Assembly (NCBI GenBank): GCA_005502875.1
Contig: SCMV01000017.1
Coordinates: 1 to 64,000, forward strand
Reading direction: 5' to 3'
Length of the DNA stretch: 64,000 bases
Source: Comamonadaceae bacterium 2PF
GTDB lineage: Bacteria; Pseudomonadota; Gammaproteobacteria; Burkholderiales; Burkholderiaceae_C
Shown here: positions 1-64,000 of the stretch, one piece after another
How the letters are laid out: each line of letters starts with the position of its first letter
Numbering within the stretch: the first letter of the stretch is position 1
Program-made: the position numbers and the translations under genes
Notes under the pieces: model-generated
Seen by the model: only the letters and a program-made list of their open reading frames with translations
The model's database searches: none
Told to the model about the DNA's origin: nothing

Positions 1-224
1 CCTTGTCCCTGGCCTCGCGCCTGCCTGACGGGCTGCCCGGCGAACCGCAGGCCTTCCGCCAGGTCCTCATCGACGCCTGGCTGCCGCTGTCGCAATGCCT
101 CAACAGCCTGGGCCGCAGCCTGGGACATGGCGACGCCTACCCCTTCGTTCTGAGCGAGACCGTGCTGGACAAGCTGTGCTTCGTCCATGGCGTGGCCGCT
201 CGCTCTCTTGCATCCGCCCCTTGA
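1..224 (+). CDS. C-terminal end of a putative zinc-binding metallopeptidase family protein (partial)
   Basis: Only the last 73 or so residues are in the window; the gene starts upstream of base 1 and reads in the frame whose codons begin at base 3, ending at TGA 222-224. The tail WLPLSQCLNSLGRSLGHGD followed by YPFVLSETVLDKLCFVH matches the C-terminus of the family annotated as putative zinc-binding peptidase, which carries an N-terminal zinc ribbon and a central peptidase-like domain. The metal-binding part is outside the window, so activity cannot be judged. The catalase gene follows 21 bases downstream on the same strand. Confidence 0.6.
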   Translation, partial: LSLASRLPDGLPGEPQAFRQVLIDAWLPLSQCLNSLGRSLGHGDAYPFVLSETVLDKLCFVHGVAARSLASAP

Positions 225-245
225 ATCCAGACCACAGGAAGAACC

Positions 246-2321
246 ATGCCCCGTTCCCAGACACCCGCCTTCAAACCCGAGCACCCCGGAGCCGGCCAGG
301 AGTGGCATCAGCGCGCACAAGCCGAGCAGCCCAGGCTGACCACCCACGACGGCGCCGTCGTGTCAGACAACCAGAACACCCTGAAAGCGCATGCAAGGGG
401 CCCCTCGCTGCTCGCCGATGTGGTGCTGCAAGAAAAACTCTCTCAGTTCGACCGTGAACGCATCCCTGAACGCGTGGTGCACGCCCGAGGCTCGGGCGCA
501 CACGGCCACTTCGAGCTAACCGAATCGCTGGCTCACTACACCACGGCCAAAGTGCTGACCCAGGTGGGACACCAGACCCCGGTGTTCGCCAGGTTGTCGA
601 CCGTGGCAGGGCCTCAGGGCTCGGCCGACACGGTGCGGGACGTGCGCGGCTTCGCCGTCAAGTTCTACACCGAGGAGGGCAACTGGGACCTGGTGGGCAA
701 CAACATCCCCGTCTTCTTCATCCAGGACGCGATGAAGTTTCCCGACCTCGTGCACGCCGTCAAGCGAGAGCCCGATCGCGGCTTCCCGTCGGCGGCATCG
801 GCGCACGACACGTTCTGGGACTTCGCCTCGCACATGCCCGAGTCGCTGCACATGCTGCAGTGGGTGATGAGCGACCGCGCGATCCCGCGCTCGCTGCGCA
901 CGATGGAGGGCTTCGGCGTGCACACCTTCAAGCTGGTCAATGCCGAGGGAGAGGTCACGCTGGTGAAGTACCACTGGCGCCCTCGGCTGGGCCTGCAGTC
1001 CCTGGTCTGGGACGAGGCGGTCAAGATCGCCGGCGCCGACCCCGACTTCCACCGGCGAGACCTGTGGGAAGCCATCGACCGAGGCGACTTCCCCGTGTGG
1101 GACCTGGCTGTGCAACTGTTCACCGAAGCCGATGCGCAGGCCTTTGGTTTCGACCCGCTGGACGCAACCAAGCTCATCCCGGAGGAGCAGGTGCCACTGA
1201 AGGTGATCGGTCACATGGTGCTCGATCGCAACCCCGACAACTTCTTTGCCGAGACGGAGCAGGTGGCGTTTTGCCCCAGCCGCATCTTGCCCGGCATGGA
1301 CTTCAGCGACGACCCGTTGCTGCACGGTCGCTTGTTTTCGTACCGCGACACCCAGACCCACCGCCTAGGCAGCGTGAACTTTCAGCAGCTGCCCATCAAC
1401 AGGGCGCGCTGCCCTGTGCATCACTTCTACCGCGACGGGGCCATGCAGACGAACACCCCCAGCGGCCAGGTGGCCTACGAGCCCAACGGGCTGGCACCCA
1501 AGGGACCACGCGAGCACCCCGATGGTTTGAGGGCCGCACCAGGCCATGACGGCATCGGGCCTCGCTCGCGCGAGCGCGCAAGCAGTTTCGGTGAACACCA
1601 TCAACAGGCCAGGCGCTTCTACCTCAGCCAGACCGAGGTGGAGCAAACGCACATCGCCGCGGCCTTTGTCTTCGAGCTCTCCAAGGTCAACGCCGCCGAG
1701 ATCAGGCAACGCATGGTGGCTCAGCTGCGCACCGTTCACGAAGACCTGGGTCAGCGCGTGGCGCGGGGGCTCGGACTCGAGCCTGTGCCCGCCCCGATGC
1801 CCCTGAGCACCCCGGTGAGGGACCTGCCGGCCTCACCCGCGCTGGGCCTGATCGGCAAGATGAAACTCACGCTCGAAGGACGCGCCATCGGCGTGCTGAT
1901 CCACGACGGCAGCAACGCCAGCACGCTCAAGAAGCTCAAGGACACCTTGCGCAACACCGGTGCCCGCGTGGTCACCGTCGCCCCGCGCCGCCTGGACGTG
2001 ACCCTGTCCGATGGCAAGAAGGTCGAGGCCGACGCCCAGCTCGCTGGCGCCCCGTCCGTGCTGTTCGACGCCATCGCCGTGTTGCTGGCGCCCAGAGCCG
2101 CCGACGAGCTGGCCCACCAGGATGCGGCACTGGGCTTCGTGCGCGATGCCCACGCCCACCTCAAGGCCATCTGCATGGACGAAGGCGGCCAGACGCTGCT
2201 GCAGGCCGCGGACCTCTTGCCCGATCGGTTCTACTTCCCGGTGAGCCAGATCCGTGATTTCATGGGCGGCGCAGCCACCCGCCTCTGGGAGAGAGAGTCG
2301 CGCCTGCGGCCTCAACCCTGA
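246..2321 (+). CDS. katE: Large-subunit catalase, HPII/KatE type
   Basis: Haem catalase that dismutates hydrogen peroxide to water and oxygen in the cytoplasm. At 691 residues it is a large-subunit (clade 2) enzyme, about 200 longer than small-subunit catalases. Catalytic His79 lies in [12 protein letters not shown], the conserved Asn152 in [12 protein letters not shown], and the proximal haem tyrosine Tyr366 in [14 protein letters not shown]. After the catalase core, residues from about 535 form the class I glutamine-amidotransferase-like (flavodoxin-like) C-terminal domain typical of HPII. The ATG at 246 follows an AGGAAGA ribosome-binding sequence. Stationary-phase or stress control is typical of the family, but I see no specific operator. 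Confidence 0.95.
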
Positions 2322-2354
2322 TAGAACCCACCATTGACCATCGGACGCGCCGAC

Positions 2355-2855
2355 ATGCCCGCCAAACACATGACATCACCCCTCCCAACCCGCCTGATTG
2401 CCGGCGCCCTGGTCATCGGCGGGCTGCTCGGTTCACTCGCCCACGCCGACTCGATCGGCGAAGTCGACACCGTCTTCAAGCTGATCGGCCCGGATCACAA
2501 GATCGTGGTCGATGCGCACGACGACCCCAAGGTGCAGGGCGTGACCTGCTACGTCTCGCGGGCCAAGACCGGTGGCGTCAAAGGCGCGCTCGGCCTGGCC
2601 GAGGACCGCTCCGAGGCGTCCATCGCCTGCCGGCAGACCGGGCCGATCAGCGTCAAAGGCAAGCTGCCACGTCAGGAAGAGGTGTTCACCGAACGCACCT
2701 CGCTGGTCTTCAAGCGCCTGCGCATCGTGCGCATGCTCGACCCCGAGCGCCAGACCCTGGTCTACCTGAGCTACTCAGACCGCCTCATCGAGGGCTCGCC
2801 GGACAACAGCATCTCGGTGGTGCCGGCGCCGGGCGTGCCGATGCCCAAGGACTGA
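2355..2855 (+). CDS. creA: CreA family secreted protein
   Basis: A 166-residue protein with a cleavable signal peptide (basic start, then [18 protein letters not shown]), followed by a mature domain beginning [19 protein letters not shown]. The stretch [23 protein letters not shown] and the later [10 protein letters not shown] are hallmarks of CreA (DUF1358/YjfY-like) periplasmic proteins, whose biochemical role is not established. The two cysteines could form a disulfide. Start is ATG 2355 or ATG 2370; no strong ribosome-binding site separates them, and a TTG at 2334 is less likely. It follows katE by 33 bases and may be co-transcribed. Confidence 0.85.
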
Positions 2856-2860
2856 GCCGC

Positions 2861-2878
2861 TGCGGGGCGCGCCCCGCA
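2861..2878. terminator. Perfect GC palindrome after creA, terminator-like
   Basis: TGCGGGGCGCGCCCCGCA is an 18-base perfect inverted repeat starting six bases after the creA stop. It can form a very stable hairpin. No T tract follows on the plus strand (AAACGGTAAC comes next), so it is a weak or Rho-assisted terminator at best, or an mRNA 3'-end stabiliser. Confidence 0.4.
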
Positions 2879-2998
2879 AACGGTAACAATTTGCCCCGGA
2901 TGGGGGGACAGGGCCTGACTCGGGGGGCGCTTAAAGTCGCGCCTGCACGGGCAACGCACCCGCGCGCCACACGAATCACCCAGAGAGCACCCGACCCC

Positions 2999-3637
2999 AT
3001 GTCCCGGCCCTTCATCGTCATCGGCGACCGCACCGACCACGGCGGCGTCGTCATCGGCTCCTCGCAAACCACCGACACGCACGGCAAACGCATCGCCCGC
3101 GTGGGCGACCAGGTCACTTGCCCGAAGAAGGGCCATGGCGGCACCACCGTCATCGTCTCGGGCGACCCGACGATGATCATCGACGGGCAGCCGGCGGCGC
3201 GGCATGGCGACAAGTGCGCGTGTGGGGCGACGTTGATTTCGGGGCAGGCCGTCTCGACAGTTGGAGGAGGTGGCGGTGGCGGTGTCAGTCATGGCCGCAG
3301 CAGTGAAAGATCTAGCGCTGGCGCCCAATCAACTGATGGAGCGAAAGAAGCGCTGAAAGCAGCGGGGCTGTTCAGTTCGTTGTTACCCGAGAACCACGAC
3401 TACGACATTCACTTTGTTGTCCGTGACGAAGCAACAGGGAAAGCGCTGCCTAAGGTCTCGTACAAGATCACCCTGGAGGACGGTCGCTCAATCACAGGCG
3501 TCACCGACACACAGGGGCTGACGGAAAAAATCAGTTCAAACATCAAACAAAAAGCGACTTTGGAGGTTCATCACCATGGCGATAACAGCGACGGCGGAGC
3601 TGACTCCCAAAACCGATACGACACCTGCTGTTGCTGA
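2999..3637 (+). CDS. PAAR domain protein, T6SS spike adaptor with C-terminal extension
   Basis: A 212-residue protein. Residues 1-90 are a PAAR domain (RPFIVIGDRTDHGGVVI, VARVGDQVTCPKKGHGG-like zinc strand, DGQPAARHGDKCACGATLI), the conical tip that sharpens the VgrG spike of type VI secretion systems. A seven-glycine linker follows at about residues 90-97. Then comes a beta-rich segment (DYDIHFVVRDEATGKALP, YKITLEDGRSITGVTDTQGLTE) like the transthyretin or Ig-like modules that hold cargo. ATG 2999 was chosen because the PAAR motif begins at once; the frame is open further upstream. No other T6SS gene is in the window. The effector-like gene overlaps its 3' end by 62 bases. Confidence 0.85.
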   Translation: MSRPFIVIGDRTDHGGVVIGSSQTTDTHGKRIARVGDQVTCPKKGHGGTTVIVSGDPTMIIDGQPAARHGDKCACGATLISGQAVSTVGGGGGGGVSHGRSSERSSAGAQSTDGAKEALKAAGLFSSLLPENHDYDIHFVVRDEATGKALPKVSYKITLEDGRSITGVTDTQGLTEKISSNIKQKATLEVHHHGDNSDGGADSQNRYDTCCC

Positions 3638-4169
3638 GGTGCCCGCCAAGGACAAAAGCGGAGCCCAATGGGTGAGTCGATTTCCAGGCAGCGCCAGCCT
3701 TGACGATCTGGATCCAACATTCAAAGCAAAAGTGGAGAAGTTCATCGGCGCGATCAAGTCCGCAGGTGGTGCCGTCAACATCGCTGCGACCTATCGCCCA
3801 AGGGAGCGTGCGTACCTGATGCACTACAGCTCAAAGATTTCCCGAGGAGAGATCACCGCAGACAAAGTCCCCGCCATGGATGGCGTGAACATCGACTGGG
3901 TTCATGCCACCGACGAAGAGTCCAAAAAGGCGGCATCGAACATGACCAAGGGATACGGGATCGTCTATCCACCGGCCCTGATCTCTCGCCACACCGAGCG
4001 CGCAGCAATCGACATGACGATCACAGGTGTTGTTGACAAGAAAATCAAGAACGCATCAGGTGCAGATGTCGAGATCAAGAAACTGAGTGACCTGAATGCT
4101 GTGGGAGCCACTTACGGCGTGAACAAGCTCGTTTCAGACCCACCTCATTGGTCAGACGATGGTCACTAA
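3576..4169 (+). CDS. M15-like peptidoglycan peptidase, candidate T6SS effector
   Basis: A 197-residue protein with no signal peptide. The motif SRHTERAAIDM (His139, Asp146) matches the SxHxxGxAxD zinc site of M15/VanY-type D,D- or L,D-peptidases, with Arg in place of the usual Gly. DPPHWS near the end supplies the third ligand, His191. ATYRPRERAYLMHY resembles the substrate-proximal strand of this fold. Expected role: cleaving peptidoglycan peptides after injection into a rival's periplasm. The ATG at 3576 is preceded by GGAGG at about 3561 and lies inside the PAAR gene in another frame, implying translational coupling. Its stop overlaps the next gene. Effector status is inference from context. 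Confidence 0.7.
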   Translation: MAITATAELTPKTDTTPAVAEVPAKDKSGAQWVSRFPGSASLDDLDPTFKAKVEKFIGAIKSAGGAVNIAATYRPRERAYLMHYSSKISRGEITADKVPAMDGVNIDWVHATDEESKKAASNMTKGYGIVYPPALISRHTERAAIDMTITGVVDKKIKNASGADVEIKKLSDLNAVGATYGVNKLVSDPPHWSDDGH

Positions 4170-4698
4170 GCTCATCACATTCATGACATTCGTACTGGCT
4201 TCCTCGCCGGTACTGTCCTCCGAAGTACGCCATGCCATCATCCATTTAGATGGATTCGGGCACGGAGTTTTGATCACTGATTCACCACTGGGAGACCAGG
4301 CCTCAGTGGACATTCAATATCCATCGGGCCAACTTAACGCAGCTTGTTGCAAACGCCTCACCGCGACAGATTTCAGCAAGGCATCGCCAGACAGCGTGTT
4401 GACCACCAATGAGATGAGTGGAGAGCAACCCTTCGTCTATCGCGTGCGCATTCCGAAGCTTTGGGCTGAAACCGCTTTCATCGGGATGGCAGCATTTGGT
4501 CAAGGCATCAAGACGCGCAACATCGGCGATCAACTCGAGTCCATCGACAATCGAGGCAGAACGCGTCGATCAAACATCTGCACCAGTCATGAGGGCGTGC
4601 ACCTCACCGATGGGGCAGGTAAAACAATGCGCACGCACCTGTATTTGTCACTTGGATACGAATTGGAGACGATCTCCTGTCCGTCCACCATCAATTGA
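4159..4698 (+). CDS. Secreted small protein, candidate immunity protein of the M15 effector
   Basis: A 179-residue protein with an N-terminal signal peptide (MVTKLITFMTFVLASSPVLSS) and no recognisable family. The mature part has six cysteines (AACCKR, NICTSH, ISCPS among them), compatible with disulfides in the periplasm. The start ATG at 4159 lies 11 bases inside the preceding hydrolase gene, the tight arrangement usual for effector-immunity pairs. A periplasmic location is where an immunity protein against a wall hydrolase would be needed. Codon use is less GC-biased than in flanking genes. The alternative is an unrelated periplasmic protein. Confidence 0.6.
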   Translation: MVTKLITFMTFVLASSPVLSSEVRHAIIHLDGFGHGVLITDSPLGDQASVDIQYPSGQLNAACCKRLTATDFSKASPDSVLTTNEMSGEQPFVYRVRIPKLWAETAFIGMAAFGQGIKTRNIGDQLESIDNRGRTRRSNICTSHEGVHLTDGAGKTMRTHLYLSLGYELETISCPSTIN

Positions 4699-7612
4699 CG
4701 GCCGCAATCCGACGCCCCGACCCCGGCGGCACGCAGGTGTAGGTCACCTCCTGGCCGGCCACGTTGGCCAGGCTGCGCAGGGCCGCATCGGTGCGGCGGC
4801 TGCCGTCGCTGCCCACGAAGGCGTTGGCGGCGGCATCGAACCAGAAGCCGCGTCGCAAGCCGGTCTCCACCGTGTGCGCCACCAGGTCGCACTCGGTCAC
4901 CTGGCCGCCCAGCAGCTTGGACACGAAGGGCGTCTTCGCGCGCTGGATCAGCAGGTCGATGCGTGGCCAGGCGGCCAGGCGCTGCCCCGCGTCGGCGCTC
5001 AGGGTGACCTGCTGGCCCACGATGGGCGCCAGGTCGCTGTCCATGGCGTGCATGAAGTCCGAGACGTCGCGGCGGGTCTGGTTCGGGTTGAGCAGCGGGA
5101 AGCCTGAGTTCAGCGTGGGCTGGAACACGCGCACCGTGAAGAAGTGCGCCAGCAGGTCGACGGTGCCGTCGTGCACGAAGCCGAAGCCGCGCACCTGGTC
5201 GCCCTGGTGGCCCGTGTCAGGCGCCGTCGCAAACGGGATGGCAGGTGAGCCAAAGCGCCCGATCTTGGCGTACATGTTGCGCAGGTGGGGCACCTTCACG
5301 ATTTGCGAGATGCCCTCGAAGCTTTGCATCTTGCCCGTGCCGTACAGGCCCTGGGCCGCGTCCACCGTGTGGCAGCCGTTGCAGTTGTGGCTCTTGACGA
5401 AGGCGCGCAGGTTGCCGATCTCGGGCACCAGGATGCCGTCTGACGGGCGGTCGCCGAAGTAGAAATCGAAGCCGCGCTTTTGCGCCGCCGTCAGCGAGTT
5501 GTCGAGGTTGCGGATCGGGTTGGGCTGCAGTTGCACCTGCAGCATGAAGTCGGCGAAGGCCTGCATGCCGCCTTCGCTCATCGGCGCGGGGTTGCCCAGC
5601 AGCCCTTCGAAGGCCGGCGCGAAGTTCTTGAACGACAGCACCGCGTCGTCGGCATGCACACCAAAGAAGCCGTTGGAGCGGTCGCCGCGCCAGTGCATCG
5701 CGCCGGAGTTGGCCATGCCCTTGAGCGTCTGCGTGGTCATCGGGCCCTTCATGGGGTGGAAGTCCTTGGGGTCGTCGCTGCCGTTGATCTTGACCTTGGG
5801 GTTGGGCTGGAACAGGAACTTGGCCACCTGGAACTCGGTCTCGCGGGTGAACTCCTGCTTCATCGGGCTCTTGGTGACCACGTCATCCGGGTTGCCCAGG
5901 TCCCAGGCCAGGTCGTCCATGTCGCCGAAGGTGTGGCAGCTGGCGCACGATGCCTCGCCATTGGCCGACGAGAGGTTGGCGTCGTACAGGAAGGGCCGAC
6001 CGGCGATCACCGACGCCGGCTCGGGGTTGGGCAGCGCGGCCTTGGCCACTTCGCTTCGCCCCGACAGGCTCAGCACCTTGACGGCGTTGTCGAAGCGGGT
6101 CATGACGTACATGCGGTCGCGCGACTCGTCGAGCACCAGGCCGCTGGGCCCACCGCCGCTGACGGTGATGTAGCGGGCGCTGGCCGTGCGCGGGTTGAAA
6201 GTGTCGTTCTCCAGCTCGGTGGTGTCGAACACGCCGATGCGGCTGGAGCCGTTGGCGGCCACGAACAGCGTGCGCCCGTCGCGGGTGACGGCCATCTCCA
6301 TGGGGCTGGCCAGGCTGTGCTGCTTGGCGGCGGCGTCAAAGCCGGGGTCGTTGGCCAGCTTGCTGTAGTCGATGTGCTTGTTGAGGTGGCGCGGCAGCAC
6401 CTGGCCATTGCCCACCACCGTGATGCGCGACAGCGCGATCTTGCCCTGCACCGTCGAGCCGCCATGCTTGCCCGGGCCCTCGAAGCGCGTGAGGTTGTTG
6501 GCCTCGGTGTTGGTGACGTAGAGCTTGCCGGTCACCGGGTTGGTGGCCATGTTGAACAGCGTCGTGCCCACGTGCGCGTAGATGGCCTTGTCGGTCAGCG
6601 CGTTGGCGTCGACCGCGAAGACGTCCTTGTCGGGCAGGTTGAAGCGCATGGCCGGCGTCCAGTTGCGGCCGATCACGTCCTGCCATTGGCCCTTGTCGCG
6701 GTTGAACTTGACGATGAGCCCGGTCTTGGGTGCGGGCTTGCCTTCGGCGTTGGTGGCCGGACCCAGCCGACCACCGGGCGACTTCGTGCCCTTGATGTCG
6801 CAAGGCTTGTTGAGCTCGAAGCTTTCGCACACCAGCTCTTCGTTGACCGATGCCGTCTGGTTGCCCGACTTGAACGCGGCCACGTAGACCGTGTTGCGGT
6901 CGGGGCTGACGGCCAGCGCACGTGGCGTGTCGGCGAAGAAATTCATGATGCGCACCGGCACCCCGCCGACTTGCGGCGAGAGGTTGTCGGGGTTGAACAC
7001 CCAGACGTCGGCGCGCGGCACCCCGGGGGTGGTGAGCTTGGGGTCGCCCGCGCCGGGCACGCCCTTGAGCGAGACGTGCGTGAGCTGCTGGCCCCGGTGG
7101 GCCGCGGTGACGAAGGCCTTGGCGGGCGTGCCGGCGAAGACGATGTCGCGAGGCTCGTCTCCGACGAGCAGGGTGCGCACCACGCGCGGCGTGCCCTGCA
7201 GGCTGACCACGCTCACGCTGTCGGACAGGTGGTTGACCACCCAGACCTCGCTGGCGTTGCGCACCGCCACGGACACCGGCTCCAGCCCCACGGGCACGCG
7301 CGCGGCCAGTTGCAGCCCGGACGCCGTGACGTTGAACACCTCCAGCGTGTTGTTGGGCGTGTTGACCGCGAACAGCTTCGTGCCGTCGGCCGACAGGGCC
7401 AGCGGGCGGACATGGCCGCTTTCAAAAGCGATGAAGTCTGGGGCCGCAGCTTGGGCGGGAGCGTGGGCCTGAATGGCGATCAGCGCGGCACCGGTGGCGG
7501 CGGCGAACGCCGATGCGAGCGTGGACGCGAAGCCAGCCGGGCGCGAGGGGCGCAAATGGCGCGACACGGCGATCGAGCCGCTGGGCTGACGATGGCGGGG
7601 GGTGGGGGGCAT
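4691..7612 (-). CDS. Secreted beta-propeller protein with two c-type haem sites
   Basis: A 973-residue exported protein. The N-terminal signal ends around AQAAAPD. The first 500 or so residues are YVTN/YncE-like propeller repeats (LALSADGTKLFAVNTPNNTL, VPVGLEPVSVAVRNASEVWV, MAVTRDGRTLFVAANGSS). The C-terminal half resembles di-haem cytochrome c peroxidase/MauG proteins, with haem-c motifs CASCH at residue 556 and CNGCH at residue 744. ATG 7612 was chosen over an upstream in-frame start because AGGAGA sits seven bases before it. It probably acts in the periplasm as an oxidase, peroxidase or electron carrier; the substrate is unknown. Its stop shares the palindrome TCAATTGA with the convergent gene. 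Confidence 0.8.
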   Translation of the reverse strand: MPPTPRHRQPSGSIAVSRHLRPSRPAGFASTLASAFAAATGAALIAIQAHAPAQAAAPDFIAFESGHVRPLALSADGTKLFAVNTPNNTLEVFNVTASGLQLAARVPVGLEPVSVAVRNASEVWVVNHLSDSVSVVSLQGTPRVVRTLLVGDEPRDIVFAGTPAKAFVTAAHRGQQLTHVSLKGVPGAGDPKLTTPGVPRADVWVFNPDNLSPQVGGVPVRIMNFFADTPRALAVSPDRNTVYVAAFKSGNQTASVNEELVCESFELNKPCDIKGTKSPGGRLGPATNAEGKPAPKTGLIVKFNRDKGQWQDVIGRNWTPAMRFNLPDKDVFAVDANALTDKAIYAHVGTTLFNMATNPVTGKLYVTNTEANNLTRFEGPGKHGGSTVQGKIALSRITVVGNGQVLPRHLNKHIDYSKLANDPGFDAAAKQHSLASPMEMAVTRDGRTLFVAANGSSRIGVFDTTELENDTFNPRTASARYITVSGGGPSGLVLDESRDRMYVMTRFDNAVKVLSLSGRSEVAKAALPNPEPASVIAGRPFLYDANLSSANGEASCASCHTFGDMDDLAWDLGNPDDVVTKSPMKQEFTRETEFQVAKFLFQPNPKVKINGSDDPKDFHPMKGPMTTQTLKGMANSGAMHWRGDRSNGFFGVHADDAVLSFKNFAPAFEGLLGNPAPMSEGGMQAFADFMLQVQLQPNPIRNLDNSLTAAQKRGFDFYFGDRPSDGILVPEIGNLRAFVKSHNCNGCHTVDAAQGLYGTGKMQSFEGISQIVKVPHLRNMYAKIGRFGSPAIPFATAPDTGHQGDQVRGFGFVHDGTVDLLAHFFTVRVFQPTLNSGFPLLNPNQTRRDVSDFMHAMDSDLAPIVGQQVTLSADAGQRLAAWPRIDLLIQRAKTPFVSKLLGGQVTECDLVAHTVETGLRRGFWFDAAANAFVGSDGSRRTDAALRSLANVAGQEVTYTCVPPGSGRRIAAVN

Positions 7613-7635
7613 GCGATGTCTCCTGTCAAAACATT

Positions 7636-7650
7636 TTTCGTTTATCGAAA
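7636..7650. promoter_or_regulatory. Inverted repeat upstream of the propeller-cytochrome gene
   Basis: TTTCG-TTTAT-CGAAA lies 24-38 bases upstream of the ATG at 7612, in an AT-rich patch of the otherwise GC-rich 142-base gap. On the minus strand a TTGTAA and a GATAAA spaced 17 bases could be the promoter hexamers; the repeat overlaps the GATAAA. Operator function is inference. Confidence 0.3.
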
Positions 7651-7754
7651 CACCGTCATTCACTTACAAAATCACACGTCTCCTGAACCGGGCAAACCCC
7701 GGAGCGCGGGTGTCTCTGGCGGCAAAAGGCGTCAGGTCAGGGCAGCGGCCAGGG

Positions 7755-8495
7755 TCAACCCTGGAGCCACTTCATCAGCGCAGGCAACACCAGGGCGGTG
7801 AGCAGGCCATTGAGCCCCATCGACAGGGCGGCGAAAGCGCCGCAGGCCTCGCTCAGCTGGATGGCACGAGAAGTGCCGATGGCATGTGCGCAGGTGCCCA
7901 GGGCAGTGCCCAGGGCCGCATCGTCGCCCGGGCGCAGGCGAGCGAACAACCAGGGGCCGACCACCGCCCCCAACAGGCCCGTGACCAGCACGATGGTCGC
8001 AGCGATGGCCGGGTTGGAACCGATCTCGTGCGCCAGCACGGTGGCCAGCGCGGTGGTGACCGACTTGGTGGTCAGCGAAAGCAGCAGGCCATGGCTGCCA
8101 CCCAAAGCCCAGGCCACCAGCACAGCCGAACCCGTGGCCACCACGCTGCCCACCAGCAGCGCCGCCAAGGTGCTGCGCCAGCGCGCCCTGAGTTGCGTGA
8201 GCTCGCCGTACAGCGGGATGGCCAGGGCCACGATGGCCGGCCCCAGCATCCAGTGCAGAAAGCGCGTGCCCTCGAAGTAGGTGGCGTAGGGCATGCCGAT
8301 GGCCTTGAGCGCCACGATGACGATGGCCACGGCCAGGACCAGCGGATGAAAAAAGGGCGACTGCCCGGCCCGGCGGTGCAGCCAGGTGCCCGCGGCGTAA
8401 GCCGACAGCGTCAGGCCCAGCGGGAAGATGGGGTGGGCCAGGACGGCCTGGGCGGCCTGTGCTGCCAGGGTGGAAGCCAGCATGGGCTCAGTCAT
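7755..8495 (-). CDS. lrgB: LrgB/CidB family membrane protein
   Basis: A 246-residue polytopic membrane protein. Family features include SPFFHPLVLAVAIVIVALKA near the N-terminus, FLHWMLGPAIVALAIPLY and SLTTKSVTTALA. In Gram-positive bacteria LrgAB/CidAB are holin-like modulators of autolysis, and LrgAB has also been linked to pyruvate uptake. The gene starts at ATG 8495, eight bases inside the end of lrgA (ATGACTGA overlap), so the pair is translationally coupled. It is the last gene of the dctA-lrgA-lrgB run. Confidence 0.9.
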   Translation of the reverse strand: MTEPMLASTLAAQAAQAVLAHPIFPLGLTLSAYAAGTWLHRRAGQSPFFHPLVLAVAIVIVALKAIGMPYATYFEGTRFLHWMLGPAIVALAIPLYGELTQLRARWRSTLAALLVGSVVATGSAVLVAWALGGSHGLLLSLTTKSVTTALATVLAHEIGSNPAIAATIVLVTGLLGAVVGPWLFARLRPGDDAALGTALGTCAHAIGTSRAIQLSEACGAFAALSMGLNGLLTALVLPALMKWLQG

Positions 8496-8961
8496 GGCGC
8501 CCCCCCTGATCACCCTGCTGCACTGGATCCGCCGCACCGGCCGGTGCCTCGACCCCATCGAAGCGGCTGAACCAGCGCACCGCCAGCCCGGTGGCCGCCA
8601 TGCCCAGCACGATGCTCACGCACATCGCGGCGGTCAACGGCCAGGCGTCGGCGCGCAGGGCGTCGAACTGCTCCATGATGCCCACGCTCACCGGCACCAG
8701 GAACAGCGGCACCAGCATCAGCAGCGTGTGCCCGGCTCGCTTGACCTCGGGCATCTGCCCTTTGCGCGCCAGCAGCGCGGCCAGCACGAACACCATGCCG
8801 ACCACGGCCGATGGCACAGGCAGCCCGGTCACGGTGACCACGGCCTCGCCGACCAACTGGCCAGCGACCAACAGCACCAGGCCCTGGATCATGAGGAGAA
8901 TGAAAAAGAGGACGTCATCGGGACTGGATTGTCGCCGACGACGTCCCCCTGCATCGGGCAC
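8488..8961 (-). CDS. lrgA: CidA/LrgA family holin-like protein
   Basis: A small protein with four predicted helices (IQGLVLLVAGQLVGEAVV, LPVPSAVVGMVFVLAALL, HTLLMLVPLFLVPVSVGI, PLTAAMCVSIVLGMAATG), the LrgA/CidA arrangement, including PxPxxVxGM. The start is uncertain: GTG 8961 gives 157 residues, ATG 8892 gives a 134-residue protein beginning at the first helix; neither has a strong ribosome-binding site. The C-terminus is short and polar. It lies 32 bases after dctA, and its stop overlaps the lrgB start. Confidence 0.85.
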   Translation of the reverse strand: MPDAGGRRRRQSSPDDVLFFILLMIQGLVLLVAGQLVGEAVVTVTGLPVPSAVVGMVFVLAALLARKGQMPEVKRAGHTLLMLVPLFLVPVSVGIMEQFDALRADAWPLTAAMCVSIVLGMAATGLAVRWFSRFDGVEAPAGAADPVQQGDQGGRHD

Positions 8962-8993
8962 GGGGGCAGCACCCAGGCCGCCCTGCCCTGCGA

Positions 8994-10349
8994 TCAGGCT
9001 TGCGGGCGCCCCACCGAAGTCGCGGGCTCACCTGCGTGGGCGGCGTGGTTGCCGACAGCTTGAGCCGCAGCGACCGCTGCCACCGCACCCGCCAGGCTGC
9101 CACCGCTGAGTTCGCGGTCCAGGGCCTCGCGGTCGAGCTGGCCTTCCCAACGCGCCACCACGATGGTGGCCACGCTGTTGCCGATGAAGTTGGTCAAGGC
9201 GCGGGCCTCCGACATGAAGCGGTCCACGCCCAGGATCAGGGCCAGGCCGGCCACTGGCACCTCGGGCACCACGGCCAGCGTGGCGGCCAGGGTGATGAAG
9301 CCAGCGCCGGTCACACCCGAAGCGCCCTTGGAGGTCAGCATGGCCACGGCCAGCAAAGAGAGCTGCTGCATCAGCGTGAGCTCGATGTTCAAGGCCTGCG
9401 CCACGAAGAGCGCCGCCATCGTCAGGTAGATGTTGGTGCCGTCCAGGTTGAACGAATAGCCCGCGGGCACCACCAGACCGACCACCGGCTTGGCGCAGCC
9501 CAGGCGCTCGAGCTTGTGCATCAGCGGCACCAGGGCCGACTCGGACGACGAGGTGCCCAGCACGGTCAGCAGCTCTTCCTTGAGGTAGGCGATCAGCTTG
9601 AAGATGTTGAAGCCCGTGAGCGCCGCGATGGTGCCCAGCACGCCGACCACGAACACCAGGCAGCACAGGTAAAAGCTGGCCATCAGGAACATCAGCGGCT
9701 TGAGCGAGTCGACGCCGTACTTGCCCAGCGTGAAGGCCATGGCGCCGCCGGCACCGATGGGCGCGAGCTTCATGATCACGTTCATCATCGCGAAGAAGAT
9801 GTGCGAGCACTCTTCGATGAAGGTGTGCACCGCCTTGCTGCGACCGCCCATGCGCTGCATGGCGTAGCCGAAGAGCAGCGCCAGCAACAGCACCTGCAGC
9901 AGGTCACCCGAGCCGGTGAAGGCGTCGGTGAAGGTCTTGGGGATGATGTGCAGGATGAAGTCCACCGTGCTTTGCTCACCGGCCTTCTTGGCGAAAGCGG
10001 CCACGGCCTTGCCGTCCAGCGTGTGCGGGTCGGCGTTGAAGCCGGCACCCGGCTTGAGCACGTTGGCCACCAGCAGGCCGATGCCCAGCGCCAGGGTCGA
10101 GACCACCTCGAAGTAGGTGAAGGCCTTCACGCCCACGCGACCGACCTGTTTCATGTCGCTGCCATTGGCGATGCCCAGCACCACCGTGCAGAAGATGATC
10201 GGCGCGATCAGCATCTTGACCAGCGCGATGAAGCCATCGCCCAGCGGCTTGAGCTGCACGCCGAGTTGCGGGTTGACGATGCCGATGCAGGCGCCAGCGA
10301 CGATGGCGAGCACGACCCAGAAGTAGAGGCTGGAGGCGATGCGTTTCAT
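8994..10349 (-). CDS. dctA: C4-dicarboxylate:cation symporter DctA
   Basis: A 451-residue secondary transporter of the DAACS family, importing succinate, fumarate and malate. Recognisable parts are [19 protein letters not shown], the helical hairpin serine-rich [16 protein letters not shown], the substrate-site helix [19 protein letters not shown], and the [13 protein letters not shown] tail typical of DctA. The C-terminal 50 residues are Ala/Gly-rich and variable. The ATG at 10349 is chosen because the conserved N-terminal helix starts there. It heads a likely operon with lrgA and lrgB. I see no sigma-54 element upstream, although dctA is sigma-54-dependent in some bacteria. Confidence 0.93.
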
Positions 10350-10370
10350 GGGGAGTCCGGGAGGGCGGAG

Positions 10371-10399
10371 CCGACAAGACAAACCGGCCACGCAGGCCG
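10371..10399 (-). terminator. Hairpin with T-rich tail between an unknown gene and dctA
   Basis: Read on the minus strand, CCGGCC-TGCGT-GGCCGG is followed by TTTGTCTTGT, the shape of an intrinsic terminator. It lies about 100 bases after the stop of the unknown gene ending at 10502 and only 22 bases before the dctA ATG, so it could instead structure the dctA leader. Confidence 0.4.
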
Positions 10400-10443
10400 G
10401 CTCACATGAAACGAAGGTTATCGAGCGGGAATCAGAAATAAAT

Positions 10444-10457
10444 TGTGGGGCTCCACA
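10444..10457. promoter_or_regulatory. Inverted repeat upstream of dctA
   Basis: TGTGG-GGCT-CCACA is a 5-base-arm inverted repeat about 95 bases upstream of the dctA start, next to an AT-rich run (AGAAATAAATT) that may contain promoter elements. It could be a regulator site for dctA-lrgAB. No known regulator consensus was matched. Confidence 0.25.
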
Positions 10458-10501
10458 TGCGCGCAGGGTCGAGCCCTCCCATTCGGGTGCTCAGGCCCGC
10501 A

Positions 10502-11512
10502 TCACCACTTCAACTCGTCGGGCACCAGGTAGACAAAGGCCTTGGGGTCGAAGACGATCTTCCAGCTCTTTTCAGGCAGCGGCTTGCCATCGAGCATGCC
10601 GCTCTGGCGAACGTGCAAGGGGGTGAAGGCCCCACCGTCGCGGATCGGGTCGGTGCGGTAGGTCCAGGTGGCGGCATCGCAGCGGGCGGGTGGCTCGGCG
10701 TCGGGCACCGCCTCGGCTTCTTCAGGCTCTTGCGGCTCTTGCGCCTGTGGCTGCCCTTCAAGCGAGGAATCAGCGCCGCTGGCCGACGAGGCCTGCGCCG
10801 ACGCAGCCTCGATTTCTGCCTGCTCGGCAGCCAGGACCTCCCGCTCCATGCGGGCCGCCCACTTCGCGTAGCGCTCGTCCGCCTGCGTGCAGCTCACGCT
10901 GGGCTTGGTCGTCACGGCCGCACGAAAACGCGCCAGCTCGACGATGGCGGCATCGCGCGGGGCCAGCACCACGTTGGTGAGGTTCACGGTGGTGTCGGGG
11001 GCCTCCAGGTCACTCTGCTGCTTGACGACCCAGCCCCACACCACGTCGCTCAAGGCCTCGAAGCGAACGCGCTCCGGCGTGAGCGGCACGCCCCAGTCAG
11101 CGCGTTCGGACAAGGCCACCTGTTCCAGCTCACCGGTCTGGGCGTTGCGCGTGACCTGGAAGAACCCGAACAGGTGCCCCGGCTGTCCATCGAGCGGCGC
11201 GCCACTGACCACGAAGTACAGGCCATCGCCCGGCCGCTTGTCCTGCAACTGCACCTGGTGCACCACGCGCACCACGTAGCTGCGCTTGTCGTTGCCCACG
11301 TAGAGCCAGCCCTTCTGCTCTTCGTCGTAGCGACCGTAGGTGGCGCCCATGATCGATTCAATGGTCTCGGTCTCGGGGATGGGCGCTTGCCGCTCGCGCC
11401 AGCTGTCGAAAGCGAACCAGCCGATGAGCACGATGAACAAAAGGCCCACGATGGCGAGGGCGCGCACCGCGTGCTTGCGAACAGGAGACACGGCCTTGGC
11501 AGACTCTTGCAT
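10502..11512 (-). CDS. Membrane-anchored protein of unknown function
   Basis: A 336-residue protein with one N-terminal transmembrane helix (RALAIVGLLFIVLIGWFAF, about residues 18-36) and a large domain, probably periplasmic. The central part (SYVVRVVHQVQLQDKRPGDG, YFVVSGAPLDGQPGHLFGFF) looks like a beta-rich globular domain. A low-complexity acidic stretch rich in Glu, Pro and Ala follows (about residues 225-275), then a conserved-looking C-terminal block ending KIVFDPKAFVYLVPDELKW. I do not recognise the family. ATG 11512 was chosen because the helix begins shortly after. It is transcribed divergently from the gene at 11743. Confidence 0.7.
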   Translation of the reverse strand: MQESAKAVSPVRKHAVRALAIVGLLFIVLIGWFAFDSWRERQAPIPETETIESIMGATYGRYDEEQKGWLYVGNDKRSYVVRVVHQVQLQDKRPGDGLYFVVSGAPLDGQPGHLFGFFQVTRNAQTGELEQVALSERADWGVPLTPERVRFEALSDVVWGWVVKQQSDLEAPDTTVNLTNVVLAPRDAAIVELARFRAAVTTKPSVSCTQADERYAKWAARMEREVLAAEQAEIEAASAQASSASGADSSLEGQPQAQEPQEPEEAEAVPDAEPPARCDAATWTYRTDPIRDGGAFTPLHVRQSGMLDGKPLPEKSWKIVFDPKAFVYLVPDELKW

Positions 11513-11742
11513 GACGACACCGGGCAGGGATGCCTCGTCGGGGCGCCCTCGGTGAAGCGCCCGACCATCCCTGGCTGTTTGTTGATTTGTGAGGGCGGCA
11601 TTTTCCTCCACCCTGCCCCGGCCGCCGAGTCGATACATCTGGTGACACCAGAGTCGGGGAGCCCGGTGTCCACCAGGCCCACCCGAGTCGCCAAGCATCG
11701 GCTTCGCGCCCTATAGTGCCGGTCCGCTCTGCAAGGCCCTCC

Positions 11743-12768
11743 ATGTCCCCCTCGCGCATCCCCTGGCTCACCGTGACCTGCTGCCTGATGGCCCTCGGCA
11801 TCGCGGCGATGGTGCCCTGGCAACCCGCTCTGAGCCAAAGCTGGTGGCGAGGCTGGCATGCGGCCGTGCCACTGATCGGCGCCGGCGCGGCCTGGCTGGG
11901 TGGCGTGTCTGCCGACCCCGACCGGGCCCCGGAGCGCCGCATGCAGGTCATCAGCGCGCTGGTGCTCCTGGTCACCGTCTGGCTGGCGCCGACCGTGGCC
12001 GAGCGCTGGCAAGCCGCCGCGCCGACCGGCCAGGAAGCCTGCTGGTGGCTGACCGCGCTGAGCGCATCGCTGGCACCGGCTGCGGTGGCGCTGCCGCTGT
12101 CGGTGATCGGGGGCTTGAGCCTGTTCACGCTGGCCAATCACCCGGTCATGCCGCGTCCGGCCGCCTGGCTGGCCTGGTTGGGCAGCGCCGCTTTCGCACT
12201 GGCTTTGCTCCACCAGGTGGGCGCGCTGGTGATCCCACACAGCTTCGGCGCGCCGGTGTGGGTGTTCGCGGTCGGCTTGCTGGCGCTGCCTTTCCAGATG
12301 CGGGGCAACTCGATCTACGTGGCGGGCCCGCTGTGGCTGGTCTGCGTCAGCGCCCTGACCCACCTGGGTCTGAACACCGTGATGCCTGAGCCAGCGCCGC
12401 TGGGCTGGTGGCTGCTGGGCTCGGTGGCCATCGGCTTGCCGGTATGGCTCGTGTGGCTGCATCGACTGGACGCGATCGCCCGCTTCGACCGCCAGCAGGA
12501 GGCCGCGCGCGAACTCAAGGCCCACGAGGACGAGGCCGCCAAGGCGGAACAAGATTCGGCGGACGAGCTCGCCTTCGCCTTGCACGAGATCACATCGGCG
12601 CTCGAGTCGGCCGATGAAGCCGAGCAAGCGGAGCCCGAGCTCGCCGAAACCCCGCTGGCCCGCAAGCGCCGTTTGCGCCGCGAGGCCCGCGCACGCCAGC
12701 ATGCGCTCGAGGCCCACCTGGACAGCCCCGAAGCCCAGGAAGGCGCAGACAAGTACACCCGCGAGTGA
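11743..12768 (+). CDS. Multi-pass membrane protein with acidic coiled-coil tail, unknown function
   Basis: A 341-residue protein with about eight hydrophobic helices between residues 5 and 235, for example LTVTCCLMALGIAAMVP, AWLAWLGSAAFALALLH and PVWVFAVGLLALPFQ. A cytoplasmic tail of about 100 residues follows, rich in Glu, Ala and Lys, probably coiled coil (DRQQEAARELKAHEDEAAK) with a basic patch (ARKRRLRREARARQ). I do not recognise the family. Start is ATG 11743, not the in-frame GTG at 11716. The next gene begins four bases after its stop, so it shares an operon with the adenylate-forming enzyme, pnuC and nadR. Confidence 0.7.
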   Translation: MSPSRIPWLTVTCCLMALGIAAMVPWQPALSQSWWRGWHAAVPLIGAGAAWLGGVSADPDRAPERRMQVISALVLLVTVWLAPTVAERWQAAAPTGQEACWWLTALSASLAPAAVALPLSVIGGLSLFTLANHPVMPRPAAWLAWLGSAAFALALLHQVGALVIPHSFGAPVWVFAVGLLALPFQMRGNSIYVAGPLWLVCVSALTHLGLNTVMPEPAPLGWWLLGSVAIGLPVWLVWLHRLDAIARFDRQQEAARELKAHEDEAAKAEQDSADELAFALHEITSALESADEAEQAEPELAETPLARKRRLRREARARQHALEAHLDSPEAQEGADKYTRE

Positions 12769-12772
12769 GCCC

Positions 12773-14179
12773 GTGCACACCCCGGCCCAGCACTCGACCG
12801 CACCGGACTGGCAGGCACTCACCTCGCCGAGCCGGCTGCCTGGCTTGAGCGCCCACGGCGAGGCCATGCTGCGCCGGTTGCGCGAACACCCAGCGGCGCC
12901 CAGGTTCCGCGACATGAGCGGCCACCGACTCAGCGCGGCGATGCGCTGGCAGGCCCGTTGCCGCCAGCCCTGGCTGCTGCACGCGCCGGTGTCCAGCGGC
13001 TCACCGCCCGCGTGGGTCTGGCCCTGGTTGCTGGCCAACCGGCACAACGTGGCCGCATGGCCCGATGCGCGAAGCCTGGCACGCGGCTGGCACCACCTGC
13101 CCACCACCTGCCGGGCCGACCTGTCCAGCCACCTGATCCGCCACGTCTCGCGCCGGCACGTGCTGCGGCCCGGCGCCGATGCGCCCCTGCTGTGCTTCAG
13201 CACCAGCGGCACCACCGGCCACCCCTTGCGCGTGCCTTCGAGTCCGCTGGCAGCGGCCGCCTACCCGGTGCTGCACGAGCGGGCGCTGCGCCTGCACGGT
13301 GTGCGCATGCAGGCCGGCCGGGGTGACGTCGGCATCGTGCTGGCTGGCTTTCAGCAACGCTGCTTCACCTATGTCTCGGTCAACCCGATGCGAGGCGAAT
13401 GCGGCCTGGCCAAGGTGAACCTCCAGCCCGGCGAGTGGCGACATCCCCAGGACCGGGCCACCTACCTGGACGCCATGGCCCCCGAGCTCATCTCCGGTGA
13501 CCCCGTCTCGCTCAGCGAGCTGGCGACGCTGGGCATGCGGCACCGCCCCCGCGCACTCCTGTCCACATCGATGGCGATGAGCGAGGGCCTCAAGGCCCGG
13601 CTGGCTGCGCACTTCGACTGCCCCGTGGTCGATCTGTACTCCATGAACGAGGCCGGCCCCATCGCGGCCCACGTGCCCGAGGTCGACGCCTTCGTGCTGT
13701 TGCAACCGGGCCTGTGCGTGGAGGTGCTGGACGACACCGGTCGCCCCGTGCCCGCAGGCGAGCACGGAGAGGTCACGCTGACTGGCGGCATCAACCCCTG
13801 CCTGCCCCTGCTGCGCTACCGCACCGGGGACCACGCCCGCCTGGTGCACACGCCACTGGGCCCGGCCCTGCGCGACCTGCAGGGCCGCCCGCCGGTGAGC
13901 TTCCTGCACGCCAACGGGCACTGGGTCAACAACGTGGAGCTGAGCCAGCGCCTGCGCCACCTCGACCTGCGGCGTCACGCGCTCCACCAGCACACCGACC
14001 GCTCCCTGGTGCTGCGCCTGCAAAGCGACGCGCCAGACACCGAGGCCCTGCACGCCCGCCTCAGGCAGATCCTGCAAGGCCTGCTGGGTGAGCTGCCGCT
14101 GCGCATCGAAGCGCTGCACGCCGACGACAAGGTCCGCCAGTACACCAGTGACCTGCAGCCCCCCCATGCCCTGGCCTGA
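12773..14179 (+). CDS. Adenylate-forming (AMP-ligase) enzyme of the PaaK-like type
   Basis: A 468-residue protein of the ANL superfamily. The nucleotide loop is STSGTTGHPLRVP (A3), the A5-like motif is YSMNEAGPIAAH, and RYRTGDHARL corresponds to the A7/A8 hinge region. A usual A10 PxxxxGK lysine is not evident; DDKVRQYTSD occupies that position. It resembles the phenylacetate-CoA ligase/coenzyme F390 synthetase branch rather than classical acyl-CoA synthetases. GTG 12773 is used as start because it lies four bases after the preceding stop. Its end overlaps pnuC by 14 bases. The substrate is unknown; the operon suggests a link to pyridine nucleotide metabolism, which is inference. Confidence 0.75.
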   Translation: MHTPAQHSTAPDWQALTSPSRLPGLSAHGEAMLRRLREHPAAPRFRDMSGHRLSAAMRWQARCRQPWLLHAPVSSGSPPAWVWPWLLANRHNVAAWPDARSLARGWHHLPTTCRADLSSHLIRHVSRRHVLRPGADAPLLCFSTSGTTGHPLRVPSSPLAAAAYPVLHERALRLHGVRMQAGRGDVGIVLAGFQQRCFTYVSVNPMRGECGLAKVNLQPGEWRHPQDRATYLDAMAPELISGDPVSLSELATLGMRHRPRALLSTSMAMSEGLKARLAAHFDCPVVDLYSMNEAGPIAAHVPEVDAFVLLQPGLCVEVLDDTGRPVPAGEHGEVTLTGGINPCLPLLRYRTGDHARLVHTPLGPALRDLQGRPPVSFLHANGHWVNNVELSQRLRHLDLRRHALHQHTDRSLVLRLQSDAPDTEALHARLRQILQGLLGELPLRIEALHADDKVRQYTSDLQPPHALA

Positions 14180-14747
14180 CACGCTCGCCCTGCTCGAATG
14201 GTCCGCCACGCTGATGACGGCGCTGTGCGTGGTCCTGGCCGCGCGGCGCCACATCGCCACCTGGCCCGTGGGCATCGTGGGCAGCGCCCTGTACATGCGC
14301 CTGTTTCACGACACGCAGCTCTACGCCGACGCCACCCTGCAAGCCTTCTTCATCGGCACCGGCCTGTGGGGCTGGCGATCGTGGCTCAGGCAGGCGCACA
14401 CCCCGCTCACCCACGCGCCGACCGCCGCGCCCCGGCTCACCCTTGAGAACTGGCTGATGCTGCTGGCGCTGGGCCTGGGCGTGACGCTCGCCTACGGGGC
14501 GCTGCTGGCGCACTGGACCCAGGCCTACGCGCCCTTCTGGGATTCGGCCGTGCTGTCGAGCAGCGTCATCGCGCAGTGGCTGCTGATGCAGGGGCGGCGC
14601 GAGACCTGGCCTTGCTGGATCCTGGTCAACACCATCTCGGTGCCGCTGTACCTGAGCCGCGGCCTGCACATCACCGCCGTGCTCTACGCCTTGCTGTGGC
14701 TCAACGCCTGGCATGGCTGGTGGGTGTGGCGCCGGGCCAGGCCATGA
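14166..14747 (+). CDS. pnuC: Nicotinamide riboside transporter PnuC
   Basis: A 193-residue inner-membrane protein with about seven helices. The PnuC signature WPVGIVGSALYMRLFHDTQLYADA followed by TGLWGWRSWLRQ is clear, as is the C-terminal WILVNTISVPLYLSRGLH. PnuC passes nicotinamide riboside into the cell by facilitated diffusion, and phosphorylation by NadR traps it, which fits the next gene. ATG 14166 lies within the preceding gene, and its TGA overlaps the nadR start (ATGA). Confidence 0.92.
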   Translation: MPWPDTLALLEWSATLMTALCVVLAARRHIATWPVGIVGSALYMRLFHDTQLYADATLQAFFIGTGLWGWRSWLRQAHTPLTHAPTAAPRLTLENWLMLLALGLGVTLAYGALLAHWTQAYAPFWDSAVLSSSVIAQWLLMQGRRETWPCWILVNTISVPLYLSRGLHITAVLYALLWLNAWHGWWVWRRARP

Positions 14748-15838
14748 GCACCTCCCTCACACGCCACCGGCTGGGCCTGGTGGTCGGCAAATTCTCGCCA
14801 CTGCACCGGGGCCACGAGCACGTCATCCATCGGGCGCAACAGGCCTGCGATCAGGTGCTCGTGCTCGGCTACAGCCAGCCCACGTTCGCGGGTTGCGAAC
14901 GCGGTCGCCGCGAGGCCTGGGTGCGGCGACGCTTCCCGGGCGTCATCAACCTGCAGATCGACGACGCCTGGGTGCGCGAGCGCTGTGCAAGCCTGGGCCT
15001 GCCCTGGCGGCCCATGCCCGACAACCTGGCCAGCGATCAGGCGCAACAAGCATGGCTGGCCTGGCTGCTCGACGGCCCCATCGGCCTGCGCCCCGACGCC
15101 ATGTTCGCCAGCGAGCCCTACCTCGTGCCCACATGCGACCGGCTGGCACGCACCTGGGGCCAGGGCGTGACGCCCGTGAGCGTCGACCCAGATCGCACCC
15201 TGCACCCCATCAGCGCCCGGACCCTGCGCCAGGACGTGCACGCCCACCGCAAGTGGCTGCACCCCGATGTCTACCGCGATTTCGTCGGACGGGTTGCGCT
15301 GCTCGGTGGTGAGTCCAGCGGCAAGACCACCCTGGCCGAAGCCCTGGCCAGCGCCGAGGGCACGGTGTGGGTGCCCGAGCACGGGCGCGAACGCTGGCAG
15401 GCCTGCGGCGGCCACCTGAGCCTCGGCGACCTCGTCGACATCGCCCGCATCCAGGTCGAACACGAAGAGGCCCTGCTCAGCCAGGCCCACCGCTGGCTGG
15501 TGTGCGACACCTCGCCACTGACCACATGGGGCTACGCGGGCTGGATGTTCGGCCACCAAGCACCCGAGCTGACGCTGGCGGCCCAACGCCCCTACGACCT
15601 GCTGGTGCTGTGCGAGCCCGACTTCGGCTTCGTGCAGGACGGCACCCGACGCAGCGCCGACTTCCAGCGCGAGCAACACCGCTGGTACGAGGCGCAATTG
15701 CTCAGCCGAGACGAGCCCGTGCTGCGCGTGCACGGTCCGCTGGCGCAAAGGGTGGCACAGGTGCAGGCCGCCCTGGCCCGGCTGACGACGGCGTCACCGC
15801 AGGTCGGTCAACCGGGTGGTCCCGCCGACCCATCCTGA
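14744..15838 (+). CDS. nadR: Bifunctional NMN adenylyltransferase / nicotinamide riboside kinase (NadR type)
   Basis: A 364-residue cytoplasmic enzyme of NAD salvage. The N-terminal nucleotidyltransferase has GKFSPLHRGHEHVIHRAQ (HxGH motif) and the ISARTLRQD segment. The C-terminal kinase has a P-loop, LLGGESSGKTTLAEAL, and an acidic motif in VCDTSPLTTWGYAGW. The N-terminal helix-turn-helix of the enterobacterial repressor form is absent, so it should be purely enzymatic. It starts at ATG 14744, overlapping the pnuC stop. Its last 31 bases overlap tail-to-tail with the anti-sigma gene on the other strand. Confidence 0.92.
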   Translation: MSTSLTRHRLGLVVGKFSPLHRGHEHVIHRAQQACDQVLVLGYSQPTFAGCERGRREAWVRRRFPGVINLQIDDAWVRERCASLGLPWRPMPDNLASDQAQQAWLAWLLDGPIGLRPDAMFASEPYLVPTCDRLARTWGQGVTPVSVDPDRTLHPISARTLRQDVHAHRKWLHPDVYRDFVGRVALLGGESSGKTTLAEALASAEGTVWVPEHGRERWQACGGHLSLGDLVDIARIQVEHEEALLSQAHRWLVCDTSPLTTWGYAGWMFGHQAPELTLAAQRPYDLLVLCEPDFGFVQDGTRRSADFQREQHRWYEAQLLSRDEPVLRVHGPLAQRVAQVQAALARLTTASPQVGQPGGPADPS

Positions 15839-16038
15839 TCCGGCGAATCATCGGGGCGCTGAAGGCGATCACGGTGCGCCGACAGGATGTCATCGAGTGC
15901 GCGATCGTTGTGCTCGAACGCACGGCACCGCGTGCACACCCAACGGTGCTGACCGGCTTGCAGGCGCGTGAGCCAACCGGCCTCCTGCAGCTCACCCGAG
16001 GCCACCAGGTCGGTGAAACGGCGGCAGCTGATCAGCAT
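15808..16038 (-). CDS. Small zinc-binding anti-sigma factor (ZAS type)
   Basis: A 76-residue soluble protein. His31, Cys35 and Cys38 form HRWVCTRC, the HX3CX2C zinc site of ZAS anti-sigma factors, and an earlier Cys5 in MLISCRRF could complete the site. The start MLISCRRFTDLVASG is typical of short anti-sigma proteins encoded after ECF sigma genes. No transmembrane helix is present, so it would act in the cytoplasm, perhaps sensing redox state or metal as RsrA or ChrR do. ATG 16038 lies seven bases inside the sigma gene, indicating coupling. Confidence 0.75.
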   Translation of the reverse strand: MLISCRRFTDLVASGELQEAGWLTRLQAGQHRWVCTRCRAFEHNDRALDDILSAHRDRLQRPDDSPDQDGSAGPPG

Positions 16039-16625
16039 CGCTCGCCCCCTTCAAACCAGTTCTGCGTCAGGCAAACCTGCAGCTGTTTGCGCGCGCGGCT
16101 CATGCACTGCCAGTAATCGGTCTTGCTCATGCCCAGCACGGTGCAGATCTCGTCGGCCTCGCATTCGAGCAGCTCTTTCATGCTGAAGACGCGCGCCGGC
16201 TTGCTGGGCAACTTGTGCACGCAGGCGTCGACCACCGCGAAGAACTGATCCGACGCCAGCATGCCCTCTGGCGACTGCCACAGCGAAGGCTCGACCCCGG
16301 GATGCCAATGCCCCCTCTCGTCGAACAGGGCCTCGTCCAGGTCGCTAGAGACCAGCTCGCTGACGGGTTGCTCGCGTCGGTAGCGCTGGCGCAGTCGGTC
16401 GGTGATCTTGTGCTTGAGGATGCCGAACAGGTAGCTGCGCGGCTCGAGCACCTCGGCTGCATCGGCCTGGGCGCACAGCGCAGCGGCCAGGGCCTCCTGA
16501 ACGGCGTCCTCGGCATCCTCGCGCGGCTGGATGTGGAGCTGAGCGAAACGCAGCATGGGCGTGCGCCAGCGACGGGCCCAATCGGCCACGGTGTCACTGC
16601 GACTCGGTGAGCGGGTCTGTGCCAT
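16032..16625 (-). CDS. ECF-type sigma-70 family RNA polymerase sigma factor
   Basis: A 197-residue protein. Region 2 is visible as MLRFAQLHIQPREDAEDAVQEALAA and SYLFGILKHKITDRLRQRYR. Region 4 is a helix-turn-helix at VFSMKELLECEADEICTVLG followed by MSKTDYWQCMSRARKQLQVCL. A longer than usual linker (VSSDLDEALFDERGHWHPGV) separates the two regions, as in the group that pairs with short ZAS anti-sigma proteins. ATG 16625 was chosen; a TTG at 16637 is also in frame. It is divergent from the CPBP protease gene across 61 bases, where an autoregulated promoter may lie. Confidence 0.88.
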   Translation of the reverse strand: MAQTRSPSRSDTVADWARRWRTPMLRFAQLHIQPREDAEDAVQEALAAALCAQADAAEVLEPRSYLFGILKHKITDRLRQRYRREQPVSELVSSDLDEALFDERGHWHPGVEPSLWQSPEGMLASDQFFAVVDACVHKLPSKPARVFSMKELLECEADEICTVLGMSKTDYWQCMSRARKQLQVCLTQNWFEGGERC

Positions 16626-16686
16626 GCGCGGATTCAACCACGAACCGGCGGGCCTCGGCCTCGCTCAGGGGCCACAATCGCGCCCC

Positions 16687-17628
16687 ATGGCCACAACCCT
16701 GCCCTTCCTCGCGCTCGCCCTCGCAGGGCTGGCCTGGTGGTGTCAGCGCCGACCACCCGAAGCGGTCGCCGGCATCGCCCCCTTGCGCACACCGAGTCGG
16801 CTGATCGGCCTGCCCGCCTGGGCGCTGTGCTGGGTGGCTGCAGCAGCCCTGGGCGGATGGAGCGGTTTGCTCGATGCCATGGGCGTTGCCGCCGTGGCAG
16901 CCTGCATCGGCCTGTCCTGCTGGGGCGCGAACGCAGCGGTGCACCGGCCCCACCGTGCGCCGCCACGCTGGATGCCCTGGGTGGTGGGCGCCTTCGCCCT
17001 TGCCCTGGCGTTGCACGCCGTGCCCGGTTTTCACAACCCCCTGGTGCTCGACCAGGTCCAATGGCGCCCCGGCGACCCCGCGTTCAGCCTGAGGGCCTCT
17101 TTCGACAAAGCCAACGCGGCCCTGATGCTGTGGGTGATGGTGGTGCCGCGCGGTCCGGCCGCGAGCTGGGGCGCGCGCCCGTCGCTCACCACGATGGCGA
17201 TCGCCAGCCTGACCACCGCCCTGACGCTGGGCCTGGGCTGGGCCTGGGGCCTGACCGAGCCGGCGTCCAGCTGGCCCCAAGTGCCCGGTCAAGCCCTGGC
17301 GCTGCCGCTCTTCCTGCTGCTGAACCTCTTTGTCACCTGCCTGGCCGAAGAGGCATTTTTCAGGGGCCTGCTCCAAACGGCCTTGATGAAACGCCTGTCT
17401 GTCCATGGCTGGGGTGGCCGGCTGAGCGCCATCGCCCTGCCCGCCGCGCTGTTCGGTCTGGCCCACCTGGGCGGCGGGCCGCAAATGGCGGCACTGGCCA
17501 CGCTCGTCGGCCTGGGCAGCGGGTGGGTTTTTGCCCGCACCCGTTGCATCGAGGCCGCCGTGCTGACCCATTTCACCGTCAACGCGGTGCACTTGCTGGC
17601 CTTCACCTACCCCGCGCGCCTAGGCTGA
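16687..17628 (+). CDS. CPBP family intramembrane metalloprotease
   Basis: A 313-residue polytopic membrane protein. The CPBP (Abi/CAAX protease) motifs are CLAEEAFFRGLLQTAL (EExxxR-type), the His in AALFGLAHLGGG, and HFTVNAVHLL near the C-terminus. Such enzymes cleave membrane substrates or mature peptides; the substrate here is unknown. ATG 16687 follows a weak ribosome-binding region; the frame stays open upstream into the sigma gene's promoter but has no conserved residues there. Confidence 0.85.
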   Translation: MATTLPFLALALAGLAWWCQRRPPEAVAGIAPLRTPSRLIGLPAWALCWVAAAALGGWSGLLDAMGVAAVAACIGLSCWGANAAVHRPHRAPPRWMPWVVGAFALALALHAVPGFHNPLVLDQVQWRPGDPAFSLRASFDKANAALMLWVMVVPRGPAASWGARPSLTTMAIASLTTALTLGLGWAWGLTEPASSWPQVPGQALALPLFLLLNLFVTCLAEEAFFRGLLQTALMKRLSVHGWGGRLSAIALPAALFGLAHLGGGPQMAALATLVGLGSGWVFARTRCIEAAVLTHFTVNAVHLLAFTYPARLG

Positions 17629-17729
17629 ACCCTGCTGAAACCGCGGATCGGTACACTGTCGCCCTTCGAGCAGGCGCCCCGCAGCGCCACCGCCTTGCCC
17701 TCACCACGCCCTGCCGGGCACCGCACACC

Positions 17730-17975
17730 ATGAGCCAGACCGAACGCCCCGAACTGCCCGACCGCCTCTCGATCGACCCGCGCAGCCCGCACCACGTCGC
17801 CGCCGTGTTCCAGCACGACATCGGCATCCGCTTCAACGACAAGGAGCGCAACGACGTCGAGGAATACTGCGTCAGCGAAGGCTGGGTCAAGGTGCCCGCC
17901 GGCAAAACGCTCGACCGCAAGGGCCGCCCCATGTGCATCAAGCTCAAGGGCAAGGTGGAAGCGTTCTACCGCTGA
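17730..17975 (+). CDS. DUF3297 family small protein
   Basis: An 81-residue protein, MSQTERPELPDRLSIDPRSP then GIRFNDKERNDVEEYCVSEG and MCIKLKGKVEAFY at the end, matching the DUF3297 family common in Proteobacteria. It is soluble and of unknown role, probably glutathione- or nucleic-acid-related only by hearsay, so no function is assigned. ATG 17730 has no strong ribosome-binding site. It is separated from the protease gene by 101 bases and from nirB by 250. Confidence 0.85.
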   Translation: MSQTERPELPDRLSIDPRSPHHVAAVFQHDIGIRFNDKERNDVEEYCVSEGWVKVPAGKTLDRKGRPMCIKLKGKVEAFYR

Positions 17976-17988
17976 CGCACCGCGAACG

Positions 17989-18017
17989 TGCCCCGTCGCT
18001 GTTCACGAGGCGGGGCG
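17989..18017 (+). terminator. Stem-loop after the DUF3297 gene
   Basis: TGCCCCG at 17989-17995 pairs with CGGGGCG at 18011-18017 (one G-T wobble), with an inner TCG/CGA pairing. It begins 14 bases after the stop. No T tract follows, so it may be a Rho-assisted end or an mRNA-stabilising hairpin. Confidence 0.35.
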
Positions 18018-18019
18018 CA

Positions 18020-18034
18020 GCACCACATTGGTGC
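18020..18034. promoter_or_regulatory. NtrC-type binding site upstream of nirB
   Basis: GCACC-ACATT-GGTGC matches the GCACC-N5-GGTGC palindrome recognised by the nitrogen regulator NtrC. Its centre is about 75 bases upstream of the start expected from the sigma-54 element at 18076-18091, closer than most NtrC enhancers but still compatible. It implies activation of nirBD under nitrogen limitation. Confidence 0.7.
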
Positions 18035-18075
18035 AATCGGCCTGTTCAAGGGCCGACTCCCAGGGCACACCAACC

Positions 18076-18091
18076 CGGCACGGCGCTTGCA
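18076..18091 (+). promoter_or_regulatory. Sigma-54 (-24/-12) promoter of nirBD
   Basis: CGGCACG-GCGC-TTGCA fits the RpoN consensus TGGCACG-N4-TTGCW at every position except the first T. GG at 18077-18078 and GC at 18089-18090 have the invariant ten-base spacing. Transcription would start near 18102, giving a leader of about 124 bases before the nirB ATG at 18226. Confidence 0.8.
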
Positions 18092-18137
18092 TGAGTTGAC
18101 GCATCCGACCCGGTGGTGAAGTCGCCCCGGTCATGCA

Positions 18138-18168
18138 CGACTCCCGCTGACGACGGCGGACTCAGTCG
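18138..18168 (+). promoter_or_regulatory. Stem-loop in the nirB leader
   Basis: Within the predicted leader, CGACT (18138-18142) pairs with AGTCG (18164-18168), and inner CCGC (18144-18147) pairs with GCGG (18156-18159). A T-G wobble would leave the hexaloop GACGAC. NasR-type ANTAR regulators bind hexaloops with A at position 1 and G at position 4; here only G4 fits. No clear terminator follows, so antitermination is only a possibility. Confidence 0.3.
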
Positions 18169-18225
18169 GCACTGGCGTTTCACGTCGGTCCCCACCTGCA
18201 CGTCCTCGTCTTCTCTGGAGCAATC

Positions 18226-20763
18226 ATGAAAATCGTCGTTGTTGGCCACGGCATGGTCGGCCACAAATTCCTGGAAAGCCTCGCCGAAACCGGCCTGACC
18301 GGCGCCCAGGTGACCGTGCTCTGCGAAGAGCCCCGCCCCGCCTACGACCGCGTCCACCTGTCGGCCTACTTCTCGGGCACGACCGCCGAGGAGCTCTCCG
18401 TCGTTGAACCCGGCTTCTTCGACCGCACCGGCTTCGACCTGCGCCTGGCCGCCCGAGCCGCCCAGATCGAGCGCCGCACCAACACCGTCACCACCGTCGA
18501 TGGCGAAGAAATCGTCTACGACAAGCTGGTGCTGGCCACCGGCTCGAACCCCTTCGTGCCGCCCATCCCCGGCCGCGACCGCGAGCACTGCTTCGTCTAC
18601 CGCACCATCGAAGACCTCGACAAGATGAAGGCCTCGGGCGCCAAGTCCAAGTCCGGCGTCGTGGTCGGCGGCGGCCTGCTGGGCCTGGAATGTGCCAAGG
18701 CCCTGCGCGACATGGGCCTGGACACCCACGTCGTCGAGTTCGCCCCGCGCCTGATGGCCGTGCAGGTCGACGACGGTGGCGGGCGCGTGCTGCGCAAGAA
18801 GATCGAAGACCTGGGCGTGCACGTGCACACCAGCCACAGCACCGTCAAGATCGTCGATGGCGCCACGCACCGCCACCGCATGGTCTTCGAAGACGGCAGC
18901 CACCTCGAGACCGACATGATCGTGTTCTCGGCCGGCATCCGCCCGCGCGACGAACTGGCCCGCCAGAGCGTGCTGGCCGTGGGCGCGCGCGGTGGCGTCG
19001 CCATCGACGACCACTGCCGCACCAGCGACCAACACATCTACGCCGTGGGTGAATGCGCCGCCTGGCACGACCAGACCTTCGGCCTCGTGGCCCCCGGCTA
19101 CGACATGGCCCGCGTGGCCGCCAAGCACATCGCGGGTGATGCCAACGCCGCCTTCACCGGCGCCGACATGAGCACCAAGCTCAAGCTGATGGGCGTGGAC
19201 GTGGCCTCCATCGGCGACGCGCATGGCAAGACACCGGGCAGCCGCGCCTTCCAGTACGTGGACGAAGTCAAGCAGGTCTACAAGAAGATCGTGGTCAGCG
19301 CCGATGGCAAGAAGCTGCTGGGCGCCGTGCTGGTCGGCAACGCCGATGAATACGGCACCCTGCTGCAGATGGCCCTGAACGGCATCGACCTGCCGGCCGA
19401 GCCCGAGTTCCTGATCCTGCCTTCGAGCGATGGCAAGGCCAAGCCCGGCCTGGGCGTCGAAGCCCTGCCCGACAGCGCCCAGATCTGCTCGTGCAACAGC
19501 GTCACCAAAGGCCAGATCTGCGCGGCCGTGGGCGAAGGTGCCACCGACATCGCCAAGCTCAAGGCCTGCACGAAGGCGGGCGCGACCTGCGGCGGCTGCG
19601 TGCCCCTGGTCACGCAGGTGATGAAGTTCGAGATGAAGCGCCAGGGCATGGAGGTCAACAACCACCTGTGCGAGCACTTCGCCTACTCGCGCCAGGAGCT
19701 GTATCACCTCATCCGCGTCGGCCAGATCAAGACCTTCGACGAGCTGCTGGCCAAGCACGGCAAGGGCCTGGGCTGCGACGTCTGCAAGCCCACCGCCGCC
19801 AGCGTGCTCGCCTCGGTCTGGAACGACTTCGTGCTCAAGCCCGAACTCGCCAAGCTGCAAGACAGCAACGACTACTTCCTGGGCAACATCCAGAAGGACG
19901 GCACCTACTCGGTGGTGCCCCGCATGCCCGGTGGCGAGGTCACGCCCGATGGCCTGATCGCCGTGGGCCAGGTGGCCAAGAAGTACGGCCTCTACACCAA
20001 GGTGACGGGCGGCGCGCGCGTGGACATGTTCGGCGCCCGCCTGGAGCAGCTGCCCCTGATCTGGGAAGAGCTGATCGCCGCCGGCTTCGAGTCGGGCCAC
20101 GCCTACGGCAAGTCGCTGCGCACGGTCAAGTCCTGCGTGGGCTCGACCTGGTGCCGCTACGGTGTGGACGATTCAGTCGGCCTGGCGGTCGAGCTGGAGA
20201 ACCGCTACAAGGGCCTGCGCGCCCCGCACAAGATCAAGTTCGGTGTGTCGGGCTGCACCCGTGAATGCGCCGAGGCACAAGGCAAGGACGTGGGCGTGAT
20301 CGCCACCGAAAAGGGCTGGAACCTGTACGTGTGCGGCAACGGCGGCATGAAGCCTCGCCACGCGGAACTCATCGCCTCCGACCTGACCAAGCCGCAGCTG
20401 ATCGCCATGATCGACCGCTTCCTGATGTTCTACGTCAAGACGGCCGATCGCCTGCAGCGCACCAGCACCTGGCGCGACAACCTCGAAGGCGGCCTGGACT
20501 ACCTCAAGTCCGTGCTGATCGACGACTCACTGGGCCTGGGGGCCGAGCTCGAAGCGCAAATGCAGCACGTGGTCAACACCTACCAGTGCGAATGGAAGAC
20601 GGCGGTGACCAACCCCGAGGTGCGCAAGCGCTTCCGCTCCTTCGTCAACAGCGAAGCCAAGGACGAACGCATCCTGTTCGTCAAGGAACGCGGCCAGATC
20701 CGGCCCGCGAGCCCTCAAGAGCGTCAAAGCCTTGAGTCCGGCGCGACCACCGAGACCGCCTGA
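18226..20763 (+). CDS. nirB: Assimilatory nitrite reductase [NAD(P)H] large subunit
   Basis: An 845-residue cytoplasmic enzyme reducing nitrite to ammonium with NAD(P)H. Domains in order: FAD/NAD(P)-binding reductase (KIVVVGHGMVGHKFLE, then SGVVVGGGLLGLE), a [2Fe-2S] BFD-like domain (ICSCNSVTKGQIC to CTKAGATCGGC), then the sirohaem reductase core. The sirohaem/[4Fe-4S] ligands are Cys637 and Cys643 in CVGSTWCRYG and Cys677 and Cys681 in CTRECAEAQGKD. ATG 18226 is preceded by CTGGAG. nirD follows 15 bases later. The upstream sigma-54 promoter and NtrC-type site tie expression to nitrogen limitation. Confidence 0.97.
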   Translation: MKIVVVGHGMVGHKFLESLAETGLTGAQVTVLCEEPRPAYDRVHLSAYFSGTTAEELSVVEPGFFDRTGFDLRLAARAAQIERRTNTVTTVDGEEIVYDKLVLATGSNPFVPPIPGRDREHCFVYRTIEDLDKMKASGAKSKSGVVVGGGLLGLECAKALRDMGLDTHVVEFAPRLMAVQVDDGGGRVLRKKIEDLGVHVHTSHSTVKIVDGATHRHRMVFEDGSHLETDMIVFSAGIRPRDELARQSVLAVGARGGVAIDDHCRTSDQHIYAVGECAAWHDQTFGLVAPGYDMARVAAKHIAGDANAAFTGADMSTKLKLMGVDVASIGDAHGKTPGSRAFQYVDEVKQVYKKIVVSADGKKLLGAVLVGNADEYGTLLQMALNGIDLPAEPEFLILPSSDGKAKPGLGVEALPDSAQICSCNSVTKGQICAAVGEGATDIAKLKACTKAGATCGGCVPLVTQVMKFEMKRQGMEVNNHLCEHFAYSRQELYHLIRVGQIKTFDELLAKHGKGLGCDVCKPTAASVLASVWNDFVLKPELAKLQDSNDYFLGNIQKDGTYSVVPRMPGGEVTPDGLIAVGQVAKKYGLYTKVTGGARVDMFGARLEQLPLIWEELIAAGFESGHAYGKSLRTVKSCVGSTWCRYGVDDSVGLAVELENRYKGLRAPHKIKFGVSGCTRECAEAQGKDVGVIATEKGWNLYVCGNGGMKPRHAELIASDLTKPQLIAMIDRFLMFYVKTADRLQRTSTWRDNLEGGLDYLKSVLIDDSLGLGAELEAQMQHVVNTYQCEWKTAVTNPEVRKRFRSFVNSEAKDERILFVKERGQIRPASPQERQSLESGATTETA

Positions 20764-20778
20764 GCAGGAGCCTGAACC

Positions 20779-21156
20779 ATGAGCGCCGTCCTCTCCCCCA
20801 CCATGACTTCCCCTGACACCTCATCCTGGACCGACATCTGCCCGGCCGACGACATCCTCCCTGACACCGGCGTGTGCGCGCTGGTGCAGGGGCGCCACGT
20901 CGCGGTCTTCCGCGTGAAGTCCGCCAATCAAAGCGACCGCTTCTTCGCCATCGACAACGTCGACCCCAAGTCCGGCGCCAGCGTGCTCTCGCGCGGGCTG
21001 GTCGGCAGCCTGGGCGATCGCATCGTCGTGGCCTCGCCGCTCTACAAGCAGCACATCGACCTGCAAAGCGGCGAATGCATCGAGCAACCCGAACTATCGG
21101 TGAGCGCCCACGCGGTGCGCACCGAAGGCGGCCTCGTGCAGGTCAGCCTGCGCTGA
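20779..21156 (+). CDS. nirD: Nitrite reductase small subunit
   Basis: A 125-residue Rieske-fold partner of NirB. Residues from WTDICPADDILPDTGVCALV onward, with FFAIDNVDPKSGASVLSRGL and GDRIVVASPLYKQHIDLQSG, match NirD. As in other NirD proteins the Rieske cluster ligands are absent: LYKQHI occupies the place of the second CxxH. It starts 15 bases after nirB with an AGGAG sequence and is the last gene of the operon. Confidence 0.94.
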   Translation: MSAVLSPTMTSPDTSSWTDICPADDILPDTGVCALVQGRHVAVFRVKSANQSDRFFAIDNVDPKSGASVLSRGLVGSLGDRIVVASPLYKQHIDLQSGECIEQPELSVSAHAVRTEGGLVQVSLR

Positions 21157-21205
21157 CCGCCCATTGATCCTGACCGCACCGAAGAGACAAACCCGCGAAA
21201 GCAGA

Positions 21206-21221
21206 GGGCGGCCCACCGCCC
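21206..21221. terminator. GC hairpin after nirD
   Basis: GGGCGG-CCCA-CCGCCC is a perfect 6-base stem with a 4-base loop, 50 bases after the nirD stop. There is no T tract. It may end the nirBD transcript with Rho, or stabilise it. The rest of the 270-base gap up to 21426 shows no other clear element. Confidence 0.35.
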
Positions 21222-21426
21222 CGCTCGCCTGACGACGACCCGACAGAGGCGCGCAGGCCCACTCCCCCGCTGACCCTGGAACCCGAAAAATGTCCGCTTC
21301 TCCTTTCTCCCACCCGGCCGACGGGTAGCGCCCCTCGTCGCGATGCCATCGCCAACCCAGAAAACCGCCACCGGCCGGGCCAAAGCAGGGACAATCAGGC
21401 TTGTTCGCCGTCCTGACCGCCTTGCC

Positions 21427-22734
21427 ATGTCCCTGTCCGTCTCCAGCCTCGTTTTGCGCGCCAAACAATTGGAGCTGGAAGGCATCCGGCACCTCGCGGG
21501 CCGCATCGAGCTGGTCGATGTCATCGGGCAGCTGATCCACGCTTTGCAGCGCGAGCGCGGCGCCACCAGCATCTACCTGGCATCCAGCGGGCAGCGATTT
21601 GCCGGCGAACGCCAGGCCACGCTCGAGTCGGTCACACCCATCGAGGCCCGCCTGCGCGAGTTGTTCGAAGCGCAACTGGCCCCCGAGGCGGGTGCGTCGG
21701 CGCGCATGCTCTCGCTGATGGCCTGGGTGGTGCTCGACCTCGACGCCCTGAGCGGCCTGCGCGCCCAGACCGTGCAGCACACCGTCTCCGCCCACGAGGC
21801 CGTGACGGCCTACAGCCGACTCATCGCCGGCCTGGTCGAGCTCATCTTCCACGTGGCCGACGCCACGCTGCACCCCGGCATCTCGCGCCTGCTGGTGGCC
21901 TTTGTTCACCTGGTTCAGGGCAAGGAGGCCGCCGGGCAGGAACGCGCGGTGGGGGCCCAGCTCTTTGCCTCGGGGCATTGCATCGAGGCCGAGCAACAGC
22001 GCGTCATCCACCTCATCGACGCACAAGAGCGCAGCCTGCACGTCTTCGAAGAATTCACCGATCCGACCCTGCGTGGGCGCTGGCTGCAATCGCAGCTCAC
22101 GCCCAACACGGCGCAACTCGAGCGCCTGCGCCGCAGCGTGTGCACGGCCCGCCCCGGCGCCAAGCTCGACACCGCGCTCAGCGAAAGCTGGTTCGAGGTG
22201 ACCAGTGCGCGCATCGGCGAGATGGAGGACATGCTCGTGGCCCTGGTGCACGCGCTGCGCCACGACTGCGACGCCCAGATCCGCGCCACCGAACAAGACC
22301 TGCAGGACTCCGAGGGCCTGCTTGAGCGCCTGCGCCAGAACCCGCCGCGCCACAGCCACGCGGTCGACCGCTTCTTCAACGACGCCGAGCAATCCGAGGC
22401 ACCCGTTCTGTCGAACCTGCCCGATGGCCTCAAAGACGCGCCGGGTGCGGGCGCCGGTTCGGCCCTGGTCGAGTTGCTGCAAGACCAGTCGGCACGGCTC
22501 AGCCGCATGGAGTCGGAGCTCGACACGGCACGGCGCGCGCTGCACGAGCGCAAGGTCATCGAGCGCGCCAAGGGGGCGCTGATGTCGCGCCTGGGCCTGA
22601 GCGAAGAAGAGGCCTTCCGCGCGCTGCAGAAGGCCTCGATGGACCACAACAAGCGCCTGCTCGATGTGGCCGAGGCGACCTTGGCCCTCCCTGATTTCGC
22701 CTTCGCTTCACAGGTGCGCACCACCGATCGCTGA
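21427..22734 (+). CDS. NIT and ANTAR domain nitrate/nitrite-responsive regulator (NasR-like)
   Basis: A 435-residue soluble protein. Residues from about 25 to 300 form a NIT (nitrate/nitrite sensing) helical domain, with the typical IGQLIHALQRERGATSIYLA motif. A linker follows, then a helix and a C-terminal ANTAR RNA-binding domain of about 55 residues (VIERAKGALMSRLGLSEEEA, then AFRALQKASMDHNKRLLDVA). This is the layout of NasR, which binds leader RNA and prevents termination of nitrate assimilation operons. ATG 21427 is used. It probably acts on nirBD or a nitrate reductase operon elsewhere. Confidence 0.88.
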   Translation: MSLSVSSLVLRAKQLELEGIRHLAGRIELVDVIGQLIHALQRERGATSIYLASSGQRFAGERQATLESVTPIEARLRELFEAQLAPEAGASARMLSLMAWVVLDLDALSGLRAQTVQHTVSAHEAVTAYSRLIAGLVELIFHVADATLHPGISRLLVAFVHLVQGKEAAGQERAVGAQLFASGHCIEAEQQRVIHLIDAQERSLHVFEEFTDPTLRGRWLQSQLTPNTAQLERLRRSVCTARPGAKLDTALSESWFEVTSARIGEMEDMLVALVHALRHDCDAQIRATEQDLQDSEGLLERLRQNPPRHSHAVDRFFNDAEQSEAPVLSNLPDGLKDAPGAGAGSALVELLQDQSARLSRMESELDTARRALHERKVIERAKGALMSRLGLSEEEAFRALQKASMDHNKRLLDVAEATLALPDFAFASQVRTTDR

Positions 22735-22757
22735 GCCAGTGACGGCTCGCGCCGCCC

Positions 22758-23486
22758 TCAGCCGCCGGTGCTGTCGCGCCCGTTGCGTTCTGCCAGCAAG
22801 CGCGCCTGGGCTCGCATGGCACGCTCCTCCAGGGGTGCGTCAAAGTGGGCGTCCTGCCTCATCAGCTCGATGAGCCGAGCGGTCACGGCCTCCTGGTCAC
22901 CGAACATCTGCAAGGCCGCCTGGGCGCCAAAGTGATCGTGTCGCATCACCTGCAGGGCTTGCAGGTCACGGGCCATGTCGTCCACCGTGGTGGGCGCCTG
23001 CTCCGACTGGATGCGCTGACGAACGGCCTCCTGGTAACGGTCGAATCGCTGAGCCAGCTCCAGCGCCTGCGCCTGCACGCTGGCTGGCAAACCTGCAGCG
23101 GCCTCGCGCGCCAGGGCCACGAACCGATCGGGGGTGCTGAAGGCCACCAGTTGCTCCAGCGTCACCACCGTGTCGGCATCGAGCACCAAGGCACCCGAGG
23201 CATCGCTGCGAAAGGGCTTGACCGTGCCGATGCGCACCGGGCCCTCATCGCCGACGGCTGCCCCGGAGAAAGCGCTGCTTTGCTGCTGGGGCACCGGCAC
23301 CTCGGGCTGGATCCACCGGTCCGACCCGGGCGGCTGGACCAGGGGTGCATTCGCAACGGGTGGAGCGCCGCGCGAAAACACCCCCAGCCAGCCAACCAGG
23401 GCCAGGGCCGCCAAAGCCACCATCACACACAGCGCCAGGACAGGCTGGGGCCACGACCGGCGGCGCGACGTGATCGAGATGATCAT
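22758..23486 (-). CDS. Lipase-chaperone-like (LimK/Lif-type) membrane-anchored protein
   Basis: A 242-residue protein with one N-terminal helix (PVLALCVMVALAALALVGWL), a Pro/Gln-rich linker and a helical periplasmic domain. SDASGALVLDADTVVTLEQL resembles the start of the Lif minidomain, and RHDHFGAQAALQMFGDQEAV with ERAMRAQARLLAER resembles its C-terminal part. The Lif motif RxxFDYxxxA is not present: TVVTLEQLVAF occupies the position. Lipase-specific foldases help secreted lipases fold in the periplasm. It sits 13 bases after the PETase-like gene and is likely co-transcribed. The family call is by resemblance only. Confidence 0.6.
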   Translation of the reverse strand: MIISITSRRRSWPQPVLALCVMVALAALALVGWLGVFSRGAPPVANAPLVQPPGSDRWIQPEVPVPQQQSSAFSGAAVGDEGPVRIGTVKPFRSDASGALVLDADTVVTLEQLVAFSTPDRFVALAREAAAGLPASVQAQALELAQRFDRYQEAVRQRIQSEQAPTTVDDMARDLQALQVMRHDHFGAQAALQMFGDQEAVTARLIELMRQDAHFDAPLEERAMRAQARLLAERNGRDSTGG

Positions 23487-23499
23487 GGCGCGCCCCTGC

Positions 23500-24363
23500 T
23501 CAGTAAGGGCAGTTCTGGTTGAAGCGGTCGAAGACCAGCGCCGTGGCGTAGCGCGAGTGCTCGGTGCCGCACAGGAAGGTCGAGTAGCGGGTGTCGCCAT
23601 CGACAAAGCGCTTCATCCAGGCCACGCCATACCGACCGATCGGGGTGTTGGTCGAGTTCGGCGAGAAGTGCGTGGCACCGTTGAGCTCGCCATACGCCTT
23701 CGAGGTGGCGCCGGGCAGCGCGGCGTAGAACGGCCTGGCGTGGGTGCCCACGGGCGCGATGGTGTCGCCATCGGCCCCGACGATCATCGTCGGCACGCGC
23801 ACCGTCGAGAAAGCCGAGTTGATGTTCCAGGGCGTCAAGGGGTAGGAGGCCTTGAGCGTGGGGTTGTCGCGCGCAGCGATCAGCGCACCTCCGCCACCCA
23901 TCGAGTGCCCCGCCACGGCCAGGCGGCTGGTGTCGATGCGCGCCTTCACGGCCGAGCTCGACGAGTTGACGACGTGGTTGAGCGCGGCCATCAGCTGGTT
24001 GGCGCGGCTGTCGGGTTGGTCGAGCGTGGTCAGCGTGTTGAGGGTGATGACCACGAAGCCGTGCGTGGCGATGCGGCGCCCCAGCCAGGCGATGCTGGTC
24101 TGGGTGGCGGTGAAGCCCGGGCTGATGGCGAGAACGCCGTAGCGCGCCTGCGTGGTCGGGTAATAGATGGTGCCGCCACCGAAACCTCGCGGTGCGGTGA
24201 CGGAGGCCGTGCTCACGCTGAGCGGGCCGGCCGATGCGTTGAGCGAGGCGGAGGTCGGCGCCGTGGTCTGTGCGAAGGCGCTGGCGGCAGTGGCCACGAG
24301 CGAGGTGACCAAGGTGGCGCGCCAGGTGTGGCGCAAAGCAGAGCGGAGGGGTGCGTTCTTCAT
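23500..24363 (-). CDS. PETase/cutinase-like secreted polyester hydrolase
   Basis: A 287-residue alpha/beta hydrolase with a signal peptide ending ASAFAQ. Residues [29 protein letters not shown] and [20 protein letters not shown] closely parallel the Ideonella sakaiensis PETase. Catalytic triad: Ser154 in GHSMGGGG, Asp200 in [10 protein letters not shown], His232 in NGATHFSPN. Trp179 (equivalent of PETase Trp185) is kept, and Cys265/Cys285 form the C-terminal disulfide. His153 and Phe233 replace PETase's Trp159 and Ser238, and the extra active-site disulfide is missing, as in bacterial cutinases (type I). Likely substrates are aliphatic polyesters or cutin; PET activity is untested. Confidence 0.9.
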
Positions 24364-24466
24364 GTGTCCTCTTCGTTGTCGGTTGGGTGCATCGTTGAAC
24401 GGAGCCCGCTGCCGCGACCGAAGCCGACTCAACGGGGCCCATGCACTGTGCTCGCCGCCCCAAGGA

Positions 24467-24485
24467 CCGTGAAGAAACATCACGG
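24467..24485. promoter_or_regulatory. Palindrome upstream of the polyester hydrolase gene
   Basis: CCGTGA-AGAAACA-TCACGG has perfect 6-base arms and lies 104-122 bases upstream of the hydrolase ATG, 46 bases after the AraC regulator's stop. No T tract follows on the minus strand, so an operator is likelier than a terminator. The cognate regulator is unknown. Confidence 0.45.
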
Positions 24486-24531
24486 ACAAAAAGCAGACCT
24501 GATGGGACAGTGGGGGATCAGGAAAACCCGC

Positions 24532-25656
24532 TCACTGCAGGTGCAAACGCGCGCCGTCTTGTGCCATGCGGTACTCACGCGGCGTCAGGCCCGTCCAGCG
24601 CTTGAAGGCGTGGCGAAAGCTCACCACGTCGCTGAAGCCCAGCGCCTCGGCGATGTCTTCCGTGCTCATGCGCGTGCCCACCAGGTAGTCGATCGCCAGG
24701 CGCTTGCGCACCGCAGCCAGCAGCTCGGAGAAGCCCGCGCCTTCGGCCTCGAGGCGGCGGCGCAAGGTGCGCGAGATCATGCACAGGCGGCTGGCCACCT
24801 CTTCGATGGAAGGAAAACGTCCGCCATGCCGGGTGAGCTCTTCATAAACGCGTCGGGTCATGCCCGCGCCCCAGCTGGCCTCCTCCAGCAGCCTCGCGCA
24901 TTGCACCGACAGGTGAGAGGCCGTGATCGGGTGCGCGAGCTGCGGCGCACGCGTCAGCAAGGTGGCATCGAAGCGCAGCGTGTTGGCCGACTGCCCGAAC
25001 ACCACGGGTGCGTGCAGCACGCGCTCCCAATGGCTGACGTCCGCCGGTGCCTGTCCGATGTAGCCCGCCTGCTTGGGGCCGAAGGACTCGCCCATCACGT
25101 CCTGACCGATGCGCACGTGCGCCGCCAGTTGCAGGTCGATCATGAAGCGATAGAGCGCCTCGTCGACATCGGGCCAGGGGAAGGCCGCGCGGTCAGGGAA
25201 GGTCCAGACGGCTTCGTCGCCTTGGACCTCCCAGCGCAAGGGCAGCATGCCACCCGAGAGCGGGTGATAGCGGATGGCGCGCTCCCAGACCTGGCGCAGC
25301 GACTCCGAGCACAGCAGCGCGTAGCCGTACATGCCGTAGTGGGTCACGCCCAGGCGCTCGCCCACGCGCAGGCCGAGGTCGGCATGGGGCAGCAGGCGCA
25401 CGGCGTTGCGACTGGCGCGCAGGAACTGCGCACACGAGGTCATGGTGAAAGGGTTGCCGACGTTCTCTGGCAGCAAACCGGTGCCAGCGAGCACCTCGTT
25501 GGGGTCGGCGCCCAGCTCGCTCATCACGCCCAGCAGCACCGATAGCTTGGAGGGTGGGAAACGCCGGTCGCCAGCGCGCGCCAGCAACATGGCCGTGCCT
25601 CGTCCGTCGGTGGAGGCGCGCAAAGGCTGCGCCAGATCGGTGTCGATGAGCTGCAT
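24532..25656 (-). CDS. AraC family transcriptional regulator (OruR-like)
   Basis: A 374-residue regulator. The N-terminal ligand-binding-type domain (about residues 35-230) includes LGVTHYGMYGYALLCSESLR, as in the OruR/ArgR-like AraC group. The C-terminal double helix-turn-helix (about 275-370) has SIEEVASRLCMISRTLRRRL and MSTEDIAEALGFSDVVSFRH then AFKRWTGLTPREYR. ATG 25656 has an AGGAGG ribosome-binding site. It lies directly upstream of the polyester hydrolase on the same strand, so it is the first candidate to control that gene. A pair of phased direct repeats lies upstream at 25762-25799. Confidence 0.9.
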   Translation of the reverse strand: MQLIDTDLAQPLRASTDGRGTAMLLARAGDRRFPPSKLSVLLGVMSELGADPNEVLAGTGLLPENVGNPFTMTSCAQFLRASRNAVRLLPHADLGLRVGERLGVTHYGMYGYALLCSESLRQVWERAIRYHPLSGGMLPLRWEVQGDEAVWTFPDRAAFPWPDVDEALYRFMIDLQLAAHVRIGQDVMGESFGPKQAGYIGQAPADVSHWERVLHAPVVFGQSANTLRFDATLLTRAPQLAHPITASHLSVQCARLLEEASWGAGMTRRVYEELTRHGGRFPSIEEVASRLCMISRTLRRRLEAEGAGFSELLAAVRKRLAIDYLVGTRMSTEDIAEALGFSDVVSFRHAFKRWTGLTPREYRMAQDGARLHLQ

Positions 25657-25761
25657 GGTGAAGACCTCCTGAATGCCTGATCGCGGCGATTCTGTCAGCG
25701 GCCTGCCAGCTTGGCTCTCCGGGACGCCCCGGGGCCGTGGTGTCGCCACAGGACACCTGGT

Positions 25762-25799
25762 GTCCGATCCGATCACCCCCGCGTCCGATCCGATCACCC
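25762..25799. repeat. Two direct repeats with 21-base phasing upstream of the AraC gene
   Basis: GTCCGATCCGATCACCC occurs at 25762-25778 and again at 25783-25799, starts 21 bases apart, i.e. two helical turns. AraC-type regulators bind tandem direct half-sites on one DNA face, so this is a good operator candidate about 106 bases upstream of the AraC gene. Each unit itself contains the doubled core CCGATCCGATC. The second copy overlaps the end of the neighbouring gene. Confidence 0.5.
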
Positions 25800-26579
25800 G
25801 TGGGCCAGGAGCACGCGTGCGGCCTCGATGCGCAAAGCCAGGTCCACGCTGGCATCGTTCATGACAGCCAGCAGGAAGGCGCGTGGTGCGTCGGAGGGCG
25901 CCGCACCGCCTGACGACGACAAGGTCGCGCTCAGCGGCCCCTCCCCGGCAACCGCTTGTGCGTCGGCCTGACACCCGCTGCCTGCGCGGCCGTTGATCGC
26001 TGCGAGCGAATCGGGCAAGCCCTGACACGAAGTCGCCAGCCAGCGAGCCCACCCGTCGGCCGGGATGGGCACGAGCTTGCTCAGCAGCACGGCTTGCCCT
26101 TCTTCGCTGGGGGCGCAATCGAGCCAGGGGGACTCGGCGAAGACGGGCACGAGATCGGGCGCAACGAAGGCCGACCACCGATCGGGTGAAACCTCTCGCG
26201 GCACGGGCACGGCGTCTTCGCCCGCATCGGCCGGTGCGTCGGCGGGCCAGCATGTCAAGCGCCAGGCTGCTGCATCGGCAGGTGACACGGCCACGCCAAG
26301 TTGTTGCAAGCCATCTCGGATCAGCTGGCGCAGCACCGCTTGGGCTTCGTTGACAGGTCGGGGCGATGGCAAGGCAAAACACAGCAACCAGCCCTGGCTG
26401 CCATCGACCGCGATGGCTGGCGCCGGCAGGCCGGCCTGGGCCTGCACCCACGCCCAGACCTGGCTCACCCAGTCGCTGTCGGCCGCTGGCACGTGCCAGG
26501 CCACGACCCGCGCACCCAGCGTGGCATCCGACGCCACACCCAACAGGCGCGCCCATTGCTTCGACAGCGCAACGCCCAT
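25794..26579 (-). CDS. Hypothetical protein of unknown family
   Basis: A 261-residue soluble-looking protein, beginning MGVALSKQWARLLGVASDAT. It is rich in Ala, Trp and Pro, has three or four cysteines, and no signal peptide or transmembrane helix. The C-terminus (RAFLLAVMNDASVDLALRIE then AARVLLAHG) resembles a terminal helical repeat often seen in HEAT-like proteins, which is a weak hint only. ATG 26579 leaves 14 bases to the RidA stop. It is probably co-transcribed with ridA. Codon use looks native. Confidence 0.6.
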   Translation of the reverse strand: MGVALSKQWARLLGVASDATLGARVVAWHVPAADSDWVSQVWAWVQAQAGLPAPAIAVDGSQGWLLCFALPSPRPVNEAQAVLRQLIRDGLQQLGVAVSPADAAAWRLTCWPADAPADAGEDAVPVPREVSPDRWSAFVAPDLVPVFAESPWLDCAPSEEGQAVLLSKLVPIPADGWARWLATSCQGLPDSLAAINGRAGSGCQADAQAVAGEGPLSATLSSSGGAAPSDAPRAFLLAVMNDASVDLALRIEAARVLLAHG

Positions 26580-26593
26580 GCTCGCCCTGCCGA

Positions 26594-26950
26594 TCAGTTC
26601 AGCGCCGCGGTCACGATGACCTCGATGCGCCATGCGGGGTTCACCAGGGGCGCCTGGAAGGTGGCGCGGGGCGGCGCGGTCACGCCATCGAACCAGGCCT
26701 CCCAGACCTCGTTCATGGCCGGCACCTCAGTGATGTCACGCACGATGACCTGGGCCATGAGGATGCGGCCGCGTGAGCTGCCCGCCTCCAGCAGCAAGGC
26801 ATCGATCTGCTCGAGCACCTGACGGGTCTGACCCGCCATGTCGGCGCTCGGGTCGGTGGGCACCTGGCCGGCCAGCCACACCACGCTGCCGTGGATGGCG
26901 GCGTCGGAGTAGCGGCGCTCGGGGTTGAGGTAACGAACGGCTGGGGTCAT
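26594..26950 (-). CDS. RidA/YjgF family enamine/imine deaminase
   Basis: A 118-residue single-domain protein, about the family length. It has AIHGSVVWLAGQVPTDPSAD, QTRQVLEQIDALLLEAGSS, ILMAQVIVRDI and a C-terminal RIEVIVTAALN with the arginine (in WRIEV) that binds the substrate carboxylate in RidA proteins. RidA proteins hydrolyse reactive enamines and imines such as 2-aminoacrylate in the cytosol. ATG 26950 is the start. It is followed by the unknown gene at 25794. Confidence 0.88.
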   Translation of the reverse strand: MTPAVRYLNPERRYSDAAIHGSVVWLAGQVPTDPSADMAGQTRQVLEQIDALLLEAGSSRGRILMAQVIVRDITEVPAMNEVWEAWFDGVTAPPRATFQAPLVNPAWRIEVIVTAALN

Positions 26951-27013
26951 GTCTCGGGTCTCGGGTTCCAGTTCGGTCTCTGCGCGAGACCACCCCCGAT
27001 CATCGCCCGAACT

Positions 27014-27502
27014 TCACTGCGTGCGCGTCCAGACCTGGGTGCGACCGAAAGCGGGCACGCCCCGGTAGCCGCGCACCTTGAGCTGCTGGCCATGCTCCAG
27101 CACGGTGATCTCGACCTTGTAGACCTTGCCCGAGCCGGGGTCGAGCACCTGACCGCCGGCCCATTTGTCGGTGTTGTCGGGGTCACCCTTGAGGTTGCTC
27201 AGGATCTCCAACCCAGCCAGCGGGGCGCCCTTGCGCTCGTCGTCGCACAGGTCGCAGCGCAGGTCTTTGGCCGAGCGGCCATCGAGCAGGCGAACGATGC
27301 GCCCCGAGAGCACGCCATCGCGCTCGGTGATGACGATCTCGGCCTTGCGCTGCTTGCCGCCATCGTCAAAGCTCCACCAAGTGCCCACGGGGCTGCCATC
27401 GGCGTGGGCAACGGGCACCCAGCCCAACAGGGGCAGGCAGATCAGGGCCAGGCGGGCGAGGGTCACGGGCTTCAAACGGCTCTCCGGTTCGGGGCTTGTC
27501 AC
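27014..27502 (-). CDS. DUF2147 family secreted protein
   Basis: A 162-residue exported protein with signal peptide KPVTLARLALICLPLLGW to AHA. The mature domain GTWWSFDDGGKQRKAEIVIT, SGRIVRLLDG and KVYKVEITVLEHGQQLKVRG then YRGVPAFGRTQVWTR is DUF2147. A CDLCDDERKG segment is the family's usual two-cysteine motif. GTG 27502 was chosen: an AAGGGG sequence precedes it and the signal peptide follows; an ATG at 27559 is possible but would add an unusual extension. Function is not established for the family. Confidence 0.85.
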   Translation of the reverse strand: MTSPEPESRLKPVTLARLALICLPLLGWVPVAHADGSPVGTWWSFDDGGKQRKAEIVITERDGVLSGRIVRLLDGRSAKDLRCDLCDDERKGAPLAGLEILSNLKGDPDNTDKWAGGQVLDPGSGKVYKVEITVLEHGQQLKVRGYRGVPAFGRTQVWTRTQ

Positions 27503-27718
27503 AAAAAACCCCTTACTCTCCCATCCGGATGCTCGCACGTCAAGGTAATTTGCCAGCATCTGGCGATGAATCGACACGTTGACGCCATTTGGCCGACGTT
27601 GATCACTCATGTTGTCAAAATGAGCAACAGAAACAGCGTGCGGCTCAAGGCAGGGAACTTAGCCAGGCCGGCAGCGTCCCACCAGGACACCTTTGAATCA
27701 CCCGAGCGACGGCCCAAG

Positions 27719-29569
27719 ATGATCCAACGCCTGTGCTGGTTGGTGCTGCTGTGCAGCCAGCTCCTCTGTGGCAACGCCGTGGCCGACGTGCTGCGCATCG
27801 CGCCCGGACAGCCCTCCCTGAACGTGCACGCCGCCGCCGACGTGCTCGAGGACCCGTCCGGTCGGCTCACGCTGCAGGACCTGCTCTCAGGGGGCGCGGC
27901 CGAGGGCTTTCGGCCAGCGGGCTCGGCGCTTTCGAGCTTTGGGTTCACGCGCTCGGCCCACTGGTACCGCTTCACGCTGGACAACCCCGGCAACACGCCG
28001 CAGCGCAGGCTGCTGGTGCTGCGCACGCCCTGGCTGGACACGGTGCACCTGTACGCGGCCGATGCGCAAGGGGGCTTCGAGGAGCGCCTGGTGGGCGACG
28101 ACCTGCCCTTCTCGGCCCGAGATCACCTCACGCCGGCCTTCGTGCTCGAGGTGACCGTTGCGCCGGGGCGCCACACCCACTACCTGCGCGTGAGCAGTCG
28201 CCAGGCCTTCATGACCCCGATCGAGCTGTGGCAGCCCGAGGCCTTCTCGGCCGAACAGGAGCGCTGGGCCGCCTACTACGGCATGTTCTACGGCATCTTG
28301 CTGGTCATGGTGCTCTACAACGGGCTCATCTGGCTGTGGACCCGCGAGCCGAACTACGCCTGGTACTGCCTGTACCTGCTGGCCTTCAGCGCCATGAACG
28401 CGTCCTACAGCGGCTTTGCCTTCCAGTTCTTCTGGCCCGACTCGCCCGCCTGGAGCAACCTGGGGCACACCGTCTTCATCTTCATCTTCCAGGTCACGGC
28501 CACGCTGTTTTCCATGACCTTCCTGGAATCCAGGACACGCCTGCCCCGGCTGCACCGGGTGCTGCAGGGCTTCCTGGGGCTGCTGCTGGCCTGCTGGCTG
28601 GGCGTGACCTTGTGGGGCAACCCGGTGGCCTACAACGCCGCCCCCGTGAACTTCATCTTCCTGGGCACGCCTTTGATCCTGGCCGCCGGCCTGGCCGCCT
28701 GGTGGGGAGGCTACCGGGCCGCGCGCTTTTTCGTGCTCGCCACCATGGTCAGCCTGGGGGGCGCCCTGTGCACCGCGTTGACGGTCAGCGGCTGGCTGCC
28801 CTACACCTTCGCCACCTTCCATGCAGCGGAGTTCGGCATCCTGATCGACGTGGTGCTGCTGTCGATGGCGCTGGGCGACCGCATCAAGCTGCTGCGCGAT
28901 CAGCACCACGCCACGCAACAAGCCATGCTCGAGCACAAGCTGCAAGCCAGTGACATGCTGGCCCAGGCCAATGCGGACCTGGAGCGCACGGTGCAAGAGC
29001 GCACCGCCGAGCTGGCCCGCGCACGCGACGAAGCCGAGCGCCTGGCGCGCACCGATGGCCTGACCGGCGTGGCCAACCGGCGCTGCTTCGAGGAGGTCGC
29101 CGCAAGAGAAGTGGCCCGCGCGCAGCGCTACCAACAACCGCTGTCGATGATCCTGTTCGACATCGACCTGTTCAAGCAGGTCAACGACCAGCACGGCCAT
29201 GCCGCAGGTGACGCGGTCATCCGAGCAGCGGCCAGCGTGGTCCGAGAGGCCGTTCGAGAAGTGGACTTCGTGGCCCGCGTGGGCGGCGAAGAGTTCGCCA
29301 TCTTGCTGCCTGGCATCCACCAGGCGCAGGCGGTGACCACGGCCGAGCGGCTGCGCGAGCTCATCTCAGAGCGCGAGGCCGTGCACCAGGGCCTGAGGCT
29401 GCGACTGACCGCCAGCCTGGGCGTGAGCGAGTGCCGCGCCGACGACGCCGGCTTCAGCGCCCTGCTGCACCGCGCAGACCAGGCCATGTACATGGCCAAG
29501 CAGCGCGGTCGCAACCGGGTGGCTGTGGCGCCGGATGCGCCTGATGCACCCGATGCGCCGGCGGCCTGA
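27719..29569 (+). CDS. Membrane diguanylate cyclase with 7TMR-DISM sensor
   Basis: A 616-residue inner-membrane protein. Signal sequence, then an extracytoplasmic 7TMR-DISM extracellular-2 type sensor domain (about residues 25-185, with GFTRSAHWYRFTLDNPGN), seven helices (about 190-390, starting YYGMFYGILLVMVLYNGLIW), a short coiled coil (RTVQERTAELARARDEAERL) and a GGDEF domain with the active-site variant GGEEF at 522-526. It should make cyclic di-GMP. No upstream I-site RxxD is obvious; RAQRYQQPLS precedes FDIDLFKQVND. The tail is a PDAPDAPDAP repeat. ATG 27719 is used; ATG 27620 is in frame but would push the signal sequence inward. Confidence 0.9.
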   Translation: MIQRLCWLVLLCSQLLCGNAVADVLRIAPGQPSLNVHAAADVLEDPSGRLTLQDLLSGGAAEGFRPAGSALSSFGFTRSAHWYRFTLDNPGNTPQRRLLVLRTPWLDTVHLYAADAQGGFEERLVGDDLPFSARDHLTPAFVLEVTVAPGRHTHYLRVSSRQAFMTPIELWQPEAFSAEQERWAAYYGMFYGILLVMVLYNGLIWLWTREPNYAWYCLYLLAFSAMNASYSGFAFQFFWPDSPAWSNLGHTVFIFIFQVTATLFSMTFLESRTRLPRLHRVLQGFLGLLLACWLGVTLWGNPVAYNAAPVNFIFLGTPLILAAGLAAWWGGYRAARFFVLATMVSLGGALCTALTVSGWLPYTFATFHAAEFGILIDVVLLSMALGDRIKLLRDQHHATQQAMLEHKLQASDMLAQANADLERTVQERTAELARARDEAERLARTDGLTGVANRRCFEEVAAREVARAQRYQQPLSMILFDIDLFKQVNDQHGHAAGDAVIRAAASVVREAVREVDFVARVGGEEFAILLPGIHQAQAVTTAERLRELISEREAVHQGLRLRLTASLGVSECRADDAGFSALLHRADQAMYMAKQRGRNRVAVAPDAPDAPDAPAA

Positions 29570-29572
29570 TCC

Positions 29573-30424
29573 TCAGCGACCGGCGCCGCGTGGCTGGAGT
29601 CGATCGAGCTGAAAGCGCTTGCGCAGGATGCCGTCGAGCGTGCGCACCGGCATCCATTGCTTGAGGAACGGCATCAAACGGCTCTTTTTGCCCAGCCGCA
29701 CAACGGGCGGGCAGTCCGAGCGCGCCAGCTGTGCCACCAGCAAGCTGGCGAAGGTGTCTGCCGGCATGGCGTCGGACTGGCTCTCGTTGGCGCGAGCCAG
29801 CACGCCCTCGCGCACCGCCTGGTAGGGCGAGTCGGGCGCCAGGCTGACCTGGTTGGCGGCGCTGCTGCCAAAAGCGGACTGGATGCCCCCGGGCTGCACG
29901 GTCACCACGCGGATGCCCAGCGGCTCGGCCTCCATGCGCAACGCATCGGTGGCGGCGTTGAAGGCGGCCTTGCTCGCGCAATACGGGCCTGCAAACGGCG
30001 TGGTCAGCACGCCCGAAACGCTGCTGATGTTGACCACCAGGCCTCGGCCTCGCTCGATCATGCCCGGCATCACGGCGCGCACCAGGGCGATGGGCGCGAA
30101 CAGGTTGACCTCGAACTGGCGCTGCCATTCGGACTGGGGCACGTCCAGCATCGGCCCCATGGCGCCATAACCTGCGTTGTTGACCAGGGTGCCCACACCC
30201 AGGCCCTCGGCCTTGAGCGAGTCGAGCAAGGCCGCTGTGGCCTGGGCATCGGTCACGTCCAGGGCCCTCACCAGCATGCCTTCGGCCGCCAGGGGCGCCA
30301 GGGTGTCGATGCGGCGAGCGGTGGCGCACACGCGCTGGCCACTGCGGTGAAAAGCCCGCGCCAGCGCCTGACCGATGCCCGAGCCGCATCCCGTGATCAA
30401 AACCAGTTCTTGTTGCTGCTTCAT
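29573..30424 (-). CDS. Short-chain dehydrogenase/reductase
   Basis: A 283-residue classical SDR. The cofactor loop is TGCGSGIGQ, NNAGYG is the NAG motif, catalytic Ser is in NISSVSG and the YxxxK is YCASK. Acidic or basic cofactor selectors are not decisive (CATARR suggests NADP(H)). Its ATG overlaps the stop of the hydroxyacyl-CoA dehydrogenase gene by four bases (ATGA), so both are translated together. The substrate is probably a lipid-derived alcohol or ketone, as inferred from the cluster. Confidence 0.88.
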   Translation of the reverse strand: MKQQQELVLITGCGSGIGQALARAFHRSGQRVCATARRIDTLAPLAAEGMLVRALDVTDAQATAALLDSLKAEGLGVGTLVNNAGYGAMGPMLDVPQSEWQRQFEVNLFAPIALVRAVMPGMIERGRGLVVNISSVSGVLTTPFAGPYCASKAAFNAATDALRMEAEPLGIRVVTVQPGGIQSAFGSSAANQVSLAPDSPYQAVREGVLARANESQSDAMPADTFASLLVAQLARSDCPPVVRLGKKSRLMPFLKQWMPVRTLDGILRKRFQLDRLQPRGAGR

Positions 30425-31380
30425 GCCTTGTCGTCCTCAGAGGTGTCGAGGGAGGCGCGCAGCGCCCCCAGCACCGCATTCTGTTGCCGATCGCGGGCCA
30501 TCGCGAGTTCTGCGACCGGTTTGGCGCCATATGCTTTTTCCACCGCCTCGGCCAGGTCGAGCTGGGCCCCGCGCCCCAACCACACGGGCTTGAGTCGCAT
30601 GTGCAGCCACAGCAGCTGCAGACCGGTGGCGAACTGCCCCCAGAACGCGCGAATGCCGCCGGCACCGCCGCCCAGGTGAGCGGAGATGAACGGCCCACCC
30701 ACCGCCCAGCGCAACCCCAGAGATTGGGTGACCGCCACGTCCAGGTCCTCGACAGACACCACGCCCTGGCGCACCAGCGAGACGCTCTCGCGGATGACCG
30801 CCGCCTGGATGCGGTTGGCCACGAAGCCCGGGATCTCCTTGCGCAAGCGCACCACGCGTTTGCCCAGGCCAGTGAAAAACACCTGGGCAACGGCCATGGC
30901 GCGCGCGTCGGTTCGGCGCCCCGGCACCAGCTCGACCAGCGGGATGAGGTGCGGCGGGTTGAAAGGGTGCGCGATCAGCATGCGCTCAGGGGTGTTCATG
31001 CGGCGCGACTGCATGCTGGCCGTGATGCCCGAACTGGACGACATCAGCAAGGTCGTGGGGCTGCAGTGCCGCTCGATTCGGGCCCACAGGTCCTGCTTGA
31101 AGGCCAGGCGCTCGGGACCGCATTCCTGCACGGCGTCGGCGTGGCGCACGGCGTCGGCCAGGTCCAGCGTGAAGCTCAACCGTGGCGTCTGCGGGTCGAG
31201 CACCAGGCCCAGCGACTGGAGCACCGGCGAGATGCGCTGCAGCTCTTCGCGCACGCGACGCTCGGCATCCGGCACCACATCGTGCAGCACCACCTCCAGG
31301 CCGTGCACCAGGAACAAAGCACACCAGGACGCCCCAATGAGCCCACCGCCGACGACCGTGACACGCCGAATGTCCTGCAT
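30421..31380 (-). CDS. 3-hydroxyacyl-CoA dehydrogenase family protein
   Basis: A 319-residue NAD-dependent dehydrogenase. N-terminal Rossmann domain VTVVGGGLIGASWCALFLVH; middle SSSSGITASMQSR and AHPFNPPHLIPLVELVPG, the conserved HPFNPP with the catalytic His; C-terminal domain with EIPGFVANRIQAAVIRES. The length and HPFNPPHLIPLVE motif are also those of L-carnitine dehydrogenase and lambda-crystallin, so the acyl substrate cannot be fixed. ATG 31380 was chosen over two upstream in-frame starts because the Rossmann strand begins at residue 6. The SDR gene follows. Confidence 0.85.
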   Translation of the reverse strand: MQDIRRVTVVGGGLIGASWCALFLVHGLEVVLHDVVPDAERRVREELQRISPVLQSLGLVLDPQTPRLSFTLDLADAVRHADAVQECGPERLAFKQDLWARIERHCSPTTLLMSSSSGITASMQSRRMNTPERMLIAHPFNPPHLIPLVELVPGRRTDARAMAVAQVFFTGLGKRVVRLRKEIPGFVANRIQAAVIRESVSLVRQGVVSVEDLDVAVTQSLGLRWAVGGPFISAHLGGGAGGIRAFWGQFATGLQLLWLHMRLKPVWLGRGAQLDLAEAVEKAYGAKPVAELAMARDRQQNAVLGALRASLDTSEDDKA

Positions 31381-31433
31381 GTGACCACCCCAACAGAAGG
31401 GGTCCATGCCCCGGAACCCATATATTATCATAC

Positions 31434-31450
31434 ATTAATGTTTTATTAAT
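31434..31450. promoter_or_regulatory. AT-rich repeat in the divergent promoter of the GMC cluster
   Basis: ATTAAT-GTTTT-ATTAAT lies between the divergent genes starting at 31380 and 31460. TATATT and TATCAT just beside it could serve as -10 boxes. The repeat ends 10 bases before the ATG at 31460, so a protein bound there would block that start. The TetR gene at 33649 is a candidate binder. Confidence 0.35.
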
Positions 31451-31459
31451 AAGTCGCCC

Positions 31460-31999
31460 ATGCCCCAACCGTCCAGCAGCCCCTTGCGACCGACACGCCG
31501 TCGCTTCCTGTTCAGCGCCCTGGCCGTCTCGGTGGTGGGCCTGGGCGGCTGGGCCACTCACGCCTACATTCGGCGAGGTTGGTCGGGCGACGCGCTGACG
31601 CCATCCGGCAAGGCCACCTTGTCGGACCTGACGCGCGGCGTCATGCAGGCCTACCTGCCCGCCCACGGCCCTGAGCGGCAGGCGCTGCTGGACGCCTGGG
31701 TGCTGGCGCTGGAGGACGGCGTGCGCAAGATGACGCCGTGGGTGCAAACACAGATCGCCGCCCTGCTCGGCAGCCTGGCCAGCCCGCCCTCGCGGCTGGC
31801 GCTCACAGGCGACTGGCGAGAGCTGTCCAGGCTGAGCGACGCCGAGGTGGCGCAACTGCTGCAAGACATGAGCCTCAGCCACAGCCCCCTGATCCAGCTG
31901 GCCTACCGCAGCATGCGCAACTTCATCTGCCTGAACTGTTTCTCGCAGCCCAGCCTGGCCAGTCGCCTGACGCGCTACCCCGGCCCCCTCGACATCTGA
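31460..31999 (+). CDS. Tat-exported small subunit, gluconate 2-dehydrogenase subunit 3-like
   Basis: A 179-residue protein starting with a twin-arginine signal (PTRRRFLFSALAVSVVGLGG). The rest is helical and ends in YRSMRNFICLNCFSQPSLAS, like the small subunits partnering membrane or periplasmic GMC-type dehydrogenases. It starts the plus-strand operon and is followed by the GMC flavoenzyme three bases later, so the two probably form one complex and the small subunit carries the flavoprotein through Tat. The family assignment is moderate because the N-terminal half is divergent. Confidence 0.7.
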   Translation: MPQPSSSPLRPTRRRFLFSALAVSVVGLGGWATHAYIRRGWSGDALTPSGKATLSDLTRGVMQAYLPAHGPERQALLDAWVLALEDGVRKMTPWVQTQIAALLGSLASPPSRLALTGDWRELSRLSDAEVAQLLQDMSLSHSPLIQLAYRSMRNFICLNCFSQPSLASRLTRYPGPLDI

Positions 32000-32002
32000 A
32001 CC

Positions 32003-33604
32003 ATGAGCCGACTCCCGGACCCCTTTGAGCAAGGCATGCAACAGGGCTGGCGCGTGCACGACGCGCGCACCCTGAGCGAATCCACCCTGACGTGCGACGT
32101 CGCGATCGTGGGCACAGGTGCGGGCGGAGCCCTGACGGCCGAGCTGCTGGCACAGGCCGGCCTGCGCGTGCTCATGATCGAAGAGGGCCCGCTGAAAACC
32201 AGCCGGGACTTCAACCAGAACGAGGCCGAGGCCTACGCAAGCCTGTACCAGGAGAACGCCTCCAGGCAGACGCTGGACCGGGGCATCTCGATCCTGCAGG
32301 GCCGTTGCGTGGGCGGCTCCACCACCGTGAACTGGACCACGTCCTTTCGCACGCCAGACAGCACCTTGCAGGCCTGGCAACGCGAGTTCGGCCTGACGGA
32401 CTACACGAGCGAGAGCATGCGGCCGCACTTCGAGGCGGTCGAGCGACGACTGCACATCCGCCCCTGGGAGATCCCCCTCAACCGCAACAACCAGTTGCTA
32501 GAAGACGGGCTGCAGCAACTGGGGCTTGAGCCTCACCGCATCGCCCGCAACGTCAAGGGCTGCTGGAACCTGGGCTCGTGCGGCATGGGCTGCCCGACCA
32601 ACGCCAAGCAATCGATGCTCGTGACGACCATCCCCGGGGCCTTGCAAGCGGGCGGCACCCTCGTGCATCACTTGCGCGCGCAGCACTACGAGCTGGAGGG
32701 CTCACGCATCCGGGCCTTGCGGTGTCAAGCGGTCGGCGACAACGGCGCGGACCACCCGACGCCGCCCATCCGCGTCCTTGCTCGGCACCATGTCCTGGCG
32801 GCAGGCGGCATCAATGGCCCGGCCCTGTTGAAGCGCTCGGAGGCGCCAGACCCCCATGGTCACCTGGGTCGACGCACGTTCCTGCACCCCGTGGCCTTCA
32901 GCGCTGCGGTGTTCGACCAGCCGGTGCAGGCCTGGGCAGGCGCCCCCCAGACCGTCTACACCGACGCGTTCATGCCACCGCCGGGCGTTGCCGAGCAGGA
33001 GATGGGTTTCAAGATCGAGGCCATCCCCCTGCACCCGGGCCTGACGTCCATCCTGCTGGGGGGCGTGGGCGCAACCCTGAAGGAGCGCATGGACCAGCAC
33101 CCGCACACCCAGATGCTGCATGCCTTGATGAGAGACGGCTTTCATCCCGATGCAGCCGGGGGGCGGGTCATGCTGAACCCGGACGGCTCGCCGTTGCTGC
33201 ACTACCCACTCAACGACTACGTGCTGCAGGGCATCCGACGGGCCTTCCTGGCGATGGCCCGCATCCAGTTCGCCTCGGGCGCGCGCAGCGTCCTGCCCTA
33301 CCACGATCAGGCACGACCGTATGCCAGCCTCAAAGCCGCCGAAGCGGGCATCGCGAGCCTGGACATGCGCGCCCAGGTCACCGGCGTGGGCTCGGCCCAC
33401 GTCATGGGCGGCTGCACGATGGCCGCCCACCCCGAACTGGGCGTGGTCGACCCGAGGGGGCGCCACTGGCAACTGCACAACCTGTCGGTGCACGACGGGT
33501 CGGTGTTCCCGACCAGCATCGGCGCCAACCCTCAGCAGAGCATCTATGGCATGGCCCACCGCCTCACGCTCGGCCTGCTCAAGGAGATCGGGCCCGCAGC
33601 CTGA
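32003..33604 (+). CDS. GMC family flavin oxidoreductase
   Basis: A 533-residue FAD enzyme. The nucleotide loop is VAIVGTGAGGALTAELLAQA, the GMC signature region is GRCVGGSTTVNWTTSFRTPD, and the C-terminal catalytic part is HVMGGCTMAAHPELGVVDP with SIGANPQQSIYGMAHRL near the end. CWNLGSCGMGCPTNAKQSM is a cysteine-rich segment seen in bacterial GMC proteins related to alcohol or sterol oxidases. It has no signal of its own and likely leaves the cell with the Tat partner encoded just before. The substrate is probably a primary or hydrophobic alcohol; this is inference. Confidence 0.87.
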   Translation: MSRLPDPFEQGMQQGWRVHDARTLSESTLTCDVAIVGTGAGGALTAELLAQAGLRVLMIEEGPLKTSRDFNQNEAEAYASLYQENASRQTLDRGISILQGRCVGGSTTVNWTTSFRTPDSTLQAWQREFGLTDYTSESMRPHFEAVERRLHIRPWEIPLNRNNQLLEDGLQQLGLEPHRIARNVKGCWNLGSCGMGCPTNAKQSMLVTTIPGALQAGGTLVHHLRAQHYELEGSRIRALRCQAVGDNGADHPTPPIRVLARHHVLAAGGINGPALLKRSEAPDPHGHLGRRTFLHPVAFSAAVFDQPVQAWAGAPQTVYTDAFMPPPGVAEQEMGFKIEAIPLHPGLTSILLGGVGATLKERMDQHPHTQMLHALMRDGFHPDAAGGRVMLNPDGSPLLHYPLNDYVLQGIRRAFLAMARIQFASGARSVLPYHDQARPYASLKAAEAGIASLDMRAQVTGVGSAHVMGGCTMAAHPELGVVDPRGRHWQLHNLSVHDGSVFPTSIGANPQQSIYGMAHRLTLGLLKEIGPAA

Positions 33605-33648
33605 ACCTGCCTGGCCGAGCGGCCCCTTGCCAGCCGATAATCGGCAGC

Positions 33649-34335
33649 ATGTCCGAGCCCGATAACGTCGCTCCCCGCCCGCCACGCGGTCGCCCCAGGC
33701 GCACCGCCGAGCAAACCGAACTCACCCGCCAGCTGATCCAGCAAGCGGGGCGCCAGGTCATGGCAGAGCACGGCTACCACGGCGTCTCCGTGGAGCTCAT
33801 CCTTCGCAACGCAGGCTTGTCTCGGGCCACCTTCTACCGCTACTTCAACAATGCGCAAGAGGTGATCGAGCTCGTGCTGCAGGACGTCAACGACCGGCTG
33901 ATCGAAGGCGTGCTCACCGCCATCCGTCAAGCGCCAAGTCCGATGCAGAAGGTCGAGGCCGGCCTGCTCGCCTGGCGCAGGTGGGGCGAAGAAACCGGCC
34001 CGCTGCTGAGCGCCATCTTCGCCGAGATGCACGATGTGCATTCGCCCGCTCACGGCCACCGCCAGCGCGTGCTGGCAGCCGTGCAAACGGAGCTCAACGC
34101 GGCCGCCGTGGCGCTGGGCCGACGCCCTTTCGATCCGCTGCAGGTGGAGGCCTTCGTGATCGGGGTGGAGTACCTGGGCTACCGCTTTCACTTCGGACCG
34201 GAAGGCCCCACCGACGGCGCTTGGGCCCGCACGCGACAGGCCATGCTTCGCATGGCGATCGGCCTGCTGGGAGGTGCGCTGGAGTGGGGCAACGCCCGCC
34301 AGCTCGCCGAGGTGCTGGAGATCCCCCTGGACTGA
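33649..34335 (+). CDS. TetR family transcriptional regulator
   Basis: A 228-residue repressor-type protein. After a basic start (PPRGRPRRTAEQTELTRQLI) comes the TetR helix-turn-helix: VSVELILRNAGLSRATFYRY followed by FNNAQEVIELVL. The C-terminal ligand domain is unassigned. It begins 44 bases after the GMC gene on the same strand and probably controls this cluster, perhaps through the repeat at 31434. The ATG at 33649 is preceded by no strong ribosome-binding site. Confidence 0.9.
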   Translation: MSEPDNVAPRPPRGRPRRTAEQTELTRQLIQQAGRQVMAEHGYHGVSVELILRNAGLSRATFYRYFNNAQEVIELVLQDVNDRLIEGVLTAIRQAPSPMQKVEAGLLAWRRWGEETGPLLSAIFAEMHDVHSPAHGHRQRVLAAVQTELNAAAVALGRRPFDPLQVEAFVIGVEYLGYRFHFGPEGPTDGAWARTRQAMLRMAIGLLGGALEWGNARQLAEVLEIPLD

Positions 34336-34422
34336 TCGGATCAAGCCAGCGCTTGAGGCTGGCATCGGCATGACATGCAGGCTGCCTAAAGTGCGTTGGC
34401 AACGCATCACTTGGAGCCCCCC

Positions 34423-35670
34423 ATGCGCACCCCGACCCGCACCCTCGGCCTGGTCATCGGCCTGTTCACCTTGAGCTCGTCGGCACTGAGCGCAGACTGG
34501 TCCCTGAGCTACATCGGCCAGCAGATCGTGGCCTCGGGCACCAGCTTCGATGGCACGACCGTGGGTGGCCTGTCCGGCATCGACTTCGACGCCGGCACCG
34601 GCACCTACTTCGCCATCAGCGACGACCGCAGCGGCCTGAACGCGGCGCGCTTCTACAACCTCAGCCTGAACCTGGGCCAGTTCACCCGCTCGGCCACGCC
34701 TGGCTCGGCTGGCGTCGCCTTCAACAGCGTGACGACGCTTCAAACGCCCACCGGCACGGTCTTTGCGCCGAACACGGTGGATCCGGAAGGCATCCGCTAC
34801 AACGCCGCCACCCGGACCCTGGTGTGGAGCAACGAGGGCCAACGCAGCGCCGCCGGCCTGCAAAACCCCACCGTGCGCGAGATGCGCCTGGACGGCTCGC
34901 ACGTGCGCGAGTTCGGTGTGCCGGTCGCGTACAAGCCCCTGGGCAGCCCAGCAGGCACCACCACGGGAGACCGAGGCATCGTCAACAACCTGGCCTTCGA
35001 GAGCCTGACCTTCTCGACCGACGGCCGCACGCTCTACACCGCCACCGAAAACGCCCTGGTGCAAGACGGTCCCACCGCTTCGGTGAGCGGGGGCTCGCGC
35101 AGCCGCATCCTGTCCTTCGACGTGGCCACCGGTCAGGCAGGCGCCGAGTACGCCTACGACGTCTCGCCCGTGGCCATCGCGCCCAACCCCGCGGGCGCCT
35201 TCGCCACCAATGGCCTGACCGACCTGCTGGCCATCGGTGACCGCCAGTTCATCGGCATCGAGCGCTCGTTCGCCACGGGTGCCCAGACGCCCGGCACGCC
35301 GGTGACCGGCAACACCATCCGCCTGTTCCACATCGACGCCCGCAACGCCACCGACATCTCCGGGCGCGACAGCATCGCCGGTGACGCCAGCGTCGTGGCC
35401 GCCAAAAAGGCGCTGCTGCTCGACCTCTCCGACTTGCGCAACGACGATGGCTCGGCGCTGGCCCTGGACAACATCGAGGGCCTGACGCTGGGGCCTGTGA
35501 TCGATGGCAAGCAAACCTTGGTGCTGGTGTCGGACAACAACTTCAGCGGCACCCAGTTCACGCAGTTCGTGGCCCTGCAGGTCTCGCAAGTGCCCGAGCC
35601 CAAGACCTGGGCGATGCTGTTGGGCGGCCTGTGCGCCATCCTGGGCCTGGGCCGCAAGCCGGGCCGCTGA
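34423..35670 (+). CDS. Secreted esterase-like phytase-type protein with PEP-CTERM sorting signal
   Basis: A 415-residue protein with signal peptide (LGLVIGLFTLSSSALSAD) and an esterase-like/phytase-like beta domain: GGLSGIDFDAGTGTYFAISD, DPEGIRYNAATRTLVWSNEG, and LDNIEGLTLGPVIDGKQTLV near the end. The C-terminus QVPEPKTWAMLLGGLCAILG followed by LGRKPGR is a PEP-CTERM tag (VPEP, hydrophobic helix, basic end), which an exosortase processes during export. No exosortase gene is in the window. ATG 34423 is preferred to 34396 because the signal peptide begins there. The true substrate is unknown. Confidence 0.88.
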   Translation: MRTPTRTLGLVIGLFTLSSSALSADWSLSYIGQQIVASGTSFDGTTVGGLSGIDFDAGTGTYFAISDDRSGLNAARFYNLSLNLGQFTRSATPGSAGVAFNSVTTLQTPTGTVFAPNTVDPEGIRYNAATRTLVWSNEGQRSAAGLQNPTVREMRLDGSHVREFGVPVAYKPLGSPAGTTTGDRGIVNNLAFESLTFSTDGRTLYTATENALVQDGPTASVSGGSRSRILSFDVATGQAGAEYAYDVSPVAIAPNPAGAFATNGLTDLLAIGDRQFIGIERSFATGAQTPGTPVTGNTIRLFHIDARNATDISGRDSIAGDASVVAAKKALLLDLSDLRNDDGSALALDNIEGLTLGPVIDGKQTLVLVSDNNFSGTQFTQFVALQVSQVPEPKTWAMLLGGLCAILGLGRKPGR

Positions 35671-35764
35671 TTGGCGCGCCCGGGCATGCGGTGAGCCGGG
35701 GCACGCACTAAGATCGCGGACGCTTGTCGCCACTTCCGCGCTTTGTGCCCCACCGGATCGCCCC

Positions 35765-36478
35765 ATGAAACTGCTCATCGTTCACGCCCACAACGAACCC
35801 CAGTCCTTCGTCACCTCGATGAAGGACCTCACCGTCCGTCACTTCGAGCAAGCAGGATGGGAGGTCCAGGTCTCCGACCTGTACGCCATGGGCTTCAACC
35901 CCGTGGCCTCGGCCGCCGACTTCGGTGCCCGCCAGAACCCCGACTACCTCACCTACGCGCTGGAGCAGCGCCAGGGCTGGCAAAGCAAGACGCTGGCGGC
36001 GGACATCGTGGCCGAGGTCGAGAAGGTGCAATGGGCCGACCTGATCATCTTCAGCTTCCCCGTCTACTGGTACAGCATGCCGGCCATCCTCAAGGGCTGG
36101 GTCGACCGCGTCTTCATCTCGGGCGTTTGCTACGGCGGCACCCGCATCTACGATCGGGGCGGCCTCAAGGGCAAGCGCGCGATGCTGGCCACGTCGCTGG
36201 GCGGCCAGCCCCACATGTTCGGCCCGGGCGCTGTGCATGGCGAGCTCGAAACCCTGCTCAAGCCCATCCAGCAAGGCATGCTGGGCTACGTGGGCCTGAC
36301 GGTGCTGCCGCCCTTCGTGGCCTACCACGTGCCCTACCTGAAGCAGCCCGAGCGCGAAGCCATCATGCAGGCCTACCAGGCGCACCTGGACCAGCTGGAC
36401 TCGCTGGAGCCCTTGAAGATGCCCTCGCTCAACGACTACGACGCGACGATGCACCCGCTGCGGCCCACCGCGGGTTGA
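35765..36478 (+). CDS. NAD(P)H-dependent oxidoreductase, flavodoxin-like fold
   Basis: A 237-residue flavoprotein of the NQO1/MdaB family. MKLLIVHAHNEPQSFVTSM is the FMN/FAD phosphate site, and SFPVYWYSMPAILKGWVDRV is the family signature. These enzymes do two-electron reduction of quinones or flavins. GVCYGGTRIYDRGGLKGKRA and LATSLGGQP fit the MdaB-like branch. It begins with ATG 35765 and stands alone between the PEP-CTERM gene and the desaturase. Confidence 0.9.
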   Translation: MKLLIVHAHNEPQSFVTSMKDLTVRHFEQAGWEVQVSDLYAMGFNPVASAADFGARQNPDYLTYALEQRQGWQSKTLAADIVAEVEKVQWADLIIFSFPVYWYSMPAILKGWVDRVFISGVCYGGTRIYDRGGLKGKRAMLATSLGGQPHMFGPGAVHGELETLLKPIQQGMLGYVGLTVLPPFVAYHVPYLKQPEREAIMQAYQAHLDQLDSLEPLKMPSLNDYDATMHPLRPTAG

Positions 36479-36620
36479 CCCCGAGGCGCTCGCGCGCAGC
36501 ATGAGGACACCCGCACCGGCGCTGGCGGAAAAAGCCAATCCGGTGGCGGCTCACGCCATGGCGCTGGCGGGCGCGGCTGCCTACCATGGCTCATCCCACC
36601 TGACTCGTCCAGCCCGAACC

Positions 36621-37640
36621 ATGGTCAAGCCCTCCCCCCAGGCACCCCACGCCACCCGAGCCGCCCACATCAAGCAGGTCGCCGAGGCCGCAGGCGCCGC
36701 GCTGCGCCAGCGCCACCCCATCCTGCGACACCAGGACGCCATCGGCGCAGGCATCCTGGCCATCGCGCTGCTGGGCATGCTGGCTTCGGGCTGGCTGTAC
36801 CTCCAGGGCAGCTGGCCTGCGTGGCTGACCATCGTGGCCACGGCCATGTTCGCCTCGCTCACCCACGAGCTCGAGCACGACCTCATCCACAAGATGTACT
36901 TCAGGAAGACGCCCTGGGCGCACAACCTGATGATGGGCCTGGTGTGGCTGGCCCGCCCCAGCACCGTCAACCCCTGGGTGCGGCGCGAGCTGCACTTTCA
37001 CCACCACAAGACCTCGGGGCAGCCGGTGGACCTGGAAGAGCGCGCCATCACCAATGGCGAGCCCTGGGGCCTGCGTCGCCTGCTCATGTTGGGCGACAAC
37101 GCCTTGTCGGTGCTGCTGCGCGCTCACCGCGCCCCGTCGATGCTCAACATCCTCAAGCGATCGTTCATGGCCTACTTCCCGCTGGGCGTGGTGTTCTGGG
37201 CCAGCTGGCATGCCTTCCTGGTCTTCCATGCGGTCGATGCCGTTGCGGCTGCGCTGGGTTCGCCCATCGCCTGGTCGGCCAACACGCTGTCGTTCATGCA
37301 CACGCTGGGCGCGTGGGTGGTGGTGCTGATCGCGCCCAACGTGCTGCGCAGCTTCTGCCTGCACTTCGTCAGCAGCAACATGCACTACCACGGCGACGTC
37401 GAGGCGGGCAACCAGATCGAAGAGTGCCAGGTGCTGGACTCTTGGCTCATGCTGCCGTTTCACCTGTTTTGCTTCAACTTCGGCTCGACCCACGCCATCC
37501 ACCACTTCCTGGTCAAAGAGCCCTTCTACGTTCGCCAGATGACCGCCTCGCAGGTCAAACCCGTGATGCGGGAGATGGGCGTGCGCTTCAATGACTTCGG
37601 CACCTTCACTCGCGCCAACCGCCTGGGCGTCGCCGCATGA
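36621..37640 (+). CDS. Membrane fatty acid desaturase family protein
   Basis: A 339-residue integral membrane enzyme with three histidine boxes that bind the di-iron centre: HELEHD near residue 88, HFHHHKTSG near residue 128, and HAIHHF near the end. Two to four helices flank them. It should introduce a double bond into, or hydroxylate, a lipid acyl chain; the exact product is not readable from the sequence. ATG 36621 was chosen; ATG 36501 is in frame but adds 40 residues with no conserved feature. The AraC regulator begins 12 bases after its stop. Confidence 0.85.
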   Translation: MVKPSPQAPHATRAAHIKQVAEAAGAALRQRHPILRHQDAIGAGILAIALLGMLASGWLYLQGSWPAWLTIVATAMFASLTHELEHDLIHKMYFRKTPWAHNLMMGLVWLARPSTVNPWVRRELHFHHHKTSGQPVDLEERAITNGEPWGLRRLLMLGDNALSVLLRAHRAPSMLNILKRSFMAYFPLGVVFWASWHAFLVFHAVDAVAAALGSPIAWSANTLSFMHTLGAWVVVLIAPNVLRSFCLHFVSSNMHYHGDVEAGNQIEECQVLDSWLMLPFHLFCFNFGSTHAIHHFLVKEPFYVRQMTASQVKPVMREMGVRFNDFGTFTRANRLGVAA

Positions 37641-37652
37641 TCGGCGCGCTCC

Positions 37653-38780
37653 ATGAGGCGCCCCGACATGCACCGCTCCCCCACCTCCCTGGCCAGCTGG
37701 GTCGGGGTCATCCACCGCACCCTGGTCTCTTGCGGCTGTGACGCCGATGGCATCTTGCGGCAAGCCGGCATCGCACCGGCGTCGCTGCACACGCCTCAGG
37801 CGCGCATCCCCATCGAACAAACCAGCGCGCTCTGGCGATTGGCCACGGCCGCTGCAGGCGATGCGGGATTCGGCATCCGCGTGGCCAGCCACGTTCGCGC
37901 CAACACCTTCCACGCATTGGGCCTGTCGCTGGCGGCCAGCCCGACGCTGCACGATGCCTTCCTGAGACTGCTGCGCTACTTCCGCATCGTCTCGGACGCG
38001 GGCGAGCTCGGCTTCACGGTCGATGGCGACTGGGCCCGATTCGAGTTGATGGCACCGCACGGCTACGGCATCTCGCATGAATCGGTCGACGCCTTCATGT
38101 CCTGCATGGTGCGCATGTGCCGCGCGCTGGCCAGCCCGCTGCGCGCGGAGCCGGTCGAGGTCCGACTCAAGCGCCCACGGCCCCACGACACCACGGCGTT
38201 CGACGCCGCCTTCCGCTGCCCGATCCACTACGGCAGCGACCGCAATGAGCTGCGGTTTCGCCTCAGCGAACTCGATGCGCCCCTGCGCGACGGCGACGCT
38301 CACCTGGCACGCCACCACGACCCCATCCTCGTGAAGATGCTCGCCGACGTCGAGAAGGACAACCTGCAGCACCGCGTGCTGGGCCTGCTGGTCGAGTTGC
38401 TGCCACGTGGCGGCGCCACGCAGGAGCGGGTGGCCGAGCGCCTGGGCCTGAGCCTGCGCACCCTGCAACGCAGGCTGCAGGAGCAGGGCTCGTCCTACTG
38501 CGACATCCTCGACCAAGCGCGGCTGGCGGTGGCCAGGCGGCTGCTGAGCCAGGAGGTCTACGCGCTGGGCGAAATCGCCTACCTGCTGGGCTTCTCCGAC
38601 CTGTCCGGCTTCAGTCGCTTTTTCAAGCGCGCGACGGGCGAGGCACCCGGGGCGCATCGGCACCGGCTGTTGGCCGCCCACGCGCCCAACGCGTCGAATG
38701 CGCGCCTCAAGTTTGACGAAACCTTGTCGACATCCTCCGCAGGGCTCGGTTTCTTGCCGAGCCAACACAACAAAGACTGA
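37653..38780 (+). CDS. AraC family transcriptional regulator
   Basis: A 375-residue protein with an AraC ligand-type N-terminal domain (LASWVGVIHRTLVSCGCDAD, HALGLSLAASPTLHDAFLRL) and a C-terminal double helix-turn-helix: ERVAERLGLSLRTLQRRLQE, then ALGEIAYLLGFSDLSGFSRF and FKRATGEAPGAHR. It is coupled to the desaturase gene (12-base gap), so it may control that gene in response to a lipid or alcohol. The C-terminal 30 residues are unstructured. ATG 37668 is an alternative start. Confidence 0.88.
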   Translation: MRRPDMHRSPTSLASWVGVIHRTLVSCGCDADGILRQAGIAPASLHTPQARIPIEQTSALWRLATAAAGDAGFGIRVASHVRANTFHALGLSLAASPTLHDAFLRLLRYFRIVSDAGELGFTVDGDWARFELMAPHGYGISHESVDAFMSCMVRMCRALASPLRAEPVEVRLKRPRPHDTTAFDAAFRCPIHYGSDRNELRFRLSELDAPLRDGDAHLARHHDPILVKMLADVEKDNLQHRVLGLLVELLPRGGATQERVAERLGLSLRTLQRRLQEQGSSYCDILDQARLAVARRLLSQEVYALGEIAYLLGFSDLSGFSRFFKRATGEAPGAHRHRLLAAHAPNASNARLKFDETLSTSSAGLGFLPSQHNKD

Positions 38781-38838
38781 AGGACACCTTCAGGTGCAGC
38801 CGGGCCCGTGTCGGCGCTGCACACGCCGCGGAGCGCTC

Positions 38839-41800
38839 ATGGACTCAGACGCCAATTTCCTGGTCGCCCAGGCCACCTGGCAAGCCAACTCGGGCGTGGA
38901 CCGCCTGGCGGGGGCCGACAGCCGTGCGCTCAACCAGGCGTTCATCGTCGTCACCTACTCGCCAGACGGCAAGATCCAGTCGACCAACTTCCAGTTCCTG
39001 CGCCTGTTCGGCTGCAACCTCAGCGAGGTGATCGGCCAGGACGTCAACCGCTTCCTGTCCAAATCCAACCAGCGCGGCAGCATGAACGAGCTGTGGGCCA
39101 GGTTGGCGGGTGGCAAGCGTCACACCGAAATCGGGCTGTGGATCACGCAAGGCGGCAAGGAAGTGTGGCTGGAGTCACGTTTCGTGCCGATCATGAACGC
39201 ATCGGGGCAGGCCGAGGCCATCGTGCAGATCGCCGAGGACATCACGCACCGCCTGGCCCGTGAATCCGAAGAGCACGGCCAGATCTCGGCCATCCAGGCC
39301 ACGCACGCCGTGGCGCACTTCTCGCTGGACGGCCGGGTGCTGTGGGTCAACGAGCTGTTCCTGGATGCCACGGGCTACCAGCGCTCGGAGGTGCTTGACG
39401 CCAACCACTCGCAGTTCCTGCCAGCCCAGCACAGGGAGTCGGCAGCCGAGAAGGCATTCTGGCAATCGCTCCAGCGTGGCGCGCCACAGTCGGGCGAGTT
39501 CCACCGCGTTCGCAAGGATGGCAGCGACCTGTGGCTGCAGGCCGTCTACAGCCCCATCCTCGACCCGGCCGCGCGGGTGGTCAAAATCGTGATGTACGCC
39601 ACGGACATCACGCAGGAGAAGATGCGGCAGTCCGACTACCAGTGGCAGGTCACGGCCATCCACAAGTCGAACTGCGTGGTCACCTTCGACATGAGTGGCG
39701 CGATCCTGGACGCGAACGAGCTGTTCCTGTCGGAGACCGGCTACTCGCTCGACGAGGTGCGCGGCTGCCACCACCGCGTCTTCGTGGACCCGGCCCAGGC
39801 GCACAGCAGCGACTACGCCAGCTTCTGGCACGACCTGCGACGAGGCCAGCACCGCTCCGGCCTGTACAAACGCCTGGCCAAGGACGGCAGCGAGATCTGG
39901 CTGCAGGCCACCTACAACCCCATCTTCGACGCAGGCGGCAAGCCGGTGAAGGTGGTCAAGTACGCCGCCGTGGTCACCGACGAGCGACTGCTGCAAGCCG
40001 AACACCAGGGTCAGATCGCCGCCATCAACAGCGCCCAATGCGTCATCGCCTTCGAGCTCGACGGCCGCATCATCGATGCCAACGAGAACTTCCTGAGCGC
40101 CATGGGCTACCGCTTCGCCGAGGTCAAGGGCCAGCACCACGGCATGTTCGTCACGCCCCAGGTGCGCAACAGCGAGGGCTACCGCAAGTTCTGGCACGAG
40201 CTGGCGCTCGGCCACCACCGATCGGGCGAGTACAAGCGCATCGCCAAGGACGGTCGAGAGGTCTGGCTGCAAGCCACCTACAACCCCATCCTCGACATGA
40301 ACGGGCGCGTCTTCAAGGTGATGAAGTACGCCACCGACATCACGGCCGAGAAGCTGCGCCAGGCCGACTACCAAGGGCAGATCGAGGCCATCCACAAGTC
40401 GCAGGACGTCGTGGTGTTCGACCTCGGCGGCCACGTCACCGATGCCAACGAACGCTTCCTGCAGACCGTGGGCTACGAACGCAGCGAGCTGGTCGGTCAG
40501 CACCACTCGATGCTGGTGGACCCGGACACCGCCGCCAGCGAGGAGTACGCGCGCTTTTGGCAAACCTTGCGCTCGGGCCAGCACCACGCAGGCTTGTACA
40601 AACGCCAGGGCAAGGGCGGCAAGGAAGTCTGGATCCAGGCGTCCTACAACCCCATCCTCGACCTCAACGGCCGCCCTTTCAAGGTGGTGAAGTTCGCCAC
40701 CGACGTCAGCGCCAACGTGGCCATGGCCGAGGCCTACGACGAGGCCAAGCGCCAGGCCCACCTGGACGCCGCCACCTCGCTGCCCAACCGCGCCAAGCTC
40801 AGCAGCTTCCTGAGCACGCACCTGGCCAACTCGGCCGGCACCCTCGCGCTCTTCTACGTCGACCTGGACCACTTCGGTCAGGTCAACGAACAGCATGGTC
40901 ACCGAACCGGGGACCGCGTCCTCGGCGAGGTCGCCGATCGCCTGCGTCGCCTGCTACGCGAGGATCAGATGGTGGCTCGCGTGGGCGGGGACGAGTTCGT
41001 CATCGCGGCACCCGGCATGGGCGCCGAAGTGGTCGAGCGCTTCTGCCAGACCATGATGGAAAAAATCGCCAGCCCGATCCTCGGGGGCGAAGGCGAAGAG
41101 GTGTGCGTGGGCATGTCCATCGGCATCGCCATGGCGCCAACCGACGGCAGCACGGCCGACGAGCTGCTGCGCGCCGCCGACGCCGCTCTGACGGTTTCCA
41201 AGAAAAACGGCGGTGGCACCCGCAGCTACTTCTCCGACGAGCTCAACGCCCGCCTGCACGGCCAGCGCAAGCTCATCGAGGACATGCGCAACAGCTTCAC
41301 CGCGGGCGACTTCTACATCGAGTACCAACCCCGCTTCGAGGCGCAGGGCCTGCACATGCGCAGCGTCGAAGCCCTGGCGCGCTGGTTCCACCCGGAGCGC
41401 GGCCGCGTCAGCCCGGCAGAGTTCATCCCGCTGGCAGAACAAAGCGGGCTCATCGTGTCGCTGGGTGAATGGATCTTGCGCAAGGCCTGCGAGCAGGCTG
41501 CGAGCTGGCATGGCATCGGCGTGTCGGTCAACCTCTCGCCCATCCAGTTCAACGACGACGACATCGTGCTCAAGGTGAGCCAGGCGCTGGAGCTCAGCGG
41601 CCTGCCCGCCCACCTGCTGGAGCTGGAGGTCACCGAAGGGGTGCTGCTGACCGATGCCCGCCGCGCGCTGGACGTGCTCAACGCCCTCAAGGCCATCGGC
41701 GTGAAACTGGCCATCGACGACTTCGGCACCGGCTACTCCTCGTTGAGCTACCTGCGCAACTTCCCCTTCGACGTCATCAAGATCGACCGCAGTTTCGTGC

Positions 41801-42051
41801 GTGACCTCGATGCCCAGAACAGCTCACGCCCCATCGTGCAAGCCATCCTGGCGCTGGGCAAGGCCATCGGCTTGTCGGTGACGGCCGAGGGCGTGGAGAC
41901 GCAGTCCCAGCTCGAGCAGCTCACCGCCGATGGTTGCGACGAGATCCAGGGCTTCTTGCTGGCCATGCCATCGGCGGTGTCGGAGATCGATGCCATCGTG
42001 GCTCGGCAGGCCAAGCAGCCCGGTGAGGCCGCAGCGGCTGGCCAGGGTTGA
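38839..42051 (+). CDS. Multi-PAS GGDEF-EAL protein (cyclic di-GMP turnover)
   Basis: A 1070-residue cytoplasmic protein with five PAS domains in tandem. PAS domains 2 to 5 repeat with an exact 122-residue period (equivalent Ile at 152, 274, 396 and 518), and each ends with a similar LQATYNPIFD/ILD motif. A GGDEF domain follows with active-site GGDEF at 716-720 and then an EAL domain with EAL at 844-846, plus DDFGTGYSSLSYLRNFPFDV. Both enzyme motifs look intact, so it could make and degrade cyclic di-GMP. The PAS ligand is unknown. ATG 38839 is weakly supported by GGAG upstream. Confidence 0.92.
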   Translation: MDSDANFLVAQATWQANSGVDRLAGADSRALNQAFIVVTYSPDGKIQSTNFQFLRLFGCNLSEVIGQDVNRFLSKSNQRGSMNELWARLAGGKRHTEIGLWITQGGKEVWLESRFVPIMNASGQAEAIVQIAEDITHRLARESEEHGQISAIQATHAVAHFSLDGRVLWVNELFLDATGYQRSEVLDANHSQFLPAQHRESAAEKAFWQSLQRGAPQSGEFHRVRKDGSDLWLQAVYSPILDPAARVVKIVMYATDITQEKMRQSDYQWQVTAIHKSNCVVTFDMSGAILDANELFLSETGYSLDEVRGCHHRVFVDPAQAHSSDYASFWHDLRRGQHRSGLYKRLAKDGSEIWLQATYNPIFDAGGKPVKVVKYAAVVTDERLLQAEHQGQIAAINSAQCVIAFELDGRIIDANENFLSAMGYRFAEVKGQHHGMFVTPQVRNSEGYRKFWHELALGHHRSGEYKRIAKDGREVWLQATYNPILDMNGRVFKVMKYATDITAEKLRQADYQGQIEAIHKSQDVVVFDLGGHVTDANERFLQTVGYERSELVGQHHSMLVDPDTAASEEYARFWQTLRSGQHHAGLYKRQGKGGKEVWIQASYNPILDLNGRPFKVVKFATDVSANVAMAEAYDEAKRQAHLDAATSLPNRAKLSSFLSTHLANSAGTLALFYVDLDHFGQVNEQHGHRTGDRVLGEVADRLRRLLREDQMVARVGGDEFVIAAPGMGAEVVERFCQTMMEKIASPILGGEGEEVCVGMSIGIAMAPTDGSTADELLRAADAALTVSKKNGGGTRSYFSDELNARLHGQRKLIEDMRNSFTAGDFYIEYQPRFEAQGLHMRSVEALARWFHPERGRVSPAEFIPLAEQSGLIVSLGEWILRKACEQAASWHGIGVSVNLSPIQFNDDDIVLKVSQALELSGLPAHLLELEVTEGVLLTDARRALDVLNALKAIGVKLAIDDFGTGYSSLSYLRNFPFDVIKIDRSFVRDLDAQNSSRPIVQAILALGKAIGLSVTAEGVETQSQLEQLTADGCDEIQGFLLAMPSAVSEIDAIVARQAKQPGEAAAAGQG

Positions 42052-42060
42052 GGCACGGGC

Positions 42061-42537
42061 TCAGCTGGCAGCCGCTTGGCGAGGCTGGCACCAGGCCGCC
42101 AGCCAGATCAGCACAAAGGCCGCCAACCACACGAAGTACCCCGGCTGACTCAGGACGCCAGGCAAAGGCACCTGTCCATCGGGGCTGAGCGTGCGCCACC
42201 CCACGTGCACGTGGCACAGCACCAGCGCACCCAGCGCCCATGCCGGCCAAACGCGCCACCGGCCCTGCCAGCGCGGCAACAAGGCCAGCAGCTCGCGCAG
42301 GAACACCACGTTGCCCGCCAGGCTGATCAGGTGCAGCGGGTACTGGATGGACTGGGGCAGGTACAGCGCCATCACCAGGCTCTTGGCCAGCAGGTAGGCA
42401 CCCGGCAGCGGCGTGCCGGCGATCTCGCCGATCGAGGGGGTCGGCAGGGTGGGCAACCAGAGGCTGAGCAGCCACAGGCCCAAGGCCATCCAACGAAGCA
42501 CCTGAGCCGCTTGGTCCCTGATGGTCCACCCGATCAC
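42061..42537 (-). CDS. Small multi-pass membrane protein, unknown family
   Basis: A 158-residue protein with four or five helices (MALGLWLLSLWLPTLP, YPLHLISLAGNVVFLRELLA, WPAWALGALVLCHVHVGW, YFVWLAAFVLIWLAAWC). I do not recognise it. GTG 42537 is used because it is 14 bases after the SulP stop; ATG 42489 would also start near the first helix. Co-transcription with the SulP transporter is likely. Confidence 0.6.
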   Translation of the reverse strand: MIGWTIRDQAAQVLRWMALGLWLLSLWLPTLPTPSIGEIAGTPLPGAYLLAKSLVMALYLPQSIQYPLHLISLAGNVVFLRELLALLPRWQGRWRVWPAWALGALVLCHVHVGWRTLSPDGQVPLPGVLSQPGYFVWLAAFVLIWLAAWCQPRQAAAS

Positions 42538-42550
42538 ACGACCACCTTGC

Positions 42551-44002
42551 TCAATTCGCCGAACCAACCGAGCCCGCCCGCCTGAGCAGCTGCTTGCAAC
42601 GCGGCGACAGGTGCACCACCCGCAGGTGCTTGCCCGCGCGTTCATAGCGCTGGCGCAGGGTGTGCAAGGCCTCGATGGCCGAGTAGTCGACGAAGCTCAG
42701 GTGCTGCGCGTCCAGCGTCACGTGAGCCGGGTCATCGGCCACCGAGAACGCATCGAGGAAGGCCGTGGTGGAGGCAAAGAACAGCGTGCCGTGAAGGCGG
42801 TACGTGCGCACCCCGTCAGGCTGCGTCACCACCTCGGCGCGCAGCTCCCGCGCGTGCTGCCACGCGAAGTGCAGGGCCGAGATCACGACCCCGCAGAGCA
42901 CCGCTGCCGCGAGGTCGGTGAACACGGTCACCACCGTGACCAGCGCGATCAGGAAGACATCCTGGCGCGGCACCTTGCCGATCACCTGCAGCGAGCCCCA
43001 GGCAAAGGTCTGCTGCGCGACCACGAACATCACGCCCACCAGCGCCGCCAGCGGGATCTGCTCGATCAGCGGTGACAGCCACAGCACGAACATCAGCACC
43101 ATCACCCCCGCCACCACGCCCGACAGGCGCCCTCGCCCGCCCGAGTTCAGGTTGATCATGGTCTGGCCGATCATGGCGCAACCGCCCATGCCACCGGCGA
43201 GGCCCGACGCGATGTTGGCCGCGCCCAGGGCCACGCACTCGCGGTTGGTGCGGCCACGGCTTTGGGTGATTTCGTCGGTGAGGTTGAGGGTCAGCAAGGT
43301 CTCGAGCAGGCCCACCATGGCCATCAGCACGGCGTAAGGTGCAATCACTCGCAGCGTCTCCAAACCCCAGTCCACCTCAGGCCAGGACAGCGTGGGCCAG
43401 CCCCCCGCGATGTGGGCCATGTCGCCCAGGGTTCGGGTGGGCAGCTTCAGGGCCCAGGTCAGCAAGCCCACGCCCAAGATGGCCACCAGCGCGGGCGGCA
43501 CGGCGCGGGTCAGCCGGGGCACGAGCCAGGTCACGGCCATCGTCAACGCCACCAGCCCCGCCATGAGCCACAAGGCCTCGCCCTGCAACCAATGGCCGCC
43601 AGCCTGGAAGTGCTCCAGCTGGGCCAGCGCGATCACGATGGCCAGCCCGTTGACGAAGCCCAGCATCACCGGGTGGGGCACCATGCGCACCAGCTTGCCC
43701 AAGCGCAAGGCCCCGAACAGCACCATGATCAAACCGCTGAGCAACACCGTGGCCAGCAGGTGCTGCACGCCGTGCTGCACCACCAGGGCCACGATCACCA
43801 CCGCCATCGAGCCGGCTGCGCCCGAGACCATGCCCGGCCGCCCCCCGAACAAGGCCGTGATCGTGCAGACGATGAAGGCGCCATACAGGCCCATCAGCGG
43901 GTTGAGCTGGGCCACCAGCGCGAAGGCGATGCATTCAGGCACCAGGGCGAAAGACGTCGTGATGCCCGCGAGCACGTCGCGGCGGATCGAAGCAGCGCTC
44001 AT
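42551..44002 (-). CDS. SulP family inorganic anion transporter with STAS domain
   Basis: A 483-residue membrane protein. The SulP core starts DVLAGITTSFALVPECIAFA, and ANIASGLAGGMGGCAMIGQT then MINLNSGGRGRLSGVVAGVM is a family signature. The last 100 residues are a STAS domain (VRTYRLHGTLFFASTTAFLD and HVTLDAQHLSFVDYSAIEAL). Such proteins move sulfate, bicarbonate or other anions; the substrate cannot be read here. ATG 44002 starts 10 bases after the VF530 gene. Confidence 0.9.
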   Translation of the reverse strand: MSAASIRRDVLAGITTSFALVPECIAFALVAQLNPLMGLYGAFIVCTITALFGGRPGMVSGAAGSMAVVIVALVVQHGVQHLLATVLLSGLIMVLFGALRLGKLVRMVPHPVMLGFVNGLAIVIALAQLEHFQAGGHWLQGEALWLMAGLVALTMAVTWLVPRLTRAVPPALVAILGVGLLTWALKLPTRTLGDMAHIAGGWPTLSWPEVDWGLETLRVIAPYAVLMAMVGLLETLLTLNLTDEITQSRGRTNRECVALGAANIASGLAGGMGGCAMIGQTMINLNSGGRGRLSGVVAGVMVLMFVLWLSPLIEQIPLAALVGVMFVVAQQTFAWGSLQVIGKVPRQDVFLIALVTVVTVFTDLAAAVLCGVVISALHFAWQHARELRAEVVTQPDGVRTYRLHGTLFFASTTAFLDAFSVADDPAHVTLDAQHLSFVDYSAIEALHTLRQRYERAGKHLRVVHLSPRCKQLLRRAGSVGSAN

Positions 44003-44012
44003 GAATCGGACT

Positions 44013-44246
44013 TCAAAGCCCCCTGGATCGCCGCCAGGTTTCGACGTACAGCGCCTCGACCTTCTCGCGCGCCCAAGGTGTCTTGCGCAGGAACTTCAGG
44101 CTCGAGGACACGCTGGGGTCGTGCGTGAAGCAGCGGATGGGGATCAGCCGGCCCAGTTCGTCCCAGCCGTAGAACTCGGCCAGGCATTCGACGATGTGCT
44201 GCAAGGTCGCGCCGTGCAGCGGGTCGTTGTGCGGTGATGCCGTCAA
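44013..44246 (-). CDS. VF530 family DNA-binding protein
   Basis: A 77-residue protein: [40 protein letters not shown] and [20 protein letters not shown] are the VF530 (DUF2132) family. VF530 has a DNA-binding-like helical fold, but its role in the cell is not known. TTG 44246 is inferred as the start: its TTGA overlaps the stop of the upstream cupin-like gene, and no ATG or GTG is available before the conserved NDPLHG. Confidence 0.85.
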
Positions 44247-45238
44247 GCCGCCCCCATCATCCGCAGGCCACCCAGCAAGAGGGGCTCGGACTCGGCCATC
44301 AGCTCTGCGCCATGCAGCCAAAGCCCCCCTGCGGCGTGCGCCGACGCGGCAGGGCGCGCCAGACGCAAGATCCGGCCCTTGAGGCCCGCCGCGCCTTTGA
44401 CGACGGGGTACAGGCCGCTTTTGAGGCCATCCAAAGAACCCGGCGAATTCACCGGATTCGGCTGCCAGCCAAACCTCGCGGCACGGCGGCGGATCAAATC
44501 GTTGATGACCAGCGCCTGCTTGAAGCGCCGGGTTTCATCGGTGTCGTAGAAGATCGCCATCGAGATCGAAACGTCCCCTGGCCCGTTCTTGACGTAGTGG
44601 CCGCCCAGGAAAGGGATGTGGATCGCCTGACCTGGGTGGAAGTGGAACTTGTGGGCGAAGCGGTCCTTCTCGTCGGCCCAGTCCATCTGGCGGTCGTTGC
44701 GCGCCGTGTAGGCCTCGTACTGCAGCGGCGTGATCACCTCGTCGTTCCAGGGCTCGAACACCGCCACCTCCTTGCTGCCACGGAACTGCAGCAGGAAGTT
44801 GGAGAAGCGGTCGAAGTGAAACGGCGTGATCGCACCGGGCGATGCGATGAAGAGCCACATCTCGGCGTTCTCGGGCAACTGGCCCGTGCCGTTGGCGCGC
44901 ATGAGCTGGGCGATGTCCTCGCACATCACGCGGTGCAGGTCCTTGAACGAGGGGTGATGCTCGGGGCCGCGCACCGCGATGTAGGACTGCGTGGTGCGGA
45001 TCTGCTCGATGGTCTCTTCGATGCTCAGGCCGTTCTGGTCATCGAGGTGAGCGCGGTCCAGGTTGGCCCCCAGGCTGGACAAGCCCTTGGAGTACATCAC
45101 CCGCTCGCCGAGCGCCGGCAAGGCCGTGGCCAGGTTGCCCAGCTCCAGCGCCGGGTGTCCCATCAGCCGGTGGCCGAACTGGAAGGGCGACTTGTCGAGG
45201 CAGCCCGGCTGGATGTCGTTGTTGAAACATTGGTACAC
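44243..45238 (-). CDS. Cupin-like (JmjC-type) protein
   Basis: A 331-residue protein with a cupin_8/JmjC-like double-stranded beta-helix. [20 protein letters not shown] holds the HxD pair of iron ligands, and [16 protein letters not shown] holds the distal His. Such proteins are usually 2-oxoglutarate- and Fe(II)-dependent hydroxylases or sensors. GTG 45238 was chosen with AGGGAG seven bases upstream. The VF530 gene follows with a four-base overlap; the pair is conserved in context only as far as this window shows. Confidence 0.8.
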
Positions 45239-45350
45239 GGGTGCTCCCTGGTGCGCCGCCGAAGGCGGGTGGTCGATGCAATGCGGAGGGCTCGATTGTG
45301 TTCCGCTGCCTTTGAAGAGGGCAACCTGCGCCCCTTCAATCCGGTGCAAA

Positions 45351-47234
45351 TCACTCGACCGTCACACTCTTGGCCAGGTTGCGCGGCTTGTCCACGTCCG
45401 TACCCTTCGCACAGGCCGTGTGATACGCCAGCAGCTGCAGCGGCACCACGTGCAGGATGGGGCTCAGGGCACCATAGTGCTCAGGCATGCGGATCACGTG
45501 GATGCCCGGCTCGGCCTGGATCTGCGTGTCACCGTCGGCGCACACGTACAGCTCGCCACCGCGCGCCTTGACTTCCTGCATGTTGCTCTTGAGTTTTTCC
45601 AGCAGCACGTCGTTGGGGGCCACGACCACCACGGGCATCTCGGCCGTGACGAGTGCAAGCGGGCCGTGCTTGAGCTCACCGGCGGGGTAAGCCTCGGCAT
45701 GGATGTAGCTGATCTCTTTGAGCTTCAAGGCGCCTTCCAGGCCGATGGGGTAGTGCAGCCCACGCCCCAGGAACAAGGCGTTGTCCTTGCGCGCAAAGGC
45801 CTCGGCCCAGGCCACGACCTGCGGCTCCAGCGCCAGCACGGCCTGCAGCGCAGCTGGCAGGTGGCGCATGGCCTTGAGGTGGCTGGCTTCGTCTTCGGGG
45901 CCAAGGTGGCCGCGCAGCTTGGCCAGCGTCAGCGTCAACAGGAACAAGCCCGCCAGCTGCGTCGTGAAAGCCTTGGTCGAGGCCACGCCGATTTCAACGC
46001 CGGCGCGCGTCACGTAGGCCAGCTTGCACTCGCGCACCATGGCGCTCGTGCTCACGTTGCAGATGGTCAGCGTCTGCTCCATGCCCAGGCTGCGCGCGTG
46101 CTTGAGCGCGGCGATGGTGTCGGCCGTCTCGCCCGACTGGCTGATGGTGACGATCAGCGTGCGCGGATCGGGCACGCTGTCGCGGTAGCGGTACTCGCTG
46201 GCGATCTCGACGTTGGTGGGGATCTTGGCGATGGATTCGAGCCAGTACTTGGCGGTCGAGCCCGAGTAGTAGCTGGTGCCGCAGGCCAGGATCAGCACGC
46301 GGTCGATCTGGCCGAACACGGCCTCGGCCTGCTCACCGAACAGCGTGGGCGTGATGGCCTCGACGCCTTCGAGCGTGTCGGCGATGGCGCGCGGCTGCTC
46401 GAAGATTTCCTTTTGCATGTAGTGGCGATACGGGCCCAGCTCGACCGCGCCGCTGTGGGCGGTGACGGTGCGCACCGGGCGCTCGGTCGGGTCCACGCGC
46501 ACGTGTTCGGCGGCACCGGGCGCGATGTGTTCGATCCAGTGGCGACCGGGCTGCAGGTCGACCACGTCGCCCTCTTCCAGGTAGACGATCTGGTCGGTGA
46601 CCCCGGCCAGCGCCATGGCGTCTGACGCCAGGAAACGCTCGGAGGCGTCGGCCCCGCCCACGCCCATCACCAGGGGCGAGCCCTGGCGCGCACCCACGAT
46701 GCGCTGAGGCTCATCGCGGTGGAAGACGGCGATCGCGTAGGCCCCATGCAGGCGCTTGGTGGCGGCCTTGACGGCGGCCAGCAGGTCGCCGTCGTAGAGC
46801 TGGTCAACCAGGTGACAGATGACCTCGGTGTCGGTCTGGCTCAGGAAGACGTAGCCCTTGGCCTGCAGCTCGCGGCGAAGCTCTTCGTGGTTCTCGATGA
46901 TGCCGTTGTGCACCAGGGCCACGCGGCCCGGCTTGGCGGTGGCAGCGTCGGCGCCCGGGCCGTGCGAGAAATGCGGGTGGGCGTTGTGCACCGCCGGCGC
47001 GCCGTGCGTGGCCCAGCGGGTGTGGGCGATGCCCAGGCTGCTGTGGATGCCATCGGCGTCGGCCTGGGCCTGCAGCTCGGCCACGCGCTGGGTGGAGCGG
47101 CTGCGGCGCAGCGCGCCGTCTTGCAACACGGCCACGCCGCAGGAGTCGTAACCGCGGTACTCCAGGCGCTTGAGGCCTTCGACGAGGACCGGGGTGATGT
47201 TGCGTGCGCCGATGGCGCCAACGATGCCGCACAT
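45351..47234 (-). CDS. glmS: Glutamine--fructose-6-phosphate aminotransferase
   Basis: A 627-residue enzyme making glucosamine-6-phosphate from fructose-6-phosphate and glutamine, the first step to UDP-GlcNAc for peptidoglycan and lipid A. The N-terminal glutaminase starts [20 protein letters not shown], with Cys2 as the nucleophile after Met removal; HTRWATHG and [12 protein letters not shown] are typical. Two SIS domains follow ([33 protein letters not shown]), ending with [16 protein letters not shown] 47234. It is divergent from the Lrp-type gene, with an AT-rich shared promoter region. Confidence 0.97.
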
Positions 47235-47308
47235 GAGGGGGACTCCCGCTGTTGGTGGTGGTGATGCAGCGCGGATGCTAGGGCAATCAAGGCGGAATGT
47301 TCTTCCGA

Positions 47309-47323
47309 ATTTTCATTGAAAAT
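47309..47323. promoter_or_regulatory. Lrp-type palindrome between glmS and the Lrp gene
   Basis: ATTTTC-ATT-GAAAAT is a 15-base palindrome with 6-base arms, the size and AT-rich centre of Lrp/AsnC binding sites. It lies 54 bases upstream of the Lrp-type start at 47377 and 75 bases from glmS. Close by are GACA-AAA-TGTC (47343-47353) and GATAT-AA-ATATC (47354-47365). Autoregulation is likely, and glmS may be affected. Confidence 0.45.
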
Positions 47324-47376
47324 GAATGAATCATCCCACCGTGACAAAATGTCGATATAAATATCAACAAAACACC

Positions 47377-47925
47377 ATGCAAATGAAAGATTCCACCACA
47401 CCCGGCGATGCATCCCCTCAACTGGATGCCCACGACTGGCGGATCTTGTCGTTGCTGCAGGTCGACGCCAGCCTGTCCAACCAGGCGCTGGCCGAGGCGG
47501 TGAACCTGTCGCCCGCCACCTGCCACCGCCGCGTGCAGCGCCTCACCCAAGCCGGTGTGATCGAAAAGCGGGTGGCCATCCTCTCGCCCACCAAGCTGGC
47601 CGCCTGGACAGGCTGGGGCCTGAGCGCGCTGGTGGAGGTGAGCCTGGACGTGCAGACCAACGAAGCGCTGGATGCTTTCGAGGCCCGTGCGGTGGACGAA
47701 CCCAGCGTGCAGCAATGCTGGCGGGTGTCACCCGGGCCGGATTTCGTGCTGGTGATCCAGGTGGCCGACATGCCCGCCTACCAGGACGTGACCCGGCGCC
47801 TGTTCAACGAAGACGCGCGGGTGCGCAATGTGCGCGCCTTTTTTGGCGTGAAACGGGCGAAATTCGGCACCGCCGTGCCATTGCCAGGCTCGCCTGGCGC
47901 TGCATTGGGAGCAGCAAGTCGCTGA
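47377..47925 (+). CDS. Lrp/AsnC family transcriptional regulator
   Basis: A 182-residue regulator. The N-terminal helix-turn-helix is DWRILSLLQVDASLSNQALA then EAVNLSPATCHRRVQRLTQA. The C-terminal RAM (ACT-like) domain has ALVEVSLDVQTNEALDAF, CWRVSPGPDFVLVIQVADMP and VRNVRAFFGVKRAKF. It should bind an amino acid or related ligand. ATG 47377 is chosen (ATG 47383 is close). Divergent from glmS and convergent with the J-domain gene, their stops being directly adjacent. Confidence 0.92.
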   Translation: MQMKDSTTPGDASPQLDAHDWRILSLLQVDASLSNQALAEAVNLSPATCHRRVQRLTQAGVIEKRVAILSPTKLAAWTGWGLSALVEVSLDVQTNEALDAFEARAVDEPSVQQCWRVSPGPDFVLVIQVADMPAYQDVTRRLFNEDARVRNVRAFFGVKRAKFGTAVPLPGSPGAALGAASR

Positions 47926-48579
47926 TCAGTCTGCGGCTTTGGGCTCGGCCATGCGCTCGGCAACCGGTCGGGCGCTGAGCAACAAGGACTCGGACCTCAG
48001 CTCGATGCTGGGCCCATCCAGCGGATGCATGCTCGGGAAGACGCTGGCCAGCGGGGGCGCAACCGCGCCGCCAAGCGGATCGGCCGACACGTTGCCTTGC
48101 GCACCGATCTGTTTGACGAGGGCGGCGTCCATGGCCGGAGCAGAGGTCCCCGAGCGCGTGAAGTACCAGGCGAAACCCAGCACGATCAACAACAAGGCGA
48201 TGAAGGTGCCCAGCATGACCTGGTTGGGCTCAGGCGCGAACGCCGACTCCTGGGCCATCAGGCCAGGGACGGCGCCATCCGGCGCTGCAGCGGCCAACGG
48301 ACTGGCTTGACCGGGCGCGCCCTCGCCGTCGTCGTCGCCGACGGGCTTTTGCCACCCCTGGCCGGGCGCCAGGCTGGCATCGTAGTCACGGCGCAGCATC
48401 GGATCGATCAGGGTCTCGTACGCCGCGTTCAGCCCCATCATCTCTTCCTGGGCGGCATCGGCTGCAGCGCCAGGCGCTGGCGGTTGTGCCTGCAGGCGGT
48501 TGGCCAGCGCTCGGTAAGCAGCCCGGATGACCTCGGGCGGGGCATCCTGGGTGACCTTCAGTCGTTCGTAGTGATTCAC
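47926..48579 (-). CDS. J-domain protein with membrane anchor
   Basis: A 217-residue protein. Residues 1-65 are a J domain (HYERLKVTQDAPPEVIRAAY, then AYETLIDPMLRRDYDAS). The canonical HPD is not seen in the loop, which reads RLQAQPPAPG where HPDKN is usual, so DnaK stimulation may be lost. A Pro/Gly-rich linker and one helix (LGTFIALLLIVLGFAWYF) follow, with a short tail. GTG 48579 was chosen to begin at the J domain. It lies 97 bases from the glmU stop. Confidence 0.75.
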   Translation of the reverse strand: MNHYERLKVTQDAPPEVIRAAYRALANRLQAQPPAPGAAADAAQEEMMGLNAAYETLIDPMLRRDYDASLAPGQGWQKPVGDDDGEGAPGQASPLAAAAPDGAVPGLMAQESAFAPEPNQVMLGTFIALLLIVLGFAWYFTRSGTSAPAMDAALVKQIGAQGNVSADPLGGAVAPPLASVFPSMHPLDGPSIELRSESLLLSARPVAERMAEPKAAD

Positions 48580-48676
48580 GGCGTGCGGCTCGGGACCGGT
48601 TCGATGGATGCCGAATGTTAACGGCAGGCGTCCCACCAACTGAAGGGGCAATGACCCGGCCCCGGCCCTCAGGGAA

Positions 48677-50071
48677 TCAACGGCGTTGTTTTTGTGGGCG
48701 CTGCCAGCCCGGCAGCGCCACCTGTTTGGCCCGCGCCACGGTCAGTGCACCGGCCGGAGCGTCCTTGCTGATGGTGCTGCCGCCGCCGATGGTGGCACCC
48801 GCACCCAGGGTCACGGGCGCGATCAGCACGCAGTTCGAGCCCACGTGCACGTCGGCCTCGATGACGGTGCGGTGCTTGTTGGCGCCGTCGTAGTTGGCGG
48901 TGATGGCGCCGGCGCCATAGTTCACGCGCTCGCCCACGGTGGCGTCGCCCAGGTAGGCCAGGTGGTTGGCCTTGGCGCCCTTGGCCATCGTGCTGTTCTT
49001 GACCTCGACGAAGTTACCGATGTGCACCTCGGCTCCGAGTTGCGCACCAGGGCGCAGGCGGGCGAAGGGCCCGATCAGCGAACCCTCGCCCACGGTGGCA
49101 CCGTCCTTGTCGCCATCGATGTGCGTGAAGGGATGGATGACGGCACCGGCCTCGATGCGGGCGTTGCGGATGAAGCAGTTGGCACCGATCTGCACCTCGT
49201 CACCCAGCGTGACGCTGCCTTCGAAAACACAGTTGACATCGATGTCCACGTCGCGACCGCACTGCAGGCTGCCGCGCAAGTCGAAGCGCGCCGGGTCGGC
49301 CAGTCGCACGCCTTGCTCCATCAGGCGATCGGCCTGGGCGCGCTGGTGGCGGCGCTCGAGCTCGGCCAGCTGCGCCGGGCTGTTGACGCCCAGCACCTCG
49401 ACCTCGTCCTGCGGTTGGGCGGCCACCACGGGCACGCCTTCGGCCTGGGCCATGGCGACCACGTCGGTCAGGTAGTACTCGCCTTGCGCGTTGTTGTTCG
49501 TCAGCCCGGCCAGCCAGCGCTTGAGGTGCGCGGTGGGCGCGGCCATCATGCCGGTGTAGACCTCGCGGATGGCGCGCTGCTCGGGGCTGGCGTCCTTGTG
49601 CTCGACGATGGCCAGCACGCGCTCGCCCGACGCGTCACGCACGATGCGGCCGTAACCCGTGGGGTCGGCCAGCTCGATGGTCAGCAGGGCCAGCTTGCCG
49701 CCAGCGCAGGCGTCCACCAAGGCCTGCGCGGTGCTGGCCCGGATCAGCGGCGTGTCGCCATTGAGGATGAGGGTGATACCTTCATCGGGCAACACGGGCA
49801 CGGCCTGCTGCACGGCGTGGCCGGTGCCCAGTTGCGGCTCCTGGCGCACGAAACTCAGCGGCGCCTGCGGGAAGGCCTGGGACATGGCCGGCTCGACCAG
49901 CTCGGCCCCATGCCCCGTGATGACGATCTGCTGCGCGGCCTGCAGGGTGGCCGTGGTGCCGATGACATGGGCCAGCATGGGCCGACCCGCCAGCTTGTGC
50001 AGCACCTTCGGGCGCGCGGATTTCATGCGGGTGCCTTTGCCCGCGGCCATGATGACAATGGAAAGCGACAT
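48677..50071 (-). CDS. glmU: Bifunctional UDP-N-acetylglucosamine pyrophosphorylase / glucosamine-1-phosphate N-acetyltransferase
   Basis: A 464-residue cytoplasmic enzyme that acetylates glucosamine-1-phosphate and then uridylates it to UDP-GlcNAc. N-terminal pyrophosphorylase has [20 protein letters not shown] and [20 protein letters not shown]. The C-terminal left-handed beta-helix is seen in repeated hexapeptides ([20 protein letters not shown]) and [20 protein letters not shown]-like [11 protein letters not shown] 50071 was used. It acts two steps after glmS, located nearby. Confidence 0.97.
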
Positions 50072-50129
50072 GGGGGTCCTGCTTGAATGAATGGGGCTGA
50101 AGGGAGGTGGGTGCTGCGCCAGCCTGGGG

Positions 50130-50834
50130 TCAGCGGCTGGCATCCGGCAGCGGCACGGTCACGACGCGCCGGCCCCTGGGTGGTTGCGGGAAGCCGTCCA
50201 GCGCGGCTTCGAAGACGTAGGGCAGCACCGACTCGTCGAGTGCCCCCACCCGATCGTGGGCGGCCTGGGTTTCGTACAGCACGCGGCCATCTCGGCGGTC
50301 GCGGATGAGCAGGCGCAACTCCAGCGTGACCCAGGGTGGCTCGAGCGCCAGCGAAAAGCTCAGGCCCGATCCACCGGTGCCCCACCAGCCGCCCACGCCA
50401 GGGCGCCAGAAGTGGGGGTGCGCGGGCACGAGGTGGCCGGGGTGCATGCCGTAGGGGGCCAGCAGCGGGTCATACCGCGTGCGGGGTTCGGTGCGCACGC
50501 TGGCGTCGATCTGCACGGTGTAGTCGGCCTGCTCAGGCTGTTCGACGCGATGAAAGCCCCGCTTGAGCAAGGCTGGCTCGGCAGCGGACTCCAGTCGAGA
50601 CTGATCGGCGGCCTGCACGGCTTGCGAAGGCAGGCGCTCGAAGGCGTAAGCGCCAGGCTTGCTGGCATCGGGCCAGGGCCCGTAGGACGACACCTGACTG
50701 ACCACGTGGGTGGCCGCGCAACCGGTCAGCAAGGCGACCAGGCCCAACAGACCCAACAGGGCCAGCAGCCCGAGGCGACCCAGGTGGTGACGCCCCAACA
50801 GGGCGCCAGGCAGTTGACCGCGACCGCCGCGCAC
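50130..50834 (-). CDS. DUF4136 family lipoprotein
   Basis: A 234-residue protein with a lipoprotein signal ([17 protein letters not shown], lipobox LTGC). The mature part ([40 protein letters not shown] and [20 protein letters not shown]) matches DUF4136, a family of outer- or inner-membrane lipoproteins of unknown role. A Gly/Trp/His-rich stretch lies in the middle. GTG 50834 was selected because the signal peptide needs it and it is one base after the ttcA stop. Confidence 0.75.
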
Positions 50835-50835
50835 C

Positions 50836-51963
50836 TCAGTCCGCCTTGCGCAGCTTGAGGCTGGCCAGCGAGATGCTGGCTTCGCCGGGCAGGCCCTTGC
50901 CTGCGGGCTTGTCGCCACACGACTCGTCTTCGTCCTCGTCGAAGGCGATGTCGCCGCCCTTGACGGGGGCGCCCGTGGCCTTGATCGTGGTGAAGGGGTA
51001 GAGGTTCTTGTCCATCATGTGCGAGGGCACGATGTTGGCCAGCGCGGTGAACATGTTGTCGACGCGACCGGGGAAGCGCTCGTCCCAGTCGTTGATCATC
51101 TCGCGCATCTGCTGGCGCTGCAGGCCTTCCTGGCTGCCGCACAGGTTGCACGGGATGATGGGGAACTCGCGGTGCTCGGCGTACCTGGCCAGGTCCTTCT
51201 CGCGGCAGTAGGCCATGGGGCGGATGACGACGTGTTCGCCGTTGTCGGTCACCAGCTTCGGGGGCATGCCCTTGAGCTTGGAGCCGAAGAACATGTTCAT
51301 GAACATGGTCTGCAGGATGTCGTCGCGGTGGTGGCCCAGGGCGATCTTGGTGCAGCCCAGCTCGGTGGCCACGCGGTAGAGGATGCCACGGCGCAGGCGC
51401 GAGCACAGCGAGCAGGTGGTCTTGCCCTCGGGCACCACGCGCTTGACCACGCTGTAGGTGTCCTGCTCCTCGATGCGAAAGGGCACGCCCACTTTGGTGA
51501 GGTACTCGGGCAGCACGTGCTCGGGGAAGCCGGGCTGCTTCTGGTCGAGGTTGACGGCGACGAGCTCGAATCGGATGGGCGCCCGCTTTTGCAGGTTCAT
51601 CAGGATGTCGAGCATGGCGTAGCTGTCCTTGCCACCGGACATGCACACCATGACCTTGTCGCCGTCTTCGATCATGTTGAAGGCGGTGATGGCCTCGCCC
51701 ACCTCGCGGTGCAGGCGCTTGCTGAGCTTGTTCATCTCGAAGGCGTGGCGCTTGGCGGCCTTGTCGGCGGCGGCCTCGGCTTGCGATTGCTCGGCGCGCT
51801 CGGCGGCGGCCATGGCCGCTTCGGCCACGGGCACCCCTGCTGCGGCCTCCACAGCCAGGGCGGCGTTCGCAAAGAGTTGGGCGTCCGTGGCGCGGCGGGT
51901 GTCATCACCCGGGGCGGCATCGCTGAAGAAGGACGGCAGGGCGGAAGAAGCGGCTTGACTCAT
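50836..51963 (-). CDS. ttcA: tRNA 2-thiocytidine(32) synthetase TtcA
   Basis: A 375-residue ATP-dependent, iron-sulfur tRNA modification enzyme. The PP-loop is [13 protein letters not shown]; the cluster cysteines lie in [14 protein letters not shown] and [10 protein letters not shown]. It thiolates C32 of certain tRNAs. An unusual Ala/Glu-rich N-terminal extension of about 75 residues ([20 protein letters not shown]) precedes the core, which begins with [21 protein letters not shown] 51963 is divergent from a secreted lipase-like gene. Confidence 0.93.
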
Positions 51964-52241
51964 AACCTTCCATTTTCGCCGATGCGACCGGGTTTGTCTT
52001 GCGTTCGTGCCGCGCGCTCCCGGGCTTGGGTGGGGCCAGGGTGAAAAACGACCGCAACGGGGGAACCCTGAGGCCCGACAGACCTCGCACCCGCACGGTG
52101 CACCGGGTCTAACCCGCAGCCTGCGCGTTGGCACACCGCTTTCGCGCCCGCGAGCAATACGCAGCCGGCGCCAAACGGGAGGATGCCCTCACCGCCCCCC
52201 TGGGCGGAAGCCCCATCCCACCTTTCAGAAAGCAAAAAACC

Positions 52242-53492
52242 ATGAAGAGACCCGTTCGCCACCTCATGAGCGCAGTGGGCTGCTGCCTCGCCCTGTGGGG
52301 CGCCGTCGCGCAGGCCGCCTACGACACCCCGGCGGTTTTCCCGGCCCCTCCAACGCCTCCACTGTCGCCTCAGCAAGACCCGTTCTACACCTCTCCGGCA
52401 TCGGGCGAGCTCTCGTCGCTCGAGCCCGGCACCGTGCTGCGCGCCCGCGAGGTCACCGCCAAGGCCTACTACCTCTTCCCCGTCAAGGGCCAGGCCTGGC
52501 AGCTGATGTACCGCACCACCGACCACCGCGGCCAGCCCGTGGCCATGGTCGGCACCGTGCTCGTGCCCACCAACGCGCCGGCCACCGGCCGCCAGCTGAT
52601 GGCCTACAACGTGGCCTACGACGCACTCACCCTGCGCTGCGCGCCGTCCTACTCCTTCGTGCGAGGCACGGCGCTGGAGCAAGCGCTGATCGCGGGCGCC
52701 TTGAAGAAGGGCCTGGTGGTGATGTCGCCCGACTACGAGGGGCTGGGCTCCTTCTGGACCACCGGCCTGATCTCGGGCCAGGGCGTGCTCGACGGCATTC
52801 GCGCCGCGCAGCGCTTCCAGCAGGCAGGCCTGGACGGCCCGTCGACGCCGACGGTCATCACCGGCTATTCGGGCGGCTCCATCGCTTCGACCTGGGCCAA
52901 CGAGCTCTACCAGAGCTACGCGCCCGAACTCAACATCAAGGGCGTGGCGGCCGGCGGCGTGCCGGTGGACCTGGGCAACGTGGCGCGCAAGGTGGACGGC
53001 ACGCTGTTCGCGGGCGTGTACTTCGGCGCGGTGGCGGCCCTGGCCAACGCCTACCCCGAGGTGAACCCCGCAGCGCTGGTCAACGCAAAGGGAGCCGAGA
53101 TGCTGGTCAAGGCGCAGGACATGTGCCTGGGCCAGTTCCTCACCGGCGCACCGGACCCGCTGATGGCTTTTGCCTTCCAGCGCATGAAGAACCTGGTCAA
53201 GGTGCCCGACCTGCTGGAAGTGCCCATGGTCAAGCAGGTGATCGCGGCCAACCGCCTGGGCCAGCGCAAGCCAGGCGCGCCGATCCACATCTACCAGGGC
53301 ACGGTGGACGAGCTCATGCCGATCAAGGACGTCGACGCACTGGTTCAGTCCTACTGCAACCAGGGCGTGAAGGTCAGCTACAAGCGCACCTTCAACGACC
53401 ACATCCTGCTGGCCGTGACCGGCTGGAGCGGCGCGCTGCAATACCTGAGCGACCGCCTGGCCGACAAGCCGGCGCCAAGCACCTGCCGGTGA
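52242..53492 (+). CDS. Secreted lipase-type alpha/beta hydrolase (LIP family)
   Basis: A 416-residue exported protein (signal GCCLALWGAVAQAA). It matches the secretory lipase family PF03583: VTAKAYYLFPVKGQAWQLMY, PDYEGLGSFWTTG, and the nucleophile elbow GYSGGSIASTWANELYQ. A late GTVDELMPIKDVDALVQSYC supplies the Asp, and TFNDHILLAVTGW the His. The substrate is probably a triglyceride or ester. ATG 52242 follows a run of A-rich bases with AGAAAG. It is convergent with an AraC gene and may be controlled by it. Confidence 0.85.
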   Translation: MKRPVRHLMSAVGCCLALWGAVAQAAYDTPAVFPAPPTPPLSPQQDPFYTSPASGELSSLEPGTVLRAREVTAKAYYLFPVKGQAWQLMYRTTDHRGQPVAMVGTVLVPTNAPATGRQLMAYNVAYDALTLRCAPSYSFVRGTALEQALIAGALKKGLVVMSPDYEGLGSFWTTGLISGQGVLDGIRAAQRFQQAGLDGPSTPTVITGYSGGSIASTWANELYQSYAPELNIKGVAAGGVPVDLGNVARKVDGTLFAGVYFGAVAALANAYPEVNPAALVNAKGAEMLVKAQDMCLGQFLTGAPDPLMAFAFQRMKNLVKVPDLLEVPMVKQVIAANRLGQRKPGAPIHIYQGTVDELMPIKDVDALVQSYCNQGVKVSYKRTFNDHILLAVTGWSGALQYLSDRLADKPAPSTCR

Positions 53493-53560
53493 GGCAGTCG
53501 GGCATCGAGCCAGCGAGCGGCTGAACCTGCATGAAGGGGCGTCGCCGGGAGGCGGCCCCT

Positions 53561-54580
53561 TCAGCCGCCCGTCAGCCTTCTGCGGAACTCCCCAGGCGAC
53601 TGACCACTCCAGCGCTTGAAGGCGTGTTGGAAGGCGCTCTGGTCGGCGAAACCCAGGCGCGCCGCCACGGTGGCCAAAGGCAGCCCCAGGTTGCCCAGGT
53701 GGTGCTCGGCCATGCGATGGCGCACGCGGTCCAGCACCTCCCGAAAGCTCAGGCCTTGCGCTTCCAGGCGGGCCTGCAAGGTGCGCGGCGCCAGGTTCAC
53801 GGCCTCGGCCGTCTGCTGCAGCGTGACGCGCCCCTGCCCCAGGCCCTGTGCCAGCACCCACTCCAGGTGGGTGAGGAAGCCCAGCTCTTCGCCCAGCAGA
53901 CGCGAGAGCTCGCTGTCGGCTTGCAGGCGCAGCGAAGCGTGCACCTCGCGGTTGCGCTGGGCCACGGGTGACATCAGCAGGCGCGTCTCGCCATGCATCT
54001 GGTGCATCGGCTGGTCGAACAGCACCTCGCCGCCGAAGGCCTGCTGCAGGGCCTGGACCACCTCGTCGGAAGGTGGGCGAGGGAAGGCAAAGCGCACATC
54101 GGCCACCAGGTCGGGCCGCTCCGACAGCCAGCGCCCATGGTGCGCCCACAGTGTCATCGACAGCAGCACCAGCTCCATCGGCGGCTGCTCGACCAGCGGC
54201 CGCCACGTCAGGCTGAAACGCTCGCCCTCGACGTGGAACTCTGCCGCGTTGAAGTTGTCGTGCAGGCGCTCGTAGCGCTGCAAAATCAGCGCCGCCTCGG
54301 CCAGCGTCTCACACGACATCAGCAAAAAGCCCAGCATGCCCAGATGGCGACCTCGGATGTGGCCCGCCAGCTTGACCACGAAGGCCGCGTCCCCGGAAGC
54401 CTCGGTGGCGCGGCGCAGCAGCGTCAGCCACTCATCGAGCGTCAGGCGGATCTGGCCACCGGGCTGTCGCACGCGGGCCACCCAGTCGGGGCCGAACACG
54501 GGCACCGGGTCGATGCCGCGCGATTCGAGGTTTTCGAGCACGGCCAGCCCGTAACCCGGGCTGACCAGGGCCGTCACCAC
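53561..54580 (-). CDS. AraC family transcriptional regulator
   Basis: A 339-residue AraC protein. The N-terminal domain has AGHIRGRHLGMLGFLLMSCE, the arabinose_bd-like group. The C-terminal part has TLQQTAEAVNLAPRTLQARL and LPLATVAARLGFADQSAFQH then AFKRWSGQSPGEFRR. GTG 54580 is the start; it overlaps the end of folB by seven bases. No ligand can be assigned. Confidence 0.88.
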   Translation of the reverse strand: MVTALVSPGYGLAVLENLESRGIDPVPVFGPDWVARVRQPGGQIRLTLDEWLTLLRRATEASGDAAFVVKLAGHIRGRHLGMLGFLLMSCETLAEAALILQRYERLHDNFNAAEFHVEGERFSLTWRPLVEQPPMELVLLSMTLWAHHGRWLSERPDLVADVRFAFPRPPSDEVVQALQQAFGGEVLFDQPMHQMHGETRLLMSPVAQRNREVHASLRLQADSELSRLLGEELGFLTHLEWVLAQGLGQGRVTLQQTAEAVNLAPRTLQARLEAQGLSFREVLDRVRHRMAEHHLGNLGLPLATVAARLGFADQSAFQHAFKRWSGQSPGEFRRRLTGG

Positions 54581-54945
54581 TGGCCGGTCTCCATGCGGAT
54601 GGCGACCTCGCAGTCATCGAAGATCTCCAGCTTGGCGATCTTGACGCGCACGCCGAGCACGCCGGGCATGCCCATCAGGCGGTTGCACAGCTTGCCGATC
54701 ATGGTCTCGAGCAAGTTCACGTGCACGGCGTTGCACTCCTCGATGATGGCTTGGCGCACCTTGCGATAGTCCAGCACGTTGAGGATCTCGTCGTCGTGCG
54801 GCAGCAGGGGCTGGCTGCCCATGTTGAGCTCGGCGTCGACCATGATGGGTTGCGGCGCGTCGATCTCGTGGTCGAGCACGCCCAGGCTGGCCGTGAAGCG
54901 CAGGCCGGTGAGGGTCAGGGTCTGGTTGCCTTTGGTCAGGGACAT
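54574..54945 (-). CDS. folB: Dihydroneopterin aldolase
   Basis: A 123-residue tunnelling-fold enzyme. LTLTGLRFTASLGVLDHEID is typical of FolB, and VLDYRKVRQAIIEECNAVHV, LLETMIGKLCNRLM and VRVKIAKLEIFDDCEVAIRM follow. It splits dihydroneopterin to 6-hydroxymethyl-dihydropterin in folate synthesis. It follows the pteridine-reductase-like SDR by seven bases, so both may serve pterin metabolism. ATG 54945. Confidence 0.9.
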   Translation of the reverse strand: MSLTKGNQTLTLTGLRFTASLGVLDHEIDAPQPIMVDAELNMGSQPLLPHDDEILNVLDYRKVRQAIIEECNAVHVNLLETMIGKLCNRLMGMPGVLGVRVKIAKLEIFDDCEVAIRMETGQW

Positions 54946-54952
54946 GGTCGGC

Positions 54953-55744
54953 TCACATCATCGAAAAATCGCGCTCGAAGCGCTGCAGGTGCTGGCCCCC
55001 ATCGACCAGCAAGGTGGTGCCCGTCATCGAGCGGTTGGCCAGGGCGAAGGCCACGGTGGCGGCCACGTCCTCGGGCGAGGACGAGCGCCCCAGCGGCGAG
55101 AGCTGGTGCAGCTGCTCGAACTTCTCGCCCTGGAGCCACTCGCTGGTCAGCGTCAGGCCCGGGGCCACACCGACCACGCGCACCGCCGGGGCCAGGGCCA
55201 GGGTCAGCAGTTGCGTGGCCGACTCCAGCGCCGCCTTCGAAAGCGTGTAGCTCAGGAAATCGGGGTTGGGGTTCCACAGCTTCTGGTCAAGCAGGTTGAC
55301 CACCGCGCCCTCGACACCGCGCTCTCGCACATGCGCCGCCAGCGCCTGCGACAGCACGATGGCCGGCGCGGTGTTGGCGCGCAGGTGCTTTTCCAGCATG
55401 GCGTAGGTGAAGGAGTCGGCTCTGTCGTACTCGAAGGTCGAGGCGCTGTTGACCACGGCGTCGAGCTGACCGAGGGCCGAGGTGATGCGCGGCACCAGCT
55501 CGCGGGTGGCCTGCTCGTCAGACAGGTCGGCCGTGAAGACCTCGGCGCGGCGGCCCATGGCGCGGATCTCGTCCACAGTGGCCACGGCCTCGGTTCGAGA
55601 GATGCGGCAGTGCACCGCCACATCCCAGCCCTGGCGGGCCAGGGTCAGGGCGATCTCGCGGCCCAGGCGGCGGGCCGCACCCGTGACGAGCACGACTCGG
55701 CTGACCGGGGCGGCATGGGTGGGCGAATCGGGAGATGAGGTCAT
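54953..55744 (-). CDS. Pteridine-reductase-like SDR
   Basis: A 263-residue short-chain dehydrogenase. Cofactor loop VLVTGAARRLGREIALTLAR with TGxxxRxG as in pteridine reductases (PTR1/FolM); catalytic region NLLDQKLWNPNPDFLSYTLS then KAALESATQLLTLALAP gives YxxxK. This is the FolM/PTR1 form, reducing dihydropterins or dihydrofolate. The gene is followed by folB seven bases later. ATG 55744 is divergent from the MidA-type methyltransferase. Confidence 0.88.
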   Translation of the reverse strand: MTSSPDSPTHAAPVSRVVLVTGAARRLGREIALTLARQGWDVAVHCRISRTEAVATVDEIRAMGRRAEVFTADLSDEQATRELVPRITSALGQLDAVVNSASTFEYDRADSFTYAMLEKHLRANTAPAIVLSQALAAHVRERGVEGAVVNLLDQKLWNPNPDFLSYTLSKAALESATQLLTLALAPAVRVVGVAPGLTLTSEWLQGEKFEQLHQLSPLGRSSSPEDVAATVAFALANRSMTGTTLLVDGGQHLQRFERDFSMM

Positions 55745-55852
55745 GGCAAGGCGCGTTGGAACGGCTGGTACGGCTGAAACGGCTGATGCGCGGGGGCTGA
55801 CGGCACGGCGCCCGACAGGAGAACACGGCTGCGGCCTTCCTACAATCAGGGC

Positions 55853-57097
55853 ATGAACCGCCCCACACCCAGCCCCGACGCTCGCCAACAGGCGCCCAGT
55901 GTAGTGGCCGCCCCCTTGCCCGCGTCCCCCCTGCTGCACCTGATCCGCGACGAAATCCGGACGCAAGGCGGTTGGATGGGCTTTGACCGCTTCATGGAGC
56001 TGGCGCTGTACGCGCCCGGCTTGGGCTACTACAGCGGCGGTCGACGGGTGCTGGGCCACCGCCCCCAGGACGGCAGCGACTTCGTGACCGCCCCCGAGCT
56101 CACGCCGCTGTTCGGCGAGGTGCTGGCGCGTCAGCTGGCGCAAGCGCTGAAAGAAACCGGCACCCGCGAAATCTGGGAGTTCGGCGCCGGCACCGGGGCC
56201 CTGGCCGAGCAGTTGCTGGGCGAACTCGGCGACCAGATCGACCGCTACGTCATCGTCGACCTGTCCGGTGCGCTGCGCGAGCGCCAGCACCAGCGACTGC
56301 TCAAGGCACACCCCGAACTGGTCAACAAAGTCATCTGGGCCGACAGCTTGCCCGACGGCTTCCGAGGCGTGGTCATCGGCAACGAGGTGCTCGACGCCAT
56401 GCCGGTGCAACTGCTGAGCTGGGATGGCGAGCGCTGGCTGGAACGCGGGGTGTCGCTGCAAGAGCCGGCTCCGTTCGCGGGTGCTGCGGGCGCAGCGAGC
56501 GCGACGAGCGAGCCAGGCGAGCCCCTCCTGCAATGGGCCGATCGCCCTGCCCCAGAGGGCCTTCGCCCTCCCACCGAACACCCCGATGCCGCCTATGCGC
56601 CCGGCACCGTCACCGAGACGCACGCCCAGGCCGAAGCCTTCGTGGCCACGCTGGCGCAGCGCATGGTGCAAGGCGCTGCCTTTTTCCTGGACTACGGCTT
56701 CCCCGAGCGCGAGTACTACCTGAGCGACCGACGCGGCGGCACCCTGATGTGCCACCACGCCCACACGGCCGACCCCGATCCGCTGACCCTGGTCGGCGAC
56801 AAGGACATCACCACCCACGTCAACTTCACCGGCATCGCCCTGGCGGGCCAGGAGGCGGGCTGGGAGGTGCTGGGCTACACCAGCCAGGGGCGCTTTTTGA
56901 CCAACTGCGGACTGGGCGAGGCCTTGGCACGCTGCGGCCAGGCTTCGACGGCAGCAGAGATCAAGGCCCGCGCGGCCCTGCAGATGCTGGTGGCCGAGCA
57001 CGAGATGGGTGAGCTCTTCAAGGTCATCGGCTTCGTCAAAGGCCCTTGGTTCGACGCCATCGGTTTTCAGCAGGGCGATCGCACGCACACGCTTTGA
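55853..57097 (+). CDS. SAM-dependent methyltransferase of the MidA/NDUFAF7 family
   Basis: A 414-residue protein. LIRDEIRTQGGWMGFDRFME and LALYAPGLGYYSGGRR start the domain; WEFGAGTGALAEQLLGELGD is the SAM-binding motif I, and VVIGNEVLDAMPVQLLSWDG follows. The mitochondrial homologue NDUFAF7 dimethylates an arginine of complex I; the bacterial substrate is not firmly known. A 30-residue Ala/Gly/Pro stretch near residues 205-250 is an insertion. ATG 55853 is divergent from the SDR gene. Confidence 0.87.
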   Translation: MNRPTPSPDARQQAPSVVAAPLPASPLLHLIRDEIRTQGGWMGFDRFMELALYAPGLGYYSGGRRVLGHRPQDGSDFVTAPELTPLFGEVLARQLAQALKETGTREIWEFGAGTGALAEQLLGELGDQIDRYVIVDLSGALRERQHQRLLKAHPELVNKVIWADSLPDGFRGVVIGNEVLDAMPVQLLSWDGERWLERGVSLQEPAPFAGAAGAASATSEPGEPLLQWADRPAPEGLRPPTEHPDAAYAPGTVTETHAQAEAFVATLAQRMVQGAAFFLDYGFPEREYYLSDRRGGTLMCHHAHTADPDPLTLVGDKDITTHVNFTGIALAGQEAGWEVLGYTSQGRFLTNCGLGEALARCGQASTAAEIKARAALQMLVAEHEMGELFKVIGFVKGPWFDAIGFQQGDRTHTL

Positions 57098-57198
57098 GCC
57101 GGCCACCCCGGCCGCGCCAGCGCCATGGTTTGCCTCAATCGGCGGGATAGGCGATTCGGGCGTGCACGTTTGCTGCGCCGCAGCGATAATCCACCCCC

Positions 57199-58134
57199 AT
57201 GCTGCAACAACGCACCCTCAAGTCCCTGACCCGCGCCGTTGGCGTCGGCCTGCACAGCGGCCAGCGCGTCGAATTGACGCTGCGCCCCGCTGCGCCCGAC
57301 ACCGGCATCGTCTTTCGGCGGGTGGACCTGGCCCAGCCGGTGGACATCCCCGTCAAGGCCGAATCGGTGTGCGACTGCCGCATGGCCACCACCATCTCGC
57401 CAGGTGGCGACCCGGGCGCGCCCAAGGTCAACACCATCGAGCACCTGATGTCGGCCTGCGCCGGCCTGGGCCTGGACAACGTCTACATCGACATCACCGC
57501 CGAAGAGGTGCCCATCCTCGACGGCTCGTCGGCCGCTTTCGTGTACCTGCTGCAAAGCGCAGGCATCGAGCTGCAAAAAGCCCCCAAGAAGTTCGTGCGC
57601 GTGCTCAAGCCCGTCGAGGTGCGCGAGGGCGAAGGCCGCAACCTCAAGTGGGCCCGCCTGGAGCCCTACCACGGCTACAAGCTCGCTTTCGAAATCGACT
57701 TCGACCACCCCGCCGTGGACCAGACCGGCCAGCGCGTCGAGTTCGATTTCAGCTCCGGCAAGTACAAACAGGACATCGCGCGAGCGCGCACCTTCGGCTT
57801 CACGAAAGACGTGGAAATGATGCGCTCGCGCGGCCTGGGCCTGGGCGCCTCGATGGACAACGCCATCGTGGTCGACCGCTACCGCGTGCTCAACAGCGAC
57901 GGCCTGCGCTACGACGACGAGTTCGTCAAGCACAAGATCCTCGACGCGATCGGCGACCTCTACGTGGTTGGCCACCCGCTGCTGGCCTCGTACACGGCCT
58001 TCCGCTCGGGCCACGCGCTCAACAACCAATTGCTGCGCGCCCTGCTCGAGCAGCCCGACGCCTACGAGATCACCAGCTTCGCCGACGAGCGCCAGGCCCC
58101 GCGCGGCATGGCCGAGCTGGCCCCGGCCTGGTGA
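57199..58134 (+). CDS. lpxC: UDP-3-O-acyl-N-acetylglucosamine deacetylase
   Basis: A 311-residue zinc amidase that makes the committed step of lipid A synthesis. The N-terminus [20 protein letters not shown] is the LpxC hallmark, and [20 protein letters not shown] has the first zinc-binding His, with [18 protein letters not shown] carrying the next ligands and SGHALNN the catalytic His. ATG 57199. It is followed by a small membrane protein gene after 28 bases. Confidence 0.96.
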
Positions 58135-58162
58135 ACGACTTCACCCGAGAAGGCTGACGCCC

Positions 58163-58348
58163 ATGGTGCTCTTTCGCTTCCTGGCCGTCGCCCTGGCCCT
58201 GGGCTTTTTGCTCAACATGGCCGTCTTCACCGTCACCAAGCAAGCCGTCTGGCGCCAGCGGGCCATGCTGTGCCTGAAGTGGGGCGTGGTGCTCGGCCTG
58301 TGCTTCTTTGGTTTGATCATCCTCAGGCGCGCAGCGGTCTTCATCTGA
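58163..58348 (+). CDS. Small two-helix membrane protein
   Basis: A 61-residue protein with two helices (FRFLAVALALGFLLNMAVFT and KWGVVLGLCFFGLIILRR) joined by a basic loop (KQAVWRQR). It is of unknown function and similar in size to conserved proteins found after lpxC in Burkholderiales, which is my recollection, not a check. ATG 58163 is preceded by GAAGG. Confidence 0.65.
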   Translation: MVLFRFLAVALALGFLLNMAVFTVTKQAVWRQRAMLCLKWGVVLGLCFFGLIILRRAAVFI

Positions 58349-58386
58349 ACGACCGATGCCGTTGAGGCCTGCACGGCGTGAACGGC

Positions 58387-58413
58387 GGGGGTAACCCCCC
58401 TGTTCATGGGGGG
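58387..58413 (+). promoter_or_regulatory. Two mutually exclusive hairpins in the prpE leader
   Basis: GGGGG (58387-58391) can pair with CCCCC across TAA, or the same CCCCCC (58395-58400) can pair with GGGGGG (58408-58413) across TGTTCAT. Only one can form at a time. The second ends three bases before the GAGGA ribosome-binding site at 58417. The arrangement resembles an attenuator or translational switch. Confidence 0.4.
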
Positions 58414-58428
58414 AATGAGGACACTAGC

Positions 58429-60375
58429 ATGTCCACAAAACCTAACAGGACCAGGCCTCGGCCACCGAGCGCCCATCTCATGACCTACGCAGACCTGCAC
58501 CAACGGTCCTTGCACGATCGCGACGCCTACTGGCGTGAACAGGCCCAGCGAATCGACTGGCACCGCCCCTTCCACAAGGTTTGCGACACCAGCCACCCAC
58601 CCTTTGCAAGGTGGTTCGTCGGCGGGCAACTCAACCTGTGCCACAACGCCGTTGACCGGCACGTGCCACACCGCCCCGACCAGCCCGCGCTGATCGCCGT
58701 TTCCAGCGAGACCAACACCGAGCGCACGCTGAGCTACGGCCAGCTCTACGTCGAAGTGCAGCGCATGGCCGCCGTGCTGCGCAACCAGGGTGTCGGCAAG
58801 GGTGACCGCGTGCTCATCTACATGCCCATGATCGCGGAAGCGGTCATCGCCATGCTGGCAACGGTGCGCCTGGGCGCCATCCACTCGGTGGTGTTCGGCG
58901 GCTTCGCGGCGCACTCGCTGGCCAGCCGCATCGAAGACGCCACCCCCAAGGTCATCGTCTCGGCCGACGCCGGCTCGCGCGGCGGCAAGGTCATCCCCTA
59001 CAAGCCTTTGCTCGATGAGGCCCTGCACCTGAGTCGCCACAAGGCCGACAAGGTGGTGATGGTGCACCGCGGCCTGGCCCCGGCCGGCATGGTCAAGGAC
59101 CGCGACATCGACTACCGGACTGCGCGCCTGGAGGTCATGGACGAGGTCGTGCCCTGCACCTGGGTCGACGCCAACCACCCCAGCTACACGCTCTACACCT
59201 CGGGCACCACCGGCTAGCCCAAGGGCGTGCAACGCGACACCGGCGGCCACGCCGTGGCCCTGGCCGCGTCCATGGACCAACTCTTTTGCGGCAAGCCCGG
59301 CGAAACCTTTTTCTGCACCAGCGACATCGGCTGGGTGGTCGGCCACAGCTACATCGTCTACGGCCCGTTGCTGGCAGGCATGAGCACCATCGTCTACGAG
59401 GGCCTGCCCATCCGACCCGATGCCGCCATCTGGTGGAAGCTGGTCGAGCAACACCAAGTCAGCGTCATGTTCTCGGCCCCCACGGCCGTGCGCGTGCTCA
59501 AGAAGCAGGACCCGGACTGCCTCAAGCGCCACGACCTCTCCAGCCTCAAGCACCTGTTCCTGGCTGGCGAGCCGCTCGACGAGCCCACCGCCAAGTGGAT
59601 CAGCGACGCCATCGGCAAGCCCATCGTCGACAACTACTGGCAGACCGAAACGGGCTGGCCCATCTTGAGCGTGCCGCGCGGCATCGACCCATCGCTGCAG
59701 ACGCGCTTCGGCTCACCTGGTTTTGCCATGCCCGGCTACGACGTGCGCCTGCTCGATGACCAAACGGGCGAGGTGCTCACCCAGCCCGATCAGAAAGGCG
59801 TGCTCACACTCGGCTACCCGCTGCCGCCCGGCTGCCTGCAGACCGTGTGGGGCGACGACCAGCGCTTCGTCAAAACCTACTGGAGCAGCTTCGCCCAACA
59901 TCAGGTCTACAACACCTTCGACTGGGGCATCCGCGACGCGGACGGCTACCACTTCATCCTCGGGCGCACGGACGACGTCATCAACGTGGCCGGCCACCGC
60001 CTGGGCACGCGCGAGATCGAAGAAGCCGTCAGCGCCCACCCTGCGGTGGCCGAGGTGGCGGTGGTGGGCGTGGCCGACGAGCTCAAGGGCCAGGTGGCCC
60101 GTGCCTTCGTGGTGTGCCGAGACCCGGCCCGCGTGGCCGACGAGGCCGGCCGCAAAGCACTGGAAGCCGAGGTGATGCAGACGGTCGACCAGCAGATCGG
60201 CGCCGTGGGTCGGCCCGCGCGCGTGCACTTCGTCAACGTGCTGCCCAAGACCCGCTCCGGCAAGCTGCTGCGCCGTGCCATCCAGGCCGTGTGCGAAGGC
60301 CGCGCCACGGGCGACCTGACCACCATCGAGGACCCGGCTGCCATCGCGGCCCTGCTGGAAGCCGTCCAGCGCTGA
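58429..60375 (+). pseudogene. prpE: Propionate--CoA ligase (PrpE) with an in-frame TAG stop
   Basis: A complete 648-codon PrpE/acetyl-CoA-synthetase-type reading frame interrupted only by TAG at 59215-59217 (codon 263). The stop lies inside the AMP-binding loop: SGTTG-stop-PKGVQRDTGGHAVAL, where family members have Lys or a similar residue. A single A-to-T or C-to-T change from AAG or CAG gives it. Both halves are otherwise intact (GWVVGHSYIVYGPLLAG, TDDVINVAGHRLGTREIEEA, catalytic Lys in LPKTRSGKLLRRAI). It activates propionate to propionyl-CoA with ATP. It may be a recent mutation, a sequencing error or a read-through stop. A GTG at 59227 could restart translation. Confidence 0.85.
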
Positions 60376-60480
60376 CCCCCTGGTTCACGTGGCATCGGCC
60401 ATCTGACCCCTTCTTGGAACACTTGTTGCGTTTTACAGTCCCGCCTGTTTCGCACACAAGATTCGAAAAGGGAGTTCGAG

Positions 60481-61041
60481 ATGAGCCGTCACCCGACGCG
60501 CTGGCTGCTTGGCGGCCTGTTGACCGTGTCCGCCTTGCTGTCCGCATGCGGCGGTGGTGGTGACGACGAACGGACCAATGTGCTCACCGTGAACCAGGGC
60601 ACCGCCCGGGTGCCCACCGGCAGCTATGACCTGGACATGAGCGACATGGCGGCAGCGCCCGCCCGCATCTCCACGGCCGGCCAGCTGATCGAAGGCCTCA
60701 CCCCTGAGCACGCCGATTTCGACTTCTTCGTCCTGTTCCGCGTGGACGACCCCAGCAAGTTCGCCGTCTTTTTCTACCCGGGCATGGACTCCGCCGGCAC
60801 GACGACTTACGCCTGCCACAGCGCCAACTGGGCCCTGAGCGACCTGCAGGCGATCGATGCCGCCCCCGAAATCGACCTCGACCTGGGGGCCATGGGCGGC
60901 ACCCTGCCAGTCTGTCCATCGAACGTCGAGATCGACGCCAACGCGCACCGCATTCGCATCCGCCAGCTGGCGCTGCAGCGCGTCTCGGCGCCTGCCGAGA
61001 GCATCGTCGTCAGCACCACGCTGCAATACAAACTGCCCTGA
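60481..61041 (+). CDS. Hypothetical lipoprotein
   Basis: A 186-residue protein with a lipoprotein signal (WLLGGLLTVSALLSACGGGG, lipobox LSAC) and a glycine run just after the lipid cysteine. The mature part has two further cysteines (TYACHSANWA and LPVCPSNVE) that could pair. It lacks a recognised domain. ATG 60481 has AGGGAG upstream. Its neighbour is convergent phaZ. Confidence 0.75.
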   Translation: MSRHPTRWLLGGLLTVSALLSACGGGGDDERTNVLTVNQGTARVPTGSYDLDMSDMAAAPARISTAGQLIEGLTPEHADFDFFVLFRVDDPSKFAVFFYPGMDSAGTTTYACHSANWALSDLQAIDAAPEIDLDLGAMGGTLPVCPSNVEIDANAHRIRIRQLALQRVSAPAESIVVSTTLQYKLP

Positions 61042-61044
61042 GGC

Positions 61045-62295
61045 TCACACCGAGGTCTGGTGGATCAGGTCGCGCACGCGCGGGTAGATCTCGCGCTGCC
61101 AGCGCCGACCGCTGAACACGCCATAGTGACCCACGCCCGTCTGCACGTGGTGCTGGCGCCAGTACGGTCGCACCGCTGAACACAGGTCCTGCGCGGCCAC
61201 GGTCTGGCCCACCGAGCAGATGTCGTCGCGCTCGCCCTCGACGGTCAGCAGCGCCGTGCGACGGATGGCCTGCGGCTCCACCTTGGTGCCGCGCCAGCTC
61301 AGCTCGCCGCGCGGCAGGTCGTAGGTCTGGAAGACCTTGCCCACGGTCTCCAGGTAGAACTCGGCCGGCAGGTCGGCCACGGCGAAGTACTCTTCATAAA
61401 AGGTCTGCGTGGGCAAAGCCTCGGTGCGCAAGCCGTGGGCCAGGCGCTTGTAGAGCTCCTCGAAGGCGCCTCGGTGGCGGTCCTGGTTCATGCTCACGAA
61501 AGCCATCAGCTGCACAAAGCCCGGGTAGACCTTGCGCCCCGCGCCCTTGAGGTGCCAGGGCACGGTGTGAACCAGGTTCTCCTCGAACCAGCTCAGCGGC
61601 TTGCTGGTGGCCAGTTCGTTGACCGCGGTCGGGTTGACGCGGCAATCGATGGGCCCTGCCATCAGCGTCAGGCTGCGCGGCTGCGCCGGGTGGCCGTCCT
61701 GCGCCATCACGGCGGTGGCGGCCAGCGCGGCCACGCAGGGCTGGCAAATGCCCATCAGGTGCGAGCCCGGCCCCATGCGATCGAGGAAGCGGATGAGGTG
61801 GTCGGTGTAGTCGTCCAGGCCGAAGACCCCGTGCTTCAACGGCACGTCGCGGGCGTTGTGCCAGTCGGTGATGTAGACGTCGTGGTCCTGCAGCAGGGTG
61901 CGCACGGTGTCGCGCAGCAGCGTGGCGAAGTGGCCGGACATGGGCGCCACCAGCAGCACCCGGGGCTGCTCGGGCGCGCCCTCCTTGCGAAAGCGCAGCA
62001 GCGTGGCGAAGGGCGTGCGCATCACGGCCTCTTCGGTGATGTCGTAGGTCACGCCCAGGCTTTCGACCGGGCCGATGCCGAATGACGGACGGTGGTGGGT
62101 CAGGCCCAGGCGAGCGAAGACGTCGCTGGCGGCGGCCACGCTGCGCGCGATGGCGCCGCCGGACATCAGCTCGTGGGCAGTCGATTCGGCCGGACCGTCC
62201 GGCAGCACGTGGTGCAACCAGTCGGACAGCCCCCGCGCTGCCGCACGCCAGGGACCAAGCATCGCGTGTTGGGTTTCGTAGGCGGCATACAGCAT
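61045..62295 (-). CDS. phaZ: Intracellular polyhydroxyalkanoate depolymerase
   Basis: A 416-residue enzyme that mobilises stored poly-3-hydroxybutyrate. It starts MLYAAYETQHAMLGPWRAAA. The nucleophile is Cys184 in HLMGICQPCVAA, the cysteine lipase box of the Cupriavidus PhaZa1 group. The Asp is likely in TVEGERDDICSVGQT and the His in GVGHYGVFSGRRW near the end. No signal peptide, so it acts on cytoplasmic granules. ATG 62295 is divergent from the GST gene. Confidence 0.93.
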   Translation of the reverse strand: MLYAAYETQHAMLGPWRAAARGLSDWLHHVLPDGPAESTAHELMSGGAIARSVAAASDVFARLGLTHHRPSFGIGPVESLGVTYDITEEAVMRTPFATLLRFRKEGAPEQPRVLLVAPMSGHFATLLRDTVRTLLQDHDVYITDWHNARDVPLKHGVFGLDDYTDHLIRFLDRMGPGSHLMGICQPCVAALAATAVMAQDGHPAQPRSLTLMAGPIDCRVNPTAVNELATSKPLSWFEENLVHTVPWHLKGAGRKVYPGFVQLMAFVSMNQDRHRGAFEELYKRLAHGLRTEALPTQTFYEEYFAVADLPAEFYLETVGKVFQTYDLPRGELSWRGTKVEPQAIRRTALLTVEGERDDICSVGQTVAAQDLCSAVRPYWRQHHVQTGVGHYGVFSGRRWQREIYPRVRDLIHQTSV

Positions 62296-62454
62296 GTGGT
62301 GCTCGGCTGGTTCAGGTGAAGGTGACTCAGCAAGTTGCGAGCCACCTTGTCGGCTGGTGCGTTCGACACCCGGCGTTTCGCCCCCAACCGAGCCCGCAAC
62401 ACCCGGGTGGCATGCGCTTTGCTCGCGTTCCCCAACACACGACGAGGAGACACC

Positions 62455-63237
62455 ATGGCCCCCACTGCCCAGGCCCCCGCACGCCCCATCGCGGCGAAGA
62501 AGGCCGCTGCGAAGAAGAGCCCCGGCGCGGCGCCCGCCGACAAGCTCAAAACCGCGCCCAGGGCCGTGAAAGCGGCCCCCGCCACCACCGCCGAGCTGAC
62601 GATCACCAGCAAGAACTACTCGTCGTGGTCGCTGCGCGGATGGCTGCTGGCGCGCTTCTCGGGCCTGCCCTTTGACGAAAAAGTGCTGCCGCCCGACGAC
62701 CCCAGCACCCGCGCCGAGATCCTGCTGCTGGCTTCGTCCATCCGCGTGCCCAGCCTGGTGCACGCGGGCACGCACGTCTGGGACACGCTGGCGATCGCCG
62801 AATACCTCAACGAGGTCTGTCCGGATGCGCAACTGCTGCCAGCCGACCGTGCCGCGCGCGCGCACTGCCGCGCCATCAGCGGCGAGATGCACTCGGGCTT
62901 CTCGGCCCTGCGCTCTTCGCTGCCCATGAACCTGCGCGCCCACTTTCCCAAGTTCAAGGTCTGGTCGCGCGCGCAGGCCGACATCGACCGCATCTGCGAC
63001 ATCTGGCGCGAATGCATCACCAACTACGGCGGCCCCTACCTGTTCGGCCAGCACCGCACGGTGGCCGACGCGATGTACGCGCCCGTGTGCACGCGCTTTG
63101 CCACCTACGACGTGCCGCTCGACAAGGTCTGCGCGGCCTACCGCGACCTCATGCTCGGCCAGCCCGAGATGAAGGAGTGGCTGCGCGGCGCCAAAGCCGA
63201 GCCCATCGACATCGACGAGCTCGACGTGGAGTTCTGA
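62455..63237 (+). CDS. Glutathione S-transferase with Lys/Ala/Pro-rich N-terminal tail
   Basis: A 260-residue protein. Residues 1-45 are a basic low-complexity tail (ARPIAAKKAAAKKSPGAA), like those of phasins and histone H1-like proteins. The rest is a GST: TITSKNYSSWSLRGWLLARF thioredoxin-like part with Ser as likely thiol stabiliser, SIRVPSLVHAGTHVWDTLAI (cis-Pro and glutathione site), then a helical C-terminus. ATG 62455 follows GAGGAGA. It is divergent from phaZ. Binding to DNA or PHB granules by the tail is inference. Confidence 0.85.
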   Translation: MAPTAQAPARPIAAKKAAAKKSPGAAPADKLKTAPRAVKAAPATTAELTITSKNYSSWSLRGWLLARFSGLPFDEKVLPPDDPSTRAEILLLASSIRVPSLVHAGTHVWDTLAIAEYLNEVCPDAQLLPADRAARAHCRAISGEMHSGFSALRSSLPMNLRAHFPKFKVWSRAQADIDRICDIWRECITNYGGPYLFGQHRTVADAMYAPVCTRFATYDVPLDKVCAAYRDLMLGQPEMKEWLRGAKAEPIDIDELDVEF

Positions 63238-63278
63238 GCGCGCCGCCGCTCGCGGCTCAGCAGCAGCTCAGCCCAGCT

Positions 63279-63722
63279 TCAGCGCGATGAAACCGCCGCC
63301 GTCGGCCAGCAACCCGAAGGCGCCGGCACCTCGCACACCGGGTCCACGTCGATGGACGTGAAGTCGGCCGGGCTGACGATCTCCAGGTACTCCATGTCCG
63401 GCGAATAGTCGAACAGGAAGTGGCGCACGCCGGGGCGCTGGTGCACGCAGTCGCCAGCCTTGACCAAGGTTTCCTGGTCCTCGTACATGAACTTCGCCCA
63501 GCCCTTGGTCATGATGACGATGTGGAAGTTCGCCTCATGGCGGTGCCAACCCGTGCCCTTTTCCGGCGCGTGGTGGGCCTTGACAAGGTGCGCGACCACC
63601 TTGCCGTTGGTGGCATCTGAAATGCCCAGGTCCTTGTAGAGAAAGAAGTCGCGCAGCCCGTCGCCGCGCCACTCGGCGTCCTCCGCCCTGGTGTGGGCGA
63701 ACTTGGTGGAGGTGTCCAGCAT
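63279..63722 (-). CDS. Cupin domain protein
   Basis: A 147-residue single-domain cupin. Motif 1 is WHRHEANFHIVIMTKGWAKF, with a GTGWHRHE start, and motif 2 is DCVHQRPGVRHFLFDYS. The His and Glu ligands are present, so it likely binds a metal. The substrate is unknown. ATG 63722 is chosen because the sequence from MLDTSTKFAHTRAEDAEWRG is typical of the family. Confidence 0.8.
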   Translation of the reverse strand: MLDTSTKFAHTRAEDAEWRGDGLRDFFLYKDLGISDATNGKVVAHLVKAHHAPEKGTGWHRHEANFHIVIMTKGWAKFMYEDQETLVKAGDCVHQRPGVRHFLFDYSPDMEYLEIVSPADFTSIDVDPVCEVPAPSGCWPTAAVSSR

Positions 63723-63845
63723 GATCGAGTCCCTTTCTGCGCCCTCATGGCGCCCAGCCCATGACACCGAGCGCCACGCAGGTTTCGTTCCTGCCACACA
63801 TTCCCGGCACAATGCGACTTTCGAGTGCACGACCGCGACGCCACC

Positions 63846-64000
63846 ATGAAGACCACGCCCCCCTTGACCGACTCCGAGATCAACGAACTCGACGAGCTGC
63901 TGGCCGCTGTGCCCGCCCCTTACGAGACCGTTGACGCCGTCATCCTCGACGGCTACCTGGCCGGCGTGCTGGTGCAGCCCGTGCAGCTCGAGCCCGAGCA
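63846..64000 (+). CDS. Start of a YecA/UPF0149 family protein (partial)
   Basis: The first 51 residues, KTTPPLTDSEINELDELLAA and VPAPYETVDAVILDGYLAGV, match the N-terminus of UPF0149/YecA proteins, which often carry a C-terminal SecA-like zinc-binding motif. The gene runs off the end of the window. ATG 63846; divergent from the cupin gene. Confidence 0.75.
   Translation, partial: MKTTPPLTDSEINELDELLAAVPAPYETVDAVILDGYLAGVLVQPVQLEPE

Follow-up and report, generated by a model that had tools for sequence, protein, structure and literature searches.

A predicted foldase relative without MD2 adjoins Gram-negative PETase-family genes, among them a type I enzyme of Comamonadaceae bacterium 2PF and IsPETase

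Few plastic-degrading enzymes have been studied as much as the PETase of Ideonella sakaiensis (IsPETase). Its soluble yield is a theme of the field, and passages of two papers name GroEL/ES, DnaK, tags, secretion and host choices among the measures tried (PMC12296185, PMC11587651). Type I relatives, as passages of Joo 2018 define them, have no extra disulfide, no extended loop, and His and Phe/Tyr at positions 159 and 238 (PMC5785972). Lipase-specific foldases (Lif, LipB, LipH; PF03280) are described as inner-membrane proteins that fold secreted lipases before type II export, and the passages on LipH assign stable client contacts to MD2 and transient ones to MD1 (PMC7046727, PMC13381987). Membrane-bound chaperones of substrates of the type II secretion system (T2SS), LipB and CpaB included, form a described class, with CpaB, the chaperone of the CpaA protease, as a precedent for a client other than a lipase (passages of PMC4713064). 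Breakdown of mcl-PHA in Burkholderia vietnamiensis involves a lipase, its chaperone and the T2SS, the chaperone there serving the lipase (passages of PMC13101487). Our search covered open PMC papers and, among those listed, found none joining a foldase or lipase chaperone to a PETase; subscription papers and preprints lay outside its scope and may mention the neighbour gene. Subscription papers reportedly deal with the PBS depolymerase of Acidovorax delafieldii.

The window analysed here, a stretch of 64,000 nucleotides from the Burkholderiales genome of Comamonadaceae bacterium 2PF, encodes an enzyme (Table 1) that is, on its sequence, a type I PETase-like polyester hydrolase, as the first-pass annotation had proposed. 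It matches PF12740 'PETase' at E 9.4e-105 (350.2 bits, residues 25-286 over profile positions 2-263 of 263), and a reading as a dienelactone hydrolase or member of another family was rejected on the comparison of scores (DLH 20.9 bits versus PETase 350.2). Against the NCBIfam equivalog for the BHET hydrolase BdeA (NF051441) it scored 351.7 bits, under the curated cut-off of 520. The top five PDB sequence matches (8eu1, 8ety, 8etz, 8eu0 and 8etx) are named 'Polyethylene terephthalate hydrolase', and cutinases come next.

Residues were compared with those of full-length IsPETase taken from locus L014, which the window PETase was said to track almost end to end and with which it shares 141 of 277 aligned residues (50.9%). 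The triad S154/D200/H232 aligns with S160/D206/H237 of IsPETase, H153 and F233 replace W159 and S238, W179 corresponds to W185, and C265 and C285 correspond to C273 and C289. At the positions of Cys203 and Cys239 stand A197 and S234, so that the additional disulfide is absent, and the loop after His232 is three residues shorter than in IsPETase, with no extended loop. In triad, disulfide, loop and 159/238 residues the protein thus has the type I sequence features of Joo 2018 (passages of PMC5785972). The first-pass annotation had read the same substitutions, the same lack of a second disulfide near the active site and the same retained tryptophan and C-terminal disulfide from the letters alone, and the alignment bears it out on each; it had also staked its reading on family and triad, and by sequence the protein falls in PF12740 and all three triad residues align. 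Within the genome collection, where 493 relatives were confirmed and the best 80 kept, the closest named one is an Aquabacterium parvum locus (93% by tblastn; 95% identity over 277 columns of the tree alignment). A 2023 paper reportedly concerns, by its title, expression of an A. parvum lipase described there as closely related to IsPETase. To judge from its family, the window enzyme is most likely a secreted polyesterase of the cutinase type that attacks aliphatic polyesters and, weakly, PET.

One proposal, that the enzyme is a natural intermediate towards PETase, was rejected. In an unrooted tree of 53 enzymes with long branches, which took in 25 of 74 actinobacterial loci, the window PETase groups with Aquabacterium enzymes (starred) inside a proteobacterial set that also holds one Syntrophaceae enzyme, away from the IsPETase group; the deeper fork between the two, in the same unrooted tree, is labelled 94/98 and unstarred. 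The tree thus gives the intermediate reading no support, and the features behind it are normal for type I: His with Phe/Tyr and the missing second disulfide are ordinary, because all type I enzymes have them by definition. By itself, the window enzyme is an ordinary further member of a well-known kind.

The unusual part of the window is the foldase-like neighbour gene, absent from the first-pass annotation. We call its product mini-Lif, withholding the name Lif because it has neither MD2 nor the foldase motif; it is predicted to be a membrane-anchored relative of the lipase-specific foldases. The window protein scored 24.9 bits against PF03280, with a cut-off of 25.7 and over the N-terminal half of the profile only, and 28.7 bits in the genome search; 19 of the 20 proteins in alignment A2 match that family at E<=0.001, and the mini-Lif linked to IsPETase (251 aa) reaches 60.1 bits.

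Table 1. Features of the enzyme and its neighbours in the window.
Feature	Position	Strand	Details
Type I PETase-like polyester hydrolase	23500..24363	minus	ATG 24363, stop TGA 23502-23500, 287 aa
Signal-peptide-like N-terminus of the window PETase	about residues 1-31		judged by eye
Mini-Lif (predicted foldase relative), 242 aa	22758..23486	minus	PF03280 match, AlphaFold2, Foldseek, alignment
Gap between PETase stop and mini-Lif ATG, 13 nt	23487..23499	minus	GGGG stretch upstream of ATG
AraC-type regulator (PF12625 Arabinose_bd + PF12833 HTH_18)	24532..25656	minus	upstream of PETase, same direction

A PDB sequence search with the window mini-Lif gave no match up to E 1, and only fold comparison found foldases. 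The AlphaFold2 model, computed from a 20-row alignment, has a predicted membrane-type helix at residues 14-36, where hydropathy also peaks, a low-confidence linker between residues 38 and 82, and a helical domain of about residues 91-240, with six helices in residues 104-240 mostly at pLDDT >90. Its top three Foldseek matches in the PDB are 2es4_D, 2es4_E and 9g8u_B (probability 1.00, TM 0.42-0.47, rmsd 4.9-7.7), at E 3.6e-3 to 1.1e-2, so that none reaches 0.001; the fourth, the foldase domain 6gsf, is weak (E 1.6, probability 0.30). For the model of the IsPETase-linked mini-Lif, whose matches to these chains also have probability 1.00, the E values were 1.7e-4 for 9g8u_B, 1.3e-3 for 2es4_E and 2.1e-2 for 2es4_D; three matches of low probability follow before 6gsf at rank 7 (probability 0.75). 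2es4 and 9g8u are foldase-lipase complex entries, whose matched chains we take to be the foldases. On these models, mini-Lif would have the MD1/EHD-type fold of the foldases.

MD2 is absent from all 23 PETase-linked mini-Lifs, which extend 0-24 residues past canonical residue 230, against 59-120 residues in 16 full-length Lifs of the same alignment, and the FDY of the RXXFDY(F/C)L(S/T)A motif occurs in 0/23 of the former and 8/16 of the latter. Mini-Lifs and Lifs (2es4, 9g8u, 6gsf) share a predicted N-terminal membrane helix, a disordered linker, an MD1/EHD-type helical domain and a gene that adjoins that of a secreted hydrolase; they differ in MD2, in FDY and in the partner, a family I lipase for Lifs and a PETase-family enzyme for mini-Lifs. 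CpaB resembles mini-Lif in being membrane-bound and encoded beside a secreted non-lipase client, but its domain is SRPBCC according to passages of its paper (PMC4713064), a distinction that we draw by description only.

The 2PF genome has four PF03280 matches, on contigs C26, C88 and C44 and in the window. The C26 copy is a full-length Lif (142.8 bits) beside lipase-like genes, as judged from translations, and the C44 copy follows immediately on a second PETase-family gene (229.9 bits). The genome also encodes the GspD secretin of the T2SS (590 bits). Upstream of the second PETase, positions 2334-3689 of locus L002 encode 451 aa that include an F5/8 type C (discoidin-like) domain; the product is perhaps a surface-binding partner. 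Finding two PETase and mini-Lif pairs in one genome led us to a wider linkage search. As the order sample gave few matches, with a PETase in the 2PF genome only (1/399) and a mini-Lif in 2/399 (2PF and one weak match elsewhere), we used a family sample of 399 same-family genomes, taking PF12740 matches at E<=1e-30 as PETase genes and scoring up to six candidates per genome.

This family sample holds 22 PETase genes in 11 of the 399 genomes. Loci with 1.5-kb flanks contain a mini-Lif for 19 of these genes, and two of the remaining three each come second in a tandem pair in which the first gene adjoins one. By our grouping of neighbouring PETase genes, 18 of 19 clusters have a mini-Lif. The other cluster, in genome G548 (L025/L150), has no mini-Lif within about 5 kb. 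Its PETase-family gene (L150, 5019-5933) is very divergent, with a branch of 3.07 in the 53-enzyme tree and GHSAGG instead of GHSMGG.

The mini-Lif HMM was built from 16 family-sample proteins, making the loci from the genome collection and from a class sample independent tests. Among the best 80 of 493 in the collection, which is not a census, all six non-actinobacterial loci have a mini-Lif (two Aquabacterium, one Hydrogenophaga, two Steroidobacter and one Syntrophaceae), in one case (L062) right behind a second PETase. None of the 74 actinobacterial loci among the same best 80 has one (best E 0.11), five of these loci having less than 1.5 kb on one side. The class sample (360 genomes) added two new PETase loci, both from one gammaproteobacterial genus of another family and both with a mini-Lif (E 8e-18 and 6e-17). 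By our tally, which counts near-identical loci (IsPETase, the G731 plasmid, G600a) separately, 26 of the 27 Gram-negative PETase clusters that we examined adjoin a mini-Lif, spanning Burkholderiales, Steroidobacter, the further gammaproteobacterial genus and Syntrophaceae. Scoring stopped at the best six or seven candidates of each genome, so genes can be missed, and the counts for G731 are 'at least' values.

Linkage on this scale bears on the plainest account of the locus, that an ordinary type I PETase happens to lie beside an unrelated gene. The enzyme is indeed ordinary and the window neighbour, taken alone, falls just under the PF03280 cut-off, but 26/27 Gram-negative clusters against 0/74 actinobacterial loci (among the best 80 of 493) leaves that account a probability close to negligible. 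The same counts set the window PETase apart from bacterial cutinases of the TfCut2 and LCC kind (PF12740): it has their triad, His/Phe pair, Trp185 equivalent, single C-terminal disulfide cysteine pair and lack of an extended loop, but is betaproteobacterial and adjoins a mini-Lif.

Searching in reverse with the mini-Lif alignment, we listed 59 rows in 43 of the 399 family genomes. Twenty rows reach at least 176 bits: 18 adjoin a PETase, one adjoins a PETase cut by a contig end, and the remaining one lies on a plasmid with a PETase two genes away. The rows under 176 bits are full-length Lifs and a few short proteins, with other hydrolases beside some. Lif-like genes without MD2 also lie just behind PHB-depolymerase-type esterases (PF10503) at loci L148 (G521) and L149 (G553), so that the helper is not confined to PETases and the mini-foldase idea may reach beyond them. 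An AraC-type regulator and a carboxylesterase are close to the Lif-like genes of L148 and L149, and L147 (G443) has a similar Lif-like gene and regulator. At L145 (G731, 4917-6944), a short Lif-like gene is divergent from what looks by eye like a secreted, hydrolase-like protein, which matched no Pfam family at E 0.001.

A regulator does not appear to be a general part of the module. In three other Aquabacterium-type loci, too, a close relative of the window's AraC-type protein (E 1e-160 or better) is encoded upstream of PETase and mini-Lif (L001, L019, L032 and L033 in all), and that role was rejected because close relatives are confined to these four; most family loci were surveyed with 1.5-kb flanks only, in which some regulators may be missed. 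More distant relatives lie by one G548 pair (E 1e-25), beside Lif-like genes at L125, L126 and L145-L149 (E 1e-13 to 1e-22) and also at one actinobacterial PETase locus among the best 80 of 493. We found no promoter-like site at the locus, and its terminator-like sites (four, against 1.1 expected) are not informative. Adjacent to the pair lie a NirB nitrite reductase and a NIT-ANTAR nitrate sensor (18226-22734), a nitrate assimilation region seemingly unrelated to it, and a 7TMR-DISM receptor with a GGDEF domain is encoded at 26891-29569.

IsPETase itself has such a neighbour. Locus L014 (genome G449) encodes a 290-aa PETase whose last 267 residues are identical to residues 24-290 of PDB 6qgc (267/267), and its divergent neighbour gene encodes the 251-aa mini-Lif. 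This enzyme, of type IIb, belongs to the same family as the window PETase (51% identity) and differs in W159, S238, the second disulfide and the extended loop; both genes adjoin a mini-Lif, which is divergent from the IsPETase gene and downstream of the window PETase gene. A 3.8-kb stretch carrying the two IsPETase-locus genes (L151) recurs at 99.4% identity on a Piscinibacter gummiphilus plasmid (L112 1-10741, NZ_CP136337.1), near an IS1071 transposase gene. Thus, the cassette was recently transferred between the IsPETase genome and this plasmid. Public annotation calls the plasmid genes 'poly(ethylene terephthalate) hydrolase' and 'lipase secretion chaperone', so the parts of the pair are already labelled in databases. 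A strong mini-Lif on a Piscinibacter plasmid without a directly adjacent PETase was counted against the pairing.

Enzyme and mini-Lif distances are correlated across 24 pairs (Mantel r 0.81, with 0 of 10000 permutations as high), a value that may partly reflect shared ancestry and transfer. Loci L155 and L156 are in the enzyme tree and were left out of the Mantel test and of the mini-Lif/Lif alignment. Paralogous pairs, three in G600 and four in G731, sort alike in both proteins, and the deep branches of the mini-Lif tree are poorly supported. Mapped on the 53-row tree, mini-Lif presence requires two changes, one of them the divergent L025, versus a mean of 18 with shuffled labels. The mini-Lif evolves faster than the enzyme, with a mean identity of 30% versus 54%, and in six comparisons its dN/dS is 0.24-0.40 (the 0.40 pair having a dS of 1.5, near saturation) versus 0.09-0.18, which points to purifying selection on the mini-Lif.

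These data make it very unlikely that the mini-Lif is a relic, decaying and without a present role, left from a lipase-foldase operon whose lipase gave way to a PETase. Its shortness relative to Lif, its missing foldase motif and a TAG stop in the matched stretch of the G458 copy, which may be failing, would suit such decay. However, the matched stretch is stop-free in the other 19 of 20 strong reverse matches, the gene persists in Burkholderiales, Steroidobacter, one more genus of gammaproteobacteria and a Syntrophaceae bacterium, its dN/dS is 0.24-0.40 in the six comparisons, and it occurs both co-directional with (17/26) and divergent from (9/26) its PETase.

We think it likely instead that PETase and mini-Lif are client and chaperone, with the mini-Lif dedicated to the folding or export of Gram-negative polyester hydrolases in the periplasm; the interaction itself is suggested by the linkage and by foldase kinship, and Lif-like action is our leading hypothesis. 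The hydrolase, made with what appears from its N-terminus to be a Sec-type leader, would reach the periplasm, where the mini-Lif, which a single helix would anchor in the inner membrane and whose disordered linker would extend into the periplasm as AlphaFold2 and hydropathy predict, might hold the folding enzyme with its MD1/EHD-like helical domain and pass it to type II secretion. The 74 actinobacterial loci among the best 80 of 493 hold no such partner for their enzymes, and Actinobacteria have no such periplasm.

Two observations limit how far the comparison with lipases can be taken. Active IsPETase has been produced in E. coli, in a paper whose passages name no such partner (PMC11587651), so that folding does not strictly require the neighbour, and the absence of MD2 and FDY from 23/23 mini-Lifs means that the classical foldase mechanism is not simply transferable. 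Both would be compatible with an accessory of another task, one that tethers or delivers folded PETase to the T2SS or keeps it inactive in the periplasm until export, and the linkage and co-evolution data fit that task equally well. Against it, the predicted mini-Lif fold is the foldase fold, and chaperones of T2SS substrates of the LipB and CpaB type are already described (passages of PMC4713064); we regard it as a possible but rather unlikely alternative to a folding or export chaperone. Without MD2 and FDY, such a chaperone would probably be a weaker, fast-releasing aid to folding or export yield and not an absolute foldase, which fits IsPETase being obtainable in E. coli.

Judged by the open papers searched, what is new here is the pairing of PETase and mini-Lif, a variant of the foldase-hydrolase kind whose enzyme is itself of a known kind; mini-Lifs beside Gram-negative PETases, the Ideonella PETase included, seem to have gone unremarked. 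We lean towards the broader view that the polyester hydrolases of Gram-negative bacteria, with IsPETase among them, are served by a class of miniature, MD2-less steric chaperones of their own and so form a third class of clients for membrane-anchored foldases, beside lipases and type II proteases. That the neighbour gene is conserved between phyla and accompanies each paralogue suggests a natural helper. If this is true, IsPETase would so far have been made and engineered without its natural helper.
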